A DNA stretch of 45,300 bases. Source: a virus. Of the stretch, positions 1 to 45,300 are shown one piece after another; positions within the stretch are counted from its first letter, which is position 1; the number at the start of each line of letters is the position of its first letter. The DNA is taken from positions 1 to 45,300 of IMG/VR virus record IMGVR_UViG_3300025000_000174, one strand, 5' to 3'. The position numbers and the translations under genes were made by a program. Under the pieces are notes generated by a model. That model made no database searches. It worked only from the letters and a program-made list of their open reading frames with translations, and had not been told where the DNA came from.

Positions 1-11
1 AACTGTAACGC

Positions 12-50
12 GACACATGGTTTGCGAATTCCAGACACATGGTTTGCGAA
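12..50. repeat. Transposase end-binding sites R1 and R2
   Basis: Two identical 17-bp copies of GACACATGGTTTGCGAA lie at 12-28 and 34-50, spaced 22 bp, about two helical turns. Inverted versions occur at the other prophage end. Adjacent R1/R2 sites at the right end and a wide L1-L2 gap at the left end is the arrangement known for phage Mu, so these are most likely MuA-type transposase binding sites. Binding itself is inferred. Confidence 0.85.
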
Positions 51-81
51 ATATTTCAATGCAAATAGGGGTTGATTTAGT

Positions 82-99
82 GGGGGCTTGTTAGCCCCC
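82..99. terminator. Possible terminator hairpin near the late end
   Basis: GGGGGCT/AGCCCCC form a perfect 7-bp stem with a TGTT loop, followed on the plus strand by TAGTTTT. It lies downstream of the last late gene. On the minus strand, where the late operon runs, the trailing T tract is poor, so it may act mainly against plus-strand (host) transcription or as a barrier at the prophage end. Confidence 0.4.
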
Positions 100-239
100 T
101 AGTTTTGGCTTTTAAGGTTGATGTTGATATTCATTTTCTTATGACTTTTGGGGTGGGTTTTGGAGGGGCTTCTTGAAGTGGCCTCCGTATTTCGCCTCTG
201 GCTTGATTTTCCGCTGTTGGCCATGTCGTAGTATGCCAT
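99..239 (-). CDS. Small basic hypothetical ORF at the late end
   Basis: A 46-codon reading frame starts MAYYDMANSGK and is rich in Lys, Ser, Asn and Arg. AAAAGG lies 8 nt upstream of the ATG. It follows the methyltransferase and overlaps the terminal hairpin. No family is recognised. Another frame across the same DNA (ending QNPPQKS) also looks protein-like but has no standard start, so coding here is uncertain. The rest of 51-272 shows no other gene. Confidence 0.25.
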   Translation of the reverse strand: MAYYDMANSGKSSQRRNTEATSRSPSKTHPKSHKKMNININLKSQN

Positions 240-272
240 AAGGAATGCCTTTTATATCCCAATTTCAGGAGT

Positions 273-1043
273 TTACCAGTTCCGGTAGATTAATTCCTGC
301 CTGCCTTTGCCCTTGCCGCCGCCTCCGATCGTGTAGTCGATCTTAACCGTGTCCATCTTGAACCCGCCGAATATCTTTCTCATCACCGGGTGGTCGTTGA
401 TGGTGAGGATGGCGCCACCCTTCATCGTCCGCATCGCCTCGGCAATCTTTCCATATTCTTCCAGCTCGAACGGGACTCCGTACCCCTCGGTTTCGTAGTA
501 CGGCGGGTCCATGAAATGCAGCGTGTAGTCCCGGTCGTATCGCTTCAGACATTGCTCCCAGGGAAGGTTCTCGATCCATACCCGGGCAAGCCGGAGATGG
601 GCCTGGCTGAGGTCCTCCTCGAGGCGCAAGATATTAAAACGGGGCGGTGAGCTGGGTGAGATGCCGAAGGTCTGGCTGCTCACTTTGCTGCCGAAGGACA
701 GCTTCTGCAGGTACAGAAAACGGGCGGCACGCTGGATGTCGGTAAGGACCTCCGGGGGAGTCCCTTTGTGCCACTCGAACAGTTGTCGGCTCGACAGGGC
801 AAATTTGAACTGCCGGATAAATTCTTCGAGGTGGTTTTTAACGACCCTGTAAAGATTCATTAACTCAATATTCACGTCGTTTAAAACCTCCACCTCAGCC
901 GGCTGCCGGAGGAAGAACATCGAGCCGCCGCCGGTAAATTCTTCTACGTAACAGGTGTGCGGCCGGGCCTGGATCATCGGCAGCAGAACTTTCGCCAGAC
1001 GGCGTTTGCCGCCGGGCCAGGCGAGTATCGGATAATGCTTCAT
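273..1043 (-). CDS. DNA adenine-N6 methyltransferase, D12 class (Dam-like)
   Basis: This 256-aa protein has the D12-class layout: N-terminal WPGGKRR (about 9-15), the AdoMet-binding FTGGGSMFF (36-44) and the catalytic DPPY (179-182). The family transfers a methyl group from S-adenosylmethionine to N6 of adenine in short duplex sites; the exact site is not predictable here, though GATC is common for D12 enzymes. It is the last sizeable gene of the late end, the place where Mu carries the DNA-modifying mom gene, so a role in protecting phage DNA from host restriction is a reasonable inference. No clear Shine-Dalgarno sequence is seen before the ATG. The 147-bp gap upstream (1044-1190) holds no convincing gene. 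Confidence 0.9.
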   Translation of the reverse strand: MKHYPILAWPGGKRRLAKVLLPMIQARPHTCYVEEFTGGGSMFFLRQPAEVEVLNDVNIELMNLYRVVKNHLEEFIRQFKFALSSRQLFEWHKGTPPEVLTDIQRAARFLYLQKLSFGSKVSSQTFGISPSSPPRFNILRLEEDLSQAHLRLARVWIENLPWEQCLKRYDRDYTLHFMDPPYYETEGYGVPFELEEYGKIAEAMRTMKGGAILTINDHPVMRKIFGGFKMDTVKIDYTIGGGGKGKGRQELIYRNW

Positions 1044-1190
1044 GTGTGAGCCCTTTCATTTTTCTCGGGTTTGTGCTAGGCTCACCGCGCCGCGATCGTG
1101 GCGGGCGGCCTTGGCTCGGCTCACAGGAAGGGTCTGTGGGTTGGGTGGTCGGATCGTGTTCCCGCACGGTCCGGCCGCCGCCTCAATTGT

Positions 1191-2018
1191 CTATAGTATC
1201 TCCTCCACTTCGAACCCCACCGCATTGTGATTCACGTAGGGGAACTCTATCGTCGACAGCTGGCGCAGGGTACAGAGGAAGGCCCGCTGCTTGAGCCTCT
1301 TCCCGACGTCCTCCGGATCGAACACAAACAGGACCTCCCGATCGATGCCCCGGTCCCACTGCATATCTAATATGTCGTCGAACGCTTCCGCTTCAGTCAC
1401 TTTGAGAGTAAAGCGCTGCACCCGCCGCGGCTCCTTGCGGTCGGGATAATCTACCCCGCCTCTGCTCCGTTTTTTGGTGGTGTCAGTCTCGATCCCGATA
1501 GCGGCACCATTCCGGAGCATGTTGATTTCCGGTTGAAACGCCGGCATGAAGATCGCCCGGGCCAACTCCACATAGCCAGCCGGGTTTGCCGTATCCAGGA
1601 TCTCCGTCCTCCAGTAACGAGCGGTCTGATCGGAAGGGAGGATGAGGGGGAAGTCGTCCTGATATCGCTTCTTGTCCTCGGCTGCCGGGTATCCCTCCGG
1701 CCAGACAGCCAGAGCAGTGGAATCCCACACGAGGTTGGTGTAGCCGGCATCGGAATAGCCGCTTAACTGGACTGTGGCGTCGGCTGAAAAGTTGTGCCGC
1801 ATGAGGTTAACGGCGCGGATCGTCCGGGCGACGCCCAGGTCGGCATCGAATTTGGTGGAAGCTGCCAGGGCATTCGTCGATCGTGCTTTCGCCGAAAGCA
1901 GCGGGTTCTTTAAGTTTGTGATCGGCAGCGTGCCCAACCACGAGCCACTTGAAAGCACTGTGGAGTACGATGCCGAGTCGAGCAGCCGGTCCGGATATGC
2001 AAGGATAACGTTACCCAT
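1191..2018 (-). CDS. Distal tail (tail-tip) protein
   Basis: This 275-aa protein follows the Kelch-bearing tail-tip gene with one base between stop and start, and is the last structural gene. The N-terminal half (about 40-150) alternates short beta strands with phrases such as RTIRAVNLMRHNFSADATVQL and ends in a YWRTEI segment. This pattern is typical of galactose-binding-like jelly-roll modules in tail-tip and fibre proteins. The C-terminal part (VEFDD-like, LFVFDPEDVGKR) is probably a small beta domain. Its role in receptor contact or tip assembly comes from position. No catalytic motif is visible. Confidence 0.65.
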   Translation of the reverse strand: MGNVILAYPDRLLDSASYSTVLSSGSWLGTLPITNLKNPLLSAKARSTNALAASTKFDADLGVARTIRAVNLMRHNFSADATVQLSGYSDAGYTNLVWDSTALAVWPEGYPAAEDKKRYQDDFPLILPSDQTARYWRTEILDTANPAGYVELARAIFMPAFQPEINMLRNGAAIGIETDTTKKRSRGGVDYPDRKEPRRVQRFTLKVTEAEAFDDILDMQWDRGIDREVLFVFDPEDVGKRLKQRAFLCTLRQLSTIEFPYVNHNAVGFEVEEIL

Positions 2019-2019
2019 G

Positions 2020-4470
2020 TCAGCCCCACACGTACAAGGTTATGGTGTCTTCGGCCAGATTCACCTCCGCACCGACGATACGCATGTATTTGGATGAGTT
2101 GTAGTTGAAGCGGTTGGTGGCGAGCTTGACCACCTTGTTGCGGGACCAGATGTGGGCGAGATCGTTAGGGTTATCGTTATGACGAAATATGTAGGTATTT
2201 TCTGTCGCGGTTCCGCTTTGCCCACCAATAACATATATGGAACTAGATGACATAACTACTGAATGCAATGATCGTATTGTCGGTAAATCAGAAATGCCTG
2301 CATCGTCCCATGAGCTGTTGGGACGACTAAGATTTAATCGAACTACTGATGAAGAAGAAGTCTCTCCATCCACTGATCCTCCAATCATGTATAGGTAAGG
2401 GGCATAAATACAGGAAGTTTTGCCACCTTGGTTAAATCGGGTAGCCGGCAAATCCGTTACTCCCGCATCATCCCATACACCAGTGGGATTGCTTAAATCT
2501 AGCCTGATGACACTGTTCAACGCTGTTACTCCGGTTTTACCACCCGATATGTATACATAATTTTCGTAAACATCCGCATTATGCATTGTTCGGGTAGCCG
2601 GCAAATCCGTCACGCCAGCATCATCCCATGCACCAGTGGGGTTGCTTAAATCTAACCTGATGACGGATGCGGTTGGAGCAGAACCTCCAGAAGTAAAGCC
2701 GCCGAATACATACAGATGATCATTGTAAATACAGGATGCATGGAGGTTTGCCTCTCTAGGCATATCGGTAACTCCCGCATCATCCCATACACCAGTGGGG
2801 TTGCTTAAATCTAGCCTGATGACGGAGCTTTTGTTGTATCCACCTACAACATATAGATATCCGTTATGAACGTGGGCAGAATGTTGATACCGGGTAGCCG
2901 GCAAATCCGTTACACCCGCATCATCCCATGCGCCAGTGGGATTATTTAAATCTAACCTGATTACAGATGCGGTCGGAGCGCTTAAGTATCCACCGATAAC
3001 GTATAAAAAATTGCCATGGACCACCGTCGCAGTTTTTGTCCGGCGAACAGATAAATCAGAAATAGCCTCATTATCCCAGTATCCGGCCACATCATAGAGC
3101 AGCTGGGTTCGCGGCACTGTGACCTTCAGATAATCCCGCCGCGTTCCGAACAGGACCTGCAGTCGTTCAGCTTCAGTTTTCGCCGCGGCTGCATCAACCA
3201 TCGGCGTATTGACATTGAGCTCTGACGCCAGAAGGTGCGCAGTCTTTACCGTTGCATCGGGGGCCGTGACAGTCCGGTACTGTTGGTTTAACCATTGCCG
3301 ACGGGCATCAGTAACGCCGGCAGCGAGATCGCTGGTCTGTACGGTGTCGTTCTTGGCGTAATTGAGGTTGACCTGCCACACCGGGACTCCGCGCCCCGTA
3401 TCGTTGGTGGCAAGACGTTCCATTCCAAGGATTTTGGAATCGTCTATGGTCGTGATCGCCGTGGTGCCGGGAAGTTCTAAACGTCGGATGCAGAACTTGC
3501 CCATATTCTCGAAGCCGTACCAGGCATCAGGGGAACACAGTTCATCGAGCACCGCGGCATAGGTGGTTTCAGTGGAAATGTAGATACCGACCTCGGCAGC
3601 ATTCGCCTTATCGAGATCAATAAATCCTTGTTCAATGCAGTCTGAGGCCGCTATTGGTATCTGCACGATCTGCTTGATGATTTGCGCTTTGGTACGGTTA
3701 GCTGCTGCCGCACCCTGGACGCCATCGGCAGTCACCTGGCCGGCCGGGGAGCTACCGAGACGGAAACAGCCGCCAGCGAGCCACGCCCGATATGTTCCAG
3801 CAGCCGGAGCGTTCGTCTCCATATCGGTCTGATCGGTGTAGTCGGTGCCCTTGCTCAGGGCTACACCCCTGTCATACACGTTGGGGATATCGTTTAAGGC
3901 GATATCCGACATCTGGTAAATCAGGCGGGACGTGTTGACAAGAACCGGCGTAACGTTATAACGGACGCCATACAGTCGTGGCTTCGGCTTGCCCTTTATA
4001 TCCTCAACGCCTTCAAGGCCGGCGGGGAGGGTATTGTTACCGAGGTACTTTGTCGGCTGAAACGGTACGTCCAGTTCGGCCTTGCGGTCACGAATCCGGA
4101 TCGATACCTGGTCGAGAGACGGCAGCGGTTGCTCCATGGTGCCGATCAAAAACGGGGCCAGACCATTCGGGGTGATCTCGGCGGCAATGATCTCTCTGCC
4201 GTCCAGACCGTAATCGATCAGATAATCGAGCTGGCCGATGTTGTTGATGAGGATGATGGCTCCGTACCCGGTGGACGCCGGTCCACTCAATTTCCCGTTC
4301 GAATACATCTGGAAAGTGAACACTCCGGGATTTTCCAGCAACGGCTCGTAATACTGATTAGCCGGGGCGTCGGCAGGACCGGAGGTGTAGCCGTTGGTGG
4401 AGAAATAGAGCGTTACCTCGGAGGCCGTGCCGGGATCATACGCCTTTATGATGACCGCGTACTCTGCCAT
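2020..4470 (-). CDS. Tail-tip/hub protein with an inserted six-repeat Kelch propeller
   Basis: The 816-aa protein starts at an ATG overlapping the tape-measure stop (TAATG). Residues 1-464 look like a tail-hub scaffold (IRIRDRKAELDVPFQPTKYLG, then a PRLYGVRYNVTPVL segment). Residues 465-770 hold six Kelch-like repeats of about 47-56 residues, each with WDDAGV(T/S)DLP, a Y(V/M)xGG turn and SVIRLDLSNPTG. Residues 771-816 (HIWSRNKVVKLA... to TLYVWG) resume a segment that fits the end of the hub domain, so the propeller looks like an insertion in a loop. Kelch propellers bind proteins or glycans, making a receptor-binding role plausible. The Kelch DNA is visibly more AT-rich than the flanks, suggesting separate acquisition. 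Confidence 0.82.
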   Translation of the reverse strand: MAEYAVIIKAYDPGTASEVTLYFSTNGYTSGPADAPANQYYEPLLENPGVFTFQMYSNGKLSGPASTGYGAIILINNIGQLDYLIDYGLDGREIIAAEITPNGLAPFLIGTMEQPLPSLDQVSIRIRDRKAELDVPFQPTKYLGNNTLPAGLEGVEDIKGKPKPRLYGVRYNVTPVLVNTSRLIYQMSDIALNDIPNVYDRGVALSKGTDYTDQTDMETNAPAAGTYRAWLAGGCFRLGSSPAGQVTADGVQGAAAANRTKAQIIKQIVQIPIAASDCIEQGFIDLDKANAAEVGIYISTETTYAAVLDELCSPDAWYGFENMGKFCIRRLELPGTTAITTIDDSKILGMERLATNDTGRGVPVWQVNLNYAKNDTVQTSDLAAGVTDARRQWLNQQYRTVTAPDATVKTAHLLASELNVNTPMVDAAAAKTEAERLQVLFGTRRDYLKVTVPRTQLLYDVAGYWDNEAISDLSVRRTKTATVVHGNFLYVIGGYLSAPTASVIRLDLNNPTGAWDDAGVTDLPATRYQHSAHVHNGYLYVVGGYNKSSVIRLDLSNPTGVWDDAGVTDMPREANLHASCIYNDHLYVFGGFTSGGSAPTASVIRLDLSNPTGAWDDAGVTDLPATRTMHNADVYENYVYISGGKTGVTALNSVIRLDLSNPTGVWDDAGVTDLPATRFNQGGKTSCIYAPYLYMIGGSVDGETSSSSVVRLNLSRPNSSWDDAGISDLPTIRSLHSVVMSSSSIYVIGGQSGTATENTYIFRHNDNPNDLAHIWSRNKVVKLATNRFNYNSSKYMRIVGAEVNLAEDTITLYVWG
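2283..3090 (-). repeat. DNA repeats encoding the Kelch blades
   Basis: Four copies of an approximately 65-74 bp block are nearly identical: 2439-2511, 2591-2664, 2761-2824 and 2891-2964. Diverged copies lie near 2283-2345 and 3047-3085. Spacing is about 130-170 bp. They encode the LDLSNPTG-(A/V)WDDAGVTDLPATR junctions, while the sequence between them varies. Such conserved ends with variable middles could recombine to gain, lose or swap blades. Confidence 0.85.
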
Positions 4471-7400
4471 TATGCCGCGTTCTCCAGGATCGCCTTGGTT
4501 TGTGCCCCGGCAAGCCGAGCTTCAACTGCTGCCAGTTTCGCAATCAGTTGCCGGTTCGCCTCGCCCTGGAGGCGAACCAGGGCGCGGAGTTCGGTGACCG
4601 CGTTTTTCAGTTCGGCGACGGTTTCTCCATTATCGCCGGCAATAGCTGCCCGGGTTTCAGTGGCGGTGTAGACCCTCCCAGGAGCACTAAAGTTAACGAG
4701 TTCAGGTCCTTCCTCTCCCACCAGTGCCCATCCCGGGAGGGCAAACCCACCGACTGCGTATTGCGGCACAAAGGTACGACTATTTATTCCAGCCAGGGCA
4801 GCTTCGTAGATTGAGCGAGCGTATTCCTCCATCTTAGAAATATAGACGTCCGTGTGCCTGTGCAGGAACAGGACCACGTCGTTAGCATCTACTATGCCGT
4901 TCGGATTGGGTTGGTAGCTTATATTGTCAACCACAGGGGCAATGTCGTATCTCGCGTCATACTGACCGCTGTTGCTCAACTGCTGGGCTTTAACCGCGTC
5001 ATCCATCGAAGACTGTGCCTGAGATTGGATGGTCGCCAGGGCCTGTTCGTAGGTCTGCTTTGCATTTAGGATGTCAGTAGCCTTCTGCTGCTCGAACAGC
5101 GCCCGCTCCTGAGCTTCCTGCTGTGCCCGGAGCACTGCCAGCCTTGCTTCCGCATCGGCCTGCAGGTACTGCTCTAACAGCACGGTCACGCCGGAGTTTT
5201 CGCCGAGAATGCCCTTGAGGTAAGAAGCGCTCTCGATATTGCCATCCACGATCGATTCCTGGATCTTCTTCAGGTTCTCCAGCTGCTGCTGGGCCACATC
5301 GATCTGGATCTGTGTGTCGCTCGGCAGTCCACCGAGGAGGGCCAGGGCCTGGGTGACTTCGGCGAAGTCGGACGCGTAGCCGGGGCCGCTGGCGTTGTAG
5401 GAACGGGAGGACTGCAGGAACGTCTGGGCCAGGGCGCTGACCTGTTGCATGGCGTCCACGTCCCCCAGCTTCGCCCGACCAAAGGTGGCGCGGAACGCTG
5501 AACCGCTCTGTTGATATTTCGCTTCCGGAGAGAGGGTGGAAAGGTCCCCGCCGAGCACGTTCTTCAGCGTCTCCATGATATTGATCTGGGCAGCAACGGC
5601 GGCGGATAGCTTGTCACGGAGGTTATCGGCGGCAATGGTCAGTTCGGTGCTCGCCTGGCTCAATGTTTCAGCAGCCTCCTTTGCCGCCTCCGCGTATTCC
5701 AGTTGCTGCACCTGGAGGAGCTTTGACGTGTCGAGGCCGCGTCTTACATAATCCTCATATTCATCCTGCTGCTGGTTGACGAGATCGAGCAGATCAGCCA
5801 TGGTGCCCTTGCCGGTGACGCGCAGGTACCGGCTTTCTATATCGCGAGTGGATTCGCGCTGCTGCTCGGCAAGCTCTGCCGTATAATCCTGCACCAGGGC
5901 GAACGCTTCGGATACGTCCATCAGGGAAGCAAAGAGTGCCCGGCCGCGTTCGGTGGAGAGGTTCAGGGAATCAACGATAGAGATGAAACCCGCCTTTGTG
6001 GCGGGCACGGAGAGGTTCATCTCGGCAAAAGCAACACTGACCTCACGGGCGGCTGCTGCGGCACGCCTGCGTTCTTGTTCCTCGTCGCTGAACATGGATT
6101 CGAAATAGGTTGCAACACTGTCCTGCATATTCTCCAGGCCGCCCATGAGTTCAACCAACTGGTAGGCGGCGTTGGCGCCTCGCAAGGTCGAATCGATCAG
6201 CCTGGCGCCGATCATATCGAGGTTTTCATTCACGCCCTGGAGCGAGGTTGCCAACCTGATAGCGGAATTGAACGCCGATTCCCCATAAAAAGTGAACTGC
6301 TCAAGACCCTGCACCGTTTGGCCGATTGCATCCGCGGCTTTCGTGTACCACGCTTCCAGGTCCTTGGCGATATCCTCGGCGCTGCGTCCGGATGTCTGGA
6401 TCTTGGTTGCCGGCAAGTTCGCTGCTGAAATGTCGGCGGTTGTACCCATGGCAACGGCGGAACGGATGACAGTGGCGATAATCTTCTGAAGGTCGGCGTC
6501 GAGGCTGTCGGTGACGCCTGAATCGACTCCGAAATAATTGGTGCCGCTCTTGCCACTGCGGAACAGTCCGCCTTTACGTGCCCAATCGCGGTAGCCCATG
6601 GCATCCAGCTGCCCACCCTCGATGCCGAGCGAGAGGCCGAGCCCGGTTTCATGGGTGCCGCCGCCAAACAAACCGCGCGTGACAGGATCGAAGGCCATCG
6701 CCATCTTCCAGCCGCCGGACCAGCTGCTAAATAGTTGCTTGGCGCTGGCGGATGGATCGATCAGCGTGTTAGCAGAGACGGAATTGCGCTCTATGGCCGA
6801 TGACGGTAAAGTTCCGGCGACCATTGAGCCACGGGTACCTTCCCCAAACAAATCGGCGATACTCGTAAGCCCATCGGCAACCCGACCAATGGCAAGGCTG
6901 GCGTTATCGGCTGCAGCAGCCAACTGCTGGAGGGAGTCTTGTGTCTGAGTGTCGTGAATGGATCGTGTGGGACCGCCGATGGAGGAACCTACCGAGCCAC
7001 TACCCCCAGTGCCAGATATATATCCGGCGGAGACACCGCCTACCGAACCGCCGCCGCCGTAATTGGTGGATGCGATCTTGGCTACCTGCCAAGCACCCAT
7101 TAATCCGACCGCCACAGCTCTACCCCATGCTGCCGGCGTCCAGCCGTCTGGGCCAGCCGTTTGGGCCATTACCGAGGCTGCAGTATTCATTACGGCCGAA
7201 CCCATAGCAAACAACTTACTGGACTCAAAGCCGCTTCGTGAGCTTGTGTCCATTGCATTAGCCATCTGACCAAGAATGTCACTATAAAATCCAAGGCTAT
7301 CTCGCCATAGCGACCATTTGATGTTCGCCGTATCCCGAGTTTCATTTATGTCGAGCTGATTGAGGGTCTTAATGGCTTTAATCTGCTCGCTGCTGCCCTC

Positions 7401-9644
7401 CTTCATATATTTCAGGTTCTCTTTAATCAGCTGCTTTTCCCTGCTGTAACGTGCCTCCATGAATGCAATCTGCTGCTCGTATGGGTCCTTGATGCCGGCT
7501 ATTTGCAGGTCTTCAAGCTTATAATCCACCCCGGCTCTGAGTTGCTGTTGAAGGGTCTGCATAGCTGCTTTTAACTTGTCAGCACTACCCGCTCCCTGAT
7601 CCAGCATCTTTTGCAGGGTTTCAAGATCAATGTTAAGTTTGTCAATTTCGGCCGTCGGCTGCAGCGACTGCACCCACTTCAGTTCTTCTTCCCAGCGCAG
7701 GTTCATTTCGCCGGCCGGGTTGTGCTGCGGGGTTTCCGACTCGGCGACCCGGAGGTAGTCCCTGAACTGGTCAGAGGTGTCCTTGATAGCCTGCTTCAGG
7801 TTGTGCAGGTTGGTGATGTTCTGAATATGCAGTTGATGGTTACGCTGTAGCTCAGCACGATGCTCCGGGTACAATGTGATAAGCCACTTGAATCGCTCGC
7901 CTACCCCCCACAATGCTTTTTCCAAATCGGTTAAGCCTGGGGTCTCTTGTATTTGCAGTTGAATGCGCTCGTCCTGGAGACGGTTGTATTCCCGGACGTA
8001 TTCGTTCTGCCGCTTGATTGCCTCGTTGTAGGCGTCGATGTCTTCGGTGGGAGGGGCAGACGGGGTGGTGTCGATTCCCAGCTCCTTTTTCATCCCTGCA
8101 GAGAGGGGGACGCCGCCCTCTTTGTACATGAAAAGGGATTTCTGCTTTTGGAACTCCCACGCCTTATCGGCCTCGGCTGCTCGTTTCAGCTCTTCACGGT
8201 AAGCGGCCTCGCCGGTGAGGTTGAGTTCGGTGTATTTGTGGATCAGTTCATCCAGGGCGGAAACGGCCGGCTTGGCCGCCATGTAGAATGCCACTCCGAT
8301 GCCGGCAGCCCATGCCGCAGGATTGACGGCCATCGAGGCGGCGATCGCGGCGGTCAGGCCGGTAAAGGCGGCAGACAGCGCCGCAACTCCGCCGACGGCA
8401 TAATACGCGCCTACTGCCAACGGGGTGAGCAGCCCGGGGACCTGGCCGAGGAAGTCGATCAGCTCGCCGGTCGCCTGTCCCAATCCTTTAATAAGTAGAA
8501 TCTGGTCGCCAATCCCCAACCCCTGAATAATGGAACCAATCACAGCAACCGCTGCACCTAAATCTTCCACATGGTCAGACAAAAATATAATCCCGTCTGC
8601 AAGACGTGCGGATAGCCCATAGGCTTGGTCGACAGAGCCTATATACCGGCCAAAAGAGTTTTTCATGACAATGAACGATTGTTCCACCGTCTTCGACATT
8701 TTGTCGAAATCCCGGTCGATCGCGTCGCTCTGGGAAAGCAGGGCCTGGGCTACCGCTTCGGCGGTGAGTTCGCCTTCCTCCCCCATCTTGCGAAGTTCGC
8801 CGATCGTTTTGCCCATCCCCTTGGCAATCGCTTCGGCGAGTCGGGGCGCCTGCTCCATGACCGAGTTGAGCTCTTCGCCACGCAGGGCACCGGAAGCGAA
8901 CGCCTGACCCAGCTGGACAAGGGCGGCCTCGGCGGAGGCGGCGCTGCCGCCGGAGACGACGACGCTCTTGTTGATGGATTCGGTGATCCGGAGAAGATCC
9001 TGCTGGCTGAGCTCGAGCTCTTTGGATGAGCGGGCCATGCGGGCGTAGATTTCGACCGTGCTGAGGTTGGCGCTGCGCGTGTCCTGGGAGAGATCGAAAA
9101 GGCGTTCCTGGACGGCGGCGAGTTCGTTGCTGTTGTCCGTGACGAGCTTGATGCGGCTGGCGATCTGGGTCTGGGTGTCGGCGGCTTTTGACAAACCGTA
9201 CAAGCCTGCCACTACGATACCGACCGCCATGCCGATATTCATCAGCCGCATCTGCAGGTCCCACAGGCCTTTTTCGAAAGCGGTCATGCCACCTTGGGCA
9301 GACCTGGTGCTTGCGGCAATGGTGCCCATGTTCCGCGAATGCTCGGCGGCCATGCGGCCGGTGGACGCGGATACCGAGGTTGCCATCCGCCCGGTGGCGG
9401 CGGTGGTTTCATCCATGCGCCCGACATAGACTTTGTGGCTTTCCGCCATACGGCCGGCGCTCGCCTGAACATCCTGGGCCATGCGGCCGGTGGCGACGGC
9501 GGACTTCTCCATGCGGCCGGTGGCGGATTCGACGCCCTGCCCCATCTTGGTGGCAGCGGCGTCGACTTTCTCCATACCCTGGACGGCGTACTGGACGCCG
9601 TCCACTTCGAAGATGAGTTTGAGTTTGGAGGATTTGTCAGCCAT
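4470..9644 (-). CDS. Tail tape-measure protein
   Basis: At 1724 aa this is the longest gene and sits between tail chaperones and tail tip, as tape measures do. Residues 40-98 contain six GRM tripeptides spaced 10-11 residues apart, suggesting a repeated helical segment. Residues about 125-330 match the tape-measure N-terminal domain (LWDLQMRLMNIGMAVG, ALVQLGQAFASGALRGEELNSV, GELTAEAVAQAL). Hydrophobic stretches near 355-460 probably form the membrane-interacting region. Glycine-rich and coiled-coil stretches follow (about 890-930, 1290-1560), and the C terminus (FALPGWALVGEEGPELVNFS) is a motif seen at tape-measure ends. It sets tail length and helps DNA entry. The start is supported by GGGAG before the ATG. 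Confidence 0.93.
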   Translation of the reverse strand: MADKSSKLKLIFEVDGVQYAVQGMEKVDAAATKMGQGVESATGRMEKSAVATGRMAQDVQASAGRMAESHKVYVGRMDETTAATGRMATSVSASTGRMAAEHSRNMGTIAASTRSAQGGMTAFEKGLWDLQMRLMNIGMAVGIVVAGLYGLSKAADTQTQIASRIKLVTDNSNELAAVQERLFDLSQDTRSANLSTVEIYARMARSSKELELSQQDLLRITESINKSVVVSGGSAASAEAALVQLGQAFASGALRGEELNSVMEQAPRLAEAIAKGMGKTIGELRKMGEEGELTAEAVAQALLSQSDAIDRDFDKMSKTVEQSFIVMKNSFGRYIGSVDQAYGLSARLADGIIFLSDHVEDLGAAVAVIGSIIQGLGIGDQILLIKGLGQATGELIDFLGQVPGLLTPLAVGAYYAVGGVAALSAAFTGLTAAIAASMAVNPAAWAAGIGVAFYMAAKPAVSALDELIHKYTELNLTGEAAYREELKRAAEADKAWEFQKQKSLFMYKEGGVPLSAGMKKELGIDTTPSAPPTEDIDAYNEAIKRQNEYVREYNRLQDERIQLQIQETPGLTDLEKALWGVGERFKWLITLYPEHRAELQRNHQLHIQNITNLHNLKQAIKDTSDQFRDYLRVAESETPQHNPAGEMNLRWEEELKWVQSLQPTAEIDKLNIDLETLQKMLDQGAGSADKLKAAMQTLQQQLRAGVDYKLEDLQIAGIKDPYEQQIAFMEARYSREKQLIKENLKYMKEGSSEQIKAIKTLNQLDINETRDTANIKWSLWRDSLGFYSDILGQMANAMDTSSRSGFESSKLFAMGSAVMNTAASVMAQTAGPDGWTPAAWGRAVAVGLMGAWQVAKIASTNYGGGGSVGGVSAGYISGTGGSGSVGSSIGGPTRSIHDTQTQDSLQQLAAAADNASLAIGRVADGLTSIADLFGEGTRGSMVAGTLPSSAIERNSVSANTLIDPSASAKQLFSSWSGGWKMAMAFDPVTRGLFGGGTHETGLGLSLGIEGGQLDAMGYRDWARKGGLFRSGKSGTNYFGVDSGVTDSLDADLQKIIATVIRSAVAMGTTADISAANLPATKIQTSGRSAEDIAKDLEAWYTKAADAIGQTVQGLEQFTFYGESAFNSAIRLATSLQGVNENLDMIGARLIDSTLRGANAAYQLVELMGGLENMQDSVATYFESMFSDEEQERRRAAAAAREVSVAFAEMNLSVPATKAGFISIVDSLNLSTERGRALFASLMDVSEAFALVQDYTAELAEQQRESTRDIESRYLRVTGKGTMADLLDLVNQQQDEYEDYVRRGLDTSKLLQVQQLEYAEAAKEAAETLSQASTELTIAADNLRDKLSAAVAAQINIMETLKNVLGGDLSTLSPEAKYQQSGSAFRATFGRAKLGDVDAMQQVSALAQTFLQSSRSYNASGPGYASDFAEVTQALALLGGLPSDTQIQIDVAQQQLENLKKIQESIVDGNIESASYLKGILGENSGVTVLLEQYLQADAEARLAVLRAQQEAQERALFEQQKATDILNAKQTYEQALATIQSQAQSSMDDAVKAQQLSNSGQYDARYDIAPVVDNISYQPNPNGIVDANDVVLFLHRHTDVYISKMEEYARSIYEAALAGINSRTFVPQYAVGGFALPGWALVGEEGPELVNFSAPGRVYTATETRAAIAGDNGETVAELKNAVTELRALVRLQGEANRQLIAKLAAVEARLAGAQTKAILENAA

Positions 9645-9727
9645 CAGCGCTCCCTGGGGTCGCGGGTTCTAGGGTCTATGTTCTACGTTCTAGGTTGAAA
9701 GGCATTTAAAGGGCGTTTAAAGAATCG

Positions 9728-9919
9728 TTATTCCCAGCGGTACGAGCCGTCGGAAAACTTCACACAGGTCTTTCCATTTAATTGCACACCGGTAGAATCC
9801 CTGTCGCATACCGGGACAGGGTCGGGCGAAAGGATGTCGAGTATCCCGCTCACAGTCGAGCAGCCGGAGACTGTCAGCGCCACTACAAGTAAGCCTGCAA
9901 GGGTGGAAAGTTTAATCAT
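9728..9919 (-). CDS. Small lipoprotein within the tail operon
   Basis: A 63-aa product begins MIKLSTLAGLLVVALTVSGC, a signal peptide with a lipobox (VSGC). The mature part has two more Cys (PVCDRD, KTCVKF) and ends SDGSYRWE. The ATG at 9919 overlaps the stop of the GT-chaperone frame (ATGA) and has GGAGGAG upstream. Position between chaperones and tape measure is unusual for a lipoprotein; superinfection exclusion is a possibility, with no direct evidence. The 83-bp gap downstream (9645-9727) contains a degenerate 7-bp array (GTTCTAG, GGTCTAT, GTTCTAC, GTTCTAG). Confidence 0.7.
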   Translation of the reverse strand: MIKLSTLAGLLVVALTVSGCSTVSGILDILSPDPVPVCDRDSTGVQLNGKTCVKFSDGSYRWE

Positions 9920-10332
9920 GTGTTCGTCTCCTCCTTGGCTTTCTCCGCCGAGTATTGCTGATACGCCCTGTCCAGCAGCCGAATCATTCTGGCCTCCCAT
10001 GGAGTGGGCCGGATCCCGGTGAGGTCCGACCAGTTTACCAGCTCGGTCCAGGTGACCGGACCGGGGCCGAAGCCACCGCCCCGGGTTTCGTGGAGATCCA
10101 TGAACCAGGTCCAGATGTACTCCACTACAGTTGGGAACTCCGGTTTTTCGGGGAGAAGAGGGCCGCGTGCCCTCTTCTCCATCGCTTCCAGTTCTTCCTG
10201 AAGGGTTACTCCATCTTTTCCGGGTGTCTCGTACTTGAATCGATAGTCGGCTGCAGCCCGGAGCTGGCCTTCGATTTCGGCAAAAAACGGGTCACATCGT
10301 CCATCGCAGTCTGCACCTGCTGCCGCAGCCAA
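9916..10332 (-). CDS. Tail assembly chaperone, frameshift extension (T part of GT)
   Basis: This open frame overlaps the end of the upstream chaperone gene by 127 bp in the -1 frame and has no good start of its own, the usual design of the tail chaperone pair (lambda G and G-T). Reading from the slippery site at 10281-10287 gives about 120 extra residues (AEIEGQLRAAADYRFKYET... to EKAKEETNT). It contains a TWFMDLHETRGGG segment. The fused product would hold tape measure and tube protein together during tail assembly. Confidence 0.78.
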   Translation of the reverse strand: MAAAAGADCDGRCDPFFAEIEGQLRAAADYRFKYETPGKDGVTLQEELEAMEKRARGPLLPEKPEFPTVVEYIWTWFMDLHETRGGGFGPGPVTWTELVNWSDLTGIRPTPWEARMIRLLDRAYQQYSAEKAKEETNT

Positions 10333-10736
10333 AAGAAGCCACGGCGGGAGATAATCTTCTTGAATTCCTCCTTGGTAGATGGCAGCTCGACACCCGGCTC
10401 GAACTCCACCGTATCCTTCCAGCTTGCAGGAACTTTCTGCCCTGCTTCCTCGTGCTCGGGAACCAGCTCCTTCCAGCCGACGAAGCAGGCGGTCATTTTC
10501 TCGACGAGCGCCGCCTCCACCGCTTCCGGCTCCATGCCGACCGTGAAATCACGTTTTTTCTTCCCGAGCTCCAACTGCCGGTTACGAATTTTCCGCTCGG
10601 CGTCCAGGAAGGCCTGTGAGTCGGAACCGAGCATGACAATAACAATCCCCATGGGGGTGCCGTTGCCGGGGTGATACAGTTCAACGGGGGTGCCTTTATC
10701 CGCTTCCTCTTCGGTGCATAAGTCTTTCAGTGCCAT
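10206..10736 (-). CDS. Tail assembly chaperone (G-like)
   Basis: This 176-aa protein starts at ATG 10736 (MALKDLCTEEEADKG) with AAGGAG upstream; the longer open frame includes repeat-array DNA and is unlikely. Residues 15-60 (GTPVELYHPGNGTPMGIVIVMLGSDSQAF) are the typical first domain of tail chaperones. It lies between tube protein and tape measure, as expected. Near its end the mRNA reads T TTT TTG, where a fraction of ribosomes should shift to the -1 frame and make the longer GT protein. Confidence 0.82.
   Translation of the reverse strand: MALKDLCTEEEADKGTPVELYHPGNGTPMGIVIVMLGSDSQAFLDAERKIRNRQLELGKKKRDFTVGMEPEAVEAALVEKMTACFVGWKELVPEHEEAGQKVPASWKDTVEFEPGVELPSTKEEFKKIISRRGFFWLRQQVQTAMDDVTRFLPKSKASSGLQPTIDSSTRHPEKME
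10281..10287 (-). promoter_or_regulatory. Programmed -1 frameshift site TTTTTTG
   Basis: On the minus strand the G frame reads CGT TTT TTG. The heptamer T TTT TTG fits the X XXY YYZ rule with U/U/G. A -1 slip gives TTT TTT GCC and enters the T frame, which stays open to 9916. Gene order and overlap support real use. Confidence 0.82.
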
Positions 10737-10763
10737 TCTTCTTCTCCTTTGTTTGTTCGTAAA

Positions 10764-10829
10764 TCGGGACTCGGGAACCGGGACCCGCAAAAGCTTCTGC
10801 GAATCACGAATCCCGAGTCACGAATCCCT
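10764..10829. repeat. CGGGANY heptamer array with inverted arms
   Basis: The left arm is built from 7-bp units CGGGACT, CGGGAAC, CGGGACC. A core reading CGCAAAAGCTTCTGCG follows, then inverted units (GAATCCC, GAGTCAC). It fills the gap between the tail tube and chaperone genes and can fold as a long imperfect hairpin. A near copy with the same core is at 15398-15458. Confidence 0.8.
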
Positions 10830-10834
10830 GTCTT

Positions 10835-12085
10835 TTAAATAACATTGCCGGGCAAATGCGAGCATTTGACGATGGCCTTGAATGCCGTGGCGTCCGCGTT
10901 GTCGGTGAAGTCACCGGTAAAATCGAAGGAGGCGGTGATACCTCCCGGCCCCGGGACTCCCGGCGCCTTCGGAGTGAACACCAGTTCCGGAGTGACGAGC
11001 TGGATGGACTCATTGCCAGCGGTGCCGGCGCCATCGCCTTTTTTGAAGGTTGCATCGATCGACGATTCGGTACCGTTCTTCGCCTTATCGTAGAGGGTGG
11101 TATCCTGGAAGATGGTTGTGGCGGTACCGCCGATCTGGTAGACGCCGGGGCTGATCCCGCCGCGGATCCCGCCGCCGCCGAGCACGAACGAATCGCCGTC
11201 GAGCTGATTGTCCAGGTTGAGGGACAGGTTCTTGATAATAGAGGAGGCGTCGCCCCCTTCCTTCATGTCGGCGGCGGCCAGTTCGGAACCGTTAAAAGAA
11301 ATCTTGGTATTGTCGAACGGCGAGCCGGTATCGAACGAGTTGGCGCCGACAGTTTCCTGGGCGCCCATCCAGTCCGAGGTGAAGTTGACGACGCCGGTCG
11401 GGTTGATCGTCATGCCGATCTTGGAGTTGACGATGCCGCCATACTTGAAGAATTTACCGATATCCGTGTACCCGATCTCGGTAATATAGGAGGGGAGGAT
11501 GCCGCCGGCCTTGTACACATACGTAAAGGTACCGGCAGTGCATTTCTTGATGGTGGTAACGGTGATGGTGCCGGAGCCGCCCATGGGCACCTTGATCTTG
11601 AAGGCGGTCGTGCTGGTAACATCGATGACCGGATAGTAGAAGGTGCCGTTCATGATGGACGGGGCCGTGGCGACGATCTCCACGGTGTCGCCAATCACGA
11701 GTGAATGGACGGCGCCGCAGGTAACGGTGATGATCTGGTTGACCCAGTCATAAGCGAAGGTCGGTGTGGTGAGAGCAGCGCCGACCGTGGCGCCGGAAGC
11801 GGTAATGGAGACGCTACCGAGGGCGGCATACAAAAGCGGCATGGTGGCCTGCAGCTCGGTGGCGATCGCGCCGGCGACGTCGACGGTGCCGTCGGTTGCC
11901 CTGGTGGGGTGGCGGCTGGAGCCGCGCATGACCTTGGACTGCTCCTGCCCCCGGCTGTAGGCGAGGGAAGCGGTTTCGAAGTAAACCTTTTTCGATTTGC
12001 CGGCAAACGCGCCGGTCGGCGCCACATTGAACGCCGGTTCCATCAGCATCAGTATCTGGGCTAACGCCCCTCGTGCTTGTGGCAT
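10835..12085 (-). CDS. Major tail tube protein
   Basis: The 416-aa protein precedes the G/GT chaperones and tape measure, the place of the tube subunit of long-tailed phages. The N-terminal part (GKSKKVYFETASLAYSRGQEQSKVMRGS) and the beta-rich body with NGSELAAADMKEGGDASSIIKNLSLNLDNQLDGD resemble tube proteins of siphoviral transposable phages. Residues about 100-190 look like an inserted beta domain (VNQIITVTCGAVHSLVIGDTVEIVATAP). There is no sheath gene next to it, which points to a non-contractile tail. AAAGGA precedes the start. Confidence 0.82.
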   Translation of the reverse strand: MPQARGALAQILMLMEPAFNVAPTGAFAGKSKKVYFETASLAYSRGQEQSKVMRGSSRHPTRATDGTVDVAGAIATELQATMPLLYAALGSVSITASGATVGAALTTPTFAYDWVNQIITVTCGAVHSLVIGDTVEIVATAPSIMNGTFYYPVIDVTSTTAFKIKVPMGGSGTITVTTIKKCTAGTFTYVYKAGGILPSYITEIGYTDIGKFFKYGGIVNSKIGMTINPTGVVNFTSDWMGAQETVGANSFDTGSPFDNTKISFNGSELAAADMKEGGDASSIIKNLSLNLDNQLDGDSFVLGGGGIRGGISPGVYQIGGTATTIFQDTTLYDKAKNGTESSIDATFKKGDGAGTAGNESIQLVTPELVFTPKAPGVPGPGGITASFDFTGDFTDNADATAFKAIVKCSHLPGNVI

Positions 12086-12100
12086 TGCTATGTTCCTTTC

Positions 12101-12523
12101 TTAGGGGTTGAATTCCTGGCCGAGATACATGCCGTATGCCGCGACACCGTTTTCTACCGCGATGAGGCGGGCGTTATCGGGAAGGATGAAGCCGTATCCG
12201 GTGTTGAGCTGGGTAAACTTGGCAGCTACTGCCTCGATGAGGGCAAGGCTTTCGACCGCGCCGTCCGATTTGCTCCGGAGGTTCTTGCTCATCAGTACTA
12301 CCGCCCAGACGACATCGGCCGGAGCAACCGTGCCGCCGATCACCTGCGGCTCGACAAAACCGCAGCCACTCATGACGACGTGTGCCGACGGCAGGTTTTG
12401 CTGCTTCTTCAGCAGCTCCTCGACCTTCCCCTGCCAGACGTCGACGGTCTTGAATATTTTGCCACCTGTGTCCGTTATCTCCTCGAGAGCGGCGAGGATC
12501 TTGTTCAGGGATTCGACGAGCAT
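12101..12523 (-). CDS. Mu gp37-like tail completion protein (DUF1834)
   Basis: A 140-aa protein starts MLVESLNKILAALEEI, with ADVVWAVVLMSKNLRS and SLALIEAVAAKF in the middle and AAYGMYLGQEFNP at the end, the family's pattern of a short alpha/beta fold. Mu gp37 homologues join head and tail or finish the tail and lie just before the tube/sheath gene, as here. AGGAGA sits 5 nt before the ATG. The family name is by recognition of the sequence and context. Confidence 0.75.
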   Translation of the reverse strand: MLVESLNKILAALEEITDTGGKIFKTVDVWQGKVEELLKKQQNLPSAHVVMSGCGFVEPQVIGGTVAPADVVWAVVLMSKNLRSKSDGAVESLALIEAVAAKFTQLNTGYGFILPDNARLIAVENGVAAYGMYLGQEFNP

Positions 12524-12532
12524 CGATGTCTC

Positions 12533-12973
12533 CTAATACCTGTCCAGGGTGTCAGTGTCGAACATCCGCTCGGGTGCGGAAACCTGCAGCGATTCGGAAG
12601 TAGCGACGGAGGGGGCTGCTTCCACGCCGGCGCTGCCGAGCTTGATGTCGCCCTTCTGGATCTTGTCCAGGACCTTCAGCGCGTTTGCATTCTTCTCGGA
12701 AACGGACTTCGGTATCTCGAACTCAGCCCGGCGGCCGAACAGGTGATACACGGCCAGGTCGGCCGACAATGAATTGATCAGCCCCGGTACCGGGGCAAGG
12801 GGGAGGAGGTAGCGGCCTCGGAGGTACCCGTCGATCAGCTCGTCGGCGTCGGCGATAGTGCCGGCGACGACGGCTTCATCGACGACGCCGGCATTGTCGT
12901 CGTCGGTGAGATCCACGAGGGTGCTCTCGGGGATCCGCTTCGACTTGATGTCGTCCAGGGTGCAATAGGGCAT
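12533..12973 (-). CDS. Mu gp36-like head-tail connector (DUF1320)
   Basis: This 146-aa protein opens MPYCTLDDIKSKRIPESTLVDLTDDD and contains DADELIDGYLRGRYLLPL and LSADLAVYHLFGRR, the hallmark of the DUF1320/Mu gp36 family. These small helical proteins act at the head-tail joint. It lies directly upstream of the gp37-like gene. The C-terminal tail (about 115-146) is less conserved in appearance. Confidence 0.85.
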   Translation of the reverse strand: MPYCTLDDIKSKRIPESTLVDLTDDDNAGVVDEAVVAGTIADADELIDGYLRGRYLLPLAPVPGLINSLSADLAVYHLFGRRAEFEIPKSVSEKNANALKVLDKIQKGDIKLGSAGVEAAPSVATSESLQVSAPERMFDTDTLDRY

Positions 12974-12976
12974 CGG

Positions 12977-13390
12977 TTATTGCCGCTTGACGCAGGACGT
13001 CAGGTTGCGCGATGCCGCCGAATACGGCGCGAAGCTGAGATTCGTGTATGCCGTCCCGGCAGGGTTGGTGAATGAGAAGACACTGTCAATCCAGGCAAGG
13101 ACACCGTCGAGGTACCACTTGACTCTTACGGCTGCCCCGGTAGCATCAACCACCTGGGCCTCATTGCCCAGATGGCCCTGGGTGGAGTAGCCCTTGAACG
13201 GGGCCTTGGTCAACGCCGTCGTGTCGCACCGGAGTTTCGCCTTGGTCGGGGCCAGGGCGTTCAGGTTCTGGATCGGGACATTGGGCTTGCTCTTGCTGTC
13301 GTAAAGTACTTTGTCGCCGGCTGCCGCCAGGCCAGCCCCGAAGATTGAAACGAGCAGAGCCGTACAGGCAATTATCTTGATATTCCTCAT
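12977..13390 (-). CDS. Exported protein of unknown role inside the head operon
   Basis: ATG 13390 has AGGAGG at good spacing. The product (137 aa) begins MRNIKIIACTALLVSIFGAG and continues LAAAGD, a clear signal peptide with an AAA-type cleavage site. The mature part has two Cys (LRCDTTAL, LTSCVKRQ) that could form a disulfide, and FSFTNPAGTAYTNLSFAPYSA. An exported protein between head genes is odd; it may be cargo or a surface-acting factor. No family is recognised. Confidence 0.72.
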   Translation of the reverse strand: MRNIKIIACTALLVSIFGAGLAAAGDKVLYDSKSKPNVPIQNLNALAPTKAKLRCDTTALTKAPFKGYSTQGHLGNEAQVVDATGAAVRVKWYLDGVLAWIDSVFSFTNPAGTAYTNLSFAPYSAASRNLTSCVKRQ

Positions 13391-13439
13391 GCTGCCCTCC
13401 TGTGAGAAGTGCGGCGGCATGCAGCCGCCGCACTGATGT

Positions 13440-13883
13440 TCATTCAGCCGGTGCGGTCAGTTCCGCCCGACGCTTGTCAATGGCCGCGAGAACTGCCGGC
13501 CGGGTTTCTTCGGTGCCGTCGCTCCACTTGAGGTAGGTATCGAGTTCCTGGAGATCCTGGACACCACTGATCATTGCAAGGTCCAACTGCTCCTCAAGCT
13601 GAGCGGTCCGTTTTGTTATGGCGTCAAGCACACCCTTCCGCGATTCGCCTTCCAGAAACTTCGCTAGCTCTGCGGCGTCGTCGATTTCCATTATCAGCTT
13701 GACGGTTTCGGCAACATTCAGGGGTTGCGACCCGCCGGCAGCCACCTTGACTTCCTTGACGACGCCGGCTTTGATCAGCCGCCCCCCTTCCTTGTCGTCA
13801 AGCTCGAGGGTTTCACCGGGAAAGAAGGGTTTCTTTCTCAGCCCGGTCGGGACATGCCATCCCGGGAGGACTTCCACTTTCAT
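13440..13883 (-). CDS. Mu gp35-like small head-region protein
   Basis: The 147-aa product follows the capsid gene by three bases. Its N-terminal 60 residues (PGWHVPTGLRKKPFFPGETLELDDKEGGRLIKAGVV) resemble the short beta domain of Mu gp35/HI1506-type proteins. Residues 80-147 form helical segments with DAAELAKFLEGESRKGVL repeated in looser form (LQELDTYLKWSDGTEETRPAVL), suggesting a duplicated helical hairpin. Role in the capsid or head-tail region is inferred from position. Confidence 0.6.
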   Translation of the reverse strand: MKVEVLPGWHVPTGLRKKPFFPGETLELDDKEGGRLIKAGVVKEVKVAAGGSQPLNVAETVKLIMEIDDAAELAKFLEGESRKGVLDAITKRTAQLEEQLDLAMISGVQDLQELDTYLKWSDGTEETRPAVLAAIDKRRAELTAPAE

Positions 13884-13886
13884 GGC

Positions 13887-15002
13887 TTATGCCTCCAGAT
13901 CGCAGACGGTGGCGTAGATAACGGATTCCGGCATGAAGAGGACGGGGAGCGGGCGGCTTTCCACCTTGAGCCACTTCCCGGAGGGGTCTTTCTCGTCCCA
14001 TGATTTGGAGAAGAAGATCTCCGCATCCTTGCCGCCGCCCACACCGCCATCGGCGTCGAGGTCGACCACCGGAGCGTACAATTCGGCAGCCGCCTCACCA
14101 CTGACGCCGACCAGGATGAAGGCGTTCTCCGGAAGGAGTTGCTGAATGACGCCGGCGGCATCCTTGTAGGTACCGAAGTACTCCTCGATAGTGACGCCGG
14201 CAAGCTTGGCAATGCGCCCTTCTTCGGCGATCTGTTGGCCGGCCACCCATTTCATCTTGTCGCCGACCGATTCATTGTCGATCAGCGCGTCCATCGCCTG
14301 GCTGCCGCAGATGGCGACAAACCGGTCGACGGTAACGCGGTCGCTGATCCATTTCTTCCAGGCACGGATGTTCTTGATGGGGGAGGTGCCCCCTTCGTTC
14401 CATTTCGCGCCGGCGGCCAGCACCGGCTTCTGGGCCGCCTGAAAGTTGTAGTCGACGATGACGGCGCCGGTCTCGTCCACCACCTGCCCGGACACGCATT
14501 TAACCGCCATGAATTCCCGGGTGCGATCGACGTCGCTGCGCATGTCGGACTGTTCGTCGGCAACAAACTCCTTCATGGTCTCAACGCCCAGCTCCCCCGC
14601 CTTGCGTGCGGAGTCGAGTTTGTCGGCGCCGATGAACCGTTTTTCGGCAAACCGTGGCGCCTCGCAAGTAACGGTCTTGCGGTTGACGCCGTTGGTGACC
14701 TGGGCGGCATCCGAAACTCTGAGGTTCTTGAGGATACGTTCGTTAGACGACTTGATGTCCCAGGCGAAGAGGCCGGAGAGCTGCCGTTTCTTCCGCTTGA
14801 AGACAATGTCCAGGACGCGGGTGGCGACCGGTCGCATCTTGTTGACCGCAGTGATCAGAACGCGGGTCTTGAAGATCTGGTCGAGGGAAACGGTGCCGGC
14901 GAGCAGCAGCGGGAGATGATCGGCCCCTCCTTTGACCCGGAACATTATTGCCAGCAGCAAAAAACCGAGCCAGCCTGCCAGGTGAGCAAATTTCAACTTC
15001 AT
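13887..15002 (-). CDS. Major capsid protein, lambda gpE-like
   Basis: The 371-aa product contains VSLDQIFKTRVLITAVNKM, DIVFKRKKRQLSGLFAWDI, an ERILKNLRVSDAAQV stretch and a C-terminal RPLPVLFMPESVIYA, the pattern of the gpE major-capsid family. The decoration gene lies just upstream, as in lambda. The first 38 residues (KFAHLAGWLGFLLLAIMFRVKGG) form a membrane-like segment that gpE proteins normally lack; GGAGG before ATG 15002 supports this start. The segment could be a delta-domain substitute or be removed in maturation. Mu itself uses an unrelated capsid gene, so the head module is mosaic. Confidence 0.85.
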   Translation of the reverse strand: MKLKFAHLAGWLGFLLLAIMFRVKGGADHLPLLLAGTVSLDQIFKTRVLITAVNKMRPVATRVLDIVFKRKKRQLSGLFAWDIKSSNERILKNLRVSDAAQVTNGVNRKTVTCEAPRFAEKRFIGADKLDSARKAGELGVETMKEFVADEQSDMRSDVDRTREFMAVKCVSGQVVDETGAVIVDYNFQAAQKPVLAAGAKWNEGGTSPIKNIRAWKKWISDRVTVDRFVAICGSQAMDALIDNESVGDKMKWVAGQQIAEEGRIAKLAGVTIEEYFGTYKDAAGVIQQLLPENAFILVGVSGEAAAELYAPVVDLDADGGVGGGKDAEIFFSKSWDEKDPSGKWLKVESRPLPVLFMPESVIYATVCDLEA

Positions 15003-15039
15003 ACTTGTACCTCCGTAAAGTGGTGGGCTTCAGGCCCGA

Positions 15040-15378
15040 TCAAAGAAAATAGATGCCGCGAGCCTCGAGGGCGTCCTCGGCTGCCTCGGTGAGGCCGGTC
15101 ATGTTGTCTTTGGCATAGGCGCCGCCCCCCAGCCCGATGACCGCTTCGACATCGGCGGAGGCAGCGGCGGCGTCTTCGAGCAGAACAGCGACCGCCGTCC
15201 GGGAACCGTCGTCGGCGTCGCCGATCAGCGACCGTTTGAATTTGCGGCTGGCGGTAATGCGGCCGACGATGGTGCCGGCGACCAGGTCATTGCCTGCGGC
15301 GATCGTCACTTTCTTCCGGACCGGAGTCCCGGCGGCAATGAGCGCCTTGTTATTGAGTTCGTATTCCTGCAACGCCAT
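15040..15378 (-). CDS. Head decoration protein, lambda gpD-like
   Basis: This 112-aa protein is of the size and style of capsid-stabilising decoration proteins: LNNKALIAAGTPVRKKVTIAAGNDLVAGTIVGRIT, then AVAVLLEDAAAASADVEAVIGLGGGAYAKDN. It lies between protease and major capsid genes. The family forms trimers that lock the expanded shell. AAAGGAG precedes the ATG. Confidence 0.8.
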   Translation of the reverse strand: MALQEYELNNKALIAAGTPVRKKVTIAAGNDLVAGTIVGRITASRKFKRSLIGDADDGSRTAVAVLLEDAAAASADVEAVIGLGGGAYAKDNMTGLTEAAEDALEARGIYFL

Positions 15379-15397
15379 AATGTACTCCTTTCAGTCG

Positions 15398-15458
15398 TGG
15401 GGACCGGGGACCGGGGACCCGCAAGTGCTTCTGCGAATCCCGAGTCCCGAATCCCGGA
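15398..15458. repeat. CGGGANY-type heptamer array with inverted arms
   Basis: Three GGGGACC units lead into CGCAAGTGCTTCTGCG and then inverted GAATCCC, GAGTCCC, GAATCCC units. It matches the array at 10764-10829 in core and layout. It abuts the protease stop codon and precedes the decoration gene. Confidence 0.8.
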
Positions 15459-15920
15459 TTATTTCTGCTCGGTCACGTAGGAGGCGATCTCTTCGCCGAG
15501 TTTACGCTCCGCCTCGAAGTCGGCGGTTTTCTTGTCGCCGTCTCCTTCAGGCTTGACCATCTCCTTGAACAGGGGGTGGGCGCTGAAATCGGCAATGAAT
15601 CCTTTGAACCAGTCGAGGGAAGTCTGCTTTTTCGTTTCGCCGGCTTCGGAAAACTCGAACTCGCCCCCCTGCTCGTCGAGTCCGGACATGAATTCGACCA
15701 GCCCTTTCTCCTTCCAGGAGGGGAGGACTTTGCCATCCTTGATCCCGGCTTCGACAAAATCATAAATCTCTTTGCGGCGAGTCTTCTTCTGCTCCTCGGC
15801 GAAATCTGCGGCCGTCTTGTCGATCTGGCTTTTGAACTCGCTGTTCTGCTTCTCCAGGGTCTTGTTCTTTTGCTGCGCCTGTTCCAGTTCCGCCTGGAGC
15901 TCCTCCACGGTTTTCTTCAT
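15459..15920 (-). CDS. Internal in-frame scaffold protein (Mu gp33/Z-like)
   Basis: Inside the protease gene, residues 140-141 are Met-Met, and the mRNA reads AGGAGGAAATGATG, a strong ribosome site. Starting at the second ATG (15920) gives 153 aa that is nearly all coiled coil and acidic tail. Mu and lambda both make scaffold from an in-frame start in the protease gene, so the same is likely here. Confidence 0.6.
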   Translation of the reverse strand: MKKTVEELQAELEQAQQKNKTLEKQNSEFKSQIDKTAADFAEEQKKTRRKEIYDFVEAGIKDGKVLPSWKEKGLVEFMSGLDEQGGEFEFSEAGETKKQTSLDWFKGFIADFSAHPLFKEMVKPEGDGDKKTADFEAERKLGEEIASYVTEQK

Positions 15921-16340
15921 CATTTCCTCCTCTTCGCTATAGTCGTAGTCGCTACTGTCGGTGTCTTCGGAAAACTCTATATCCTTCAGCCCCTTGATGG
16001 CGGGGGGTACCGCGCCGAGAAACGCAACGTGGCCAAGCGTGCCGTCGGGCATCACGCGGATGGAGCGCTTCTTGAAGCGGCCTTCCTCGACCATGCTGGC
16101 AAACTCGGGAGCCACCTGCTTGAACTTGGCGAGCAGCTTTTCGCCCACCCGCTTCAGCCCTTCCACCCAGCCATAGGCGGGATGGTTGTCCCTGGGATGA
16201 CCGACCACTGCAGGAGCTTCATGGTCCGCCGGGTTGTACGACTGGACCATCTTGTCCAGGTCCGCCTTCGTCCAGGTGCGGGTACGGCCCTTGCTGTCGG
16301 TGTGGGTGCCTGCCCGGAAAACCTCAATCCAGTCTTTCAT
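15459..16340 (-). CDS. Prohead protease (Mu I-like) with scaffold region
   Basis: The 293-aa product begins MKDWIEVFRAGTHTDSKGR and carries PAVVGHPRDNHPAYGW (44-58, with the conserved His) and KKRSIRVMP (90-98, the likely Ser of a Ser-type protease), the pattern of Mu gp32. Residues 136-200 are a strongly charged coiled coil, and the C-terminal part (about 200-293) is scaffold-like. It cleaves scaffold and itself during head maturation. GGAGAGGAAC precedes the ATG. Confidence 0.87.
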   Translation of the reverse strand: MKDWIEVFRAGTHTDSKGRTRTWTKADLDKMVQSYNPADHEAPAVVGHPRDNHPAYGWVEGLKRVGEKLLAKFKQVAPEFASMVEEGRFKKRSIRVMPDGTLGHVAFLGAVPPAIKGLKDIEFSEDTDSSDYDYSEEEEMMKKTVEELQAELEQAQQKNKTLEKQNSEFKSQIDKTAADFAEEQKKTRRKEIYDFVEAGIKDGKVLPSWKEKGLVEFMSGLDEQGGEFEFSEAGETKKQTSLDWFKGFIADFSAHPLFKEMVKPEGDGDKKTADFEAERKLGEEIASYVTEQK

Positions 16341-16588
16341 GTTCCTCTCCTCTCTTCGCTGCCGGCGACTGTACCAGTCGCCTAAGGGTCTGTTCAGTTG
16401 AAACGTTTCATTATTTGATACAGGGACCAGGGACCGGTGATCAGAACCATCTTTAATTGGCGTTTAAATTTCCCTGTGCCGCGTTACCGGGCTGAAGCGC
16501 GGGGGGCAGTGCCCAAAACAGACTGAGGCAAAATTTGGGCGTTTTAGTAGGCAATCAAGAATGTCCTCTCGAACCCCGAATCCCGGTC
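16341..16588. other. Gene-free spacer with palindrome and array remnants
   Basis: No credible gene is present. It contains a perfect 12-bp palindrome TGAAACGTTTCA near 16398-16409, upstream of the protease gene on the minus strand, which could be an operator or a promoter element. Heptamer-type remnants lie at 16423-16446 and 16572-16587. A late-internal promoter for head genes is possible but not demonstrable. Confidence 0.4.
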
Positions 16589-17164
16589 TTAGCCCCCCGT
16601 GAAAAATAGCTGCGCTGCGTCCTCGATGTCGGTCACGCCGGCGGGCGAAACTTTCATGAATTCCCGTTGCGGCATGGTGATGCTGTAGCCGGAATTGAAG
16701 CGGAACCTGGTGCGGACCCGTTTGTGGCTCGCCTTGGCAAACACGGCGAGATTGCCCAGTGTCCCCTCCGTGCCCTGGCGCAACAGATTGCCCCTGGCAT
16801 CGGTGCGCAGCCTGGTGGTGATGTAACTGGGGCCGCGCTTGATTTCGCCGCCGTCGTTGTGAATGGCGGCGTATTCCTTGTTGGTGGCAACGCCGGCGGA
16901 AGTATCGGTCACAAAGTCCTGGATCGAGTTGACCAGCTGGGCCGAGTCGATCAGCGTCTGGCCGCCGTGTTTCTTCACCCGCTTCGATTCGGGCCACTGG
17001 GGATCGCGGCCGCCGGCGGCGAAGTTATCCTCCACCTCGCGGTCCATGATGCCGGCCACATCGCGGAACAGCGGCTCCGGATGCTTGCCCCGGGAGATCA
17101 TTTCGCGGATGCGTGCTTTTGCCGCTTCCAAACCTTGCAGGTGTACTTTTTTGATTACGCTCAT
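16589..17164 (-). CDS. Virion morphogenesis protein (Mu gpG-like)
   Basis: The 191-aa product has the family pattern: IMDREVEDNFAAGGRDPQWPES, TLIDSAQLVNSI, GVATNKEYAAIHNDGG and near the C terminus MPQREFMKVS. These proteins act at tail completion or head-tail joining. It follows the gp30-like gene, as gp31 follows gp30 in Mu. GGAGAA precedes the ATG. Confidence 0.88.
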   Translation of the reverse strand: MSVIKKVHLQGLEAAKARIREMISRGKHPEPLFRDVAGIMDREVEDNFAAGGRDPQWPESKRVKKHGGQTLIDSAQLVNSIQDFVTDTSAGVATNKEYAAIHNDGGEIKRGPSYITTRLRTDARGNLLRQGTEGTLGNLAVFAKASHKRVRTRFRFNSGYSITMPQREFMKVSPAGVTDIEDAAQLFFTGG

Positions 17165-17201
17165 GTTGTTCTCCAGCCTTTACCGATCCCCGGTCCCGGC
17201 T

Positions 17202-18026
17202 TCACCACAGGTCCCGGACTTCAGGCGAGTACTTCGCCAGCTCCGGCTGCCATTTCGCCATTCCTGGGTTGGAATTCCACCCCAGGTCCGGTGACAGGGT
17301 GAACGACTTGCCGAATACGTCGGTGCCTTTGTATACCGCCACCTGGGCCATGTCGCTGTCGGTACCGGGAATCAGAATCTCCTTTGATGACAGGCCGTCG
17401 TCTTTCACCCACACGCCGCGGCCGTCTTTGACCATCTGGATGGCCTCGGGTTTGGTGAGCGCCCGAACGCGGCAGCGGCAGCGCCAGCCGTTGGGCGGGT
17501 AAAAGTAGCGCCAGAAAGCGGAATCGATGCGGGCGATCGTGCCGTGCAGCGCCCGGTGCGCCGGCCGGGTGCGGCCGTCCAGGACGGCGACGTACATGAG
17601 GTACGGGCGGTTCTCCCGGTTCTCCCACTGGCTCTGCCAGCGCCCGGCCTGATAGGCGGCCTGCAGGTTGGCCTGGTAGATCGTCTCGAGACGGCGGGGA
17701 CTCCCCAGCTGGGAGAGGCGGAGTTCGCCGGTGGCTTCGTTGAGCAGTTCCTGTTTCCCCCACCAGCCGAGCCGCTGCAGCTCGGGGATGAGGCCTTTCC
17801 GGAAAGTGCGCAAGGTCTCGCCCTCGGCGAGCGCCTTGTCAACCGCGTCCCTGATCGTCTGCAGAACGTCGAGGCGCATCGCCTTGGCGACGGTGAACGC
17901 CTGGGCATGGGCGGCATCAAGCATCTCGTGCCAGTCGAAGGTGATGGCGTATCCCTTCGAGCGGAAGTACTCGATCGCCTTCTCCGGCGGAAGACCGAAT
18001 ACGTATTCGAGATCGATGTCAGGCAT
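17202..18026 (-). CDS. Head morphogenesis protein (Mu gp30/SPP1 gp7-like)
   Basis: ATG 18026 overlaps the portal stop by eight bases and gives a 274-aa protein starting MPDIDLEYVFGLPPEKAIEYF. It contains LETIYQANLQAAYQAGRWQ, VLDGRTRPAHRALHGTI and YPPNGWRCRCRVRAL, the signature of the SPP1 gp7/Mu gpF minor head protein. It binds the portal side of the procapsid. The preceding open codons overlap the portal gene and are not used. Confidence 0.9.
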   Translation of the reverse strand: MPDIDLEYVFGLPPEKAIEYFRSKGYAITFDWHEMLDAAHAQAFTVAKAMRLDVLQTIRDAVDKALAEGETLRTFRKGLIPELQRLGWWGKQELLNEATGELRLSQLGSPRRLETIYQANLQAAYQAGRWQSQWENRENRPYLMYVAVLDGRTRPAHRALHGTIARIDSAFWRYFYPPNGWRCRCRVRALTKPEAIQMVKDGRGVWVKDDGLSSKEILIPGTDSDMAQVAVYKGTDVFGKSFTLSPDLGWNSNPGMAKWQPELAKYSPEVRDLW

Positions 18027-19741
18027 TGAGGCGGCCCCACACGTCGCCAATGAAAATCACCCGGGCGAGCATTTCCTCGACAGCAACGGCGTCCATCTGC
18101 GGAAAGGCATTCAGCAGTTCATTTCTGGCCTGGTCCGGGTCCTGGCTTTCCTGCCAGCTCTTGACGATCGGCAGGAGCACTTTCCTCATTTGCTCTTGCA
18201 GTGCCTCAGCCGGCAGGGTGGCGATGGCGGCGTCGATGGCGGATTGATCGGGGTAGGTATCGGGACTTGGGACTCGGAAGTCGTGACCGGTAAAATCCTC
18301 ACTTTCTTTGTCATCCTCTGCTTTTTTCTTCTTTTTGCCTTTCCCTGTTCCCGGTTCCCGGTTCCCGAGTCCCGGCTTTTCAGTCCCCGATTCCTCGTCT
18401 TCGTCCCCTGGCTCCACTAAATCAAAATCATCTTCCTGCAGGCTGTACTGGCGGATGTAATAGTTTTTCCGAAACCTGACGCCGGTTTCCTTCAGGGTCT
18501 TGTCCCCCTGGCTCCACTAAATCAAAATCATCTTCCTGCAGGCTGTACTGGCGGATGTAATAGTTTTTCCGAAACCTGACGCCGGTTTCCTTCAGGGTCT
18601 TGTCCCGTTCGGCCATCTCTTTTTTGGGCTCGTCCTCTTCATACCAGATGAACTTCGGCGGGGGGACTCCCGGGGCGTTGACCTTGCCGTAAATCCAGGC
18701 AATCTCCTCCATGGTCTTCTTCACCAGGGTCTGGTCGCCCTGGCGGAAGTCTTCCAGGATCTCCTCGTGGACCTCCCCTTGGGCGCGGCTGCCGCCTTTG
18801 TCACTTACCTCGGCGGTCAGGGTCTGCCCCATGATCACCTTTGACATCTCGGCATCCATTGCCGCCTTCAGCCCCGAATGGATCTCGGAGGTGGAGGTGC
18901 CCTTGCCGCTTTCGACGATCTCCACCGTGCCCCCCTGGGGGATAACCGCTACGGCGTCGCGGATCATCTTCGAGAGGTTGTTTAGCATATCCTGCTGCTC
19001 TGGCTTGGTGGCGCCGGGGCGGTATTTGCCGACGAGAAAGGGGACGCCGTACTTCTCCGCGAGAGTGACCCAAAACTTGATGCCCCCTTTCTTGAAGGTG
19101 GCCGGCCAGAAACAACGCGAACCGAGGCGCAGGCCGTACGGGTTGTCGTAGGTGGGGAAGTGCCGGGCAAGGACAAACTTGCCAAAAGGAAGCTCTATGC
19201 CGTCCCAGGGGTTCTGCATGCTGACGAAGCGCGGCTCGTTATGTTCATTGAAGGCAAACCAGCGGGTGGGCTTTACCTCCAGATCCTTGATGGCGAGACG
19301 GCTGTCCGCCGGCTGCCACTTGATTTCGATCGGGGTGTTGCCGTAGAACGGGGCGTCCAGGATGCCGGAGAGCAGGTTGTACAGGTCGACGTCCTCCAGG
19401 TCGACGGACAGCGCGTCTGCAAGTTTCGTGGCCTGACCGGACGCTGCTTCCTCTCCCGGGGCAAGGCCGGCTTCCCAGCGGAATTCCTTTTTGAGGGTAC
19501 CGAGCTTGCGGCTCTGAATGACGCTGATCAGGTGACCATCGGCAGTCAGTCCCTCGAGAATGGAGGCGCCGCCGTCGGGCAGTTTACGCAGGACGGGATC
19601 CGGATCCGGAAGCAGTCCGAGAAAACCTGTCCAGTCCCAGGCGGCCTGCCGGGTAGCAATCTCCTCGAGAAGCCGATCGCGTTGCGGAGTTTCTGAAAAC
19701 TCCATGAATTCATGCGGACTGACCCATATGCCGTTGCTCAT
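18019..19741 (-). pseudogene. Portal protein (Mu gp29, DUF935), frame-shifted by a 100-bp duplication
   Basis: From ATG 19741 (MSNGIWVSPHEFMEFSE) the frame codes a typical DUF935 portal: WDWTGFLGLLPDPDPVL, GNTPIEIKWQ, LEVKPTRWFAFNEHN, KYGVPFLVGKYRPGA, GQTLTAEVSDKGGSRAQG. Near 18606 it enters a 100-bp tandem duplication and is thrown out of frame, stopping at 18428 (437 aa). If one copy is removed, the frame runs from 19741 to 18019 as 541 codons, giving 540 aa with C terminus DLVEPGDEDEESG... to GDVWGRLNA, a normal portal length. The tail contains array-derived Gly/Pro/Arg residues (GLGNREPGTG). A GTG at 18417 could restart the last 132 residues. Confidence 0.82.
18405..18606. repeat. Perfect 100-bp tandem duplication in the portal gene
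   Basis: Bases 18405-18506 are identical to 18505-18606, a period of exactly 100 bp, with sequences diverging at both sides. Because 100 is not a multiple of three it shifts the portal frame. It looks recent, as there is no substitution between copies. Confidence 0.95.
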
Positions 19742-19742
19742 A

Positions 19743-21368
19743 TCAGTACCCTTGTGCCATGTGGTAGCTCTCCCGGGGGGAGCCGGAGAGGATGTCGGTA
19801 TCGTCCTTCGGTTTCGATCGCGCCTGCACTGCCAGCGCCTTTGCCCAGAAGTGGTCAGCATGGCCGGTAGTTTCTTCACGATCGGCGTCGAACCGGAAGT
19901 TGCCGGTGGACGTGGCGATCTTCTTTATGGTGTGCAGGCTGTTGCGGATGGTCGTATCAGCCGGGATACGGTCTTTCCGGTCCTCGAAGCTTTTCCTGAT
20001 ACCGGTAGCCAGTGCTTCCTTGTTTTTAGGGGTGAAGGTAACGGGCTCGGTCATCTCGCCGAAGATTTCACCCGCTTTTTCGGCGAGGTCCATGCCGATG
20101 CCGGTTTCGTCGATGCAGACCCTACGCATCTGCGGAAGTCGAAGTAACGCGAAAAGAACGAGGCGCTGCACTCCGAAGGGCTGTTTTCTAAGATCGATAA
20201 CCGCTCTGGTCCGGGCAATATCTCCGATAACTTCGTCGAGCCAGATGATGGACAGGTCTCGTCTCCGGGCAACGTCAAAGCCGGCATAGAGATCCCCAGG
20301 GAACAGCACTGAAGAAAGGATCTCATGTGCTGCCTCGAATGGAGGAGGATTCTCGTATGACTTGTACTGCTCGTGATGATCAATAGCTGCATTGACAAGC
20401 TCCTCCGCCCACAGGGGCATCTGATCGATCTGGATGTCTTCCACGGTCTCGATGAGGTCATAGGGCAGCCAGGCGGTGGTTTCGTCCAGGAACTCGCACA
20501 GGTATTCCTGGTGCCACGCCTCGTCGTCGGAAAGAGCCAGTCGCAGATCTTCCGGCTCGATTTCGTTGCGTTCCTCGTCGTACAGCACAAGCCCCATGGC
20601 CACGGCGTCATTGATGTCGACCTTGTGCTTTGACCAGCCGCCCCGCTCTCCCTTGAACTCGTGCTCGAGGCCGAAGAATGTCTGCAGGGTCTTCGTCGTC
20701 CACAGTTCGTAAAACTTGTTTTTCTTCCCCATGGGGGTGGAGATAATGCGGATTTTGTAACCGCGGGTGACAGTCGGGAAGAGGGCTCGCCAGATGGCGC
20801 GGGAGTCTTTATGGAACGCAAACTCGTCCAGCAGAATGTGGGCGGAATGGCCGCGGGCGGTATGCGGGTTGGCGGGGAGCCCGATGATCCGGGACCCGTT
20901 GGGAAAGACGATCTCCAGCTGTTTGTATTCGGAATCGCCTTCCTTAAAGATGCCTTCCAGCTCGACAACGGCAAGCCCGATCGCACGGGCGTGCATCGCG
21001 GCCGTAGCCATCAATTCGCGGGACTGCCGCTCGCCGGCGGAGAGGAATACCCACTTGGTCTTGTGCTCATAGCAGTCGATAACGGCTTCCAGGGACGTGC
21101 CGAAAGACTTGCCGCCCTGGCGGGACATCATGCCGATCTTGAAGCGGCTCTTGTCTTCGATCCACCGTTTCTGATAATCGGTCAGCTTGATCAGAGGTTC
21201 GAAGCCCGGCGGCAGACTGGCCTGCTTATGCTGGTCTTCCGGCGTGGGGATGGAAACCGGCAGAGTCTTGTCCATGGCCAGTACCGCACCGGGGCGGATT
21301 GCCGAGAGCAAAAGCAGAAAACAGACTACCAGCAGCGTTATGCGCAGCGGATTAGGACGCCAGGCCAT
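19743..21368 (-). CDS. Large terminase (Mu gp28-like)
   Basis: The 541-aa packaging motor has a Walker-A-like SRQGGKSF (82-89), Walker B HILLDEFAF (177-185) and a C-terminal nuclease part with YAGFDVARRRDLSII and RVCIDETGIGMD. It cuts and pumps phage DNA with the small terminase encoded just upstream (17-bp overlap). The N terminus is odd: MAWRPNPLRITLLVVCFLLL then ...PGAVLA reads as a signal peptide. AAAGGTGAT supports that start; an internal ATG at 21275 (MDKTLPVSIPTPED) fits the family better but lacks a clear Shine-Dalgarno sequence. Confidence 0.9.
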   Translation of the reverse strand: MAWRPNPLRITLLVVCFLLLLSAIRPGAVLAMDKTLPVSIPTPEDQHKQASLPPGFEPLIKLTDYQKRWIEDKSRFKIGMMSRQGGKSFGTSLEAVIDCYEHKTKWVFLSAGERQSRELMATAAMHARAIGLAVVELEGIFKEGDSEYKQLEIVFPNGSRIIGLPANPHTARGHSAHILLDEFAFHKDSRAIWRALFPTVTRGYKIRIISTPMGKKNKFYELWTTKTLQTFFGLEHEFKGERGGWSKHKVDINDAVAMGLVLYDEERNEIEPEDLRLALSDDEAWHQEYLCEFLDETTAWLPYDLIETVEDIQIDQMPLWAEELVNAAIDHHEQYKSYENPPPFEAAHEILSSVLFPGDLYAGFDVARRRDLSIIWLDEVIGDIARTRAVIDLRKQPFGVQRLVLFALLRLPQMRRVCIDETGIGMDLAEKAGEIFGEMTEPVTFTPKNKEALATGIRKSFEDRKDRIPADTTIRNSLHTIKKIATSTGNFRFDADREETTGHADHFWAKALAVQARSKPKDDTDILSGSPRESYHMAQGY

Positions 21369-21927
21369 AGATCACCTTTTTGATGTAGTTGAGCGTTTCC
21401 GGCTTGATCTCCAGGGTGTTCGCTTCCTTCTCCACTTCATTGGCCGCGTCCTCCAGGGCCTGCTTCCGAATCGCCACCTCCCGCTTCACGTTGATCGTTG
21501 CCGACTGCTCCAGGCGCTGGACGGCGAGGGCCAGTGCTTTGACCTGGTCGATGGTGGCGGCGAGGGTTTCCGGATCATCGAGCTTGGCATCCTGGATCTT
21601 GAGGGACAGATCGAAGGCGAGGGTGCGGAGGATTTCGTTGATCAGCAGGCCCATCTGCCCCTGGGGCGCGGCGCCGACCTTGGAGATGAACATGTCCGCT
21701 ACGTCCCGGGACTGCCGCAGCTTCTCGCCTACCTCGGCCATCTTTACGGCGTAACGGTTGACGGCGCTCTTGCTGACGCGTTCCTCGTGACCTTCCTCCT
21801 CCAGGAGGGCGTTGATTTTCGCCGTCACCTGGAGCTGGCTCATGCGGGGATCCTGGAGCAGCTGCTGCAGCTCGGCCTTGATATCCGGAGGCAGCAAATC
21901 TATGGTCGATACCTGTCCCATGGTCAT
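21352..21927 (-). CDS. Small terminase (Mu gp27-like, DUF3486)
   Basis: The 191-aa product has STIDLLPPDIKAELQQLL, then an HTH-like LQVTAKINALLEEEGHEERVSKSAVNRYAVKM and a long helical region (EILRTLAFDLSLKIQDAKLDDPETLAATIDQVKALALAVQRLEQ). This matches the DUF3486 family, the DNA-recognition subunit of Mu-type packaging. It overlaps the upstream gene by four bases and the large terminase by 17. Confidence 0.88.
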   Translation of the reverse strand: MTMGQVSTIDLLPPDIKAELQQLLQDPRMSQLQVTAKINALLEEEGHEERVSKSAVNRYAVKMAEVGEKLRQSRDVADMFISKVGAAPQGQMGLLINEILRTLAFDLSLKIQDAKLDDPETLAATIDQVKALALAVQRLEQSATINVKREVAIRKQALEDAANEVEKEANTLEIKPETLNYIKKVIYGLAS

Positions 21928-22217
21928 TTCCCCGGACTCGGCCGCTTGACACCGGGAACGGTGACCGCGCCGGAAGCGACGTCAAGGCCACGCTGGGTAA
22001 GCTCGGGAATCAGGACGCCGGCATCGCCCAGGGTTACCAGTCCTTGGTCGGCCAGCCAGGATATCTGCGTGCGGACGCAATCCCTGCCGCAGCCGAGGCC
22101 GTACTGACTGATCACGTCGTAGAGGACGGATTCGTTGCTCCGGTAGCCGTTGGTCCGCATGAGTTCCCGGAGAATAGTCAGCCGGATGTGAAATATGACC
22201 AGCTCGCTGTAGCTCAT
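21924..22217 (-). CDS. Winged-helix phage protein (Mu gp26 region)
   Basis: ATG 22217 (MSYSELVIFHIRLTILREL) follows GGGGGGA. The 97-aa product contains YRSNESVLYDVISQYGLGCGRDCVRTQISWLADQGLV, a winged-helix layout common in the small protein just upstream of gp27 in Mu-like phages (the VpaChn25_0724 type). Role in packaging or regulation is not known. It is coupled to the small terminase by a 4-bp overlap. Confidence 0.7.
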   Translation of the reverse strand: MSYSELVIFHIRLTILRELMRTNGYRSNESVLYDVISQYGLGCGRDCVRTQISWLADQGLVTLGDAGVLIPELTQRGLDVASGAVTVPGVKRPSPGK

Positions 22218-22218
22218 A

Positions 22219-22659
22219 CTATTTCCCCCCATTCAAAAGATGTTGCTGTATCAGATCGAGGGCACCACCGATCCCTTCCATACGCCCCTCGACAAGTCCT
22301 TTGATTTCATGCATGCCGTCACTGATTTCCTTAAGCTGCTTCGTCGTCTCCCGGTCGTTTTGTTCCATGCGCTGATGGTTGCCGCAGGTGAGCTTCTGGC
22401 TGAACTCCAGCCGGATGGCGGCCAGCGAACTGGTAACCGTTTCTTTGTGCTCGGTGACCGTCCTGGTTATCGCCTCCTTGTGTTCGGTGACAGCGGCAAG
22501 CGCTTTGACAGCCTTTCCCTCCGCGTCTTCAAGGCGGGTTTCAAGAGCCGTTATCTGGCGTTTCAACAGCCATTTAATGGCTCCGAGAAGGAAGCCGGTC
22601 CAGGCGCTCAGCAGGGTGATGACGGCAACGACGAGCTGCCAGGTGATGGTGATTGTCAC
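22219..22659 (-). CDS. Membrane-anchored coiled-coil protein
   Basis: GTG 22659 follows GGAGGACTTT. The 146-aa product has one N-terminal membrane helix (WQLVVAVITLLSAWTGFLLG, about 7-26) and then coiled coil to about residue 130. The middle repeats VTEHKEAITRTVTEHKETV. Mu-type late regions have such a protein, often thought to be a spanin or a DUF2730-like protein. Inner-membrane orientation with cytoplasmic or periplasmic coil cannot be settled here. Confidence 0.65.
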   Translation of the reverse strand: MTITITWQLVVAVITLLSAWTGFLLGAIKWLLKRQITALETRLEDAEGKAVKALAAVTEHKEAITRTVTEHKETVTSSLAAIRLEFSQKLTCGNHQRMEQNDRETTKQLKEISDGMHEIKGLVEGRMEGIGGALDLIQQHLLNGGK

Positions 22660-22877
22660 AAAGTCCTCCAGTGGGAATGAATTTCACGTGCCTCCTGGCA
22701 CGATACGCATAGTCTTGCTCCGGGAACGGCCCGGCGCCGGCCTTCCGGGATTTCTTCGCCGCATTCGAAACAGTGGGTGGCGGTGGTTTCGGGCGGGGTG
22801 ACCCCGCCCCTACGTTGGGACAGGGCCAGTTCGCGAAAGAATTCGTCGCGTTCCTGGGCGCGGTCTATCTCGTCCAT
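22656..22877 (-). CDS. TraR/DksA-type zinc-finger protein
   Basis: The 73-aa protein has the C4 zinc finger CFECGEEIPEGRRRAVPG followed by CVSCQE (36-60), the core of TraR/DksA. Short phage members can bind the secondary channel of RNA polymerase and change host transcription. Residues 23-32 (RGGVTPPETT) derive from a perfect palindromic insert GGGCGGGGTGACCCCGCCC (22791-22809). The start overlaps the stop of the previous gene (TAATG). Confidence 0.85.
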   Translation of the reverse strand: MDEIDRAQERDEFFRELALSQRRGGVTPPETTATHCFECGEEIPEGRRRAVPGARLCVSCQEAREIHSHWRTL

Positions 22878-23131
22878 TATTCGGGACTCGTGATTCGTGA
22901 TTCGGGATTCGTAAAGGCCTTTGCGGTTCCCGAGTCCCGGCTCCCGAGTCCCGGCTTCACACCGAAGTGGAAGTTGACCCGGCCGTTGACCGTGGCGGCG
23001 GTTTTGGTGTCGGTTTCGCCGGTGAATTCGGTCTGGCCGGCGGTGAGACCGACGTCGTATGACTCCAGCCTATGGCCGGCGCAGCCGGCAAGATATGTCG
23101 CCACTGCGACTATGGTGATGATGCGGATCAT
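22877..23131 (-). CDS. Small lipoprotein with a repeat-derived tail
   Basis: The N terminus MIRIITIVAVATYLAGC is a lipoprotein signal with lipobox LAGC. Residues 25-60 (YDVGLTAGQTEFTGETDTKTAATVNGRVNFHFGVKPG) look like beta strands. The last 25 residues (GSRDSGTAKAFTNPESRITS) are read from a heptamer array, so the native end has been lost or extended. It could be an outer-membrane spanin (Rz1-like) next to the membrane coiled-coil gene, but that is only a position argument. Confidence 0.65.
   Translation of the reverse strand: MIRIITIVAVATYLAGCAGHRLESYDVGLTAGQTEFTGETDTKTAATVNGRVNFHFGVKPGLGSRDSGTAKAFTNPESRITSPE
22879..22956. repeat. Heptamer array with inverted arms around AAAGGCCTTT
   Basis: Units CGGGACT, CGTGATT, CGTGATT, CGGGATT precede a GTAAAGGCCTTTGCGG core, then inverted GTTCCCG, AGTCCCG, GCTCCCG, AGTCCCG units follow. 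The array forms the 3' end of the lipoprotein gene. Confidence 0.8.
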
Positions 23132-23168
23132 GTTGAGGGTTGTGCTCCTTAGGGGCGGGAGCCTGTTT

Positions 23169-23585
23169 TCAGACTTCCTTGATAACTACGTTCAACTCGC
23201 CTTCGACGATCGATCCCTTGTTGCCGGTGCCGGTGAATGTCAAACGGGCGGTCTGGCCGTTGGCGCCGCCCTGGATGACGGCGTACACGATGGTGGCATC
23301 GATGCGCAGCAACTTGCCGACGTCGGCGATATCGCTGATGATGCCGCCGGTGATGAGGGTCTCACCCCGGGCCATAAACCGTCGCAGGTTCATGCCGACG
23401 CCGACGAGCCGTTCCCGCGGCTGTTTACCGATGGTGAATACCTGGCCGTTAGTGGCGGGGGTGTAGACGCGGAAAATAGCGGTACTGTCAAGGCCGACCG
23501 GTTCCTGGACGGCGATTTCGCCGAAACCGAAGGCGAGCAGTCCACTGGGGGCGCCGCCGAGGCCGGTGCCGGGAAACAGGTTCAT
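23169..23585 (-). CDS. Small phage structural protein, unknown
   Basis: A 138-aa product starts MNLFPGTGLGGAPSGLLAFG after GGAGG. It is beta-rich: STAIFRVYTPATNGQVFTIG, then GETLITGGIISDIADVGKLLRIDATIVYAV and a final TARLTFTGTGNKGSIVEGELNVVIKEV. It sits between the fibre-like gene and the lipoprotein. The composition suggests a compact beta protein of the virion, perhaps a fibre adaptor. No family is recognised with confidence. Confidence 0.6.
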   Translation of the reverse strand: MNLFPGTGLGGAPSGLLAFGFGEIAVQEPVGLDSTAIFRVYTPATNGQVFTIGKQPRERLVGVGMNLRRFMARGETLITGGIISDIADVGKLLRIDATIVYAVIQGGANGQTARLTFTGTGNKGSIVEGELNVVIKEV

Positions 23586-23586
23586 G

Positions 23587-24432
23587 CTATACCTCCGAGG
23601 CCAGTTCCTGGGCTATGGCGCCGGCGGCCAGGTCGGTGACGTTGTTGCCGTCTTTGTCCTTGATGGCCTTCTTGAGGATGTCGGCGGTGTCACCGGCGTT
23701 GCGGACGGCCAGGTACCAGGTGAGCCCTTCCTTGCGCAGCACCTTTTTCCCAGTGAAAAACGCCAGCAGGGTGTCGATGGAGGTTTGTCCGGCGGGGGCG
23801 GCCGGGATGAGGTCGGTTTTCGCTTTGATGGCGGCGACTTCGGTGTCCAGGTAGCCGGCGATGGTTGCCAGGGTGGCTTCCTTGCCGAGGACGGCGGAAG
23901 CCTCGATCTCGGCCAGGGTCGGAACGGCATCGACGCTCGTCTGAGTAGCGGCGGTCTTGGCGGCGTCGTAGGCGGCGGTGAGGGTCATGGCGCTGCCGAC
24001 GGCGGCGGGGGCGGCCGGGATGAGATCGGTCTTGGCCTTGATGGCGGCGACTTCGGTGTCCAGGTAGCCGGCAATGGCGGCGATCCCGGCGTTGTCGGGG
24101 GCGGTGTAGCCGGCGGCGGCCAGCAGTTCGCCGGGTAGTTTGGCGACGATCGAGGCATGCCACACCGGCCAGCTGGAGGAGACGCCGCCAACGGTGGCGG
24201 TGGCGATCAGGACGATGACGTCCCCTTCGGCGTAGCCGACGGGTATCGTCCCGGCCAGAGAGGTGATGCCGGCGGTTGCCGCCTCGTCGGTGGCAACGAC
24301 TGCGACTGCGGCATCGACGACGCCGTTGCGGTAGAGGGCGCCGGTGATGACGGTGGGGTCAGCGCCGGCGCCGGTGTCGGGAGCGGCGGTGGCGATCATG
24401 CCAGCAAAATTTTGGCCGGGTTTTAATAGCAT
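23587..24432 (-). CDS. Tail-fibre-like protein with duplicated helical motif
   Basis: The 281-aa product has an N-terminal beta domain (about 10-95, ITGALYRNGVVDAAVAVVATDEA...). Two copies of AGYLDTEVAAIKAKTDLIPA follow (about 125-150 and 190-215, DNA near 24001-24080 and 23790-23870), a repeat known from trimeric phage fibres. The C-terminal domain (GKKVLRKEGLTWYLAVRNAGDTADIL) is short. It is Ala-rich and may fold as a stalk. The link to the next exported beta-helix protein is only adjacency. Confidence 0.65.
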   Translation of the reverse strand: MLLKPGQNFAGMIATAAPDTGAGADPTVITGALYRNGVVDAAVAVVATDEAATAGITSLAGTIPVGYAEGDVIVLIATATVGGVSSSWPVWHASIVAKLPGELLAAAGYTAPDNAGIAAIAGYLDTEVAAIKAKTDLIPAAPAAVGSAMTLTAAYDAAKTAATQTSVDAVPTLAEIEASAVLGKEATLATIAGYLDTEVAAIKAKTDLIPAAPAGQTSIDTLLAFFTGKKVLRKEGLTWYLAVRNAGDTADILKKAIKDKDGNNVTDLAAGAIAQELASEV

Positions 24433-24444
24433 GTGAATCTCCTT

Positions 24445-27165
24445 TTAATGGAAAATCCTGGAGCGGAATATCTTTTGCCAGATTGAGGTGCGGCTACTGG
24501 ATACTGCCGGGGCGATCGCCCCCAAGTAATTCATGCCGAAACCTGCCACTATCGCGGCCGATCCGGTCAATGGGGTAAAATCGGTTGTCGATGTGTATTT
24601 AGGATCACCAGTCAGTAACCCATCCTCGATAGTGATGGAGTCGGTGAACGTACCGGTCGCCGTGTTGAACCGGGCAATGTCTATACCCGCCGTTATGGTG
24701 TTAGTACCATCCGACAGGCTCACTTCCGCTTCCATGATGATAAATTTGTATGTAGTTGGGTTCGTGACTATATCAGGCGTACCTGACAGAGCGAACGCCC
24801 CCGCACGATTAAGGTTTGTTACCAAAGTCAATTCTGTTGCCGTGTTGTTCTGGATGTATGCCGGGATGGTTGTGGTGCCGTTGGTCAGCAATACCAGCTT
24901 CCCACGCAGTTGTTTGCCGGTAGTAGGCCAACCGGCGGCTGTTACAGTTATTTTTGACCCGAGGGCTACGCCGGTATTTGCAGCCGTGGCAACGGTACCC
25001 TGAGCCAGCCCGCTGGCGTTGAGCAACGATACCGCCGTGCCGCCCCCCCATGAAAGCGTTGCAGCATAGTCGGCGCCGATGGTTCCGGAGGAGATGAGTT
25101 GCAGGTTTTTAGCGGCAACCGGAAACGAGGTATACGAGGGGTTCCAGATCGATACCCCAGCAATGTTTTTGACCGTGGCAGGGAGGTTATACTCATCGGC
25201 GCCGATCTTGGGGATGCACTGCCGGAACGTTGAGGGAGTCGTGAAATTGTATTCCAGGTTTTTCGCCAGCCGCCCTATGTTGAACTTGTTCTGCATGGTG
25301 GTTGTGGTCGCAGGGTCGCGGCGGACGCCATAGCCGATATTACTGACGATGTTGTTGTAGATTTGGACATTAGTGCCATAGACAACTCCGGATTCTCCTT
25401 CGTCACCAAGTAAAATTGACCTGCGGCCCGAATTAAAGGTGTTGTTCCGAACCACCAGTGAGTCGGACCAGGTGTGCATGTTATAGCCGACTGTGATACC
25501 TCCAGGCATATCGTTGTTGTCAGTGTCGTACAGGATATTGTTTTCGATGAGAATGTTAGTTATGTAGCCGCTTAATCTGCCGACAACTATGCCGTGATGG
25601 GCACACTGGGAAATTACATTGTTGCGTATGATTACGTTGGAACTCACCACAGCGGCACGATTGTTATATTTAACGGTGTTGTACTCATAAACAAATGGGT
25701 GTCCGGTAGTCCCTTCGCCTGACAATCCCCGCGAATCCATGAAACCCGCCCCGCCTAACGACAGGAGCGTGTTATATGACACCAGGTTGTCTGCTCCGTC
25801 CGGCAGATAACCCTGTGTCATAGCGTTGCCAGTGTTGTAGGACATGGTCAGATCGTGCAGTGGATAGGTCCCGGAAATCCGATCATTCATAACCATGACG
25901 GACCCAACATGCCAATCGTTATAGGAGAAGTCTATGTGGCCGGTGTCATTGGCAAACGCGCCGATGCCTATCATTGCCCTGTTAAAATTATTGGCTGCGT
26001 AGTGAGTCAGGCAGGCATTAAATGTGTTGTACCGAAGTTTGATCTTTTCAGCAGCACTACCGAAGGAATCATAGATTTGCACCGGGTGATAACAATGGGT
26101 GAATGTGCTATGCTCGACTCTTGTTTCGCGTGTGGCATCAACCGCCGCCGACCGCTTATACCGCAGCCCTAACGACGTGTTTCCCGTGAACTCCTTGTCA
26201 TACTGGTTTGCCCCCATATAGGAAAAATCGCAGTAGTCAAAAACTGCGCTAGAGTCAGCAGCGTTGTTGTTGCTGACTATACCCCAGCCGTAGAACGACA
26301 AATACTTGTAGGTGATGTTCAGGTCTCCGGAAGTCATTCCTGAACCTATGATCTTATGGAATAAAATACCTAGCCGATGGTCGATAAAGTAATCTCCGTG
26401 ATTGGCAAGTTCAGCTAGGCTGGATTTTATGGTGGTAATTGCCCCTGTAGGATTAGTTACCGAGTTGATGACTGCCGAGGTATCCAGCCCGCTTCCCAGG
26501 CCATTACCGGCAGCATTGCTGATGATCCTGTTTTCCTGCCCTCCGGTCAGGTTGCTAAGCCCAATCCCATTTATAGAGTTTACCTGCCCTGACGGCAGCC
26601 AGCCGGTAACATACGCGCCGAGCGCGGTTATGGTGCCATGTGCGCCGGTGTAGGTGACAGTCACCGAGTTATCCCATTTAACATTGGCTGATGGGACGGA
26701 AAATGTTATCCGGCTGTTGGCTGTACCGATAGCTGATATGTGTCCGTTGTTTTGGATTAGGGATTGCCCGTCTGATGCCAGGTCGCCAAGAATGATCGCC
26801 CCAGCTTGCGGCTGCAACATGGCATAACGGTTTATCAACATCATTGTGTTGTTTGCAGTGTCGTAGCCGCGCAGCGTGAGGGTTATTCCCGCAGCTACTA
26901 TCAGCTTGCCATACGTGGCGGCATTGGTTGCCTGAATGGTGATGGCATGACCTACAGCCGCTGCATTGCTGCCGACAATGGTGTTTTCGTCAACCGTGAC
27001 CGTGTGTCCGGTGGCTATTACTGCGGTGTCGCCTGCGACTGGTTTTGCGCCGCCTGCCCATGTCGAGGTTGCCGACCAATTGCCGGATTGCGCGGAGGTG
27101 ATGGCGGCGCCCCAGGCGGGGGCGGAGAGAACGAATAGGATGATGGCGGTAAATAGTGTTTTCAT
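24445..27165 (-). CDS. Large exported G8/beta-helix protein
   Basis: The 906-aa product begins MKTLFTAIILFVLSAPAWGA, a clear signal peptide. Residues 21-60 (SGNWSATSTWAGGAKPVAGDT, then AVIATGHTVTVDEN) match the start of G8-type domains. The middle (about 340-660) is a parallel beta-helix rich in NNxI, RNNVIS and IENNILYDTDNN turns, as in pectate-lyase-like depolymerases. The final part (about 700-906) has beta-sandwich-like repeats. A phage fibre should not need Sec export, so it may be a surface or secreted factor made by the lysogen, or an acquired host gene. DNA here is more AT-rich than the head genes. AGGAGAATC precedes the ATG. Confidence 0.72.
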   Translation of the reverse strand: MKTLFTAIILFVLSAPAWGAAITSAQSGNWSATSTWAGGAKPVAGDTAVIATGHTVTVDENTIVGSNAAAVGHAITIQATNAATYGKLIVAAGITLTLRGYDTANNTMMLINRYAMLQPQAGAIILGDLASDGQSLIQNNGHISAIGTANSRITFSVPSANVKWDNSVTVTYTGAHGTITALGAYVTGWLPSGQVNSINGIGLSNLTGGQENRIISNAAGNGLGSGLDTSAVINSVTNPTGAITTIKSSLAELANHGDYFIDHRLGILFHKIIGSGMTSGDLNITYKYLSFYGWGIVSNNNAADSSAVFDYCDFSYMGANQYDKEFTGNTSLGLRYKRSAAVDATRETRVEHSTFTHCYHPVQIYDSFGSAAEKIKLRYNTFNACLTHYAANNFNRAMIGIGAFANDTGHIDFSYNDWHVGSVMVMNDRISGTYPLHDLTMSYNTGNAMTQGYLPDGADNLVSYNTLLSLGGAGFMDSRGLSGEGTTGHPFVYEYNTVKYNNRAAVVSSNVIIRNNVISQCAHHGIVVGRLSGYITNILIENNILYDTDNNDMPGGITVGYNMHTWSDSLVVRNNTFNSGRRSILLGDEGESGVVYGTNVQIYNNIVSNIGYGVRRDPATTTTMQNKFNIGRLAKNLEYNFTTPSTFRQCIPKIGADEYNLPATVKNIAGVSIWNPSYTSFPVAAKNLQLISSGTIGADYAATLSWGGGTAVSLLNASGLAQGTVATAANTGVALGSKITVTAAGWPTTGKQLRGKLVLLTNGTTTIPAYIQNNTATELTLVTNLNRAGAFALSGTPDIVTNPTTYKFIIMEAEVSLSDGTNTITAGIDIARFNTATGTFTDSITIEDGLLTGDPKYTSTTDFTPLTGSAAIVAGFGMNYLGAIAPAVSSSRTSIWQKIFRSRIFH

Positions 27166-27172
27166 GATTCTC

Positions 27173-27292
27173 CTAGATGGTGGAAATATCCCATTGCCTA
27201 GGCATAACGGAACCGATCGCTACTTTGTCTATCTCGTACACCAGCCGGGTGGGCCGGGTGTCGCCGGCGAAGAGTTTCTTGGCGGCAGCCAT
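27173..27292 (-). CDS. Small hypothetical protein upstream of the beta-helix gene
   Basis: A 39-aa ORF starts MAAAKKLFAGDTRPTRLVYE and ends PRQWDISTI, with the stop seven bases before the beta-helix ATG. It starts just after the peptidase stop. The phrase TRPTRLVYEIDKVAIG looks genuine. No Shine-Dalgarno sequence of note and no family are seen. Confidence 0.5.
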   Translation of the reverse strand: MAAAKKLFAGDTRPTRLVYEIDKVAIGSVMPRQWDISTI

Positions 27293-27293
27293 G

Positions 27294-27875
27294 TTACGCC
27301 TCCACCCTGGTCAGTTGCTGGACGTGCTCGACAAAGGTTTCCGGGTCGGCAGTGGTGTCGAACCCCTTGTAGCCGGCGGCTTCCCATACCTCCTGGGCAT
27401 ACGTTGAGCAGACCTTCAGCCAGACCGGAAGCCGGCAGTTGATGAGCTTGGAAACCCAGATGGCCGGGAATGACAGCCAGCCGTACCAGCGCTTGACGGG
27501 CTTGCCGTGGCGGTACCGGACGGCGGCCTGGTAGACCGCCTCCGGGTTGCTGCGCACCGTTTCGGGAGCGATGCCGTAATAGAGCAGCTGGCCCTGGCGC
27601 TGGGCGAACCATTGCGATGCCGGTTGCGGGTTAAAACCCTTCCCCTCGACGAACTCGTACACCCAGAGGCCGCCGTCGCCCGGCATCCACACCAGGACGG
27701 CTACATGGCTGTAGCTGCCCGCAGTGAGGACCCGGACGAACTTGTTGCCGCGCACCAGGAGGATGTCGCCGTTTTTGACCTGTTTGCGCAGGATCTCGTA
27801 GGGAATTTGAAATCCGGGATCCGGGATCCGGGATCCGGGACCGGGAACTGCATCCATGCAGGCGGTTGCAGTCAC
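27294..27875 (-). CDS. Permuted papain-like (NlpC/P60-like) hydrolase
   Basis: In the 193-aa product, VKNGDILLVRG (33-43), SYSHVAVLV (54-62, His57), VYEFVEGKGF and WLKVCSTYAQEVWEAAGY (Cys156) give the His-then-Cys order of permuted papain-fold enzymes such as YiiX/LRAT-like proteins. It probably acts on the cell wall or on a lipid or amide bond. It is coupled to the holin-like gene (4-bp overlap) and near the endolysin, so a lysis role is likely. Residues 9-24 (AVPGPGSRIPDPGFQI) are read from a heptamer array (27811-27848), so the native start may have differed. Confidence 0.72.
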   Translation of the reverse strand: MTATACMDAVPGPGSRIPDPGFQIPYEILRKQVKNGDILLVRGNKFVRVLTAGSYSHVAVLVWMPGDGGLWVYEFVEGKGFNPQPASQWFAQRQGQLLYYGIAPETVRSNPEAVYQAAVRYRHGKPVKRWYGWLSFPAIWVSKLINCRLPVWLKVCSTYAQEVWEAAGYKGFDTTADPETFVEHVQQLTRVEA

Positions 27876-28072
27876 TTGCCGGCGTCCTTGGCGACCATGA
27901 GACCGCCGGCGCCGAACAGGGCGACGCCGGTCTGGCCGATGGCGGCGATGTCGGGGCGGTTTGCCGTCTGGCCGTAGATCATGGCGCCGGTCGCGGCCAG
28001 GACGAGAATGCTGGCGACGGTGGTCTGCCAGCTGGATTCCTTGATGCGGGTGGTGATTTTTTTCTTTGGCAT
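27872..28072 (-). CDS. Holin-like small membrane protein
   Basis: The 66-aa product has a basic start (MPKKKITTRIKESSW), one or two membrane segments (TTVASILVLAATGAMIYG about 17-34; GQTGVALFGAGGLMVA about 46-61) and a short polar end. Size, topology and position between endolysin and a hydrolase gene fit a holin. Proof would need function; the family is not certain. Confidence 0.65.
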   Translation of the reverse strand: MPKKKITTRIKESSWQTTVASILVLAATGAMIYGQTANRPDIAAIGQTGVALFGAGGLMVAKDAGK

Positions 28073-28121
28073 AGTTGCCTCCTTTGGAATCGGTGATCAG
28101 GGACCGGTGATCGGGGACCGG

Positions 28122-28577
28122 TTAAATCTTTAAAATGCCGGGTTTGTAGGCGGTACGGCCGTTTTCCCTGATGGCGGTAAGGGCCTGGCGGCGCGGGTTG
28201 ACGGAAAGCCCCAGGTGAACCCACCCTGCCGGGTAGGGGCCGAATTCGTAGATGACCTGGTCGACGGTCTTGTTATCCCTGATCCAGCAGGCGACGTCGT
28301 AATTGGCGACGCCGGGAATGTGGAAGTCAGCTGCCATGCCACTGCAGTGGGCGCTGGTCTTGCTGGAGCCGGGAACCCTGGCGTTGAGGGCGGCGGAGCG
28401 GTAGCCTGAAGAGATGATCACGGGGCCAAACTCGGCGCGGATCTCCTCCAGGGCGAGGGCAACCAGCATAAGGTTGGCGCGGTGCACCGGAGTGGGAGTG
28501 TTGTCGATGCCGAGCCGTGCGGCGGTCTGGCTGATCAGGAACTCCTCCAGGGTGAAATGTTCAGTCAGCCTGGTCAT
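28122..28577 (-). CDS. Endolysin, peptidase M15-type
   Basis: ATG 28577 (MTRLTEHFTLEEFLISQTAA) follows GAGGAG; a longer frame upstream is not favoured. In the 151-aa product SSGYRSAALNARVPGSSKTSAHCSGMAAD supplies His77 and Asp84, and GWVHLGL supplies His121, the zinc ligands of the M15_3 (D-Ala-D-Ala carboxypeptidase / L-Ala-D-Glu endopeptidase-like) family. It should cut peptide cross-links of the host wall at lysis. It is the second late gene, after a small overlapping ORF. Confidence 0.88.
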   Translation of the reverse strand: MTRLTEHFTLEEFLISQTAARLGIDNTPTPVHRANLMLVALALEEIRAEFGPVIISSGYRSAALNARVPGSSKTSAHCSGMAADFHIPGVANYDVACWIRDNKTVDQVIYEFGPYPAGWVHLGLSVNPRRQALTAIRENGRTAYKPGILKI

Positions 28578-28686
28578 CGGCTCGCTCCTCTTCCGGACAT
28601 TCTTCAGCGGCGCACTTGGTGGCGTCGTTGGCTGCGGGGCACTGTTTGTCTTGTCGCCGGGACATCCGGCAGAAACCACCTGGCAT
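28561..28686 (-). CDS. Small Cys-containing ORF at the head of the late operon
   Basis: ATG 28686 with AGGAGCTCCC upstream opens a 41-aa frame, MPGGFCRMSRRQDKQCPAAN continuing to EERADDQAD, with four Cys. It overlaps the endolysin start by 17 bp in another frame, which would couple the two. Function unknown. Confidence 0.5.
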   Translation of the reverse strand: MPGGFCRMSRRQDKQCPAANDATKCAAEECPEEERADDQAD

Positions 28687-29316
28687 GGGAGCTCCTATTT
28701 AGTCGCGGGGACCGGTGACCTGGGACCGGTGATCGGTGAACCCGCTAGCGGGGGAGGCGACTGCAGTCCGCACTCCCCCTTTCTGGGGTTTTTTAAGTCA
28801 TGGGAGGGGGGAGACTGTTCTCCCCCCTCTTGCCGGCCCATATTCCTCCGGCCTGGTACTGCGAACGTGTGGCCCCGGTTACAGCGCTTACATCATGGGA
28901 TTGAGGCTTCCCGCTGCTCGAGCCTCGACAGACCTAACCGGTTTTTGCGGCCTCTTGGGGTGTCAAAGTTAGTGTGGCGGCCCCGGGGAGACGAGTCCCG
29001 GGACCGCCGGTGCAAAGGAGAAATGCATGACACGCTGGGGACTATACAGGGGGGTGGGTGATTTGATCAGTTGAAAGGATTCAATAAAAAAGCCCCTCTC
29101 CCGTTGGGGGAGAAGGGCTTGTGGCAATTTGTGGAACTTATACCGGGTTGTAGGGAAATGTCAATGGTTTGTCGTTTAAAGGCCGTTTAACGGGGGTGTG
29201 CATTCGGTCGGGACTCGGGATTCGGGATTCGCTAAATCCGGTTTTTAACAGGGATGGACAGGATGAGCAGGATAACTGCCGCCTGACCGGGCAAGCCGGT
29301 CAGCTTTGTGTTAGAC
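28687..29316. other. Hairpin-rich gene-free region between middle and late genes
   Basis: No sizeable gene is supported. Seen here: a heptamer-type array (28705-28740); CCCGCTAGCGGG (28741-28752); CCCC/GGGG followed by TTTTTT on plus (about 28773-28791); a perfect 10-bp stem AGGGGGGAGA/TCTCCCCCCT (28805-28828); a GCGGCCCCGGGG-type stem (about 28977-29008); a 15-codon plus-strand ORF with AAAGGAG near 29018-29072; the terminator at 29084-29119; a GTTTAAAGG motif and array at 29172-29232. The Mor-driven late promoter is expected in this interval, but no site can be named. Confidence 0.6.
29084..29119 (-). terminator. Rho-independent terminator ending the early/middle transcript
   Basis: On the minus strand the stem AGCCCTTCTCCC/GGGAGAGGGGCT with an AACG-type loop is followed by TTTTTTATT. 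It lies downstream of the last middle gene, so it should separate early/middle transcription from the late operon. Confidence 0.78.
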
Positions 29317-29700
29317 CTACACCCCGTAGCTCAGGCACTCGTTGCACATACACGGACCATCGTAATCTTCGGGGTGCTCCGATTCGTTCATCGTCCGGTT
29401 GAAAAGTTCCGCCCGTTCATGTTCCCCGTGCGCTTCAAGCTCTTTCCACTCTTCAGCGGTGAGCGGTGGCATATCTTTGATTTCGTCTAGGGCATCAGCC
29501 ATCGCAAGGTATTCGCTGGATTCCTGTACCCATCCTGTTCCAGGGGTAGGAAATCCATCATGGGAGCAGGTCACAATAAGCACCTGTGAATCTTTGTTTG
29601 CCGCGACCCATTCACGGACAGAAGCCGTAAGATCATCACCAATGGGGTATCCAATTCGCGGGCACTTCCCCGGTCTGACAACAATAAAAAGTGTTTTCAT
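29317..29700 (-). CDS. Hypothetical accessory protein
   Basis: The 127-aa product starts MKTLFIVVRPGKCPRIGYPI after GGAGGGG. It has LTASVREWVAANKDSQVLIVTCSHDG (an alpha-beta pattern) and an acidic C-terminal half (LTAEEWKELEAHGEHERAEL) ending CMCNECLSYGV, a possible metal or redox Cys group. It is the last gene before the terminator and the least conserved-looking part of the phage. Function is not recognised. Confidence 0.62.
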   Translation of the reverse strand: MKTLFIVVRPGKCPRIGYPIGDDLTASVREWVAANKDSQVLIVTCSHDGFPTPGTGWVQESSEYLAMADALDEIKDMPPLTAEEWKELEAHGEHERAELFNRTMNESEHPEDYDGPCMCNECLSYGV

Positions 29701-29758
29701 GACCCCTCCAAAGGTCTAACCAGCTTATTCCAGCGGCCAAGCCGCTGAACGCTGATCG

Positions 29759-30055
29759 TTATAGCTCTACAGCCAGTGATCCGCTTTCAAATGCCGCGAT
29801 TTCCATTTCACCAAGAAATCGAATCAAAGGGGTATTCCCCACCTCATCTTCGATCATCATTTCTCTGATAACGTCCTCGCAGAATTCATTGGGGTCTGTG
29901 ATCTTCCGCCCGTGGAGAGCGCCAAGTTCATCACCGGTTGAGCACTCTGCCAGCCGCTTAACTCCGATCCGGATGACGAGCTGTTCGTCCTCAATCTTTA
30001 TTTGCAGAGGGTGATCGGCCATAACCATACGTTCGTTCTGTTTCGCTTCGCTCAC
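29759..30055 (-). CDS. Hypothetical accessory protein
   Basis: GTG 30055 follows AAAGGAG with a good gap; the upstream codons belong to a hairpin. The 98-aa product has MADHPLQIKIEDEQLVIRIG, then LAECSTGDELGALHGRKITDPNEFCEDVIREMMIEDEVGNTPLIRF and ends in FESGSLAVEL. It is acidic, probably cytoplasmic and alpha/beta. It lies just outside the inverted-repeat cassette. Confidence 0.62.
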   Translation of the reverse strand: MSEAKQNERMVMADHPLQIKIEDEQLVIRIGVKRLAECSTGDELGALHGRKITDPNEFCEDVIREMMIEDEVGNTPLIRFLGEMEIAAFESGSLAVEL

Positions 30056-30069
30056 AGCACAACTCCTTT

Positions 30070-30110
30070 CGTTCCTCATTCGCCGCGCTACGCTCGTCGA
30101 ATGAGGAACG
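30070..30110. repeat. 13-bp perfect stem-loop beside a ribosome site
   Basis: CGTTCCTCATTCG (30070-30082) and its inverse (30098-30110) flank a 15-nt loop. On the minus strand this hairpin ends next to the AAAGGAG of the 29759-30055 gene and overlaps the outer repeat of the adjacent cassette. It could affect translation, or mark an insertion scar. Confidence 0.75.
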
Positions 30111-31449
30111 GGGCGGCGGATGAGCGGCTAAGGTTGATTCAGTATTGCTATGGGCCTTTCAGGCCCAAAAGGCTTTAAACCCGCGCAAAGTCAAAACCCT
30201 AGAACCATTTGCAGTGGTTCCGCCGTATCAGCCACATCATCTTCCCATCCGACTCCAATGTAAGTAAGTACTTCGCCCCATCCCATGTCATACATCCAAA
30301 AACGCCACTCCTTGTAATTCGAATCCCTCAATCTGTCGAACCTGTGGGGCCTTTTCTCGATATGTATTCCGAAGCCGCACATGTTGCAGCCGGTACGCTT
30401 CGCCTTCGTGGTTTCCAGTGTGCCGTCAGGCTGTTCTTTAATCTCGCCGTAAATCTCTGGGACTGGCACTTCCAGTTCCAGGGCCAGACGGAGAAGATCG
30501 TCACGCTGAAAAATGGCGAACGGGCAGGATCTCTGCACGGTTTTCCCATAGTAGTTGCAGCCATTTTTTACTAGGGCATACCGCCGCTGTCCCCCCTCGC
30601 TGGCCATCAGTCCCATAAACGGTTTCAGCTTGTTGGCCTTAGCCCAATCATCGGCGGGCTTTTCCTTCATGTGGTAGCAGCATTCCGCCGAGACCTTGAA
30701 CGGTGCCGTCTGATAATTTGTTCCGTACTTCTCGTTTTCCGGTCCGCCAAACAGATTTAGCCATTTCTGCGGCAGACGCATCCGAGATCCGGTCTCTTTG
30801 GTTTTCCATCCGCCATATGCCCCGGTTTCGCCAGTAATGATCGCGTGCCGCACCGTGGCGTTCTTCTCTGTCGGGTTTTGCAGGAGGTGAATCTTACTGG
30901 CTTTCTCCTTGCTAATTACCGGGTATCCGCATTCCTTAACCACCTGAACCATGCTCTTGTACGGTTTCAGTAGCTCCATGTTCGGGAGGCTCTGGTGTAT
31001 CCGCTGAATGCTTTTGTCCTCCAGGGTCGAAACCGAGACACCAACAATGTCAGCACTTACGAACTTGCGGAGCAAAGTAATCAACACGAGGCTGTCCAGT
31101 CCACCAACTGAGCAGAACACTTGTCCCTTCATTTCCTCGTAAAACTCCTTGGCTTTGCAGATGGCCCATGTTTTTTTTCACGTCGTATGGCAGGGCTTGC
31201 AGTTCCATGAACTTCTTTGGGTCCATAGTCAAAATCCTTTATGGCCTTCGGCCAGCGCGGGTTTAAAACCAAAAGGCCCGCAATACTGAATCAACCCCAA
31301 CGTCCTGTTGTTCGTTGCTTCCGCCCTCAACTCCGATCTCGTTCATTGAAGGAGAATTGCATTTCACTTCGTCACCCGCGCGACGATGCGGAACCAACGG
31401 ATCGAGTCAGTCCCCCGCAAGCGGGGGGCCGCTCATCCGCCGCCCCGTT
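30107..31449. repeat. Cassette bounded by nested inverted repeats
   Basis: Outer repeat: 22 bp at 30107-30128 is the exact inverse of 31428-31449. Middle repeat: GGTTGATTCAGTATTGC at 30132-30148 is inverted at 31280-31296. Inner repeat: TTTAAACCCGCGC at 30174-30186 is inverted at 31255-31267. All three flank the PAPS-reductase-like gene. The right arm has about 130 extra bases between middle and outer repeats, including CCCCCGCAAGCGGGGG. The outer repeat on the right abuts the stop codon of the next gene. No transposase lies inside. Confidence 0.9.
30191..31226 (-). pseudogene. PAPS-reductase/DndC-like protein, frameshifted at an A8 run
   Basis: The first frame runs from ATG 31226 (MDPKKFMELQALPYDVK). 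At an A8 run (31171-31178) removal of one A would join it to KTWAICKAKEFYEEMKGQV and the long open frame ending at 30191, about 345 aa. The second part has the PP-loop CSVGGLDSLV, then a CCYHMKEKPADDW pair of Cys, RSCPF and TGCNMCGFG, suggesting an Fe-S or zinc site. This matches the ATP-pyrophosphatase/PAPS-reductase superfamily, which includes sulfur-transfer enzymes (CysH, DndC). Substrate unknown. The shift may be a mutation, polymerase slippage or a read error. It sits inside the inverted-repeat cassette. Confidence 0.72.
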
Positions 31450-31681
31450 ATGGCAATACGACCCGGCAGTCTGTTACCCACGATTGCCCTGCCAGATATT
31501 TCCGCCAGTCGAACCAGACATTGCGTCGCCGATTAAGGATGATTTCGGGACCGTCTGGCATGTCTTTGACGAGCGCAACGCGGTACGGTTCCACTCGATC
31601 CGCTGTGATGGTGCCCTGAATTAGCACCAAGTCACCCTTTCTCGGGCACTCGCTACCGGGTGTCATTTTGACTATCTGCAT
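31448..31681 (-). CDS. Small hypothetical protein
   Basis: ATG 31681 follows GGAGGTGCC. The 77-aa product MQIVKMTPGSECPRKGDLVLIQGTITADRVEPYR... ends QSWVTDCRVVLP. The strand pattern with KGDLVLIQG and ILNRRRNVWFDWRKYL suggests a small SH3-like or beta-barrel fold. The stop codon overlaps the outer cassette repeat. No family assigned. Confidence 0.65.
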   Translation of the reverse strand: MQIVKMTPGSECPRKGDLVLIQGTITADRVEPYRVALVKDMPDGPEIILNRRRNVWFDWRKYLAGQSWVTDCRVVLP

Positions 31682-31769
31682 TTGGCACCTCCCTGCCCGT
31701 TGAGCGTTGATTGTTGGCCCAGTTGCGCATCGTCCATGCAATTTGCTCCCGGATCCCCCGGGCCTCGGC

Positions 31770-32138
31770 TCAAAACGATGCCCCAACGCCGAAGGAGAAG
31801 TTCCAGCCGACGACGGTGGAGCGGATGCCGATGGCGACCTTCTGGAACAGGGGGCGGTGTTTGGCCGGCAGGTAGTTGACCGCCAGGTAGTAGACCGCGA
31901 GCTCGGCGGCCATGATCGTGTTGGTTTTGCCGACGGACGGGTGTTTGCCGAACAGCGGGTTCCCTTCCTCGTAGCGATCCGGATGCCGGGCTATGTTCAG
32001 CGTCTGCCCCCAGTCCGTCACGTGGAAGGCGGTGTAGGCGGCAGCCAGGCCCAGGTCCTGTTTTGACCACTTGTCGGCGGCGTGCAGCGGGGCTGCCGCC
32101 GCCAGTAGCAGCGCGATCGCGATGACGATTGGTTTCAT
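31770..32138 (-). CDS. Exported small protein of unknown function
   Basis: The 122-aa product starts with a signal peptide, MKPIVIAIALLLAAAAPLHA, then ADKWSKQDLGLAAAYTAFHVTDWGQTL. It contains YEEGNPLFGKHPSVGKTN, a motif of short phage and bacterial envelope proteins, and two hydrophobic parts (MAAELAVYYLAVNYL; VVGWNFSFGVG). Probably periplasmic or inner-membrane. The ATG overlaps the stop of the upstream ribbon-helix-helix-type gene (ATGA), so it belongs to the Mor operon. Confidence 0.65.
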   Translation of the reverse strand: MKPIVIAIALLLAAAAPLHAADKWSKQDLGLAAAYTAFHVTDWGQTLNIARHPDRYEEGNPLFGKHPSVGKTNTIMAAELAVYYLAVNYLPAKHRPLFQKVAIGIRSTVVGWNFSFGVGASF

Positions 32139-32371
32139 AATTGTCCTCTCCTTTGCCGCCTGACGAGCTCCGTCAGCAGCCAGGTGATGCGCTCCGGGAG
32201 CGGCAAGCCGTCATGATCGGACCGCTGTTTCAGCTCGGCGTACACATCGGAAGGGAGCGTGATCGTTACCGGCTCGGGCTGCGCCATCCAGCCGGCGCCG
32301 GAGCGCCGGAAGTAGGCGGCTTCCTTCTTCTCGAAATCCTGCTCCACTGCCAGATCAATCATCAGTTCCAT
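32135..32371 (-). CDS. Ribbon-helix-helix-like small protein
   Basis: ATG 32371 overlaps the Mor stop (TGATG). The 78-aa product has an N-terminal acidic helix and EPVTITLPSDVYAELKQRSDHDGLPLPERITWLLTELVRR, a strand-helix-helix layout like CopG/Arc DNA-binding proteins. It may modulate the switch next to mor. The upstream codons of the longer open frame are out of context. Confidence 0.6.
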   Translation of the reverse strand: MELMIDLAVEQDFEKKEAAYFRRSGAGWMAQPEPVTITLPSDVYAELKQRSDHDGLPLPERITWLLTELVRRQRRGQL

Positions 32372-32715
32372 CAGATCACCTCGTCGAATAGACCGCGCTG
32401 TTCCCGGGCAAAGGCGATCGGCCGGATGATGGACAGGCGGTTGTAGGCCTGGCGCACGGTCATGTCGAAGGCCCGCGCCACCTGGTCGATGTTGCTGCCG
32501 TTGAACTGCTCCCACATCTTCCAGTCCCGCTCGGTGAGCCGTTCGTGGTCTTCTTTCGGCACGTAGATGTTGTCACCGCCCCACTTGAGCCGCACGGTGT
32601 CGGCACAGACACCGGCGACGGATTGCGCCGTCTTCGGCTCCAGCTTCAGCACCTGGACGAGGCTTTCCTCAAAGTCCCTCCGGAGATCCTTCAGTACGTC
32701 TGATTTCTTCGCCAT
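32371..32715 (-). CDS. mor: Mor-family transcription activator
   Basis: The 114-aa product ends its central part with WGGDNIYVPKEDHERLTERDWKMWEQFNGSNIDQVARAFDMTVRQAYNRL, the Mor/C family pattern: GG-xx-Y-(I/V)-P-K followed by a C-terminal HTH. In Mu, Mor turns on the middle promoter, which leads to late genes. No separate C gene is seen, so this protein may act directly on the late promoter in 28687-29084. It lies just after gemA, as in Mu-like phages. Confidence 0.85.
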   Translation of the reverse strand: MAKKSDVLKDLRRDFEESLVQVLKLEPKTAQSVAGVCADTVRLKWGGDNIYVPKEDHERLTERDWKMWEQFNGSNIDQVARAFDMTVRQAYNRLSIIRPIAFAREQRGLFDEVI

Positions 32716-32726
32716 TTTCTTCTCCT

Positions 32727-33194
32727 CTACTTCGGTAATCCTTTACGCTTCGCGTCATAGCCGAACGCCGCCACGATCTTCCACAGGTCGTGTGGGCCGC
32801 AGAACTCCAACGCTTTCTTCTTGCAGATGCGGTTCGCCATGGCTTCCGCATAGGACCAGGGGAGCTGCCGCTCGGCGAGGCATGCCTCAATTTTTTCCAT
32901 CAGGTCCTTGCGCTCGGCGACGGCCATGTTGCGTGGCTTTTTGCCAATTCGGGACTCGTGATTCGGGACTCGGGAACCGGGGGAGGCAAGGCTTTCCAGA
33001 TGATCGATGAGTTGCAGCAGCTGGCGATCGCTGAGGTCGGACTTGGAGGCCTTCCGGAACTGGACGTGCAGGATGTCGCGGTATGTTTCGTCGCTGATGC
33101 CCAGCTCGGCCATGAGGCAGTGGATGCGGCCGTAGGTTTTGTGCCGGGAACCGGCGCTCGGGAATCGGGAACGGTTAAAGGGCTTTGTCGCCAT
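32727..33194 (-). CDS. gemA: GemA-like regulatory protein (Mu gp16, DUF1018)
   Basis: The 155-aa product has KTYGRIHCLMAELGISDETYRDILHVQF, then SKSDLSDRQLLQLIDHLE and a C-terminal DLMEKIEACLAERQLPWSYAEAMANRICKK, the DUF1018/GemA pattern. GemA alters host gene expression and DNA supercoiling response in Mu. Two stretches are array-derived: NRSRFPSAGSRHK at the start (33148-33178) and SPGSRVPNHESRIGKKP in the middle (32948-32982). The protein therefore carries low-complexity inserts between conserved blocks. Confidence 0.87.
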   Translation of the reverse strand: MATKPFNRSRFPSAGSRHKTYGRIHCLMAELGISDETYRDILHVQFRKASKSDLSDRQLLQLIDHLESLASPGSRVPNHESRIGKKPRNMAVAERKDLMEKIEACLAERQLPWSYAEAMANRICKKKALEFCGPHDLWKIVAAFGYDAKRKGLPK

Positions 33195-33229
33195 GTTTAA
33201 ACCTCGTTTAAAGGCTGTTATTCAATCTG

Positions 33230-33607
33230 TTATTCCACTATGACGTTGCCGGTGATACCCTTCGCGTCATAGTTGACGTATTCCACGTCGGAAACGGTGA
33301 TGGCGGCGACCTTGTTGCCGGTCAGGGTGACCGTGCAGGCGCCACGAGTAAAGCCGACGCCCGCCGCCGTTATTCTGTCGTCGGCGGGATTGGCCGCCCA
33401 CATGCCGGCCGTGGTGTAGAGCCGGGCGTTGGCCAGGCCGGTGACGGTAAACTTGACGGCGTACAGGTTATCACCGGTAAAGGTGACGGTGACGGCGTCG
33501 AGCTGGGACGTTTGGTGTCTGTCGGTGGCGACGGGTTGGGTGGAACCGCCCCCGCTGCCACAGGCGAACAGCATGGATGCAAGTGCTGCGATTACGAGTC
33601 TTTTCAT
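33230..33607 (-). CDS. Small lipoprotein
   Basis: The N terminus MKRLVIAALASMLFACGSGG has lipobox LFAC. The 125-aa product is beta-rich (DAVTVTFTGDNLYAVKFTVTGLANARLY, TVTLTGNKVAAITVSDVEYVNYD), suggesting an immunoglobulin-like or small beta-sandwich fold outside the inner membrane. It lies in the early operon, so it is made early and could act at the envelope, for example in exclusion of other phages. That role is speculation. Confidence 0.68.
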   Translation of the reverse strand: MKRLVIAALASMLFACGSGGGSTQPVATDRHQTSQLDAVTVTFTGDNLYAVKFTVTGLANARLYTTAGMWAANPADDRITAAGVGFTRGACTVTLTGNKVAAITVSDVEYVNYDAKGITGNVIVE

Positions 33608-33664
33608 GGTTTGCTCCTTTGTTGTAGGCCGGGATCCGGGACTCGGGATCCGGGACCGGTGGAA

Positions 33665-33856
33665 TCAACAGTCATTCAAAGGCGGATAAAACTGCGGGTT
33701 CGCCGGGACGTCGCACCAGCTGCCCTTTGGGCACTCTTCGCACTGCTCCGGGTCGAACAGCGGACCGGTTTCGCAGGCGCAGTCGGGAGTGCTGTGAGGC
33801 GTCATAGCGCTGCACTGGTAGCAGCAACAATTGCGGTAGGTGTAGTCATTTGTCAT
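33665..33856 (-). CDS. Cysteine-rich small protein
   Basis: The 63-aa product MTNDYTYRNCCCYQCSAMTP... contains ten Cys, among them CCCYQC, CACE, CEECP, WC and a terminal C, so it is likely to bind zinc or an Fe-S cluster. Its start overlaps the upstream gene by 11 bp. No family recognised. Confidence 0.6.
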   Translation of the reverse strand: MTNDYTYRNCCCYQCSAMTPHSTPDCACETGPLFDPEQCEECPKGSWCDVPANPQFYPPLNDC

Positions 33857-34118
33857 TGGCTACCTCGCTCCGGATCCCGCTGGGGTAAAGCCGATCGATG
33901 CGCTTTTCCACCTCGGCGTAGATGTTCATCATCACCCATGTGTCACGCTCGACCAGGAGCTCCAGGAGGCGCTTGTAGCAGCCCTTGATTTCCTGGTCGG
34001 CATAGACCTTCTCGATGTCGCGGATGGTGGGGAGCGGCGTATCCATCAGGATGGCCAGTTCCGCCCGGTTTACTTTCAGTACCGACAGCCGTATGTTTTT
34101 GAATTCTTTTCCTGTCAT
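33846..34118 (-). CDS. HTH-like small regulator
   Basis: The 90-aa product MTGKEFKNIRLSVLKVNRAELAILMDTPLPTIRDIEKVYADQEIKG has the layout of a Cro/CI-type HTH (about 4-45) followed by a helical tail (YKRLLELLVERDTWVMMNIYAEVEKRID). It is coupled by ATGA overlap to the gene upstream. DNA target unknown. Confidence 0.65.
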   Translation of the reverse strand: MTGKEFKNIRLSVLKVNRAELAILMDTPLPTIRDIEKVYADQEIKGCYKRLLELLVERDTWVMMNIYAEVEKRIDRLYPSGIRSEVANDK

Positions 34119-34336
34119 TTTGATACGACTCCCGTCAGTATTCGAAGATCGTGGGCGGTTTTGATTCTGTCCTCATATTCCGCCTTAGCTTCGGTGTCTT
34201 CGCCCCAGTCGCCGTCCAGCGTGTGGCATTCCCGGAGGGCCTCAGCTTCTTTCTCAATAAGCTCGGCTGCATGGGAAGCTACTCGCTGCATCCGTATTAA
34301 GCGCCTGAAACCGGTCTGGTTCTGGCTTTGAGTCAT
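34115..34336 (-). CDS. Hypothetical helical protein
   Basis: The 73-aa product MTQSQNQTGFRRLIRMQRVASHAAELIEKEAEALRECH... is mostly helical and charged. Its ribosome site is unusual: a G9 run (34346-34354) lies 8-9 nt before the ATG and is the only candidate Shine-Dalgarno sequence, so slippage of the run could alter translation. Role unknown. Confidence 0.62.
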   Translation of the reverse strand: MTQSQNQTGFRRLIRMQRVASHAAELIEKEAEALRECHTLDGDWGEDTEAKAEYEDRIKTAHDLRILTGVVSK

Positions 34337-34442
34337 GGAAGATACCCCCCCCCCTTAAATCCGTGATCCGGGACTCGGGACCCGTGAATGGTAAGATCAG
34401 CTGCCACCAGCCGCTGTTGTCGACACACTCACATTCAGTCAT
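34254..34442 (-). CDS. Short ORF interrupted by array DNA
   Basis: From ATG 34442 the frame begins MTECECVDNSGWWQLILPFT, which looks genuine, then runs into array-derived GPESRITDLRGGG and overlaps the next gene out of frame to 34254 (62 aa). The native end has probably been replaced by array DNA at 34364-34388. It is coupled to the zinc-ribbon ORF. Confidence 0.38.
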   Translation of the reverse strand: MTECECVDNSGWWQLILPFTGPESRITDLRGGGIFHDSKPEPDRFQALNTDAASSFPCSRAY

Positions 34443-34536
34443 GATGGCCACACTCCTCGCACTCAAAACGGTGCAACTTTTCGTTCCAAACCCAAGCCCA
34501 AAACCCGCAGAGCGGACATTTACCGCGATATTTCAT
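34435..34536 (-). CDS. Mini zinc-ribbon protein (33 aa)
   Basis: The ORF MKYRGKCPLCGFWAWVWNEK continues LHRFECEECGHHD with two CxxC pairs and a His pair, a compact zinc ribbon. Start and stop overlap both neighbours (TGATG; ATGACTGA), as expected for a coupled gene. Likely DNA- or RNA-binding adaptor; function unknown. Confidence 0.62.
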   Translation of the reverse strand: MKYRGKCPLCGFWAWVWNEKLHRFECEECGHHD

Positions 34537-34745
34537 CAGCCCTCTCCAAACATCCGCCGGAAGTAGCTCCGGGCCTGCTGGTACGCGTCTTCGCCGAACA
34601 GCTCGGTTTGCTCGGGCGGCTGTTCAGGCGCTGGCGCCGGTGGCGGCGCCTGTTGCGGCTGCCGCGCCAGGCGCTCGGCCTCGGCCGGCTCCAGGCTGCC
34701 GTCATGGATCATGATGGCGAGCCGTTCTTCGAACTCATCGTCCAT
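34536..34745 (-). CDS. Small acidic/proline-rich protein
   Basis: ATG 34745 gives 69 aa: MDDEFEERLAIMIHDGSLEPAEAERLA, a Pro/Gln-rich linker (QAPPPAPAPEQPPEQ), then TELFGEDAYQQARSYFRRMFGEG. The two ends joined by a flexible linker suggest a bridging peptide. It overlaps the upstream gene by 11 bp. No family. Confidence 0.6.
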   Translation of the reverse strand: MDDEFEERLAIMIHDGSLEPAEAERLARQPQQAPPPAPAPEQPPEQTELFGEDAYQQARSYFRRMFGEG

Positions 34746-35049
34746 CGCTCTCGGCAAGCCTCATGATCTGCCGCATGGCGGGATCCTGTTGGGCGGCGGT
34801 GGCGACGGCGTCGGCGATCCGCTTGCACCTGGCGTAATCGTGCAGCTGCATTTCCAGCCGGACCCGCTCGATGCGCAGGTTTTTCACTTCCTCCTGGAGG
34901 AAGAGTTCCATCGGCGTCGATTGCTGCAGGTGCGCGGTCAGGTCCGCAACCAGGCTTTTATTCACTCTGCCATGCATTCTGGCCATGTTTTGGCCGACGG
35001 TTTCGAGGCTTACGGTTACCCGGTCGAGGAGCGGTTTGATCTTGTCCAT
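34735..35049 (-). CDS. Coiled-coil early protein
   Basis: The 104-aa product MDKIKPLLDRVTVSLETVGQ... is nearly all helix: QQSTPMELFLQEEVKNLRIERVRLEMQLHDYARC, with a final DPAMRQIMRLAES. AGGAGAACAC precedes the start. It is probably cytoplasmic. No family recognised. Confidence 0.6.
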   Translation of the reverse strand: MDKIKPLLDRVTVSLETVGQNMARMHGRVNKSLVADLTAHLQQSTPMELFLQEEVKNLRIERVRLEMQLHDYARCKRIADAVATAAQQDPAMRQIMRLAESDGR

Positions 35050-35057
35050 GTGTTCTC

Positions 35058-35717
35058 CTATGCAGCTTTTTTAGGACCAGCGAGTAAATGGTCAGGATTT
35101 CCGGAGGAAATCCGGGACCTGTGACCGGGGATCTGGGACCTGTAGAAGCGTCTTTCCGCGGCCGCTTTGCCCGCGTGGCCGTTTTTTCTGCGGGTTGGGA
35201 AGCGTACCCCCCCCCCCCCCCCGTTTTCGGGACTCGTAATACGGGATTCGGGACTCGTTAAAGCTGGTTTAACCGGCTTTGAATCGGTTACTGCTGGTTC
35301 AAGCGGCTTTAAACCTGTTGCTGCCTGTTTCTGCGGCAAGTGCTGGGGAAACAGGTGGACCGTTCTCCAGGGGCTCGCCGAGTTGGTGCCAGTTTTCTTC
35401 GGGGCAAAGACGGATGTGTCCGCTTTGCGGATGCCGTTGCGTTGCAGGACGTTCTTTACAGCGCTAAGCGGGACATTGAGGGTTACGGCTATTTCGGGCT
35501 GGGTCATGCCACCCTTGCGGCGCAGGTTGCAGATGGCTGTTTCTTCCTCCAAGGTAACCCTGTGGATATCCGGCTGCGGTATCACCACTGCTGCTTCAAC
35601 CGGCGGCTGCTTTTCCAGGTACCAGCCACAGACCCGGCAGGTCACCGACTCGGCGCCGAGGATATCTGCCGGCTTGTAGACCAACGGGCCGGAACATTTG
35701 GGGCAGGCCGGTTTCAT
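35058..35717 (-). CDS. Zinc-ribbon plus HTH protein with repeat-built tail
   Basis: ATG 35717 overlaps the upstream stop (ATGA). In the 219-aa product residues 1-35 form a zinc ribbon (CPKCSGPL ... CRVCGW). Residues about 58-95 (EETAICNLRRKGGMTQPEIAVTLNVPLSAVKNVL) are an HTH. After about residue 115 the sequence is low-complexity: LKPLEPAVTDSKPVKPALTS, PESRITSPENGGGGGVRF and HRSRISSGNPDH derive from short DNA repeats, arrays and a G16 run (35207-35222). The N-terminal two domains are likely functional; the tail is probably acquired. Confidence 0.65.
   Translation of the reverse strand: MKPACPKCSGPLVYKPADILGAESVTCRVCGWYLEKQPPVEAAVVIPQPDIHRVTLEEETAICNLRRKGGMTQPEIAVTLNVPLSAVKNVLQRNGIRKADTSVFAPKKTGTNSASPWRTVHLFPQHLPQKQAATGLKPLEPAVTDSKPVKPALTSPESRITSPENGGGGGVRFPTRRKNGHAGKAAAERRFYRSQIPGHRSRISSGNPDHLLAGPKKAA
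35207..35222. repeat. Homopolymer run of 16 C (G16 on the coding strand)
   Basis: The run encodes five Gly in the gene at 35058-35717. Runs of this length slip readily during replication, and gain or loss of one base would change the C-terminal frame. It is flanked by heptamer units at 35226-35260. Confidence 0.9.
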
Positions 35718-35863
35718 TTCGATTTCCTCAAGGCGGGTTGGGCCTTCCGGGCTTTCTCGATACCCTGCAGCCACTGGGTCAGCGCCGGCGTCTGCTTGCC
35801 GATCGGCGCAATGCTGTTGTTGATATGCGGCAACGGGTTGGTGCGAATCAGCGGTCTTCCCAT
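35714..35863 (-). CDS. Small hypothetical early protein
   Basis: ATG 35863 with AGGAGG gives 49 aa, MGRPLIRTNPLPHINNSIAP continuing to WLQGIEKARKAQPALRKSK, basic at the end. The upstream part of the open frame overlaps an inverted repeat and is not needed. Function unknown. Confidence 0.62.
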   Translation of the reverse strand: MGRPLIRTNPLPHINNSIAPIGKQTPALTQWLQGIEKARKAQPALRKSK

Positions 35864-35918
35864 CGTGTTCCTCCTGGCTGCATCATCAGGCCCCGGGCGC
35901 CACCCCGGGGCGACGGCG

Positions 35919-35957
35919 GTACATAAAATCGTGTACAAAACACATAATTTTATGTAC
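35919..35957. promoter_or_regulatory. AT-rich inverted repeat, possible operator or promoter
   Basis: GTACATAAAAT (35919-35929) and its inverse (35947-35957) are separated by 17 bp that carry a smaller GTGT/ACAC pair. It is an AT-rich island just downstream of the 35975-36244 gene and before the next start. It could be an internal regulator site for the distal early genes. Confidence 0.55.
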
Positions 35958-35974
35958 TCGCCGTTTCGCATGGG

Positions 35975-36244
35975 TTAGTGCCGGTTGCGTCGCCGCGACT
36001 GCCGGGCTTGCCTTGATTTAGACCTGGATGAGCGCTTCTGCTTCTCAATGTGGCGCTGCTGCGCAGCAAATTTGCTCAACTTCCCACCTGAAGTCAGAGA
36101 AACATAGGCTTCATCTGCGCCATTCAGCTTGCGGATGGCTGAGGTTTGCAGCTCGGTCGGAACCGACATGTATCCTCGCCGCATCACCTCATCCATGTGC
36201 GCCATACGTTCTGCTGTTACCAAGTGTCCTGTGTTGCAATTCAT
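35975..36244 (-). CDS. Hypothetical protein with Arg/Lys-rich tail
   Basis: AAAGGAGCAGCC precedes the ATG. The 89-aa product MNCNTGHLVTAERMAHMDEVMRRGYMSVPTELQTSAIRKLNGADEAYVSLTSGGKLSKFAAQ ends in a strongly basic stretch (KQKRSSRSKSRQARQSRRRN), suggesting nucleic-acid binding. A perfect palindrome sits just upstream, so its expression is probably controlled separately. Confidence 0.65.
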   Translation of the reverse strand: MNCNTGHLVTAERMAHMDEVMRRGYMSVPTELQTSAIRKLNGADEAYVSLTSGGKLSKFAAQQRHIEKQKRSSRSKSRQARQSRRRNRH

Positions 36245-36256
36245 GGCTGCTCCTTT

Positions 36257-36274
36257 CTTGTTGTTAACAACAAG
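36257..36274. promoter_or_regulatory. Perfect 18-bp palindrome, likely operator
   Basis: CTTGTTGTTAACAACAAG lies immediately upstream of the Shine-Dalgarno sequence of the 35975-36244 gene; a further TTGTTGTT half-site follows at 36280-36287. Its size and symmetry fit a dimeric HTH repressor site. The binding protein is unknown. Confidence 0.65.
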
Positions 36275-36286
36275 TTAGTTTGTTGT

Positions 36287-36505
36287 TCAGCCGGCAAGTG
36301 CCTTGCCGATGGGTGTTCCATACCCCCAGTCACGGGGAGCGCCGAAGGCTCGCATTAAAGAATCACCCTGTACCACGCGGGCCAGGACGCGGATCAGCTC
36401 AGCTGCGTCCTTCAAATCTGCGGCTGCCGGTGTATCAAGTTCCGCCGCGTCCCTTACTAGCTCCGCTTGTTCCCTCAAGGCTGCCGTCAACAGGTTTTTA
36501 TCCAT
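36287..36505 (-). CDS. Small helical early protein
   Basis: ATG 36505 overlaps the upstream stop (TGATG). The 72-aa product MDKNLLTAALREQAELVRDA... contains a repeated pattern of Asp-Ala-Ala-Glu-Leu (VRDAAELDTPAAADLKDAAELIRVLARVVQ), then LMRAFGAPRDWGYGTPIG. Mostly helical. No family recognised. Confidence 0.65.
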   Translation of the reverse strand: MDKNLLTAALREQAELVRDAAELDTPAAADLKDAAELIRVLARVVQGDSLMRAFGAPRDWGYGTPIGKALAG

Positions 36506-36687
36506 CACGCCACCTCCAGGTCGGGAAGCAACGTGCCAAGAAAGCACCCACCTTTGTTGCCGCGCTTGGTCTTCCAGCCGCAGGAGCATTTGTCCCGGTC
36601 GTTGCCATTGCCGCCCCTGGTGCATTCGGAGCAATCGATAAACAGCGCTCCGCGAGTGTCTTTTTTGCTGTACTTCGCCTTTTTCAC
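36505..36687 (-). CDS. Cys-rich small protein (60 aa)
   Basis: GTG 36687 overlaps the upstream stop. The product MKKAKYSKKDTRGALFIDCS continues with ECTRGG, DKCSCGW and a later GGCFLG, so five Cys may bind metal. It ends TLLPDLEVA. Part of a run of small coupled zinc-type ORFs. Confidence 0.6.
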   Translation of the reverse strand: MKKAKYSKKDTRGALFIDCSECTRGGNGNDRDKCSCGWKTKRGNKGGCFLGTLLPDLEVA

Positions 36688-36836
36688 GCCTTCTTCTCCT
36701 TCGCCGTCCACAGCTGGTACGGCTTTTTGGTCTCCATCTCGATCATGAGGCATTCCCCGCAGCGCTTATCATCCTGCTTGGTGCTGGCGTCGGCGCAGTT
36801 GGCGCAGGTGTCGCGGGGGTATTCGGGGGTACACAT
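36684..36836 (-). CDS. Mini zinc-binding protein (50 aa)
   Basis: MCTPEYPRDTCANCADASTK is followed by QDDKRCGECLMIEMETKKPY and a short basic end. Two CxxC pairs suggest a zinc knuckle. ATG 36836 overlaps the stop of the upstream gene (TGATG), and its own stop overlaps the next GTG. Confidence 0.62.
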   Translation of the reverse strand: MCTPEYPRDTCANCADASTKQDDKRCGECLMIEMETKKPYQLWTAKEKKA

Positions 36837-36997
36837 CAGGCAACCTCCATAAACTGCCCACCGTCTTCTTCGTAGATTCTGACGCAGAGCAGTTCTCCAA
36901 CGGCGTCATAGACCGGAAATCCATCCGGGAGCCCCGACAGGAACTCCCTTAGCTCGCCGACGGTTTCAACTTCGGTCTCTTTGATCAGTGTCGACAT
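36836..36997 (-). CDS. Small hypothetical protein (53 aa)
   Basis: The ORF MSTLIKETEVETVGELREFL continues SGLPDGFPVYDAVGELLCVRIYEEDG. The style (ELREFLSGLPDGFPV) is common in short phage proteins of unknown function. AGGGGGGAAC precedes the ATG. It lies between the DUF3164 gene and the zinc-type ORFs. Confidence 0.65.
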   Translation of the reverse strand: MSTLIKETEVETVGELREFLSGLPDGFPVYDAVGELLCVRIYEEDGGQFMEVA

Positions 36998-37005
36998 GTT
37001 CCCCC

Positions 37006-37620
37006 CTATGCCGCCAGATCGAGTGGCAGCGGTTTATAGCTGCCGTCCGTCTGGCGTTCGTAGATCCGCAGGTAGGCTTTCGAGTCCACGACCTGGAGGG
37101 ATTCGCCGATGGCGGTCATGGCGTTCAGCCAGCGCTCGTCGGTGATGTCGAGACGCCGGAGCGAGAGGATGCGGTTGGTGTTGAGCCGTCCCTGCTTGTC
37201 GACCTGGAACACGTCGTTGATGAGGCTTTTCAGCTCCGGCCGGCTGCCGGTCGCCCATTCGGTGATGCATTCGTCGATCAGCGCCTTCGCCGCCTGGAGG
37301 CGCTCGTCGAACGCCTGCCGCTCGTCGATGGAGCGGACTATCTTGAAGCGGCCGTCATAGCTGGTGAGGGTAACGTTGCCGACCTTGCCGCCGAGCTTGG
37401 CGCCATACTTTTCCGCCGACAGCTCCACGAAGGCGCTGATGTCCGCCAGGGTGTGCTGTTTGAAGCAGGCGATGATTCCCTCCAGTTCCTTGGCCTTTTC
37501 CACTATCTCTTTCACCAGGGCGTCCCGCTCCAGGTCGATCTGTCTGATCCTTTCAACCGGAACGTGCCGTCCCTGGGCGTCCTCCATGTACCCTGCGGGT
37601 ACGATCTGCTTTGTTGCCAT
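37006..37620 (-). CDS. DUF3164 family early protein
   Basis: The 204-aa product starts MATKQIVPAGYMEDAQGRHVPVERI, with RDALVKEIVEKAKELEGIIACFKQHTLADISAF, GGKVGNVTLTSYDGRFKI and DITDERWLNAMTAIGESLQVVDSKAYLRIYER, the well-known pattern of DUF3164 in Mu-like prophages. Function is not established, though it is conserved in the early region next to transposition genes. Confidence 0.9.
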   Translation of the reverse strand: MATKQIVPAGYMEDAQGRHVPVERIRQIDLERDALVKEIVEKAKELEGIIACFKQHTLADISAFVELSAEKYGAKLGGKVGNVTLTSYDGRFKIVRSIDERQAFDERLQAAKALIDECITEWATGSRPELKSLINDVFQVDKQGRLNTNRILSLRRLDITDERWLNAMTAIGESLQVVDSKAYLRIYERQTDGSYKPLPLDLAA

Positions 37621-37677
37621 AGTCTTCTCCTTTGTTATTGTTCCCGGTCCCGGATCCCGAGTCTCGGATCCCGGCCT

Positions 37678-38181
37678 CTAAGGCATTCCCCAGCCCGGAC
37701 CGGGGTACATGTAAATGCGGCGCTGGATCTCCATCCAGCTGTCGAACCGGGCCATGCAGACCCGGCATTCCTGATAGTTGTGGCCCGTGGCTCCAAAGGC
37801 GTCGCACGCCCATAACGGTCCGCAGCCTTTGATTTCGCCGTGTTCGTTGATGCCTAGCGCTGCCTGGCGAGCGGCGAGCCCGTCAGCCGGGTGCTCTGCA
37901 GGGCGCCCGATCGCACCAGCTTCTCCGCCATGCTCGTCGCCCGATAGTCCGACTGGCGCCGCGTCCGCTTGATGCTCCCTGTCTTCACCAGCCCGAACCA
38001 GCGCAGGATCCGCTGGATGTTCGTTTTTTTCATCATGGCAAGCCTCCTTGTGACGCGCACGGCGCGCCTCGACGGTTGAGTGGATCCACTTCACCAAAGC
38101 CAGCAGGCCGATGAAGGCCATGATGGCGGCGAAGTAGAAGCTGTAAAACACGACGATGTTGTGAATGGGCCTTTGCAGCAT
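37678..38181 (-). CDS. Membrane-anchored early protein
   Basis: ATG 38181 follows GGGAGGGAAC. Residues 1-40 (MLQRPIHNIVVFYSFYFAAI...) contain a strong membrane helix. The open frame continues to 37678 (167 aa). Residues about 50-110 have the Ala/Gly/His/Asp-rich look of shadow sequence because another gene (37854-38036) is nested there. The last 55 residues (GINEHGEIKGCGPLWACDAF; CRVCMARFDSW) look genuine again. Either one protein or two genes with a lost boundary. Confidence 0.5.
   Translation of the reverse strand: MLQRPIHNIVVFYSFYFAAIMAFIGLLALVKWIHSTVEARRARHKEACHDEKNEHPADPALVRAGEDREHQADAAPVGLSGDEHGGEAGAIGRPAEHPADGLAARQAALGINEHGEIKGCGPLWACDAFGATGHNYQECRVCMARFDSWMEIQRRIYMYPGPGWGMP
37854..38036 (-). 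CDS. Nested small basic protein (60 aa)
   Basis: ATG 38036 follows AAGGAGG. The product MMKKTNIQRILRWFGLVKTG continues SIKRTRRQSDYRATSMAEKL and ends SPLARQR; it has natural composition and is basic. It lies wholly inside the open frame of the membrane protein, in another frame of the same strand. Its strong ribosome site makes it the better coding call for this stretch. Confidence 0.55.
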   Translation of the reverse strand: MMKKTNIQRILRWFGLVKTGSIKRTRRQSDYRATSMAEKLVRSGALQSTRLTGSPLARQR

Positions 38182-38207
38182 TGTTCCCTCCCTGGCCAGC
38201 GGCCGGA

Positions 38208-38516
38208 TCAGCACTTCCATTCGCGATCGGTTCTCCATACGAAATACTTGGTACCGGGCGGGCAGTAGCGCCGGGCATTGCTCTCGACTTCCTCACGGAG
38301 CCGGGCGGCATCGGACGGCTCCTGACGGGCAGCATCGGCCAACCGCTGGATCTTCTCCGCTACCTTGCGGCTCATCTCGGCGGAATTCTCCTGTAGCTCC
38401 GTCAGCTCGGCCTTCAGTTTGTTCTTTTTGCGCCGCTGGATCAGGAGGTGCTCTGTTGCCGCATGGAGGGCAACCCCCAGAGCGATAAGGGCGATGGCGC
38501 TTAGCAGATCTGTCAT
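38208..38516 (-). CDS. Small membrane protein with coiled coil
   Basis: ATG 38516 overlaps the upstream stop (TAATG). The 102-aa product has an N-terminal membrane helix (LLSAIALIALGVALHAATEH, about 4-23), a charged coiled coil (KKNKLKAELTELQENSAEMSRKVAEKIQRL) and a C-terminal CPPGTKYFVWRTDREWKC. Perhaps tethered to the inner membrane with a cytoplasmic coil. No family recognised. Confidence 0.62.
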   Translation of the reverse strand: MTDLLSAIALIALGVALHAATEHLLIQRRKKNKLKAELTELQENSAEMSRKVAEKIQRLADAARQEPSDAARLREEVESNARRYCPPGTKYFVWRTDREWKC

Positions 38517-38842
38517 TATTTGCCTCCGTTCTGCGGACACTTGCGGCAGGCCAGGAAGAGCCGCACCGCCTGTTCGTTGGCGGAACGGAACGGCTTTTTC
38601 TTCTCTTCCGAGCACTGGCTGAGCGGGATCCCGCCGAGGACCGGGCAGTTGACGGACAAGCCGCCGTAAACTTCGATGACCCGGTTGAGGACGTTGTCGA
38701 GGTTTCCCTTGTATTTGCCCTGCAGCACCGAACTGATGGCGCCGGGGGAGTAGCCGAGCTCAACGGATGCTCGGGCCTGGCCACCCTGGCCGTATTCGGC
38801 AACCTTGTCGCGCAGGAGCTGGAGCGCGTCATTCTGCGTCAT
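38516..38842 (-). CDS. HTH protein with C-terminal Cys group
   Basis: The 108-aa product MTQNDALQLLRDKVAEYGQGGQARASVELGYSPGAISSVLQGKYKGNLDNVLNRVIEVYG has a lambda-repressor-like HTH. The tail has NCPVLGGIPLSQC and CRKCPQNGGK, four Cys that may bind an Fe-S cluster or zinc. Similar regulators are common just after the MuB gene in Mu-like prophages. Likely DNA-binding early regulator; target unknown. Confidence 0.72.
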   Translation of the reverse strand: MTQNDALQLLRDKVAEYGQGGQARASVELGYSPGAISSVLQGKYKGNLDNVLNRVIEVYGGLSVNCPVLGGIPLSQCSEEKKKPFRSANEQAVRLFLACRKCPQNGGK

Positions 38843-39443
38843 TGGCGCCTCCTGACCATACGACCTTCCCCGTGTTCGGGTCGTAAACCTGCTTTACTCG
38901 CTGAACCATGGGCGGTTTGGGTCCGGTGTACTTCGACGACAGGAATCGATACCGCGCCTGGCTGCCGGCCGTGTGGACGCTGCCGGGTTTGCCGGTGGCA
39001 ATCATCGCCAGGTAGCCGGCCTTGTGCAGATGGTAGACGTAGTTTTTGGCGTCGACCTCGGAAATGGGCATGTTGTCGGTGGCGGCATGGATTGCAAGAT
39101 CCTTGGGGGAGAATTCGGTAAGGATGCGCATGGTGCGCCACATCTGCTCCCGCCCGCGTCCCTGGGTGATTTCGGTGCCATCACGGCGTACACGCGGGGC
39201 CTCAATACCGTTGTCTTTGACCAGTTTGTACGGAGTTGCCGGGGTGTCGAGCGGGCTGAGTTTCTGGACGTAGCCGGCAGCGACCAGGGCCGTGATGTAT
39301 TCCCGCACAGTGTCCCTGCTGCAGGTGGTTACTTCCCAAATTTCACGGAAGCTGAAGGGGCGCCCCTTGGTCTTACGGATCTCGGCCCAGATGGTTTCCC
39401 TGGTCTGATCCGGTCGCCGCTTGTCAATCGGTTTCTGGGGCAT
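38829..39443 (-). CDS. Winged-helix early protein
   Basis: ATG 39443 overlaps the ATPase stop (TGATG); the longer frame upstream lies inside the ATPase gene. The 204-aa product has two winged-helix units: FSFREIWEVTTCSRDTVREYITALVAAGYVQK (about 31-62) and FSPKDLAIHAATDNMPISEVDAKNYVYHLHKAGYLAMI (about 112-150), then a basic tail ending VYDPNTGKVVWSGGAND. It may assist transposition or regulate early genes. Family name not known. Confidence 0.72.
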   Translation of the reverse strand: MPQKPIDKRRPDQTRETIWAEIRKTKGRPFSFREIWEVTTCSRDTVREYITALVAAGYVQKLSPLDTPATPYKLVKDNGIEAPRVRRDGTEITQGRGREQMWRTMRILTEFSPKDLAIHAATDNMPISEVDAKNYVYHLHKAGYLAMIATGKPGSVHTAGSQARYRFLSSKYTGPKPPMVQRVKQVYDPNTGKVVWSGGANDAE

Positions 39444-40186
39444 CAGAGCGACCCCCTCTTCGGCGCCTTGCCTGCGATCAGCTGGCGGTTGCCCCACAGC
39501 TTGCTGTCCACCTCGCTCCAGCCGTTAGCCTGGGCCTCGATCTGGACCGCTTCGAGGTTTTCGGCGATGCGGCCGACGGAACCTTTGGCTATCAACCGGA
39601 TATCTTCCAGAAGATCATCGGCGATCGTGATGGACGGGTGGACGTAGAGGCTGCGCAGCTGGGCGGCGTCGTTGAAATCGGCCGCTTCAGCCATAACCCA
39701 TTCGTGAACGCGGCGGTGGACGCGCTCCCACTTGATGAGCTTGGAGGGGAGTTTGTCTTCACCGACGATAATAATGGCGCTGGATGCTGAGCCGTCGTGT
39801 ATGCCGCGCACGACCTCGATGATCCCCTTGGTGACCAGGTAGTCTGTCTCATCGATGATCAGCGGCCGCTGGGAGGCGGTGAGCTCCTCGCAGATCTGCT
39901 CGAGCATCTCGGGGAGCGACGGTGCCGGGGTGATCCCCATTTCTTTCAGGATGGATATATAGAGGCTCTTTTTGGTGGTGACGTCGAAACAGCGGACGTG
40001 GTAGCCGCGCAGCTTGTTGGCGGCGTAGGTGATGGCGCTGGTTTTGCCCCAGCCGGACGGGCCGTACAGGCAGATCATCCGGGAGAGGTGCCGGGACGCC
40101 TTCATGGTGCGCTCCAGGGCCGCCATGACGAGTGATACGTTGGTGAGTAGGGCGATGGTGTTGACAACCGGTCGGTGCTGCTGCAT
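39443..40186 (-). CDS. Target-selection AAA+ ATPase (MuB-like)
   Basis: The 247-aa product has Walker A GPSGWGKT (42-49) and Walker B PLIIDETD (108-115), then IIIVGEDKLPSKLIKWERVHRRVHEW with a likely sensor and arginine finger. MuB binds target DNA, blocks self-insertion and activates MuA; the matching position next to the transposase supports this. It lacks the long N-terminal HTH appendage of Mu MuB, as in B3/D3112-like phages. Confidence 0.9.
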   Translation of the reverse strand: MQQHRPVVNTIALLTNVSLVMAALERTMKASRHLSRMICLYGPSGWGKTSAITYAANKLRGYHVRCFDVTTKKSLYISILKEMGITPAPSLPEMLEQICEELTASQRPLIIDETDYLVTKGIIEVVRGIHDGSASSAIIIVGEDKLPSKLIKWERVHRRVHEWVMAEAADFNDAAQLRSLYVHPSITIADDLLEDIRLIAKGSVGRIAENLEAVQIEAQANGWSEVDSKLWGNRQLIAGKAPKRGSL

Positions 40187-40210
40187 AATTACCTCCTCTG
40201 TTCATGTAGT

Positions 40211-40261
40211 TGCCCGCCATCCGCGGGCAGGAAAAGCCGGGGCGGCTACCCCGGCTTTTTT
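40211..40261. terminator. Two hairpins between transposase and ATPase genes
   Basis: TGCCCGC/GCGGGCA (40211-40229) and AAGCCGGGG/CCCCGGCTT (40234-40257) with a 6-nt loop. On plus the second is followed by TTTTTT; on minus, the direction of the operon, by TTTTCC after the stem. It can stop plus-strand transcription and may partly attenuate or protect the minus-strand message between the two transposition genes. Confidence 0.65.
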
Positions 40262-40279
40262 GCGTATGTAGTGCGGCCG

Positions 40280-42502
40280 TCAGGTGCGCCGCAGGCTGTA
40301 AATGTCCTCGCTGATCCCCTTGAATGCCCGCCATGCCGGCGTCTTCTGAAACGCCTCGTAAAACCTGAATGCTTCGTCCGCAACCTCCAGACCGCCCACT
40401 ATTTGCCCTTCGAGCTGACACCAGAGGCGATATTTTTCACGATCGCCATGGGGAATCTCGAATACCGGTTTGCGCTCGGCTGCCTGGGCCTGCATCCGCT
40501 CCCGGGTGGCGATCGCTGCAGGGGAGACGGTGGGTGCGGCGTTTCGGTTGTCCAGGACGGCGGCGGCTTCGGCGGCGGCCTGCAGCCCGGGGGAGGTGTA
40601 GTCGACGGTCGGGCGCGGGAAGTGGGCGACGTTGGAGGCGGCTGCCTGGCGCTCGCGGTGTTCGAGGACGGCCTGGACGATGTCGACGCCCTTGAGGGCC
40701 TTCTTCGCCTCCTTGGCGTGCGCCCGCATTTCGGCGCGATGCTTGTTCTGCCGGGCGCGGGCGACGGCGGCGGCTTCGGCCCGGGAGATGCCGGTGCGGT
40801 CGGGGTCTTCGGCGATACAGGCGAATTCCCAGACGCCGAAATCGTTCATGCGGTGGACGATGATGCGGCCGAGATCGGCGGGATCGTACATGACCCGTAC
40901 TTCTTTACCGACGAGATCCGCGAGATCGGGATGGATGTAGGTGCCTTTGTCGAGGACGATCCCTTTTTTCTGGACGGTAGGTAGCTTGCCGCGGCGCTTG
41001 GGGGCTTCGGCAAGCAGCACATCGAGAGCGCGTTCGTCGCTGATGCGGTGGATGGCGTGCGGCCACCCGGCCAGGACCTGGTTGGGAGACATGCCGAGGC
41101 TGGAATGTCGGGTGTCGTGATAGGCGGCGCACCATCTGTCGCAGAAGGCCTGGAGGTCTTCGCCGGTCATCTTGATCTCGATGACCGCTTCCGGATCCCG
41201 GAGGCGCTGCGCGAAACTTTTGCGTGCTTCGATGGCTTTGCGATCGGCGACGCTGTGGCCGCAGTAGCCGGGAAGCAGTTCGACCAGGTCGTGGGAGAAG
41301 GTGCCGAAGCCGCGCTCTATGAAAGGTTTTTCATCGCCGGAGAAAGGCCGGCAGAAGTGCTGCCGGATGTCCAGATCGCCCATGACCCGCTGAAAATGGT
41401 CGCTCTTGTAGGGGTTGCCGTTGTCCGTGGACAGGGTGCCCTTGGCGGGGACTCCCCAGGCGATGAGGGCGCGGCGCACGGTGGCGGCGTTGTCGGTGGC
41501 CCGCTCGGTCCTCGTCACCTGGAAGATCAGGCGGCGGGTGCCGACGTCGCAGATGCCGATGATCTTGTGGCGGCCGTCGACAAGGAGCAGATCGGCCGGG
41601 GTAGCGTCGATTTCCCATCGCTGGTTCGGGCCGGTGATGCCTTCCGATCGCGAGCCGAACGCGACCTGATAACGGTTCTTGCAGTCGTCGGGGTTGGTGA
41701 TATGCGCCCATTCTTGCGGGTGGGCCTTCTTCCAGGCTTCCATCCACCGTTCGACGCTTTTGTCGCTGATCCAGGGGGCATCGGCAAGGACGCCGCGCAG
41801 GGATTCGTTGACGTGTTTCGGCTTGATGTGCGGATTGTCGAACATGAGGGCGAGAATGGCGCTGGCCATGGGTCTGACGGGCTCGCCCTTGGCGTCGGTA
41901 CCGGTGATGTAGGTCTCGATCTTGCTCTGCCCCTTGCGGTTGCCGTACAGGTCGGCAAGCCCCATCATGCCGAGCTCGTATTCTTCCGTTATCCAGGTGC
42001 GCAGGGTGGCCACATGGATGGTGCGGATCTCGCCGCGCACCCAGGGTGCCACGTCGGCCCGGCCCATGTTGTATTCGTCGACAAACAGTTCCTGGCCGTT
42101 CGTCCTGGCGAAGCGATTGGCGGTGATGAACGCTTCACAGGCGCGGATGATTTCCAGTTTGGCCTTGGCGCCCTGCTGCTGCCACGGGGGCAGCCGATGG
42201 AAGTCGGTGAGGCTCTGCGCACGGGCTGCGAGGCGGTTGCGCTCCTTTTCCTCGGCTTCGCGCTGCAGCTGCTCGGCGGAGGGGACGGCTCGGAGCTGGA
42301 TGACGTTTTTGCGGTTGAAGTAGACGCGGATGAGCTTGCGTTCCTGGTAGGTGAGGGGGATTTCGTCGATGTCAAATTTGGCGACGCCGCTTTCATTGAC
42401 GGGTTGCCATTGGTTGGTATGCTTCTTCTTGTTAGCGGCCACGCGGCTTATTTTCAGAGCGTTTGCTATTTCGGTGATGGTGGCTGTGATTTGCTCGCTC
42501 AC
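40280..42502 (-). CDS. DDE transposase (MuA-like)
   Basis: GTG 42502 follows AGGAGGG; the ATG at 42547 lacks this and is less likely. In the 740-aa product the N-terminal part (TEIANALKISRVAANKKK) is an HTH for end binding, followed by a winged-helix region (KSVERWMEAW). The catalytic core has WEID (Asp299), STDNGNP (Asp360) and KPFIERGFGTF (Glu396), with 35 residues between the last two: the DDE triad with DX35E spacing. SLGMSPNQVLAGWP and the C-terminal beta-barrel (RVMYDPADLGRIIVHRM) follow, with a helical tail for contact with the ATPase. It catalyses integration and replicative transposition. Confidence 0.95.
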   Translation of the reverse strand: MSEQITATITEIANALKISRVAANKKKHTNQWQPVNESGVAKFDIDEIPLTYQERKLIRVYFNRKNVIQLRAVPSAEQLQREAEEKERNRLAARAQSLTDFHRLPPWQQQGAKAKLEIIRACEAFITANRFARTNGQELFVDEYNMGRADVAPWVRGEIRTIHVATLRTWITEEYELGMMGLADLYGNRKGQSKIETYITGTDAKGEPVRPMASAILALMFDNPHIKPKHVNESLRGVLADAPWISDKSVERWMEAWKKAHPQEWAHITNPDDCKNRYQVAFGSRSEGITGPNQRWEIDATPADLLLVDGRHKIIGICDVGTRRLIFQVTRTERATDNAATVRRALIAWGVPAKGTLSTDNGNPYKSDHFQRVMGDLDIRQHFCRPFSGDEKPFIERGFGTFSHDLVELLPGYCGHSVADRKAIEARKSFAQRLRDPEAVIEIKMTGEDLQAFCDRWCAAYHDTRHSSLGMSPNQVLAGWPHAIHRISDERALDVLLAEAPKRRGKLPTVQKKGIVLDKGTYIHPDLADLVGKEVRVMYDPADLGRIIVHRMNDFGVWEFACIAEDPDRTGISRAEAAAVARARQNKHRAEMRAHAKEAKKALKGVDIVQAVLEHRERQAAASNVAHFPRPTVDYTSPGLQAAAEAAAVLDNRNAAPTVSPAAIATRERMQAQAAERKPVFEIPHGDREKYRLWCQLEGQIVGGLEVADEAFRFYEAFQKTPAWRAFKGISEDIYSLRRT

Positions 42503-42607
42503 GCGGACCCTCCTGAGAAAAATTTCATTCTGCCGCTTGCATTGCAATTAAATGGTGCTAATGTTTAGCTGTTGGGCTATGGCCTGCGTCGGCCTTTAAA
42601 TAGCTAT

Positions 42608-43078
42608 TTACTTTCTTCCTTCCAGCTCCTGCAGAAACACCTGCCGCTTCTTTTTTTCCGCCTGCAGTTTCCTGCCTTCTTCGTCCAGTTTCTGGATCTC
42701 TGCCCGCAGCGCGTCCGGCCCAGGGAGGGTGAATACCCCGGCGGCTTCGGCCTTGAGCCGGATCAGCTCGATATCCCCGGTAACGATGCAGAAGGCCGGA
42801 TCGAAGCGGCCGGGCATCTCGTGGGGGTGGCTTTCGGCAGTCCAGTTGTTAATCATCTGCACCGTGACGCGCTCTCCTGCGAGATCGGTCATTTCGTCGG
42901 CGATGGTCTCGCGGGACTTGGGAACACTTTTGATGGCTTTTTTGATGGTGGCATGGATCTGGGCGCCGATATTGAGCCGGCCGGAACGTTGGGCCTGCCG
43001 TTCGGCCTGCTCCTGGCGCAGGAAGTCGAAGAGGTTGAGTTGCTGAGTCCCGACTAATTTTTCTTTGGTTTTTGTCAT
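42608..43078 (-). CDS. Early phage protein with HTH-like core
   Basis: The 156-aa product MTKTKEKLVGTQQLNLFDFL contains IHATIKKAIKSVPKSRETIADEMTDLAGERVTVQMINNWTAES, which resembles the DNA-binding region of short phage CII-type regulators, and a C-terminal coiled coil (DALRAEIQKLDEEGRKLQAEKKKRQVFLQEL). It is the gene between Ner and the transposase. Probably regulates early or lysogenic genes; not proven. Confidence 0.68.
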   Translation of the reverse strand: MTKTKEKLVGTQQLNLFDFLRQEQAERQAQRSGRLNIGAQIHATIKKAIKSVPKSRETIADEMTDLAGERVTVQMINNWTAESHPHEMPGRFDPAFCIVTGDIELIRLKAEAAGVFTLPGPDALRAEIQKLDEEGRKLQAEKKKRQVFLQELEGRK

Positions 43079-43125
43079 TGCAAACCCTTAAAAATCTGGG
43101 TTATAGTCGCCTTGTCTTGTCAAGG

Positions 43126-43359
43126 TCATGCAGCACGCTTGCTGTAGCGTTCCGGCCAGATGATACGGGCTTTGATACCGATCTTTCTGGCGATGATCGC
43201 TTCCCATTTGGGGGAGGGACGGTTGCTGACGACTTGCACGGCCTGCCTGCAGACTTTATGTTCCCGGGCAAGGGCCGAAATAGATGTTTTATGGAATCTC
43301 AGCTGATACTTGACCCACTCCCAGCGCTGTTCGGGGTCTTTGGGTATGAGATGTTTCAT
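43126..43359 (-). CDS. ner: Ner-like DNA-binding regulator
   Basis: The 77-aa product has ERWEWVKYQLRFHKTSISALAREHKVCRQAVQVVSNRPSPKWEAIIARKIGIKARIIWPERYS, matching the Ner/Nlp/SfsB family (ending WP-x-RY). In Mu, Ner represses both early and repressor promoters during lytic growth. It is downstream of the early promoter, as expected. A GAGGT 6 nt before the ATG forms one arm of the palindrome ACCTC-GTG-GAGGT. Confidence 0.9.
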   Translation of the reverse strand: MKHLIPKDPEQRWEWVKYQLRFHKTSISALAREHKVCRQAVQVVSNRPSPKWEAIIARKIGIKARIIWPERYSKRAA

Positions 43360-43382
43360 GGTGTTACCTCGTGGAGGTGTTT

Positions 43383-43817
43383 ATGGGTCTAGGGAACTAC
43401 ATACACGCCTGCGACAGCTTTCTTAACGAACTGCGCGATTCTTTAGCCAGCGATGAAGTAGAAACTTTGAGGTCCGATTGTGCTTCAATGGGACGCAAAA
43501 AGTGGACTGACTGGGTGTATGCGGAGGTATTCCGCACAGAAATTCATGGATTTGTGGCTGCGACGCCGTCGCGTCGTAAGACAAAGAAGGAGTGGAACGA
43601 TCCAAGGCTGAAAGGACATCTTGTACTAGCCGCTTACCACCACGTCTGGAAGGCTCAGCGGGTGCTGGAGCTTTCGATGGAGATACCGATATCCCCGGGA
43701 GGAAGCTACAGAGACATGGCTCTATGTGCCGGGGCGTTCTACGACAGATTGCTTCTTTCTCAGCGAGAATTTGCTCGACAAGAGTGGCCGTTTGGCGGGA
43801 AAAACCCTTTTCGATAA
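43383..43817 (+). CDS. Hypothetical plus-strand protein, antisense to the early transcript
   Basis: ATG 43383 follows GGAGGTG at good spacing. The 144-aa product MGLGNYIHACDSFLNELRDS, with KKWTDWVYAEVFRTEIHGF, LKGHLVLAAYHHVWKAQRVLEL and YRDMALCAGAFYDRLLLSQ, has natural composition rich in Trp, Tyr and Leu. No family is recognised. It is divergent from ner and points towards the repressor. It would be transcribed against the early message, so it is most likely a lysogeny-time or cargo gene. An opposite-strand ORF with a good start overlaps it. Confidence 0.55.
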   Translation: MGLGNYIHACDSFLNELRDSLASDEVETLRSDCASMGRKKWTDWVYAEVFRTEIHGFVAATPSRRKTKKEWNDPRLKGHLVLAAYHHVWKAQRVLELSMEIPISPGGSYRDMALCAGAFYDRLLLSQREFARQEWPFGGKNPFR

Positions 43818-43836
43818 CCGTATTCTCAGGGGTCAT
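43423..43836 (-). CDS. Alternative first gene of the early transcript
   Basis: ATG 43836 lies about 35 nt after the likely early start site and follows AAAGGAGGGGAAA, an excellent ribosome site. The 137-aa frame begins MTPENTVIEKGFSRQTATLV, continuing EQILAEKEAICRR, which looks helical and real. Later residues are rich in Pro, Ser and Arg, typical of antisense shadow of the plus-strand gene. It may be a real leader gene whose distal part was replaced, or only its first third is meaningful. Confidence 0.38.
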   Translation of the reverse strand: MTPENTVIEKGFSRQTATLVEQILAEKEAICRRTPRHIEPCLCSFLPGISVSPSKAPAPAEPSRRGGKRLVQDVLSALDRSTPSLSYDATASQPQIHEFLCGIPPHTPSQSTFCVPLKHNRTSKFLLHRWLKNRAVR

Positions 43837-43878
43837 TTTCCCCTCCTTTTTTTGACTTTGGCGCGTTGACATGACTAG

Positions 43879-43907
43879 TTTGTAAACCCATACGGGTAAG
43901 CTGTCAA
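43879..43907 (-). promoter_or_regulatory. Early promoter (Pe)
   Basis: On minus, TTGACA (43907-43902) is followed after 17 bp by TACAAA (43884-43879). The -35 is perfect and the -10 overlaps an operator copy of TTTGTAAACC, so repressor binding should block it. Transcription would start near 43872 and run to ner and the transposase genes. Confidence 0.72.
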
Positions 43908-43996
43908 TACCTATTTGGAGGTTTACAAAATTATTTATCATGATTTGTAAACCTAATTATAAATTACAATGGATATTCCACTGTAATTTTAACTAG

Positions 43997-44024
43997 TTGT
44001 TACGTTTGTAAACCAAAATAAAAT
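43997..44024 (+). promoter_or_regulatory. Repressor promoter
   Basis: TTGTTA (43997-44002), 16 bp, TAAAAT (44019-44024). An operator copy fills the spacer (44005-44014), so the repressor gene is probably self-regulated. Confidence 0.6.
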
Positions 44025-44091
44025 TTTGCTGCCAGGTTTACAAAATACCCTGAATGGGGTGATTGAAAAATGTAAACCTAAATGGGGTTAA

Positions 44092-44514
44092 ATGAGCATC
44101 GGTGAGCGGATAAGAAAGCTGCGTGAAGCCAACCGTCTCCAGCAAGACGCATTTGCGATAAAGGTAGGCGTTCATAAAAACACGGCCGGGAGGTGGGAGC
44201 GTGGCGAGAGGAAGCCTGATTCCGACGATCTCGCAGCAATACTGCGGGTTTTCCCTGAGATAAACCCCACGTGGCTGCTGACTGGAAGCGGTCCGATGAG
44301 GCTGGATCAGGATGAGGGGGTGGTGATGGAGCATGGCCCTGGCTATGTCTGTATTCCACGGCACAACGGCGACCAGGAGCTTGCCGAGATCGTCGATATC
44401 CTGCAGCACGATATGCCCGAGGCCAAGAATTTAGTTTTAAAGGTGCTGCGCGGGCGTAAGGACCTTGTGGAGGGCCTGGAAGGCCTGGGGATGAAGCTTA
44501 AGGAGGAGATATGA
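44092..44514 (+). CDS. Phage repressor, XRE/cI-type HTH
   Basis: The 140-aa product MSIGERIRKLREANRLQQDA continues FAIKVGVHKNTAGRWERGERKP, a classic Cro/cI HTH (about 4-58). The rest (GPGYVCIPRHNGDQELAEIVDILQHD, AKNLVLKVLRGRKDLVEG) is helical and lacks a LexA-type self-cleaving protease, so induction would not follow the classic RecA route. It resembles repressors of D3112-like transposable phages, unlike Mu's c. It is divergent from the early genes, next to the operators. Confidence 0.88.
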   Translation: MSIGERIRKLREANRLQQDAFAIKVGVHKNTAGRWERGERKPDSDDLAAILRVFPEINPTWLLTGSGPMRLDQDEGVVMEHGPGYVCIPRHNGDQELAEIVDILQHDMPEAKNLVLKVLRGRKDLVEGLEGLGMKLKEEI

Positions 44515-45014
44515 AGGGCTTTGGAAGAATCTTACTTATTGCTTTGTTGTTTATTGCTTCTGCGGCTTTAGCAAATAATGATCCAGGTGGATGGAAGGGC
44601 GCCAAGTGGGGCATGACAGCTACTGAAATAAAAAAGGTTATGCCAAACCTAACTGATGGGAGGACCGTTGGTGGTGAAGATATTTTGCATTTAGATTCTG
44701 TAAATATTGATGAATATATTTTCGATGCTTCGTTGTTCTTTGATAAGAATGGAAAACTTTCTACAGCAAATTTAATGTCCTCCGTCGAGGGGGAAAAAGA
44801 AAAACAATTTCAAAAGATTAAGCAGCTATTGAGCGAAAAATATGGTGAACCAAAATTTGCCAACAGACATCAACCTTTTCGAGGAACATTTGAAGATATT
44901 TCATCCTGGATGTTGCCGACAACAAAGATTGAGCTGAGATACTCTGCAATATATTCTGTGGATTACCATGTTATAACAGTTATTTATTCGATGAATACAG
45001 ACAGCGGCTTATAA
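44511..45014 (+). CDS. Secreted cargo protein co-transcribed with the repressor
   Basis: The ATG overlaps the repressor stop (ATGA). The 167-aa product starts MKGFGRILLIALLFIASAAL then ANN, a signal peptide. The mature part has GGWKGAKWGMTATEIKKVMP, a phrase seen in small periplasmic proteins, then IKQLLSEKYGEPKF and ELRYSAIYSVDYHVITVIYS. The DNA is clearly more AT-rich than the neighbours, suggesting transfer. Being tied to the repressor, it should be made in the lysogen and may change the host envelope. Function unknown. Confidence 0.7.
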   Translation: MKGFGRILLIALLFIASAALANNDPGGWKGAKWGMTATEIKKVMPNLTDGRTVGGEDILHLDSVNIDEYIFDASLFFDKNGKLSTANLMSSVEGEKEKQFQKIKQLLSEKYGEPKFANRHQPFRGTFEDISSWMLPTTKIELRYSAIYSVDYHVITVIYSMNTDSGL

Positions 45015-45022
45015 GGTGGCCC

Positions 45023-45218
45023 GACATGGTTTTTGTTTTGATGAATTCGTAAACCATCTGTCCAATTTGTCCGATTTGAATCGATCTCATCTGTCGCGGC
45101 TGAAACACTCACCAACCCTCGTCAAGTGAGTTAAGCGTCCGCTATTCAAAAGCTTCCCGCGAAATCCCATAAGATCCCGTCTTATCCCGTCACTTCGTAA
45201 ACCATCTGTCTAATCACA
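45023..45218. repeat. Transposase end-binding sites L1, L2 and possible L3
   Basis: TTCGTAAACCATCTGTC occurs at 45046-45062 and 45194-45210 (148 bp apart), the inverse of the sites at the other end with two mismatches. A partial opposite-facing copy GACATGGTTT is at 45023-45032. The wide L1-L2 gap with no gene matches Mu's left end, where HU bends the DNA. The outermost bases ACA end at 45218. Confidence 0.85.
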
Positions 45219-45300
45219 GGAGATGTTTTTCTCCCGCGGGTACGGCCTCTGCCCCGACATGGATCATGGGCAGTTCCGCTTTGCGATGGCGCTAAAGGAG
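45219..45300. other. Host DNA beyond the prophage
   Basis: About 80 bp with one open frame on plus from 45224 (MFFSRGYGLCPDMDHGQFRF) running off the window, probably part of an interrupted or adjoining host gene. The family is not recognised. Confidence 0.55.

Follow-up and report, generated by a model that had tools for sequence, protein, structure and literature searches.

A Kelch propeller inserted in the baseplate hub of a Mu-like phage is probably exchanged both whole and blade by blade

The window analysed here is the whole 45.3-kb IMG/VR virus record IMGVR_UViG_3300025000_000174 (positions 1 to 45,300). It is a Mu-like transposable phage: it encodes a transposase with matches to the rve and Mu-transpos_C domains and an adjoining AAA protein, together with head genes, a tail tube protein and a tape measure protein of 1,724 aa, and its tail looks non-contractile. 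On the minus strand the tape measure gene lies directly upstream of an 816-aa hub gene, with overlapping stop and start, and the hub gene is followed by genes for a 275-aa protein and a D12 DNA methyltransferase, beyond which the record ends. The features are as follows:

40280-42547, minus strand: Mu-like transposase
30191-31132, minus strand: phosphoadenosine phosphosulfate reductase-related protein (phrog_424, E 9.4e-19)
24445-27165, minus strand: 906-aa protein, between the lysis and terminase genes
4470-9644, minus strand: tape measure protein (Pfam TMP_3, E 1.5e-63)
2020-4470, minus strand: predicted baseplate hub protein with Kelch insert, 816 aa (open reading frame; phrog_8917; hub fold of the L025 model)
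3085-4470, minus strand: hub N-terminal part, residues 1-462 (hub HMM columns 4-464; 94% identity to the relative L001)
2179-3084, minus strand: Kelch propeller insert, residues 463-764 (Pfam, AlphaFold2/Foldseek, alignment with insert-free hubs)
2929-3078, minus strand: blade 1, residues 465-514 (blade alignment, as for all blades)
2788-2928, minus strand: blade 2, residues 515-561
2629-2787, minus strand: blade 3, residues 562-614
2476-2628, minus strand: blade 4, residues 615-665
2311-2475, minus strand: blade 5, residues 666-720
2179-2310, minus strand: blade 6, residues 721-764
2020-2178, minus strand: hub C-terminal part, residues 765-816 and stop (hub HMM columns 471-509 at residues 778-816)
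1191-2018, minus strand: 275-aa protein after the hub gene (phrog_8610; same order in related phages)
273-1043, minus strand: D12 DNA methyltransferase, last gene of the series

The N-terminus of the 906-aa protein resembles a signal peptide and the protein looks beta-helix-like by eye; it matched nothing in Pfam or PHROG, nor anything in eight related records, most of them fragments. L002, whose hub is near-identical to that of the window, has a tyrosine-recombinase-like gene (by eye; L002:2513-3748) just downstream of its tail genes, and the two phages perhaps combine a common tail cassette with different integration modules.

Residues 14-461 of the 816-aa protein match phrog_8917 (E 2.2e-91), a phage family of unknown function. 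Because the window hub folded poorly when predicted from nine sequences (pLDDT <50 over large parts), we instead modelled the insert-free relative L025, to which it is 49% identical, and this model, built with 44 homologues, reached a pLDDT of 93.1 and a pTM of 0.88. Its best solved match in Foldseek was the T5 tail-tip protein pb3 (E 2.3e-21), and others were DT57C, Mu gp44, the archaeal virus HFTV1, a gene transfer agent, T4 gp27, JBD30 and lambda gpJ. Since the model matches pb3, gp44, gp27 and these further proteins, the 816-aa protein is predicted to be the baseplate hub that seals the tail tube at its distal end, a protein that is a trimer in known relatives. The sequence-only reading had called it a tail-tip protein, which the model and the place beside the tape measure gene bear out.

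The insert carries the Kelch signature (double glycine, conserved tryptophan) and matches Pfam Kelch families above their cut-offs (PF24681, E 1.4e-29; Kelch_1, E 5.8e-27, in five stretches; Kelch_6, in six stretches). AlphaFold2 run on the window protein gave a confident propeller (pLDDT mostly 77-95 across residues 481-750), and Foldseek placed this model with the Kelch domains of LZTR1, KLHL12 and Keap1 (E down to 3.5e-22, TM about 0.8 by target); proteins with this shape are known chiefly in animals. Pfam, blade alignment and the predicted structure agree on the six-bladed Kelch propeller recognised from sequence; its span, then put at residues 465-770, is better bounded at 463-764. An HMM of the hub built from insert-free relatives aligned columns 4-464 to residues 3-456 and columns 471-509 to residues 778-816, so that the propeller sits within one C-terminal hub loop with hub sequence continuing beyond it, as had been suspected; judged from its position, this socket is probably in the C-terminal tube domain hdIV. 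Of the five inter-blade junctions, four are close copies of one another at the DNA level (three are 88-91% identical across 69 nt, the fourth 71-81%) and the intervening loops differ, again as first described. The insert is more AT-rich than the hub in the window (45.4% vs. 56.5% GC), but this is no general mark of acquisition: insert and hub stand at 51 and 54% GC in L014, 54 and 52% in L016, 40 and 36% in L017, and 56 and 48% in L019. The AT-richness is lineage-specific and absent in most relatives, and we rejected a recent acquisition judged from it. The insert is not flanked by direct or inverted repeats of the sort that would betray a mobile cassette.

Viral contigs, when scanned, yielded 80 hub loci. 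About 50 of them are bare hubs, some 510 residues long, that have a short turn where the Kelch socket is; insert-free homologues align across this socket. Nine distinct phages from metagenomes have Kelch at this place (the window, L001/L002, L014/L015, L016, L017, L019, L023, L027 and L101/L102), and pattern-based, non-exhaustive scans found this propeller type in these hubs only. In unrooted hub trees computed without the insert, the Kelch-bearing hubs group as one clade (SH-aLRT 93 for eight rows, 86 for nine), so this phage group probably acquired the domain a single time and then inherited it. The idea of an acquired insert is upheld by the insert-free relatives, as what looks like a single older event in the clade followed by replacement, and not as a recent gain by composition. 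Bacterial genomes, scanned once with the hub and once with the Kelch query, yielded no relatives. The open frame of the L101 Kelch hub (L101:3486-6047) runs upstream into a lipoprotein-like leader, and its start is uncertain.

Relatives also bear inserts of about 220-325 residues in other hub loops, assigned at sequence level and mostly with weak Pfam support: Asp-box/WD-like propellers near column 211-216 (L074, L077, L086, L089 and L091) or near 398 (L033), and, by eye, lectin-like domains near column 35 (L045) and near 250 (L096, on a Pseudomonas juntendi plasmid). The L003 hub contains an unrelated propeller-like domain, and L086 (residues 1-556) joins its Asp-box-like propeller to an N-terminal GH39-like domain (E 2.7e-5, just under cut-off). 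Other departures from the bare hub are an N-terminal extension with many short repeats in the same-family hub L005 (EBPR siphovirus 2 gp72, residues 1-405), a similar extension in L041, and a long collagen-like glycine-repeat stretch that replaces or interrupts the C-terminal part of the L054 hub (residues 401-888).

Comparison of the window with L001 set the propeller apart from the hub around it. The two proteins are 94% identical in the hub (87% at nucleotide level) and 93% in its C-terminal part (91% at nucleotide level; residues 774-816), vs. only 47-49% in the Kelch part (47% in the multiple alignment; 53% at nucleotide level). Among identical residues, the codon too is the same in 68% of cases in the hub and 78% at the C-terminal end, vs. 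38% in Kelch, about what codon usage alone would give (33-35%). DNA homology reaches approximately residue 475 and picks up again at approximately residue 762, leaving sharp edges. These comparisons indicate that exchange affects the propeller far more rapidly than the hub, and independently of it. The window propeller is indeed more similar to that of L023 (53%) and of L014/L015 (50-51%) than to that of L001 (47%), and the hubs of L023 and L014/L015 are only 42-43% identical to the window hub. The Kelch tree did not reject a clade of window and L001 (AU p 0.31), and therefore no donor of the propeller is singled out; donors would be at hand, since different Kelch phages occur in one sample (L001 with L014 in 3300025011, L002 with L017 in 3300025030). 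With close relatives bearing a different propeller in the same socket, the phage probably changes its adhesion target by swapping the propeller.

Exchange also seems to act on single blades. Between phages, internal blades (2-5) are no more alike at the same position than at different positions (46.2% vs. 46.1%; 139/300 permutations as high), so that positional orthology is lost. Blades resemble others of their own protein more than those of other proteins, in amino acids (49.3 vs. 46.1%), nucleotides (55.5 vs. 51.0%) and the share of same codons (46.2 vs. 34.7%), an excess that none of 2,000 permutations equalled; the codon measure partly reflects codon usage (in the window 53.4% seen, 41.9% expected), and the amino-acid measure is unaffected by it. 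The internal blades thus appear to evolve in concert and to act as interchangeable units. Selection toward a common blade consensus could erase the positional signal, but would not alone yield the within-protein excess. L014 and L015 show five differences across 7.0 kb, and three of these cluster in a 5-bp stretch of one junction, where L014 has the sequence of its neighbouring junction; this is likely a conversion tract, although a short-read assembly error could produce the same pattern. The blade shuffling foreseen by the sequence-only reading is therefore borne out in these respects and not in copy number, which, compared among the related phages, did not vary: all nine have six blades (42-56 residues each), and we rejected change in blade number as an observed mechanism.

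We next consider what the propeller may do. Variability along the blade lies mainly in the a/b segment (1.9 bits) and the b-c loop (1.7), compared with 0.7 at the d-a junction (WDDAGVTDLP). A scaffold bearing a variable, putative binding surface would be expected to show this pattern, and receptor binding by the propeller is plausible. Close bare-hub relatives (L025, L026, L028, L029, L035, L038 and L067) have downstream of the hub a fibre-like gene, the product of which starts with a shared motif (..TDD..TGL.NGGHR.RFV..L). No such gene follows the hub in the window, L002 or L014; L016 has a short version and L017 another fibre, and L031 and L037 also lack the gene. With its small numbers and these exceptions, the contrast fits a propeller that has taken over adsorption. 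One bare-hub sister, L025, possesses a diversity-generating retroelement (DGR), the template and variable repeats of which differ mainly at template adenines and the reverse transcriptase of which matches RVT_1 (E 3e-22):

L025, 6053-6181: variable repeat, inside the gene of a 547-aa fibre
L025, 6602-6730: template repeat
L025, 6845-7510: reverse transcriptase

The window gave no RVT_1 match, and the tested Kelch-hub records, of which several are fragments, contained no reverse transcriptase either; as the window is without this enzyme, we rejected a DGR origin of the propeller diversity.

Our overall explanation, to which we give a probability of about 0.7, is a hub with a once-gained Kelch insert that contacts the cell surface, its specificity altered by propeller replacement and blade recombination. 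A six-bladed propeller would have entered one short hub loop in the ancestor of the phage group; the hub core would be kept for assembly, and the propellers would project from the tip (three on each tail, should the hub be trimeric), where most likely they meet the cell surface as the phage adsorbs. Recombination within the conserved flanking sequence could replace the whole propeller by a divergent homologue and so change binding specificity, and recombination between the near-identical inter-blade junctions could homogenise or swap blades inside one propeller, with the number six kept since the ring must close. The fold assignments, the site of insertion, the existence of relatives without the insert, the uncoupled divergence of propeller and hub and the lost blade position are results of the analysis; from them we infer the hub trimer, the exposure of the propellers, receptor binding and the routes of recombination.

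Several other explanations merit weighing against this one. That the main receptor binder is instead the 275-aa or the 906-aa protein, with the propeller an accessory decoration, is the most serious of them, yet still unlikely: a 275-323-aa protein follows nearly every examined hub with intact downstream sequence and the beta-helix-like 906-aa protein is a possible adhesin, but the former type also accompanies bare hubs, and the latter, with its signal-peptide-like N-terminus, lacks PHROG and Pfam matches and counterparts in the eight related, mostly fragmentary records. Somewhat less probable is an enzyme acting on surface glycans in place of a pure binder. Kelch propellers do include galactose-oxidase-, mutarotase- and NanM-like enzymes, the related hub L086 bears its GH39-like domain, and the insert weakly matches NanM (E 1e-7, under cut-off) and a mutarotase family (E 9.9e-10; 38 bits vs. 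a cut-off of 243); such matches, far under curated cut-offs, are accounted for by the shared Kelch motif, and interchangeable internal blades with variable loops are ill suited to a fixed active site.

Divergence of the propeller in place, under strong diversifying selection and without module exchange, also seems improbable. It would agree with the AU test, which leaves window and L001 as Kelch sisters, but codon agreement falls from 68-78% to near the codon-usage expectation, so that synonymous sites are scrambled as between distant phages, and the edges of divergence coincide with those of the domain; because amino-acid selection in place would leave silent sites unscrambled, we favour replacement by a divergent homologue. 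Lastly, every Kelch-hub sequence comes from a metagenome contig with internal repeats, and the repeats or their variants might be products of assembly. We regard this as very improbable, given frames that are open and full-length, six blades in nine distinct phages, and identical sequence from separate samples (L001/L002 over 1,941 nt, L101/L102 over all 6,882 shared nt).

The window hub with its Kelch insert is a further case of an established pattern, in which tail-hub proteins bear inserted binding domains that can be exchanged. In siphophages of Gram-positive bacteria, the tail-tip proteins called evolved Dit and Tal hold carbohydrate-binding modules in their loops, Tal also in its gp27-like domain (PMC7291167), and there, as here, a conserved core has a loop insert in some relatives and none in others. 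Those modules are small, whereas the window hub, whose fold is closest to T5 pb3 and Mu gp44, bears a 300-residue Kelch propeller and its relatives other propellers, and its family adds several sockets across one hub family and exchange at the level of blades. T5 pb3, lambda gpJ and JBD30 gp53 share the hub fold, and the excerpts of their descriptions mention no propeller in the hub (PMC10038345, PMC10721106, PMC11445458); gpJ is reported to have a beta-sandwich inserted in hdIV (PMC10721106). The bare relatives of the window hub differ in stopping at the hub core, with neither FNIII nor a central fibre. A Kelch protein was identified in the mature virion of jumbo phage CBB (PMC5259590). Kelch propellers of the jumbo phages PhiPA3, EL and PS119XW (BFVD) resemble ours in structure only (about 12-20% identity), and our incomplete literature search on Kelch tail-tip proteins found only jumbo-phage ones, separate proteins as far as described, and none within a hub. 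The receptor-binding protein (RBP) of phage phi11 contains a beta-propeller. It is likewise used in host recognition, the role we propose for the window propeller, but it is a separate protein of other architecture, outside any hub (PMC4901313). DGR systems similarly produce a hypervariable tip protein; the window lacks their reverse transcriptase, and the DGR of L025 acts on a separate fibre.

Going further, and only tentatively, the hub family may be a general chassis with several sockets that exchange propellers and lectins, in which Kelch-blade recombination would be a reverse-transcriptase-free diversification of host recognition replacing the DGR fibre of sister phages. Host recognition determines which bacteria a phage infects, and the candidate for it here, a self-contained propeller, occupies a fixed socket of an essential hub; nature offers swaps of it, sockets left empty and blades that can stand in for one another. 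This system makes it testable how phages shift specificity without rebuilding the tail, and whether recombination between repeats can do the job that reverse-transcriptase systems do in sister phages.

Follow-up and report, generated by a model that had tools for sequence, protein, structure and literature searches.

The question raised by this locus is why a single gene resembling PAPS/APS reductases should lie, in a phage genome, at the centre of three nested inverted repeats. The window, that is the whole stretch of DNA analysed, is the complete IMG/VR virus record IMGVR_UViG_3300025000_000174 of 45.3 kb. A previous sequence-only reading had noticed inverted repeats around one gene, and this was borne out; a 22-bp repeat (30107-30128 / 31428-31449) and a 17-bp repeat (30132-30148 / 31280-31296) are both perfect and concentric. 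The third repeat, then given as 13 bp, is also present, but it extends over 16 positions of which 15 are complementary (30171-30186 / 31255-31270), and it surrounds the same gene concentrically with the other two. Of all exact inverted repeats in the 45.3-kb window whose arms are separated by 100-1600 nt, only the 22-bp and 17-bp ones reach 16 bp or more, and random sequences generated with a dinucleotide model contain a mean of 0.1 such 16-mer pairs. It was also considered whether the repeats are parts of conserved genes. This was rejected; the 17-mer core is found in coding DNA of unrelated contigs as well, though a scan of IMG/VR with this core found the element context only in the loci L032, L033, L046, and L052.

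The element is set on the minus strand among small ORFs, in a phage with genes for a Mu transposase and a MuB-like ATPase. Its right end is found beyond the outer repeat, as the element continues past 30107, via a further hairpin, to 30072. The boundaries of the whole element are identical in 13 complete copies, and joining the flanks restores an attC site. Its parts are designated P1, P2, P3, P4, P1', and Y:

30072..31447, minus strand: whole element, 1376 nt, with AA^C boundaries; left flank ..CCATAA, right flank C.. (30071)
31428..31449, minus strand: 5' arm of P1, including the AAC core triplet (31447-31449); complements 30107-30128 and is also found in L032, L033, and L062
30107..30128, minus strand: 3' arm of P1, with the GTT core triplet at its end; assigned from the 22-bp complementarity and comparison of copies
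31412..31427, minus strand: P2 hairpin, CCCCCGCTTGCGGGGG; assigned from folding and comparison
31388..31399, minus strand: 5' arm of P3, CGTTGGTTCCGC; pairs with 31313-31324, with two-sided changes in L033 and L062
31313..31324, minus strand: 3' arm of P3, GCGGAAGCAACG; pairs with 31388-31399
31280..31296, minus strand: 5' arm of the outer P4; 17-bp complement of 30132-30148, the pairing being kept with a different sequence in L032, L033, and L062
30132..30148, minus strand: 3' arm of the outer P4; assigned from the 17-bp complementarity and comparison of copies
31255..31270, minus strand: 5' arm of an inner, second P4-like helix (the third repeat); 15 of 16 positions complementary to 30171-30186, resembles the P4 of L032
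30171..30186, minus strand: 3' arm of the inner P4-like helix; complementary to 31255-31270
30071..30110, minus strand: Y hairpin, GTTCCTCATTCG..CGAATGAGGAAC, at the right end of the element; found in all five right ends, with arms that change in step
30191..31226, minus strand: cargo, a PAPS/APS-reductase-like gene (PHROG 424) with its frame broken at 31171-31178

When the four complete cargo-bearing copies were aligned and folded they displayed the same fold, P1-P2-P3-P4-P1'-Y, with the gene within the P4 loop. P4 consists of 17, 18, 19, and 21 pairs in these copies, and it is fully paired (with one G-T pair) even though its sequence differs in every copy. Two-sided changes between copies are found in P2, P3, and Y too, while P1 has an invariant core of 17 bp, one two-sided change (L033), and one extra pair (L062). 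As this helix table was compiled manually from few sequences, with only four complete cargo-bearing copies to compare, it describes the fold and is not a statistical test. The third repeat of the window seems to be an additional P4 inside the first, and it resembles the P4 of L032. As judged from the compared sequences, the inverted repeats are paired helices of a fold situated at an integron core site, and not terminal repeats of the transposase type. The 5' arms of P3 and of Y share an element-specific sequence after GTTC in all copies, for instance TTCTCCCC (e.g., L198, 1472-1604), and the Y loop, GAGCGNAGCG, is seen again in attC loops of the same arrays.

The neighbourhood of the element is an integron cassette array. 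The attC sites follow the neighbouring ORFs (29713-29765 and 29270-29317), and the attC sites of the window fold as hairpins. The array contains the following parts:

30019..30073, minus strand: attC interrupted by the element; R' box GTTATGG at 30019-30025, R'' box CCATAAC at 31447-31453 across the element
31451..31681, minus strand: cassette ORF of 77 aa on the upstream side of the element; its stop codon is inside the R'' box; from the ORF list and sequence
29762..30022, minus strand: cassette ORF downstream of the element, 87 aa; its start codon is in the R' box, and a 90% identical relative is found in L032
29713..29765, minus strand: second attC of the array, R' GTTAGACC
29320..29700, minus strand: third cassette ORF, 127 aa; from the ORF list
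29270..29317, minus strand: third attC-like site, R'' GGTCTAAC and R' GTTATCC; from sequence and fold

If the element is removed in silico, GCCATAAC becomes joined to an attC ending GTTATGGC, and the R'' and R' boxes then match over 8 bp compared to 3 bp in the occupied site. An 8-bp match is found for three of the 710 AAC..GTT pairs of similar spacing on the minus strand of the window. The flanks of L032 join to give ATAACGGCTTGAG.., and L046 and L062 have intact attC sites that start in this way. A natural empty site of the upstream cassette was sought, and the search gave only a 10-residue match. In an attempt to build an attC covariance model, nine hand-picked attC sites did not align.

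All 13 complete copies, whether from phages or chromosomes, start after AA and end GAA|C, which corresponds to AA^C. The crossover point of IntI is G^TT, or AA^C on the bottom strand (PMC2727003). In 10 of the 13 copies the right junction is immediately followed by an attC hairpin. For nine of these ten the hairpin has a shuffle p < 0.01, the p values being based on simple base shuffles, about 200 for each, while the tenth, that of the window, rests on the restored 8-bp R''/R' boxes. The right flanks of L195 and L197 form weak hairpins (p 0.06 and 0.04, respectively), and the flank of L062 has a stem without GTT. L195 adjoins a divergent ORF with the N-terminal domain of a tyrosine recombinase, cut by the contig end, and the placement of this copy is consistent with that of a cassette at the attI position. 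Among the neighbouring ORFs in the chromosomal arrays are BrnA-type antitoxin, PIN, and RelE-like proteins, which are common integron cargo.

As judged by the curated cut-off, IntI is encoded in the records containing L033 and L046 and in the prophage L062 (three of six records), and it was not found in the records of the window, L032, and L052. It is usual for IntI to be found 5' of the array and to be divergently transcribed; in L033/L054 (15519-16460 of that record) and L062 (6230-7201) the gene closes the array at its 3' end and shares the orientation of the cassettes. When orientation is assigned from the direction of the neighbouring ORFs, the element is found at R'' in the phage arrays and mostly at R' in the chromosomal arrays. 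Because of this inversion, the cargo ORF in the phage arrays runs in the same direction as the phage genes.

The sequence-only reading had proposed to look for the repeats around other genes, and they were indeed found in other phages. Exact scans showed the outer repeat around other genes in L032 and L033, while only the right end is present in L046 and only the 22 bp in L052. One genome scan further revealed the prophage copy L062, in a Deltaproteobacteria MAG. Each copy has different cargo: the PAPS-like gene, two small ORFs, a Lar-like pair, or an 84-aa phage gene. Divergent copies can have escaped the scans of the viral and genome collections, which relied on exact patterns. The L046 element is a remnant consisting of the P1' arm and the Y hairpin only, and a dnaN-like (sliding clamp) frame stops directly at its right end (reverse complement 6830-7060). 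An RVT_1 domain is encoded in the same phage record away from the element (G003 C1:16391-16975, minus strand).

Viral contigs contain 28 relatives of the PAPS gene, and in no case were the element repeats found next to these. The gene does therefore occur without the repeats, an outcome that the sequence-only reading had regarded as contrary to its proposal; the repeats nonetheless surround other cargo. The cargo of L062 also has a relative in L090, a locus without the repeats. Gene and vehicle are thus separate things, the gene being a passenger and the repeats a part of the vehicle.

With R1, a covariance model built from the right end of the element, 395 genomes of the phylum of the prophage host were scanned. 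This model identified elements of 122-133 nt without any ORF, organized as P1-P2-P3-P1'-Y and lacking P4, which are multi-copy in G321 and G388 and single in G416 and others. Five copies of 133 nt from three genomes are identical at 132-133 of 133 positions and have different flanks, while two 129-nt copies within one genome are identical. Among 80 phage IntI loci only the already known records G002 and G003 carry the element. The phage collection contained no match for the left end of the window element or for the 133-nt form, and the plasmid collection none for its right end or for the 133-nt form. The model matches L165 and L166 were rejected as unrelated by eye, and L069 and L070 as chance matches. 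L172 (G231 C200:40949-41050) has a short P1-like inverted pair (AACGGAGACGGCGGATGATCGG) and no ORF, is located near toxin-antitoxin-like genes, and is possibly a further divergent relative. L205 (G442 C31:6812-6876) is a related ORF-less copy that ends in GAAT, not GAAC, and its right flank is without an evident attC.

The cargo protein matched PHROG 424, 'phosphoadenosine phosphosulfate reductase', with an E value of 1.5e-19. Its AlphaFold model has a mean pLDDT of 77, and the best match among solved structures is the assimilatory APS reductase 2goy (Foldseek E 3.7e-3, TM 0.42/0.60). The PP-loop SVGGLDS and the cysteines CC..C..C are kept in the alignment. The cargo thus resembles assimilatory APS/PAPS reductases (CysH) with regard to PHROG, fold match, PP-loop, and cysteine set, but differs in that the window protein has no match to Pfam PF01507 (PAPS_reduct), for which the relatives score below the cut-off. 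The sequence-only reading suggested DNA modification, with reference to DndC and DNA phosphorothioation. This was not sustained, since PADLOC gave no match for the cargo, a relative, or the tested neighbours, save that one neighbour matched PglX below the threshold, the most similar solved structure is a CysH-type APS reductase, and the copy is frameshifted. An extra A in a run of eight (plus-strand T8, 31171-31178) causes a +1 frameshift that puts the first codons out of frame, while the relatives L004 and L005 read through at this position. The break may mark a pseudogene, a site of slippage, or an error of sequencing. The cargo is a passenger, and probably a phage gene for sulfur or thiol chemistry.

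Elsewhere in the window, in the early region of this Mu-like phage, a type II hammerhead ribozyme with a catalytic core that looks intact is found at 35872-35971 on the minus strand (56.4 bits, above the Rfam gathering score). Near the tape-measure gene, also on the minus strand, positions 2020-4470 encode a predicted protein in which near-identical Kelch-like repeats (VIRLDLSNPTG.WDDAGVTDLPATR) follow one another.

The copies of the element have a common fold and exchangeable cargo, near-identical copies are dispersed, the junctions are at AA^C, and an attC is present at most of them. Since the ends coincide with the integron crossover and relatives carry other genes or none, the element looks like a mobile gene carrier that relies on the bacterial gene-capture machinery. 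The explanation that is favoured, with some reservation, is that it is a non-autonomous, integron-associated element, either an unusual cassette or an attC-targeting element that enters at the same point. It also seems rather probable that this family of folded DNA elements lives in integron cassette arrays, those carried by phages included.

One strand of the element folds into P1-P2-P3-(P4)-P1'-Y, and the phage form has P4 as an additional arm between P3 and P1', the loop of this arm holding a captured phage gene. According to the proposed mechanism the host or another phage would provide IntI in trans, and this enzyme would cut the folded strand at AA^C and insert the element there like a gene cassette. 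Once the element is excised as a circle, its P1 and Y stems would form a single duplex, about 31 bp long, that spans the core triplet. IntI acting in trans is likely to mobilise the element, and movement in trans as such, which was part of the sequence-only reading, is probable. However, AA forms a short direct repeat, and AA^C might also be used by other recombinases; the absence of IntI from the records of the window, L032, and L052 and the R''/R' inversion also argue against IntI. A more far-reaching version, offered tentatively and with doubt, is that the element is a self-folding single-stranded 'dumbbell' representing a new non-autonomous class that exploits IntI via the core triplet. 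Its ORF-less form of 122-133 nt would then have spread through bacterial integrons, and phages would have gained the gene-capturing arm.

The main rival to IntI is an attC-targeting transposase. The element might be a MITE-like derivative of an insertion sequence of the IS1111-attC type, or of another recombinase, with the transposase acting in trans at AA^C. The existence of several identical 133-nt copies, as in a recently active MITE, and the lack of attC-type extrahelical bases in P1 both fit this explanation. All ends are, however, exactly at the published IntI cut, L195 adjoins a tyrosine-recombinase gene and not an attC, and no autonomous copy with a transposase of its own came to light. 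None of the five phage records has a Y1 transposase, while two Y1 genes are found elsewhere in the L062 genome. A MITE-like origin is thus considered unlikely, if still worth keeping in mind. Less probable again is a structured RNA, be it a ribozyme, a group II intron-like RNA, or a leader controlling the cargo, with only a secondary link to integrons. The two-sided helix changes would suit an RNA, the cargo is placed in a terminal loop like ORFs borne by introns, and group IIC-attC introns are known to insert at attC R'' (PMC7923331). Still, the region has no Rfam match (E up to 1), no group II intron was found in the window at the gathering score, and no reverse transcriptase (RVT_1) is encoded in the records of the window, L032, and L033; moreover, the precision of the junctions at the integron cut and the dispersal of the 133-nt ORF-less form are DNA-level facts.

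What the sequence-only reading described as a mobile cargo cassette does persist in the form of a recombinase-less cargo unit, but not its terminal repeats of transposon type. The arms are helices that change in step, the right end is outside the outer repeat, and insertion has taken place at the attC crossover. It is consequently very improbable that a transposon-like cassette with terminal inverted repeats is moved by a transposase in trans, for instance that of phage Mu, even if inverted repeats do flank one gene and the window phage has both the Mu transposase and the MuB-like ATPase. Among the records tested the Mu transposase domain was found only in that of the window, while G002-G005 have GpA-type terminases, and as the phages bearing the element are of different types the Mu transposase is disfavoured. 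That there is no element, only chance repeats and ordinary attC stem-loops in a cassette array, can for practical purposes be dismissed. The attC sites of the window do form hairpins, but such repeats were ruled out as chance by the random sequences of the dinucleotide model, in which they are rare, and the fold is found again around other cargo and in identical copies at dispersed places.

An integron cassette normally consists of a gene followed by its attC. Here the gene is inside the folded structure, and an ORF-less version is dispersed in near-identical form at exact crossover points. If it is IntI that moves the element, it would represent a second kind of folded integron substrate, a route for phage genes into mobile cassettes, and a link between phages and bacterial integrons.

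Several known systems share properties with the element. The hallmark of IS1111-attC insertion sequences is a DEDD transposase together with sub-terminal inverted repeats. ISKpn4 and ISPst6 of this type are cited in PMC11187229 for site-specific insertion at one attC end. The element is likewise found at one end of attC sites, but no transposase ORF was seen in any copy, including that of the window according to its ORF list, the cargo varies, and the ends consist of a stem and an outer hairpin. Group IIC-attC introns resemble it in inserting at the attC R'' box, in being structured, and in having an ORF in a loop, while the element differs by having no reverse transcriptase, no Rfam intron match, and a junction of AA^C with AA on both sides as opposed to TTGT/T. 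REP/REPIN sequences and MITEs are short, palindromic, multi-copy, and non-coding like the ORF-less form; unlike them, the element is inserted at the integron crossover, has a gene-carrying phage lineage, and is not accompanied by a RAYT-type (Y1) transposase in the phage records.

Closest at hand are the integron gene cassettes themselves, including ORF-less ones and those carried by phages, in which integrons and cassette clusters have been described earlier (Qi et al., 2023, PMC9892861). The ORF of the element is, however, inside the fold and not between recombination sites, and the phage copies are situated at R'' and not R'. P1 is branched and forms a perfect stem of 22-23 bp in all four cargo-bearing copies, where the extrahelical bases and the unpaired central spacer of attC are absent, and the family, having no extrahelical bases, lacks one of the features that define a standard cassette. 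What the element has in common with cassettes is that it is found in arrays, that both ends are at AA^C, that it has attC neighbours, and that IntI is encoded in several of the records.
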